Origin: Chloroflexota bacterium
GTDB taxonomy: Bacteria > Chloroflexota > Anaerolineae > UBA4142
DNA length: 11,906 bases
Direction: 5' to 3'
NCBI GenBank assembly: GCA_023381515.1
Contig: JAMCQI010000042.1
Location: 1 to 11,906, forward strand
Position numbers and translations under genes: made by a program. A model generated the notes under the pieces. It ran no database searches, was not told the origin of the DNA, and was given only the letters and a program-made list of their open reading frames with translations. Shown here in pieces: positions 1-11,906 of this stretch (position 1 is the stretch's first letter; every line of letters starts with the position of its first letter).

Positions 1-41
1 CAGGTCACGCGTCCCTGGCCGACGAGGCTCGGAGCGGCCAT
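1..41 (-). CDS. Start of a further gene of the ABC transporter operon (partial)
   Basis: Only the first 13 codons are in the window (M-A-A-P-S-L-V-G-Q-G-R-V-T). The ATG overlaps the permease stop codon as TGATG, and a strong Shine-Dalgarno sequence (AAAGGAG, plus-strand positions about 49-55) lies seven bases upstream of it. This arrangement is typical of translational coupling. In SsuABC/TauABC-type loci the gene missing here is the ATP-binding subunit, so an ABC ATPase is the natural guess. The visible residues contain no Walker motif, so the product name rests on context alone. Confidence 0.55.
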   Translation of the reverse strand, partial: MAAPSLVGQGRVT

Positions 42-865
42 CAGTTGGCTCCTTTCTTCATCCCCCACCGCTCGATCGTCGTCCGTTCCAGTCGAGCCAG
101 AATCATATAGTCCATCAGCAGCCACAGGGTACCGATGACGATCATCGCAAGAATGATCCGGTCCGTCTCATAAAAGTCGCGCGAGAGAAAGAGCAAATAA
201 CCGAGGCCAACATTGGTCGCGATCATCTCGGCGGCGAAGAGACCGCGCCACGCAAAGCCCAGCCCGACGCGCAAGCCGGTGACGATATTCGGGAGCGCAC
301 CGGGAATGACGACCTCCCAAACGATATTCAGCCGGCCGGTGCCGAGACTCTGGGCCGCCCGGAAGAGCTCCGGCGGAATGCGACTCACGCCGAGCATCGT
401 ATTGTAGACCAGGGAGAAAAAGACCGCGTTAAAGATGATGAAAATGACGGTCGCGTCGCCATAGCCGAACCAAAGCGTGGCGATCGGAATCCAGGCGATG
501 CCGGCGAGCGCGACGGTAAAGCGGAGAATTGGCGTAAAGAACCCGGCCACGTAGCGGTTGATGCCCATCGCGATCCCAAAGGGCACTCCGATCGCGATGG
601 CGACGGCCGAGCCGATGAGGACGCGCTGGAGACTCGCCCACGTATGCTGCAGCAGCGTTCCGTCGAGCGCCATGTCGACGCCGGCTTTCCACACCTGGGC
701 GACAGAAGGAAATACGCGCTCGGGGACCTGGGTGACTTTGATCCCAACCACCCAGAGGACCAGCAAGACAAGAAAAGGAGCGAGGAACCATGCAACGTTG
801 CTCGCCTGGTCGGAGAGCTTGACGCTCAATCTGGGATGGGCAGACAAGGCTTGTGCTTGCGCCAT
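41..865 (-). CDS. ABC transporter permease, SsuC/TauC-like
   Basis: Inner-membrane subunit of an ABC importer of the sulfonate/taurine/nitrate class. It should form the membrane channel, fed by the neighbouring lipoprotein and driven by an ATPase that probably lies beyond the left edge. From the chosen ATG it is 274 residues. The first membrane segment is WFLAPFLVLLVLWVVGI, and several others follow. The cytoplasmic EAA loop is clear at about residues 169-194 (FRAAQSLG, then VIPGALPNI); this loop contacts the ATPase. The frame is open up to a TTG at 913, but the ATG at 865 puts a short charged segment before the first membrane helix. Neither start has a strong ribosome-binding site, so the start is uncertain. 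The gene begins about 70 bases after the lipoprotein stop codon and ends in TGA. The family is clear; the substrate (sulfonate, taurine, nitrate, pyrimidine precursor or aromatic) is not. Confidence 0.9.
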   Translation of the reverse strand: MAQAQALSAHPRLSVKLSDQASNVAWFLAPFLVLLVLWVVGIKVTQVPERVFPSVAQVWKAGVDMALDGTLLQHTWASLQRVLIGSAVAIAIGVPFGIAMGINRYVAGFFTPILRFTVALAGIAWIPIATLWFGYGDATVIFIIFNAVFFSLVYNTMLGVSRIPPELFRAAQSLGTGRLNIVWEVVIPGALPNIVTGLRVGLGFAWRGLFAAEMIATNVGLGYLLFLSRDFYETDRIILAMIVIGTLWLLMDYMILARLERTTIERWGMKKGAN

Positions 866-933
866 TGCAAGAATCCAATCAAGGGCAGGCTTGCCGGTCG
901 ACGCGGCCGGCAAGCCGGTCCGAGCGGTATGAC

Positions 934-2184
934 TTACTTACAGGCCGCGGCGGCTTTCGTGGCGTCGAAGGTATAGCCCGGCGCGACTTGTGCGCCGTCG
1001 GGGATGGGTGCCAAATCCGTGACCAAGCCCGGTTGGGCCTGGAGCGCCTTGAGGATATAGGTCGGCTCGAAGGTTTTGCTCGGGTCGATCGTGCCGTTCA
1101 CTGCCTTGATGTCCAAGAGCAACTTTTGATCGTTGTCAAACGCCAAATAGTTGCACGCGGAAAAGCGCGGATCCAACTGCTTGACGTTGAACTGCATGGC
1201 CTGCTGGGAGGCCGTCGCGCTCAGCCCGGAGATATAGCGGGTCGCGATTTCGGCGGCCTTGTCCGGGTTCTGACGCATCCACTGATCGGCCTGGGCGCGC
1301 GCCGTCAGATACTTGACGACGGTATCCGGGTTGTTCTTGGCCCAATCTCGCAGCGCCACCTGGTAACCGATGAAGCTGATGTACCCGCCGCCGCGCATGA
1401 CCTGGAAGCTTCCCTTGACGTCGTTGAGGGCGATTTCCGGGAATGGGTCCCAGATCACGATCGCGTCCACGCCGCCGGTCTGCAAAGCCACCGGCATATC
1501 CGCGGGTGGGGTGTTGACGACCGTGACGTCGGTCGTGGCCAGCCCGACCTGCTTCATCACGCCCAGCAAATAGAGTTGGCTGATCGAACCGACCGAGGCG
1601 CCGATCTTTTTGCCTTTGAGCGTCTTGAGGTCTTTGGGGTCAATGCCGGATCCGTCGCGGGCGATCATGGCCATCGTCTCGTCGATGCCCTTCACCACGG
1701 AACTCCCGGTATAGTTCCCAACGAAAACCAGGTCCATGCCCTTGAGGATCGCGCCGATGGCGGGCACGCCCACCTGGACAAACTGAGCGTCGCCGGCCTG
1801 CAGCGCATTGAGCGCATCTACACCGGTCGGGAACGGCCCCGCCAGCTTAACGTCCAGACCTTGCTTTTCGAAAAAGCCCTGCTCGAGCGCCACCGGCAAT
1901 CCGATCTGGTCCATCGACGAGACCCAGCCGACTTTGATGGGAACGAGATTGCCGGACGGCGCGGGCGCCGTCGTCGCTTGAGCCGGGGCGGTTGTCGGCT
2001 GAGCGGGGGCGGCCGTCGGCTGCGCCGGGGCCGTCGTCGCGACCGGCGCCGCGGTCGGCTGAGCAGGAGCGGCGGTAGGCGGCGCGGCTGTCGGCGCCGG
2101 ACTCGCCGCCGGAGCGCAGGCCGCTACGGCGAGCGCGAGAACTGCGAACGAACATGCGACGAGCAGCAAACGCTTGTGCAACAT
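934..2184 (-). CDS. ABC transporter substrate-binding lipoprotein, SsuA/TauA (NMT1-like)
   Basis: Extracytoplasmic solute-binding protein that should deliver ligand to the permease encoded next. The start is the ATG at 2184, preceded by GAGGAGA at good spacing; an upstream GTG at 2232 opens the same frame but has no such site. The 416-residue product begins with a lipoprotein signal: Lys-Arg n-region, hydrophobic stretch LLLVACSFAVLALAVAAC, and a lipobox ending at Cys23. Residues about 24-79 are a low-complexity Pro/Ala/Thr linker of repeated PTAAPAQ-like units that should tether the binding domain to the membrane. The folded domain then starts with IKVGW and contains features usual for the family: VALEQGFFEKQGLDVKL, DALNALQAGDAQFV, the GKKIGASVGSISQ segment and DAIVIWDP. 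No residue visible here identifies the ligand. It ends in TAA, and the permease follows directly. Confidence 0.92.
   Translation of the reverse strand: MLHKRLLLVACSFAVLALAVAACAPAASPAPTAAPPTAAPAQPTAAPVATTAPAQPTAAPAQPTTAPAQATTAPAPSGNLVPIKVGWVSSMDQIGLPVALEQGFFEKQGLDVKLAGPFPTGVDALNALQAGDAQFVQVGVPAIGAILKGMDLVFVGNYTGSSVVKGIDETMAMIARDGSGIDPKDLKTLKGKKIGASVGSISQLYLLGVMKQVGLATTDVTVVNTPPADMPVALQTGGVDAIVIWDPFPEIALNDVKGSFQVMRGGGYISFIGYQVALRDWAKNNPDTVVKYLTARAQADQWMRQNPDKAAEIATRYISGLSATASQQAMQFNVKQLDPRFSACNYLAFDNDQKLLLDIKAVNGTIDPSKTFEPTYILKALQAQPGLVTDLAPIPDGAQVAPGYTFDATKAAAACK
1948..2115 (-). repeat. Pro/Thr/Ala-repeat linker inside the lipoprotein gene
   Basis: This stretch encodes about 56 residues made almost only of Pro, Ala, Thr and Gln after the lipid-anchor cysteine, with recurring PTAAP, AQPTAAP and ATTAP units. 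At DNA level it is an imperfect GC-rich tandem repeat with a period near 21 bases, so it could vary in length between strains by slippage. Long linkers of this style are frequent in Chloroflexota lipoproteins; I use it as a taxonomic hint only. Confidence 0.75.
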
Positions 2185-2213
2185 TACACTTCTCCTCATC
2201 GAGAGTTTTTTGG

Positions 2214-2235
2214 GGAGTGATGAATTCACCACTCC
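2214..2235. promoter_or_regulatory. 22-bp near-perfect palindrome between iclR-type gene and lipoprotein gene
   Basis: Positions 2214-2235 read as arms GGAGTG and CACTCC around a TGAATTCA core. One symmetric base pair breaks perfect symmetry, and in the minus-strand transcript that position is a G-U wobble. It lies 17 bases after the iclR-type stop codon and 30 bases before the lipoprotein start. No run of U follows it in the transcript, so it is not a standard terminator. It could be an intercistronic RNA hairpin that changes message stability, or an operator site. Confidence 0.5.
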
Positions 2236-2251
2236 ACGAGGGAGTCACGAA

Positions 2252-3088
2252 TCAACAAGCCGCGGTGGGGGTTTCCGCGCCGGCAAGCAGCGGAGCAGGA
2301 TCCTGGCCGAGCGCATGAGGTTCTTGAAATCCCAATTGGCGGGAAATCGCAGAACTCGCCTGACGTATCAGCGGCACCAAATCGTTCACGCGGGTTGCGG
2401 TCATCGAGAGCGTCCAACCGCTGATGCTCAACGCGGCCACGACCTTACCGGTGTGATCTCGAATCGGCGCAGCAATGCAGCGGATGCCGGCTTCGTTCTC
2501 CACATTGTCGACGGCGTAATCGTGAGCCCGGACCTGACGCAGCTCCCGGAAGAACAAGTCCGGCTCGACGATGGTATTCTCGGTATATGCCTTGAGACCG
2601 ACCTGGCTGGCATAGCGGCGCCATTCGCTTTCGGGGAAATCTGAGAGAAGCACCTTGCCGAGCGAGGTGGAATGGACCGGCATGCGGTACCCGATCCGCG
2701 AGGCCATACGGACCGATTGCTGCCCGTCGATCTTGTCGATGTATACGACCATGTCCTGGTCCAAGATCGCCAGGTGCACGGTCTCGCCGGTTTCCTTGGC
2801 GAGCGCGTCCAGGGCCGGCCGCGCGGCCTGGCGAACCTCGAGCCTGTCCAGAAATTTGGCAGCCAGCCATGTGACTTTGGATCCCAGGTAGTAGCGCCCT
2901 ACATCCGGTTCCTGACGGACATATCCTTGCTCGACCAGCGTCGAGAGAAATCGAAAAGTGGTGCTCTTGGCCATTCCGAGCTCATGGCTTATCACGGCCA
3001 GGTCTTTCGGAACATCGGCGCTGGCAAGATATTCCAGAACGGCAAGGCCGCGCGTGACGGACTGGTTGAGGGGAACAGAGTGTTTCAT
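2252..3088 (-). CDS. IclR-family transcriptional regulator
   Basis: DNA-binding regulator of 278 residues, a normal length for the family. An N-terminal winged helix-turn-helix spans about residues 8-65; the segment SVTRGLAVLEYLAS and the recognition region AKSTTFRFLSTLVEQGYV match the usual IclR pattern. The C-terminal effector-binding domain (about 80-250) shows family signatures such as GETVHLAILD, MPVHSTSLGKVLLS, DNVENEAGIRCIAAPIRD and VAALSISG. It is the first gene of the minus-strand operon with the ABC transporter, so it probably controls uptake of the transporter's substrate and its own expression. The ATG at 3088 is required to keep the helix-turn-helix complete. It has no good Shine-Dalgarno sequence and sits inside the first copy of a duplicated operator-like repeat, so repressor binding may directly overlap the start. 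The effector is unknown. A short Pro/Ala-rich tail of about 22 residues ends the protein. Confidence 0.93.
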   Translation of the reverse strand: MKHSVPLNQSVTRGLAVLEYLASADVPKDLAVISHELGMAKSTTFRFLSTLVEQGYVRQEPDVGRYYLGSKVTWLAAKFLDRLEVRQAARPALDALAKETGETVHLAILDQDMVVYIDKIDGQQSVRMASRIGYRMPVHSTSLGKVLLSDFPESEWRRYASQVGLKAYTENTIVEPDLFFRELRQVRAHDYAVDNVENEAGIRCIAAPIRDHTGKVVAALSISGWTLSMTATRVNDLVPLIRQASSAISRQLGFQEPHALGQDPAPLLAGAETPTAAC

Positions 3089-3118
3089 TTTTCAGAACAC
3101 TGGTCTAATATATGAAAT
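3082..3118. repeat. Operator-like repeat, copy 1 (overlaps iclR-type start codon)
   Basis: A 37-bp unit bounded by TTTCAT and ATGAAA in inverted orientation, with TTCAGAAC inside. Its first 17 bases match copy 2 at 15 of 17 positions. The regulator's start codon (3086-3088, minus strand) lies in its left arm. IclR proteins often repress their own gene, so this is a good candidate binding site; the assignment is inferred from position and symmetry. Confidence 0.55.
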
Positions 3119-3152
3119 CAGCGTATGACCAACAGTACGATTTGCATTAGGC

Positions 3153-3189
3153 GTTTCAATATTCAGAACGGTGATTCATGTATTGAAAC
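3153..3189. repeat. Operator-like repeat, copy 2
   Basis: A second 37-bp unit, shifted 71 bp from copy 1, with perfect nine-base inverted arms GTTTCAATA (3153-3161) and TATTGAAAC (3181-3189) and the same internal TTCAGAAC. It lies directly downstream of the predicted transcription start (near 3192) of the minus-strand operon, where a bound repressor would block transcription. Confidence 0.6.
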
Positions 3190-3198
3190 ACACTAGCA

Positions 3199-3226
3199 AT
3201 TATATGGCATTATTCCAGCCTGTCAA
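3199..3226 (-). promoter_or_regulatory. Sigma70-type promoter of the iclR/ABC transporter operon
   Basis: On the minus strand, -35 TTGACA (3221-3226) and -10 TATAAT (3199-3204) are both perfect hexamers, separated by 16 bp. Transcription would start near 3192, giving a leader of about 100 bases to the ATG at 3088. The promoter is followed immediately by copy 2 of the operator-like repeat. It is a strong match, although I have no experimental start site. Confidence 0.7.
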
Positions 3227-3651
3227 GTTTCATACTTTATGCGACGCTGGCGCGAGCAACGCCGAAACAAAGGAACCAGTGGGTGGTTGACCCGCTCGGC
3301 AGTGCCCTCTAATGGCACGAGCTGGACGTCGGGACCGGGGTCGGTCGCTTGCTCAGCGCGTAGCGGCTCGCCGAATTGTGAACCGATTAGTCGCCCCCTT
3401 GACAGGTCAATGCGGCACGTGATATCTTGGGCCGACTGCGACGACAAGTTTGGCGGCGGCCATTTGGGCAACAAGCCGGGCTGGGCGGTGCCGGCATCGC
3501 GGTCAGCGGTCAAGAACCGCGGCCATGCACCTCACACGCAGGCAAATGGACCCGGCTGCCGACACTGCTGTGGCGCCTGTGTCACGTTATCTTCACCAAC
3601 GGGCTCACGCCACGGTTACATACTCAGCGAGAACGAGAAAGGTCAGACTGA
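3227..3651. other. Intergenic stretch with no convincing gene
   Basis: About 425 bases in which open frames exist in several registers, but none has a family motif, a good ribosome-binding site together with sensible composition, or support from its neighbours. The candidates are Arg-, Cys- or Ser-rich, as expected of non-coding GC-rich sequence. The only signal I can name is a possible plus-strand promoter at 3399-3428. A decayed gene is possible but I cannot recognise one. Confidence 0.5.
3399..3428 (+). promoter_or_regulatory. Possible promoter upstream of the small ORF
   Basis: A perfect -35 TTGACA (3399-3404) is followed after 18 bp by TATCTT (3423-3428). The -35 box is also part of a short inverted repeat, TTGAC-AG-GTCAA. 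If active, it would transcribe the small ORF at 3652 with a leader of about 215 bases. The spacing and -10 are only moderate. Confidence 0.3.
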
Positions 3652-3903
3652 ATGCACAACCCAGGCACTTTTTCTTCGGCGGATACTCACTACTATGCAA
3701 CGCGCATCGAGTTGGGTTTAGAGCGAACAAAAAATCGCATACGTTGGCAACTGAAGAGGGCGAATCGTCCATGGTTGCAGGAGATGTTTGAGAGAATGGC
3801 ACCGATCCTGCATTCGGTCGTAATGAGCTATGTTCGGGGAATGCTGGAGAGGTACGACAAGGTCGCTAAACTAATGGTCGATCAGAACGAGCAGAAATCC
3901 TAG
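3652..3903 (+). CDS. Small hypothetical basic helical protein
   Basis: An 83-residue ORF that I do not recognise. It starts with ATG nine bases after GAAAGG, an acceptable ribosome-binding site, and ends in TAG. From about residue 18 the sequence is rich in Arg/Lys and in bulky hydrophobics and is predicted to be helical (segments RTKNRIRWQLKRANRPW and ERMAPILHSVVMSYVRGML), ending in a charged tail. It has no cysteine pair, no signal peptide and no clear membrane span. It lies alone between two minus-strand genes and converges on the deoR-type gene, with a 77-base gap between the stop codons and no clear terminator there. The amphipathic character looks more protein-like than the other ORFs in this gap. 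It may still be a chance ORF. Confidence 0.4.
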   Translation: MHNPGTFSSADTHYYATRIELGLERTKNRIRWQLKRANRPWLQEMFERMAPILHSVVMSYVRGMLERYDKVAKLMVDQNEQKS

Positions 3904-3980
3904 GCAAGTTCAGAGAATGCCAAGGTACTTGGGCGCTTGATTCGAGGCTGGGTCGTTCTGAGACAGGACTAGAACCGACA

Positions 3981-4784
3981 CTACATCGTTGCGATTTTGA
4001 CGACGGGTCCCCTCGCGTGTATGGCTTCCACTATTTCGGGCGGAGCGCCGCTGTCGGTGACCAGAAAATCCATTTTGTCGATCGGGGCCACCGGCATGAG
4101 ACACACGCGGCCCAGCTTGGTATGATCTGCAACGATGATCAATCGATGGCTGCTTGCGATCATCTTCTTCTTGATAGCCGCGACTGCCGGTACTGACGTA
4201 TTCGCCGCGGTCAGGCCGAATTCCGGAGATACGCCATCGATCCCCAGCACAGCCTTGCTCGGATGAAAATAGCCGGTGTTCTCGTTCGAAATGTCACCGA
4301 CGAGGACTTCGTTCTCCCGATAGACCATCCCCCCTACGACATAAATAACCGCGTCCGGAATCGCGAAGAGGTCAGGCAGCAGCGAAATAGAGTTCGTGAT
4401 GATCGTCAGATTGTGCTTGCCAACCAAGTGCTTGGCGACAGATTGAGTGGTGCTTCCGCCGTCAATCATGATCGTGTCCCCGTCATCAATCAACGACGCC
4501 GCAATGCCGCCAATCGCGTCCTTCTCGGCTTGATTTTCTTGAGCGCGGACGTGCAAGCTGGAGATGGACTTGACTGAATTTCCGTTGGAAGCCGCCTGAA
4601 GGATCGCTCCTCCGTGCGTCCGTCTCAATAACCCACGTGATTCCAATTCGGCAAGGTCCAATCGAATACTGGAGTCGCTCACATCAAATTCCTTCGCGAG
4701 TCGTTTGACGTAGACCCTTTTGTCTTTCTCGATCCGTCCGAATATCGATTGGAGCCGCTCCTCGCGGAAAATTGCCCGATTCAT
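3981..4784 (-). CDS. DeoR-family transcriptional repressor of the sugar locus
   Basis: Sugar-phosphate-responsive regulator of 267 residues. The N-terminal helix-turn-helix (about 8-57) carries the DeoR hallmark DSSIRLDLAELESRGLLRRTHGGA. The C-terminal sensor domain (about 85-245) has the family motifs DGDTIMIDGGSTT, VVGGMVYRENE and ADHTKLG, which form the phosphosugar pocket. It is transcribed divergently from the aldolase/PTS operon, so repression of that operon and relief by a phosphorylated sugar or aldolase intermediate is the expected role. The ATG at 4784 follows a purine-rich AAAGGGGGAAG. The predicted promoter lies about 220 bases upstream, giving an unusually long leader. The stop is TAG. 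The family is sure; the target operon is inferred from orientation and shared promoter DNA. Confidence 0.93.
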   Translation of the reverse strand: MNRAIFREERLQSIFGRIEKDKRVYVKRLAKEFDVSDSSIRLDLAELESRGLLRRTHGGAILQAASNGNSVKSISSLHVRAQENQAEKDAIGGIAASLIDDGDTIMIDGGSTTQSVAKHLVGKHNLTIITNSISLLPDLFAIPDAVIYVVGGMVYRENEVLVGDISNENTGYFHPSKAVLGIDGVSPEFGLTAANTSVPAVAAIKKKMIASSHRLIIVADHTKLGRVCLMPVAPIDKMDFLVTDSGAPPEIVEAIHARGPVVKIATM

Positions 4785-4920
4785 CTGCTCTTCCCCCTTT
4801 GCACGGTCTTCAGCCGTACCAGCCCCTTACGCTGATGCGCGGACAAGCGATTACACGTTTTGAGCACCGGCTCGCTCGCCCCAAGCGGTGCCGATTGCAT
4901 TCGCGTTGCTTAGCCAGTAC

Positions 4921-4968
4921 GCGACAATGACCCACTTCGCAGGCATTCGAATGCTCACATTTTGTCGC
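4921..4968 (-). promoter_or_regulatory. Nested inverted repeats in the deoR-type leader
   Basis: An outer pair GCGACAA (4921-4927) and TTGTCGC (4962-4968) encloses a perfect 12-bp palindrome GCATTCGAATGC (4943-4954). Both lie between the predicted deoR-type promoter and its start codon, so they would be in the leader RNA and could fold as a stem with an inner hairpin. They may equally be a protein-binding site. No U tract follows. Confidence 0.35.
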
Positions 4969-5013
4969 AATGAGTGTTTTTCGATACACAATAGGTCCAC
5001 TATGCGCTCAAGT

Positions 5014-5042
5014 ATTATAGCACAATAGGCAAGTATTGACAA
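5014..5042 (-). promoter_or_regulatory. Promoter of the deoR-type gene
   Basis: On the minus strand TTGTCA (5037-5042), one mismatch from the -35 consensus, is followed after 17 bp by a perfect TATAAT (5014-5019). Transcription would begin near 5007, leaving a leader of about 220 bases. The -35 box shares five bases with the -35 box of the divergent aldolase promoter, so the two polymerase sites cannot be filled at once. Confidence 0.6.
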
Positions 5043-5064
5043 CTATTCGCATTTGTTGTATAAT
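5036..5064 (+). promoter_or_regulatory. Promoter of the aldolase/PTS operon
   Basis: Perfect consensus sigma70 promoter: TTGACA (5036-5041), 17-bp spacer, TATAAT (5059-5064). Transcription would start near 5071, giving a leader of about 227 bases before the aldolase. So strong a promoter normally needs tight control, which fits the overlapping inverted repeat. Confidence 0.75.
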
Positions 5065-5249
5065 ACTGCTAAATCAGTATTATTACAGAGCATGAATACA
5101 CTCATATGCTCTCATTTGCTCTTCTTTGTTTGCATGCACTCGCCGAATTTGAACTGAATCAATAGGCACGAAGTAACAATCGTACGACTGGCAGAATACG
5201 GCTTCACGCGTCGTGGAAAATTCGCCAGCGGACGCTCGGGTTGCAAATG

Positions 5250-5269
5250 CTGCCAAAGTGATTTGGCAG
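5250..5269 (+). promoter_or_regulatory. Perfect hairpin just upstream of the aldolase ribosome-binding site
   Basis: CTGCCAAA and TTTGGCAG form a perfect 8-bp stem with the loop GTGA, extendable by a G-U and a U-A pair. It ends 12 bases before the GGAGG of the aldolase. No U run follows, so it is not a terminator. It could affect ribosome access or message stability, or be a 20-bp operator bound as DNA. Confidence 0.5.
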
Positions 5270-5297
5270 TACTATCATTACGGAGGTAAGTTAGGAC

Positions 5298-6149
5298 ATG
5301 TCCAACATCGGCAAAGCTATTCGCTTGAGTCAAATCCTGAATCCCACCAGTCACAACGCGATCGTTATGGCGCTGGATCACGGCGCAGTTCTCGGACCAA
5401 TTTCCGGGATTGTGGATCCAGTAAAAACGATCAGCACGCTGAATCAGGAGCGTCCGGATACGTGGTTCATTCCTATGGGCGTAGTCAAACTCGCCTACGA
5501 GTCCTTCGTCAGTGAGCATATTCCGTTTTTGCTGTCGATCGACACCTGCACGTATATGGGGCCGGAGCCAGACTTGTTTCTGCTTACCGACACCGTCGAG
5601 TCAGCCCTTCGGGTTGGCGCGAGCGGAGTAGCCATGCACGCCTTGATTGGCCCGGAGAGAACGAGTGAGATGTTGCACGGTCTCGCCAAGATATCCCAAG
5701 AGTGCGACAAGATGGGTATGCCCCTCCTCGCGATCATGTACCCTGAGGGATTCGAGAACACACACGCGGTCGAGCACGTCAAGTGGGTCGCACGGATCGG
5801 CGCAGAACTGGGTGCGGACGTCGTCAAAACCTACTACACCGGTTCCAAAGAGACCTTTGCAGAGGTGGTGGCAGCTTGCCCGGTCCCTGTAATGGTTTCA
5901 GGCGGGTCCAAGTCAAGCGACCCCATCGATTACTTGGTCTTGCTCAAGAATGTCATGGAGGCTGGCGGACGCGGTGGCGCCGTCGGCCGCAACATTTGGC
6001 AATATCGGGACCCACGGGCCATGCTGCGTGCGACCAAGAAGATAGTACACGCGGGCGCATCGGTCGACGAAGCAGCGGCGGAATTGGGGTTGACCGTAGA
6101 ACCCGACAAGGCTCCAAATTCAGACCGAAAGCAGTTGGCCTACAACTAA
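5298..6149 (+). CDS. DhnA-type class I aldolase (FbaB/LsrF family)
   Basis: Cytoplasmic (beta/alpha)8 aldolase of 283 residues that forms a Schiff base with its keto-sugar substrate. The family includes archaeal-type fructose-bisphosphate aldolase (FbaB), LsrF and the 2-amino-3,7-dideoxy-heptulosonate synthases. Visible motifs are ALDHGA with Asp27-His28, MYPEGF (Tyr148, Glu150), the Schiff-base lysine Lys177 in ADVVKTYYTG, and the phosphate-binding loops SGGSKS and GGAVGRNIWQ near the C-terminus. The ATG follows GGAGG by 11 bases. It is the first gene of the operon under a consensus promoter and the fructose-type IIA gene follows 30 bases later, so it probably cleaves the sugar phosphate made by the PTS. 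The exact substrate (fructose 1-phosphate, fructose 6-phosphate, a bisphosphate, or another ketose phosphate) cannot be read from the sequence. Confidence 0.88.
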   Translation: MSNIGKAIRLSQILNPTSHNAIVMALDHGAVLGPISGIVDPVKTISTLNQERPDTWFIPMGVVKLAYESFVSEHIPFLLSIDTCTYMGPEPDLFLLTDTVESALRVGASGVAMHALIGPERTSEMLHGLAKISQECDKMGMPLLAIMYPEGFENTHAVEHVKWVARIGAELGADVVKTYYTGSKETFAEVVAACPVPVMVSGGSKSSDPIDYLVLLKNVMEAGGRGGAVGRNIWQYRDPRAMLRATKKIVHAGASVDEAAAELGLTVEPDKAPNSDRKQLAYN

Positions 6150-6179
6150 GCCCTTCGACTCGGGCCTGAGGATGCTCTG

Positions 6180-6680
6180 ATGGCGACGCCGACCCAGGTG
6201 CTCCAGATCGCGGAGGTGATTACCCCCGGAACCATCGACTTGTCTCTCGAAGGTATTACGGACAAGGAGAGCTTGATCCGGCATTTGATCTCTCTGCTCC
6301 GCAACGCTGGCAAAATCCTCTCCGCGGACGACTTCCGCGAGGCGGTCTATTACCGCGAGAGCCTGGGGCCGACGTATATGGGGAACCATATCGCGATCCC
6401 GCACGGAAAGAGCAAAACGGTGACGAGTCCAGCAGTCGCGTTTGGAAGGTCGGCCGATGGGATTCAGTATGACACCGAACTTGGGGGCGGGCCGGCAAAA
6501 CTGATATTTCTGCTCGCCATCCCGGACCGGATGGCTGCCGAGGAGTATGTCAGGGTCCTTGCTCGATTGGCTCGTTTGCTGGTGCACCAGGAGTTCGTGA
6601 ACGCGCTGTATCAAGCTCGGAACCATGAGGACGTGGTCAGCGCGATCAGGCAAAACGAATCCCTGATCGACTCGGACTGA
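6180..6680 (+). CDS. PTS fructose-type IIA protein
   Basis: Cytoplasmic phosphocarrier of 166 residues, the usual size of a stand-alone fructose/mannitol-type IIA. It takes phosphate from HPr and passes it to IIB. The active-site motif is GNHIAIPHGKS, where His75 in the PHG triplet is the phosphorylated residue and His70 the usual second histidine. The N-terminal part (DKESLIRHLISLLRNAGKI, then FREAVYYRESLGPTYMG) is typical of the family. GAGGA at 6168-6172 lies seven bases before the ATG. The gene follows the aldolase by 30 bases and precedes IIB by 34 bases, in the order IIA-IIB-IIC. Having all three as separate genes contrasts with the fused FruA of many bacteria. It could also donate phosphate to other IIBs. 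Confidence 0.93.
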   Translation: MATPTQVLQIAEVITPGTIDLSLEGITDKESLIRHLISLLRNAGKILSADDFREAVYYRESLGPTYMGNHIAIPHGKSKTVTSPAVAFGRSADGIQYDTELGGGPAKLIFLLAIPDRMAAEEYVRVLARLARLLVHQEFVNALYQARNHEDVVSAIRQNESLIDSD

Positions 6681-6714
6681 TCGGGCGGATTTGTCCGAAG
6701 GAGGAATCTCCACG

Positions 6715-7038
6715 ATGAGAATAGTTGCGGTGACCTCGTGCGCGACCGGAATTGCCCACTCGTACATGGCCGCCGAAGCGCTCAAGCGCGCGGCCAAGGC
6801 CAGCGGGGATCAGATCAAGGTCGAAGTTCAAGGAGCGATGGGAATCGAGGGAGAACTATCCAAGGACGACATTGCCGCGGCGGACTTTGTCATCTGGGCC
6901 ATTGACGTGGGAGTGAGACGGCCGGAACGATTTCCGAAAGCGAAAGTCGCCGAGTTCAATCCCCACGAGGCGATCCGTGACCCGGGGGGCGTTATTCAGA
7001 AAGCGAAGCAAAAGATCAGACTCGCGCCGACGAGCTAG
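6715..7038 (+). CDS. PTS fructose-type IIB protein
   Basis: Cytoplasmic subunit of 107 residues that carries phosphate on a cysteine from IIA to the incoming sugar. The active site is at the N-terminus: MRIVAVTSCATGIAHSYMAAEAL, with Cys9 followed by the ATGIAHS loop; most fructose IIBs have CPTGIAHT, so Ala replaces the usual Pro. The segments KVEVQGAMGIEG and DFVIWAIDVGVRRPERF also match the family. The start at 6715 is fixed by an excellent AAGGAGGA (6698-6705) nine bases upstream; an open frame from 6691 has no such site. It ends in TAG. IIC does not follow directly but after about 270 bases. Confidence 0.93.
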   Translation: MRIVAVTSCATGIAHSYMAAEALKRAAKASGDQIKVEVQGAMGIEGELSKDDIAAADFVIWAIDVGVRRPERFPKAKVAEFNPHEAIRDPGGVIQKAKQKIRLAPTS

Positions 7039-7308
7039 AGTCGCGTCGCAGCAACCCCCGCCCGGCGGGCTCCCTCTCGCGGCGGAGCATCGTTGGGCAG
7101 TCTCGCGGACCGATGGCGACGACGCGTTGTCCACCCGCGAACAAGGAGGCAGCTATCGAAGGAATCCACCCAAGGCCCTTCACGTGTCATGGATCGGTTC
7201 TCGTCCGTGCACTGTTAGATTGCCAAACAGGCACACGCTGCGCTTTCCCCGTTTCAACGGGGGCGTGGTGTGCGACCTAGGGCATCCCAAGTCAAGGAGG
7301 ACATGAAC
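7039..7308. other. Long untranslated gap between IIB and IIC
   Basis: Roughly 270 bases separate two genes whose products work together. Overlapping open frames exist, but their Arg/Pro/Cys-rich products match nothing I know. An isolated AAGGAGG (about 7143-7149) is not followed by a start codon at the right distance. A short perfect hairpin (CCCCG, loop TTTCAA, CGGGG) lies at 7247-7262, before the IIC ribosome-binding site. I cannot assign a function. Confidence 0.4.
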
Positions 7309-8370
7309 ATGGACTGGAAAAAGCTCGGCAGTGATTTGAGGAAGCACCTGCTGACGGGTGTCTCGTACATGATTCCCTTTGTCGTGCCCGGGGGAATTCT
7401 GATCGCGCTCGGTTTTCTCTTCGGAGGGATCTACGTATTCAAAACCCCCGGACCCCTGGCAGATATCTTCAATCTGGGAAAGACGGCGTTTGGGTTGATG
7501 GTGCCGGCCCTAGCGGCGTACATCGCTTTCTCCATTTCCGATCGCCCGGGAATCGCCCCCGGCTTTGTCGCCGGGATGGTCGCTAGCAATATCGGCGCCG
7601 GCTTCATCGGCGGCATCATCGGGGGGCTACTCGCCGGCTACTTCGTGAACTGGATCAAGACGTGGCCAATGCCAGTAGCGCTCAAGCCGTTGATGCCGGT
7701 ATTGGTCATTCCGCTGGTCGGCACGGGGGTGATTGGCCTGGTCATGCTCTGGATCATCGGCCCGCCGGTCACCTGGCTGAACAACACGATGACGGCCACG
7801 CTGAATGGCATGAGCGCGGGCAGCCTGATCATCCTCGGTTTGATCCAGGGCTTTATGCTCGCGTTCGACATGGGCGGACCGGTCAACAAAGCCGCTTACG
7901 CCTTCGCACTGGCTCTCTCGGCGAACGGGAACTGGGGTCCGATGGCGGCGAACTTTGTGGCCTCGATGAGTCCTCCGATGGGTATTGCTATTGCAATCCT
8001 CATTGCCAACAACCGGTTCACCCAGTTGGAACGGAAAGGAATCAGCGGGTGCGTCGTGGGCGGTCTCTGCATGATCACAGAGTTCGCGATCCCGTACGCC
8101 GCCGGCGATCCCATCCGCGTGATCCCGTCGTTGATGGTCGGATCCGGGGTTGGCGCCGCCCTGTGCTACGTTTTTGGCCTGACGCTCTCTGCCCCGCACG
8201 GTGGATTCTTCGTGATCCTTCTGGCGAACAATCCGCTTTTGTGGATCTTCTGCTTTGCGGTTGCGAGTTTTGTCACCGCCGGCATGCTCGTCGCTCTCAA
8301 GCCCAAGCTGTCGGAGAAAGAAGCGGAAGAGATGGAGCAGGTCGAAGCGCTGCCTTCCATCACGGGCTAG
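7309..8370 (+). CDS. PTS fructose-type IIC permease
   Basis: Integral membrane sugar channel of 353 residues, a normal length for a stand-alone fructose IIC. Several hydrophobic segments are visible, beginning with VSYMIPFVVPGGILIALGFL. Family signatures are GGIIGGLLAGYF, DMGGPVNKAAYAF (about 187-199) and MITEFAIPYAAGDPIRVIPS (Glu258), which mark the sugar-binding region; Phe259 replaces the Gly of the commoner TEGAIPF. Start choice: AAGGAGG (7294-7300) is eight bases from the ATG at 7309 but only two from the ATG at 7303, so 7309 is preferred. It imports the sugar while IIB phosphorylates it. Specificity within the fructose superfamily (fructose, mannosylglycerate-like or others) is not resolved. 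It ends in TAG, followed by a terminator-like hairpin. Confidence 0.93.
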   Translation: MDWKKLGSDLRKHLLTGVSYMIPFVVPGGILIALGFLFGGIYVFKTPGPLADIFNLGKTAFGLMVPALAAYIAFSISDRPGIAPGFVAGMVASNIGAGFIGGIIGGLLAGYFVNWIKTWPMPVALKPLMPVLVIPLVGTGVIGLVMLWIIGPPVTWLNNTMTATLNGMSAGSLIILGLIQGFMLAFDMGGPVNKAAYAFALALSANGNWGPMAANFVASMSPPMGIAIAILIANNRFTQLERKGISGCVVGGLCMITEFAIPYAAGDPIRVIPSLMVGSGVGAALCYVFGLTLSAPHGGFFVILLANNPLLWIFCFAVASFVTAGMLVALKPKLSEKEAEEMEQVEALPSITG

Positions 8371-8390
8371 ACTCTCTGTTGCGAATCCAG

Positions 8391-8419
8391 GAGGCGAGTC
8401 GAATGGCTCGCCTCTTGTT
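8391..8419 (+). terminator. Terminator-like hairpin after IIC
   Basis: GAGGCGAG (8391-8398) and CTCGCCTC (8407-8414) form a perfect 8-bp GC-rich stem with an eight-base loop, followed by TTGTT. The U tract is weak, so it may only attenuate transcription and lower expression of the cupin and later genes relative to the PTS permease. Confidence 0.4.
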
Positions 8420-8514
8420 CCACTGGGCACCCTGAGCTGCGATCACACGTTCAAACCGCGTCTTCCGTTCTTCTGCGGTCTGACCCGACGATCCCGCGCC
8501 ACAAGGAGGGTTCA

Positions 8515-9435
8515 ATGACAAACGTCAAAGAGGTAATGGGGCGATTCCCATTCACTCCCGAACAGAAGAGACCAACGCACATCAAGGCTACGGAATACTT
8601 TGATTTCATCTATCCGCCCCACAGCCCCGGCTACAGCGACCTGAGCCGAATCATCGCAAGCACGGACAAGCTACTCGTCGGGACGTATCAACTGGCGCCC
8701 GGGGGGTCATTCGATCCGGCCGATATCCATCCGGGCGACGAAGCCTACTACATCCTGGACGGTATCGTTACCCAACAGAACCCCGTCAGCGGTCAGTTCG
8801 TCCAGGCCAAGAAAGGCGAAGCGCTCTGGCTCCCCATCGCCTCCTGGCACAAGGCATTCAACTTTGAAGACGAGATCATGCGCATCTTGTTCTTCATCGC
8901 GCCGCGGCCGTGGGACGAACACATCCCTCCGCCCAATTTCCCACAGGGCGATGACATGAAGATGTACAAAGGGAAGCACAACGAGCGGCTTCCCAAAGCG
9001 GGAACCATCCCGAGCGTAGCCCGTCTGGGGACCACGGACGAGATCGGCCACTGGCCCATCGAAGGCGCAGAAGGCCGGCAAGGACCGCGTCCATTTTACC
9101 GCATCACCGAAGAGCAAAAGCTCATCAACGTCAGCGGTTGGAGAAACCCCATGCTCGTCAAGTTCTTCGTCAGCAACGATCTGCTCCATATGGGCGAATT
9201 CAGCCTTCCCGCCGGCGGCACCGGGCCTCGCCTTTCCGAGCCGGATACTCATCGCGGCGATTGCGTGCTTTTTGTCGTCAGGGGGTCCGTGACAGTCAAT
9301 CTGCCGGACACGGAAGAAGCGTTTATCATACCCGCGGAAGACGCGATGTTCATCCCCGAAGGCGTGCGATACCAGCTCATCAACTTTGAAGCGCATGCTG
9401 TCAAGGCAATCTTTTGTATCGCTCCCGGACTGTGA
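8515..9435 (+). CDS. Double-cupin protein, possible sugar isomerase or metal enzyme
   Basis: Cytoplasmic protein of 306 residues with two beta-barrel cupin domains and no signal peptide. Domain 1 (about 50-130) has a fair metal site: IHPGDE gives His72 and Glu76, and LPIASWHKAFN gives His112. Domain 2 (about 215-305) repeats the architecture (THRGDCVLFVVRG, then IPEGVRYQLINF) but Cys250 replaces the Glu and Tyr286 the second His, so it probably binds no metal. AAGGAGG (8503-8509) precedes the ATG by five bases. The place inside a PTS/aldolase operon suggests a step on a sugar or sugar phosphate, such as isomerisation or epimerisation, as seen in other cupin isomerases; this is inference from context. 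It could instead be a small-molecule sensor or dioxygenase. I do not recognise a named family. Confidence 0.8.
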   Translation: MTNVKEVMGRFPFTPEQKRPTHIKATEYFDFIYPPHSPGYSDLSRIIASTDKLLVGTYQLAPGGSFDPADIHPGDEAYYILDGIVTQQNPVSGQFVQAKKGEALWLPIASWHKAFNFEDEIMRILFFIAPRPWDEHIPPPNFPQGDDMKMYKGKHNERLPKAGTIPSVARLGTTDEIGHWPIEGAEGRQGPRPFYRITEEQKLINVSGWRNPMLVKFFVSNDLLHMGEFSLPAGGTGPRLSEPDTHRGDCVLFVVRGSVTVNLPDTEEAFIIPAEDAMFIPEGVRYQLINFEAHAVKAIFCIAPGL

Positions 9436-9569
9436 TGCGCGACTCGGGCCGCGAGACGCGGCGCCGAAACGGACAGGGCGCATGGTCGCCGAGGGGGATG
9501 AGGGGAAAGCGCGCCGGGGTCGGCCACGGACGCCGTGCGCCCGAGACAAGCCAGCGGAGATAATATGTG

Positions 9570-9842
9570 ATGCGTTTCCAGACAACGGTTCGCCATAGAG
9601 AGGGTCTGCATGCGAGGCCGGCGGTCTTGTTCGTCAACAAGGCAAGCAGCTTCAAGTCCAGCGTTCAGGTGCGAAACGTAACCGCGCCGAGCGCGTGGGT
9701 CGACGCCAAAAGCATCCTAAATGTGCTGACGCTCGGGGTCGAGCCCAACCATGCCATCGAAGTGCAAGTCGACGGGGAGGACGAGGCTCAAGCCGCCGCT
9801 GCCATCGAAGCGCTGGTCGAGTCTGATTTCGCGTCAGGGTAA
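9570..9842 (+). CDS. ptsH: HPr phosphocarrier protein
   Basis: Small cytoplasmic protein of 90 residues that takes phosphate from Enzyme I and gives it to IIA. The active-site motif REGLHARPA places the phosphorylated His at residue 14 (His15 in classical numbering). KSILNVLTLG holds Ser48, which aligns with Ser46, the target of HPr kinase in Firmicutes. The ATG at 9570 is nine bases after GGAGA; a GTG directly before it (9567) is an alternative. It lies between the cupin and Enzyme I genes, as expected of a pts cluster, with about 90 bases before Enzyme I. It ends in TAA. It may also serve a DhaM subunit if one is encoded downstream. Confidence 0.93.
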   Translation: MRFQTTVRHREGLHARPAVLFVNKASSFKSSVQVRNVTAPSAWVDAKSILNVLTLGVEPNHAIEVQVDGEDEAQAAAAIEALVESDFASG

Positions 9843-9931
9843 GAATCGCTCCATTTGATTGGAAAACTCAGCGCCCGCGGCTCTGCAGGTTGCGGGCAGG
9901 AGACATTCGACTTTCACAAGGTCAATTCCTG

Positions 9932-10690
9932 ATGCAAACTGTCGTGGGTAAGCCGGCTTCGCCAGGTATCGCGATCGGGCCGAGTTTCGTCTTCGCCGGC
10001 CAAGAGCTCGTCCCGCCTCGGTTCACCGTATCCGAGACGGAATTGGAATTTGCCCGGCTGGAACAGGCGCTGGCGAAAGCGGTAGCTGAGGTGGAAGCGC
10101 TGCGGCGGGTGGCGGACGAACGCGTCGGAGCAGAAGAGGCCGCGATATTCGATGCCCACGCGCTCATCATTCAAGACCCGGTGCTGCTCAAGGACATTCG
10201 CCGTGTGATCGAGGTCCAGCATGTGAACGCAGAGGCCGCGTGGGCCGACACGATCGAGGCGAACGCCGCGAAACTGGATGCCCTCGGCAGCGAATACCTA
10301 AGGGCGCGTGCGGCGGACATCCGCGACGTCGGGCGCCGGATCCTCCGCATCCTGCTCGGCGTGGACGTGCAAGACCTGTCAGAAATGGCGGCTCCCGGCA
10401 TCGTCGTGGCAAGAGACCTGACGCCGTCGGATACGGTCAACTTGACCCGGTCGCTTGTTCTCGGATTTTGCACTGCGGAAGGCGGTCCCACCTCCCATAC
10501 CGCTATCCTTGCCAAGGCGTTAGGATTGCCTGCTGTCGTCGGCGCCGGACAACCAGTCCTCGTACTCCCCAGCGGGACTCGCCTTATCGTCGACGGGAGC
10601 CAGGGTATCGTGGTGATGGATCCGACGGAGGCCGCGCTGGAGGATTCCCGAGTACGGCGCGAAGAGATGTTGTACCGCTCGGAACGGTAG
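9932..10690 (+). CDS. ptsI: PTS Enzyme I, N-terminal half (phosphohistidine and HPr-binding domains), ends at in-frame TAG
   Basis: First 252 residues of PEP-protein phosphotransferase, the general PTS enzyme that moves phosphate from PEP to HPr. This part holds the helical HPr-binding domain (about 30-145) and the swivelling phosphohistidine domain. The motif CTAEGGPTSHTAILAKALGLPAVVG carries His189, the same number as in E. coli EI. The start is taken at 9932 because MQTVVGKPASPGIAIG is the conserved N-terminus; a weak AAGG precedes it. The frame is ended by TAG at 10688-10690, right where the EIN part gives way to the PEP-binding part. The C-terminal half continues in the same frame (10715-11689). 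Alone, this half could exchange phosphate with HPr but could not use PEP. Premature stop, split protein or sequencing error are all open. Confidence 0.88.
   Translation: MQTVVGKPASPGIAIGPSFVFAGQELVPPRFTVSETELEFARLEQALAKAVAEVEALRRVADERVGAEEAAIFDAHALIIQDPVLLKDIRRVIEVQHVNAEAAWADTIEANAAKLDALGSEYLRARAADIRDVGRRILRILLGVDVQDLSEMAAPGIVVARDLTPSDTVNLTRSLVLGFCTAEGGPTSHTAILAKALGLPAVVGAGQPVLVLPSGTRLIVDGSQGIVVMDPTEAALEDSRVRREEMLYRSER
10688..10690 (+). other. In-frame amber codon interrupting Enzyme I
   Basis: TAG at codon 253 of an otherwise complete 585-codon Enzyme I frame. The reading frame is the same on both sides, so one base substitution accounts for it, for example from CAG, GAG, AAG, TGG or TAC. 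The IIB, IIC and deoR-type genes here end normally in TAG, which argues against general reassignment of this codon. Confidence 0.9.
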
Positions 10691-10714
10691 CGATCGGACG
10701 CGCTCGAACCGGCC

Positions 10715-11689
10715 GTGACACGGGACGGACATCGCGTCGAGATCGCCGCCAACGTCGGCCAAGTCGACGAGGCTGCGCGCGCGTTGGAATACGGCGCCGA
10801 AGGGATCGGGTTGCTGCGGACCGAATTCCTATATCTCGGACGCAAGTCCCCGCCATGCGAAGACGAACAGTTGGGAGCATTCAACGCCATCCTCGAGATC
10901 ATGAATGAGCGACCCGTCGTCGTACGGACGCTTGACATCGGCGGAGACAAGCCGCCCTCTTATCTCGATTTGGGCAAAGAGAACAATCCGTTCCTCGGCT
11001 GGCGTGCGATCCGATTCTGCCTCGATCAGCCCGAATTCTTCAAGATCCAACTGCGCGCGCTTGTCCAATCCAGCCCGGGACACGACCTGAGAATCATGTT
11101 CCCGATGATCGCGACGCTGGAAGAGGTCCGCCGAGCTAAGGCGCTCGTAGTTCAAGCACGGGAGGAAATCCAGGCGGCGGGACATTCCGCGGCAGCGCGG
11201 ATTCAGATCGGAATCATGATCGAGGTTCCTTCCGCCGCGATCCTCGCCGACCGGCTGGCCCGGGAAGTTGATTTCTTCAGTGTCGGGACGAACGACCTCA
11301 CCCAGTACACCCTGGCGGCGGAACGCACGAACGAACGCGTCTCACACCTGGGGGACGCCTGCCATCCAGCCGTGCTGCGCCAGATCCGATTTGTCATCGA
11401 AGAAGGGCACCGGGCCGGAATCTGGGTTGGCGTCTGCGGCGAGCTCGCCGGCGACCCGGATGCCATCCCAATCCTCCTGGGCTTGGGACTGGACGAATTC
11501 AGCATGGCACCGCCAAGCATCCCCAGCGCCAAAGCCTTGATTCGATCTTATCGGTTTTCGGATGCGCAGGTGCTGGCGCGGCAGGTCTTGGACCTGGACA
11601 CGGCAATTCAGGTCCGCGAGCGCTCACGGAGCTTTCGATGCGTTGCGGATAGGAACCTTGGCGAGTGCAGAGAGGCGAAGAATGCCTAA
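10715..11689 (+). CDS. ptsI: PTS Enzyme I, C-terminal half (PEP-binding and dimerisation domain)
   Basis: The PEP-utilising TIM-barrel part of Enzyme I, 324 residues from the GTG at 10715, in the same frame as the N-terminal half and eight codons after its TAG. Counting through the stop as residue 253, the catalytic residues fall exactly on E. coli numbers: Arg296 (GLLRTEF), Arg332 (VVRTLDIGGDK), Arg358 (GWRAIR), Glu431 (IEVPSAA), Asn454-Asp455 (GTNDLTQYT), Arg465 and Cys502 (VCGELAGD). No insertion, deletion or second stop is seen, so it has not decayed. The GTG has no ribosome-binding site, so separate translation would need reinitiation or coupling at the TAG. The C-terminus runs about 20 Arg-rich residues past the usual end and overlaps the DhaK-type start by eight bases. 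It may be read only by stop readthrough, or be inactive. Confidence 0.85.
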   Translation: MTRDGHRVEIAANVGQVDEAARALEYGAEGIGLLRTEFLYLGRKSPPCEDEQLGAFNAILEIMNERPVVVRTLDIGGDKPPSYLDLGKENNPFLGWRAIRFCLDQPEFFKIQLRALVQSSPGHDLRIMFPMIATLEEVRRAKALVVQAREEIQAAGHSAAARIQIGIMIEVPSAAILADRLAREVDFFSVGTNDLTQYTLAAERTNERVSHLGDACHPAVLRQIRFVIEEGHRAGIWVGVCGELAGDPDAIPILLGLGLDEFSMAPPSIPSAKALIRSYRFSDAQVLARQVLDLDTAIQVRERSRSFRCVADRNLGECREAKNA

Positions 11690-11906
11690 ACCCAAGAAGA
11701 TCATCAACGATCCCAAGCAGGTCGTACCTGAAATGCTGGACGGACTGATCGCCGCGTATCACGGCAAGATTCGTGAATTGGCCGGCGTGCAAGCCTTGGT
11801 CAAATCCTCCCTCCCAACAGGCAAAGTGGGCGTGCTCATCGGAGGCGGCAGTGGGCACGAGCCCCTGTTTCATGGTTATCTGGGCCAGAACATGGCCGAT
11901 GGCGCA
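11682..11906 (+). CDS. dhaK: DhaK-type dihydroxyacetone (or ketose) kinase subunit, partial
   Basis: The first 75 residues are visible; the gene runs off the right edge. The ATG follows GAGAGG by six bases and overlaps the end of Enzyme I (ATGCCTAA), which suggests translational coupling. The start KKIINDPKQVVPEMLDGLIAAY and the glycine-rich VGVLIGGGSGHEPLFHGYLGQ (His59 in GGGSGHEP) are diagnostic of DhaK, which binds dihydroxyacetone covalently through a later histidine not seen here. DhaK works with DhaL and either the PTS protein DhaM or ATP. Related DhaK-like proteins act on erythrulose and other ketoses, so the substrate is not certain. A DhaL and perhaps a DhaM gene are expected downstream; a DhaM would tie this kinase to the HPr and Enzyme I encoded just upstream. 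Confidence 0.9.
   Translation, partial: MPKPKKIINDPKQVVPEMLDGLIAAYHGKIRELAGVQALVKSSLPTGKVGVLIGGGSGHEPLFHGYLGQNMADGA

Follow-up and report, generated by a model that had tools for sequence, protein, structure and literature searches.

The window, i.e., the whole stretch of DNA that was analysed, is a contig of 11,906 bases. Its forward strand carries a PTS cluster encoding an aldolase, fructose-type IIA, IIB and IIC, a cupin protein, HPr, Enzyme I (EI) and the start of DhaK, and a DeoR regulator is encoded upstream of the cluster in divergent orientation (Table 1). Apart from the EI gene, the genes of the PTS cluster have open frames with their domains present. On the reverse strand (41–3088), an IclR regulator is encoded next to an ABC permease and an NMT1/SsuA-like substrate-binding protein, and all three are unrelated to the PTS cluster. 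A gap of ~0.9 kb (3089–3980) separates the IclR and DeoR genes and contains two forward-strand ORFs (3652–3903 and 3239–3721); neither had a Pfam match, and the former had no NCBIfam match either. A search of the window against Rfam returned no match at gathering scores.

Table 1 Features of the PTS cluster and its divergent regulator, with the supporting profile matches or observations.
Feature	Position	Strand	Evidence
DeoR-type regulator, TAG-terminated	3981..4784	-	PF00455, PF08220; stop codon
DeoC/LacD-type aldolase, first gene of the PTS cluster	5298..6149	+	PF01791 117.2 bits
Fructose-type IIA/IIB/IIC span	6180..8370	+	
Fructose-type IIA	6180-6680	+	PF00359; TIGR00848
Fructose-type IIB	within 6691-7038	+	PF02302
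Fructose-type IIC	7270-8370	+	PF02378; TIGR01427
Cupin protein of the PTS cluster	8515..9435	+	PF07883 55.4 bits
HPr, phosphate acceptor of Enzyme I	9567..9842	+	PF00381 94.9 bits
N-terminal half of Enzyme I (EIN, 252 aa), phosphorylation site His189, TAG-terminated	9932..10690	+	PF05524 106.3 bits, PF00391 77.4 bits, both above cut-off
In-frame TAG, codon 253, linker helix	10688..10690	+	sense codon in 146/146 relatives; model helix 233-256
C-terminal half of Enzyme I (EIC, PEP-binding and dimerization domain, 324 aa), open from GTG codon 262	10715..11689	+	PF02896 385.3 bits
DhaK start, overlapping the Enzyme I end, truncated by the contig end	11682..11906	+	TIGR02363 68 bits over 75 residues

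A syntenic cluster was detected in a single genome (G206) of the 386 searched with the cupin protein, where DhaK, DeoR, aldolase, IIA, IIB, IIC and cupin show 48–66% identity. The EI gene of that cluster is uninterrupted (46% identity) and located ~1.9 kb 3' of the cupin gene, and no HPr match was found at an E-value of 1e-4 in the 17 kb examined.

The frame at 9932–11689 encodes EI from end to end in 586 codons, and its only stops are the TAG at codon 253 and the TAA at codon 586, which confirmed the initial annotation of two halves in one frame with a single TAG between them. When read through, the protein scored 618.1 bits against the EI model TIGR01417 (cut-off 341.7), and the EIC half alone scored 397.2 bits. 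The components of this family are all present, i.e., PF05524, PF00391 with His189, and PF02896 with the catalytic Arg, Glu, Asn, Asp and Cys, and the one uninterrupted frame is broken by the TAG. The nine catalytic residues named in the initial annotation (His189, Arg296, Arg332, Arg358, Glu431, Asn454, Asp455, Arg465 and Cys502) were all found at the codon numbers given there, with the stop counted as one position. Alignment to E. coli EI (2hwg) paired query residues 6–558 with chain residues 4–558, with the same numbering over most of the length, and nearly the full length of the read-through protein can be aligned with solved EI structures. No second lesion was detected in the 586 codons, and with domains and active-site residues kept, the view that neither half has decayed holds. 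The longest run in the 124-nt stretch at the stop is 3, and the window contains no ambiguous bases. The gene shares its three domains, active-site residues, length, adjoining HPr and fold with PtsI (TIGR01417; E. coli 2hwg, S. carnosus 2hro, S. aureus 2wqd), whereas its PtsI relatives have a sense codon in place of the in-frame TAG.

In publications on E. coli EI, EIN is given as residues 1–249 and EIC as 261–575 with a helical linker in between (PMC7385036, PMC8295985), and the connecting helix as 231–260 (PMC5537066). When the read-through protein was modelled (mean pLDDT 81.7), codon 253 fell within a predicted helix, and the assignment of the stop to the interdomain linker agrees with the model and with the published limits. 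The ends of the laboratory EIN and EIC are almost equal to those of the two halves in the contig gene, although the former are engineered constructs and the EIC half of the contig gene is a putative product. A random nonsense mutation had also been thought to land rarely at this boundary. Among the 144 stop-prone codons (this stop, or codons one substitution away from a stop), 6 (~4%) fall within 250–260 and 13 (~9%) within 231–260; the coincidence is modest, counted after the fact and before allowing for the choice of the site by its position.

Relatives were compared to determine whether the stop is shared. Among 5.8 billion proteins, both halves are singletons (one member each, from one contig of 11,906 bases), and the best 120 full-length relatives listed are single proteins with 58–64% identity. 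The conservation of the stop among orthologues, raised in the initial annotation, was not borne out by the alignment, as codon 253 is a sense codon in each of the 146 retrieved relatives (proteins of 540–700 aa; identities up to ~64%), namely Glu (n = 101), Asp (n = 28) or Ala (n = 17), and none of them has an indel at 225–265. With 65 genome loci added (211 in all), this column also has Trp (n = 54), and Val, Leu and a gap once each. Of 81 alignments over 80 genome loci, four contain a stop, every one at the natural C-terminus.

Two partly overlapping genome surveys were also inspected, with the best 150 rows of each counted by eye. EI was detected in 174 of 400 Chloroflexota genomes, and the best 150 rows are all open over at least 556 aa, with stops flagged in 18 of them, all within the last 10 codons. 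The second survey covered 396 genomes of the class of G001 and gave a match in 185; open frames shorter than 550 aa were found in 7 of its best 150 rows, five of them at contig ends (G420, G657, G509, G544 and G505) and two interior (G428 and G637). Stops were flagged in 11 further rows besides G637, within the last 11 codons. A conserved split was sought at the 80 genome loci, in the best 150 rows of either survey and among short proteins, and was rejected; the two interior cases are probable assembly faults. Judged from these comparisons, the stop appears to be private to the contig. As the nearest relatives are only ~64% identical, a split that had become fixed in the species would give the same picture, and the comparison is therefore silent on the fixation of the stop in this species.

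The two interior cases resemble the contig gene in that their interdomain linker is interrupted while both halves can still be read. In G428, the stop is located within a 4.7-Mb contig in a 4.5-kb stretch that contains 12 N, and the typical linker motif is found in another frame, as expected from two compensating indels. In G637, the linker is 41 nt shorter than in its relative G465 and out of frame; its sister genome G725 (91% to the same query) runs into a long poly-C at the same spot, where the contig ends, and G465 is whole. On account of the N's, the frame-shifted motif, the 41-nt loss and the poly-C, natural linker splits were discounted in both, and the two interruptions probably reflect assembly trouble in GC-rich linker DNA. 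The EI linker DNA of this clade is very GC-rich (L114 of G637, L130 of G725 and L131 of G465), and GC-rich EI linkers may be especially prone to false gene splits. These two genes have indel-type lesions, whereas the contig gene has a single clean in-frame stop codon; given that no run exceeds 3 and no ambiguous base occurs at the stop, its lesion is not of the same kind. They are nevertheless the best circumstantial sign that EI linkers get interrupted.

The age of the lesion was evaluated from the divergence of the linker and of the two domains. The linker has the same length as in the 146 relatives, and its identity to relatives is ordinary (mean 24%, median 28%; rank 34 from the lowest of 156). 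Three departures were found at seven hand-picked conserved linker positions, a level reached or exceeded by 4 of the 146 relatives. Departures at conserved columns are likewise above the relatives' means, with 11 of 91 in EIN against a mean of 3.6 and 13 of 183 in EIC against a mean of 6.1, and 7 of the 146 relatives are as high or higher in each. Because the contig gene has more departures than most relatives in the two domains as well, we read its linker departures as general distance, and a relaxed linker was rejected as a sign of an old split. Judged from the sequence, neither a long-standing split nor decay is marked in the gene.

A naturally split EI, in which EIN ends at the TAG and EIC is produced by coupled re-initiation at GTG 10715, is an improbable explanation. 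The two products would act in trans: EIC dimers would bind PEP and phosphorylate free EIN at His189. The intact state of both halves, their match to the ends of the laboratory EIN and EIC, and the position of the GTG only 24 nt 3' of the stop are consistent with such an arrangement. Fomenkov et al. 1998 reportedly described complementation between the two E. coli EI domains, and by analogy trans action would be conceivable here. However, the stop is shared by no relative examined, and an old split should drift, whereas the linker is unchanged in length and ordinary in identity. The GTG also lacks a good Shine-Dalgarno site, with a match of only 3 nt. Among the eight other cluster genes, six have Shine-Dalgarno matches of 4–6 nt, IIB has 3 nt (scored at a non-start position) and IIC has none at the start used. 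Counted over the window, two starts other than the GTG lack any match. Trans action may moreover be weak, given that isolated EIN-alpha/beta was found to bind EIC only with PEP present (PMC5537066). No natural EI split was noticed in the accessible parts of the literature on EI domains and ptsI premature stops (including PMC5537066, PMC2405797, PMC7385036 and PMC8295985).

Read-through of the TAG by a near-cognate or suppressor tRNA, which would yield some full-length EI with an exposed linker that tolerates any inserted residue, is a doubtful alternative that we consider quite improbable. In its favour, the two halves are in one frame, the linker length and flanking residues are kept, and the stop is located in a poorly conserved helix. 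However, TAG is the terminator of three genes in the window (DeoR, IIB and IIC), and reading past it would add 3, 59 and 354 residues, respectively. The last of these frames is open past the IIC stop through the gap at 8371–8514 and the cupin gene, and was taken as chance because an AGGAGG site precedes the cupin start. No tRNA gene was found in the window, and the predicted RNA folds of three stretches around or after the stop were no better than those of shuffled sequences. General TAG suppression is unlikely here, and weak local read-through may occur, though nothing specific points to it.

That the gene is dead and drifting as an ageing pseudogene is very unlikely: the in-frame stop hits the sole EI of the contig and the departures in both domains exceed the relatives' means, but the 586 codons contain no second lesion, the nine active-site residues are kept, the rest of the cluster is open with its domains, and more distant intact genes outside the 146 depart more in both domains (L002–L005, 13–26 in EIN and 22–32 in EIC), although L001 departs less (1 and 3).

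Most probably, the locus carries an ordinary ptsI, otherwise intact, from an uncultured Chloroflexota-like bacterium, and the nonsense codon in its linker is private and very young. This codon arose either as a recent substitution in the sampled strain or as an error in the metagenome consensus; we rate these two origins about equally likely, and we infer both the taxon and the young age of the stop. We favour this reading because no such stop is found in the relatives examined, both halves are intact, TAG is a normal terminator nearby, the EIC start has a Shine-Dalgarno match of only 3 nt, the linker identity is ordinary and there is no second lesion. Counted against it are the location of the stop inside the 11-residue linker (the 6 of 144, or 4%, given above), the absence of decay in either half, the two other genomes interrupted at the linker, even if probably by assembly, and the three linker departures, which place the contig gene among the most departed. 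A recent mutation and a base-calling error were both among the options of the initial annotation and are now the best reading. The weight it gave to amber read-through or a natural split is not sustained, as the stop occurs in no relative examined, the two apparent linker splits elsewhere look like assembly faults, TAG ends three other genes in the window and EIC lacks a good ribosome site.

If the TAG stems from a consensus error, the strain would have a normal EI. If it is real, a folded EIN (residues 1–252) would be made that, by comparison with the E. coli domains, should be able to bind HPr and would be without the PEP site, and EIC would presumably be produced only via weak re-initiation at the GTG. 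The EI of the operon would then be lost or strongly reduced, perhaps with residual function, unless another EI serves, and the consequence depends on other EI genes in the genome. The 185 matching genomes of the second survey have one EI match in 154 cases and more than one in 31 (counted by eye), these copy numbers being lower bounds given that up to five candidates were scored per genome and that genomes may be incomplete.

Were the split to be true, the PTS would run on a two-piece EI made from one message by coupled re-initiation, in which the phospho-histidine protein that binds HPr is separated from the PEP-binding dimer at the boundary of the laboratory constructs. It would provide a natural test of whether PEP binding can be coupled to HPr phosphorylation only through a covalent EI linker. 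Under the favoured reading of a private, young stop, the locus is instead a caution that, in metagenome contigs, a stop located at a domain boundary can mimic an elegant natural split, here indicated as private by the relatives, and the two similar-looking cases elsewhere look like assembly faults.

Short EI-N proteins were also profiled. In 119 aligned sequences, homology ends near 232–262 more often than even spacing predicts (judged by eye), and this excess was used as evidence neither way. Among those inspected (12 and 18) were sequences cut at contig ends, with out-of-frame tails or with internal deletions. Outside the contig, a family of 243-aa stand-alone EIN-like proteins (P0230, P0231, P0232, P0237, P0238 and P0240) ends near the domain boundary. 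It has no PEP-binding domain, as determined for P0230 and P0238, and no relative in viral contigs, and a search for its host matched none of the 398 genomes of one phylum at an E-value of 1e-45, a search run without a positive control. The SHSAILAK histidine motif is kept in this family, of which P0238 represents 117 member sequences.
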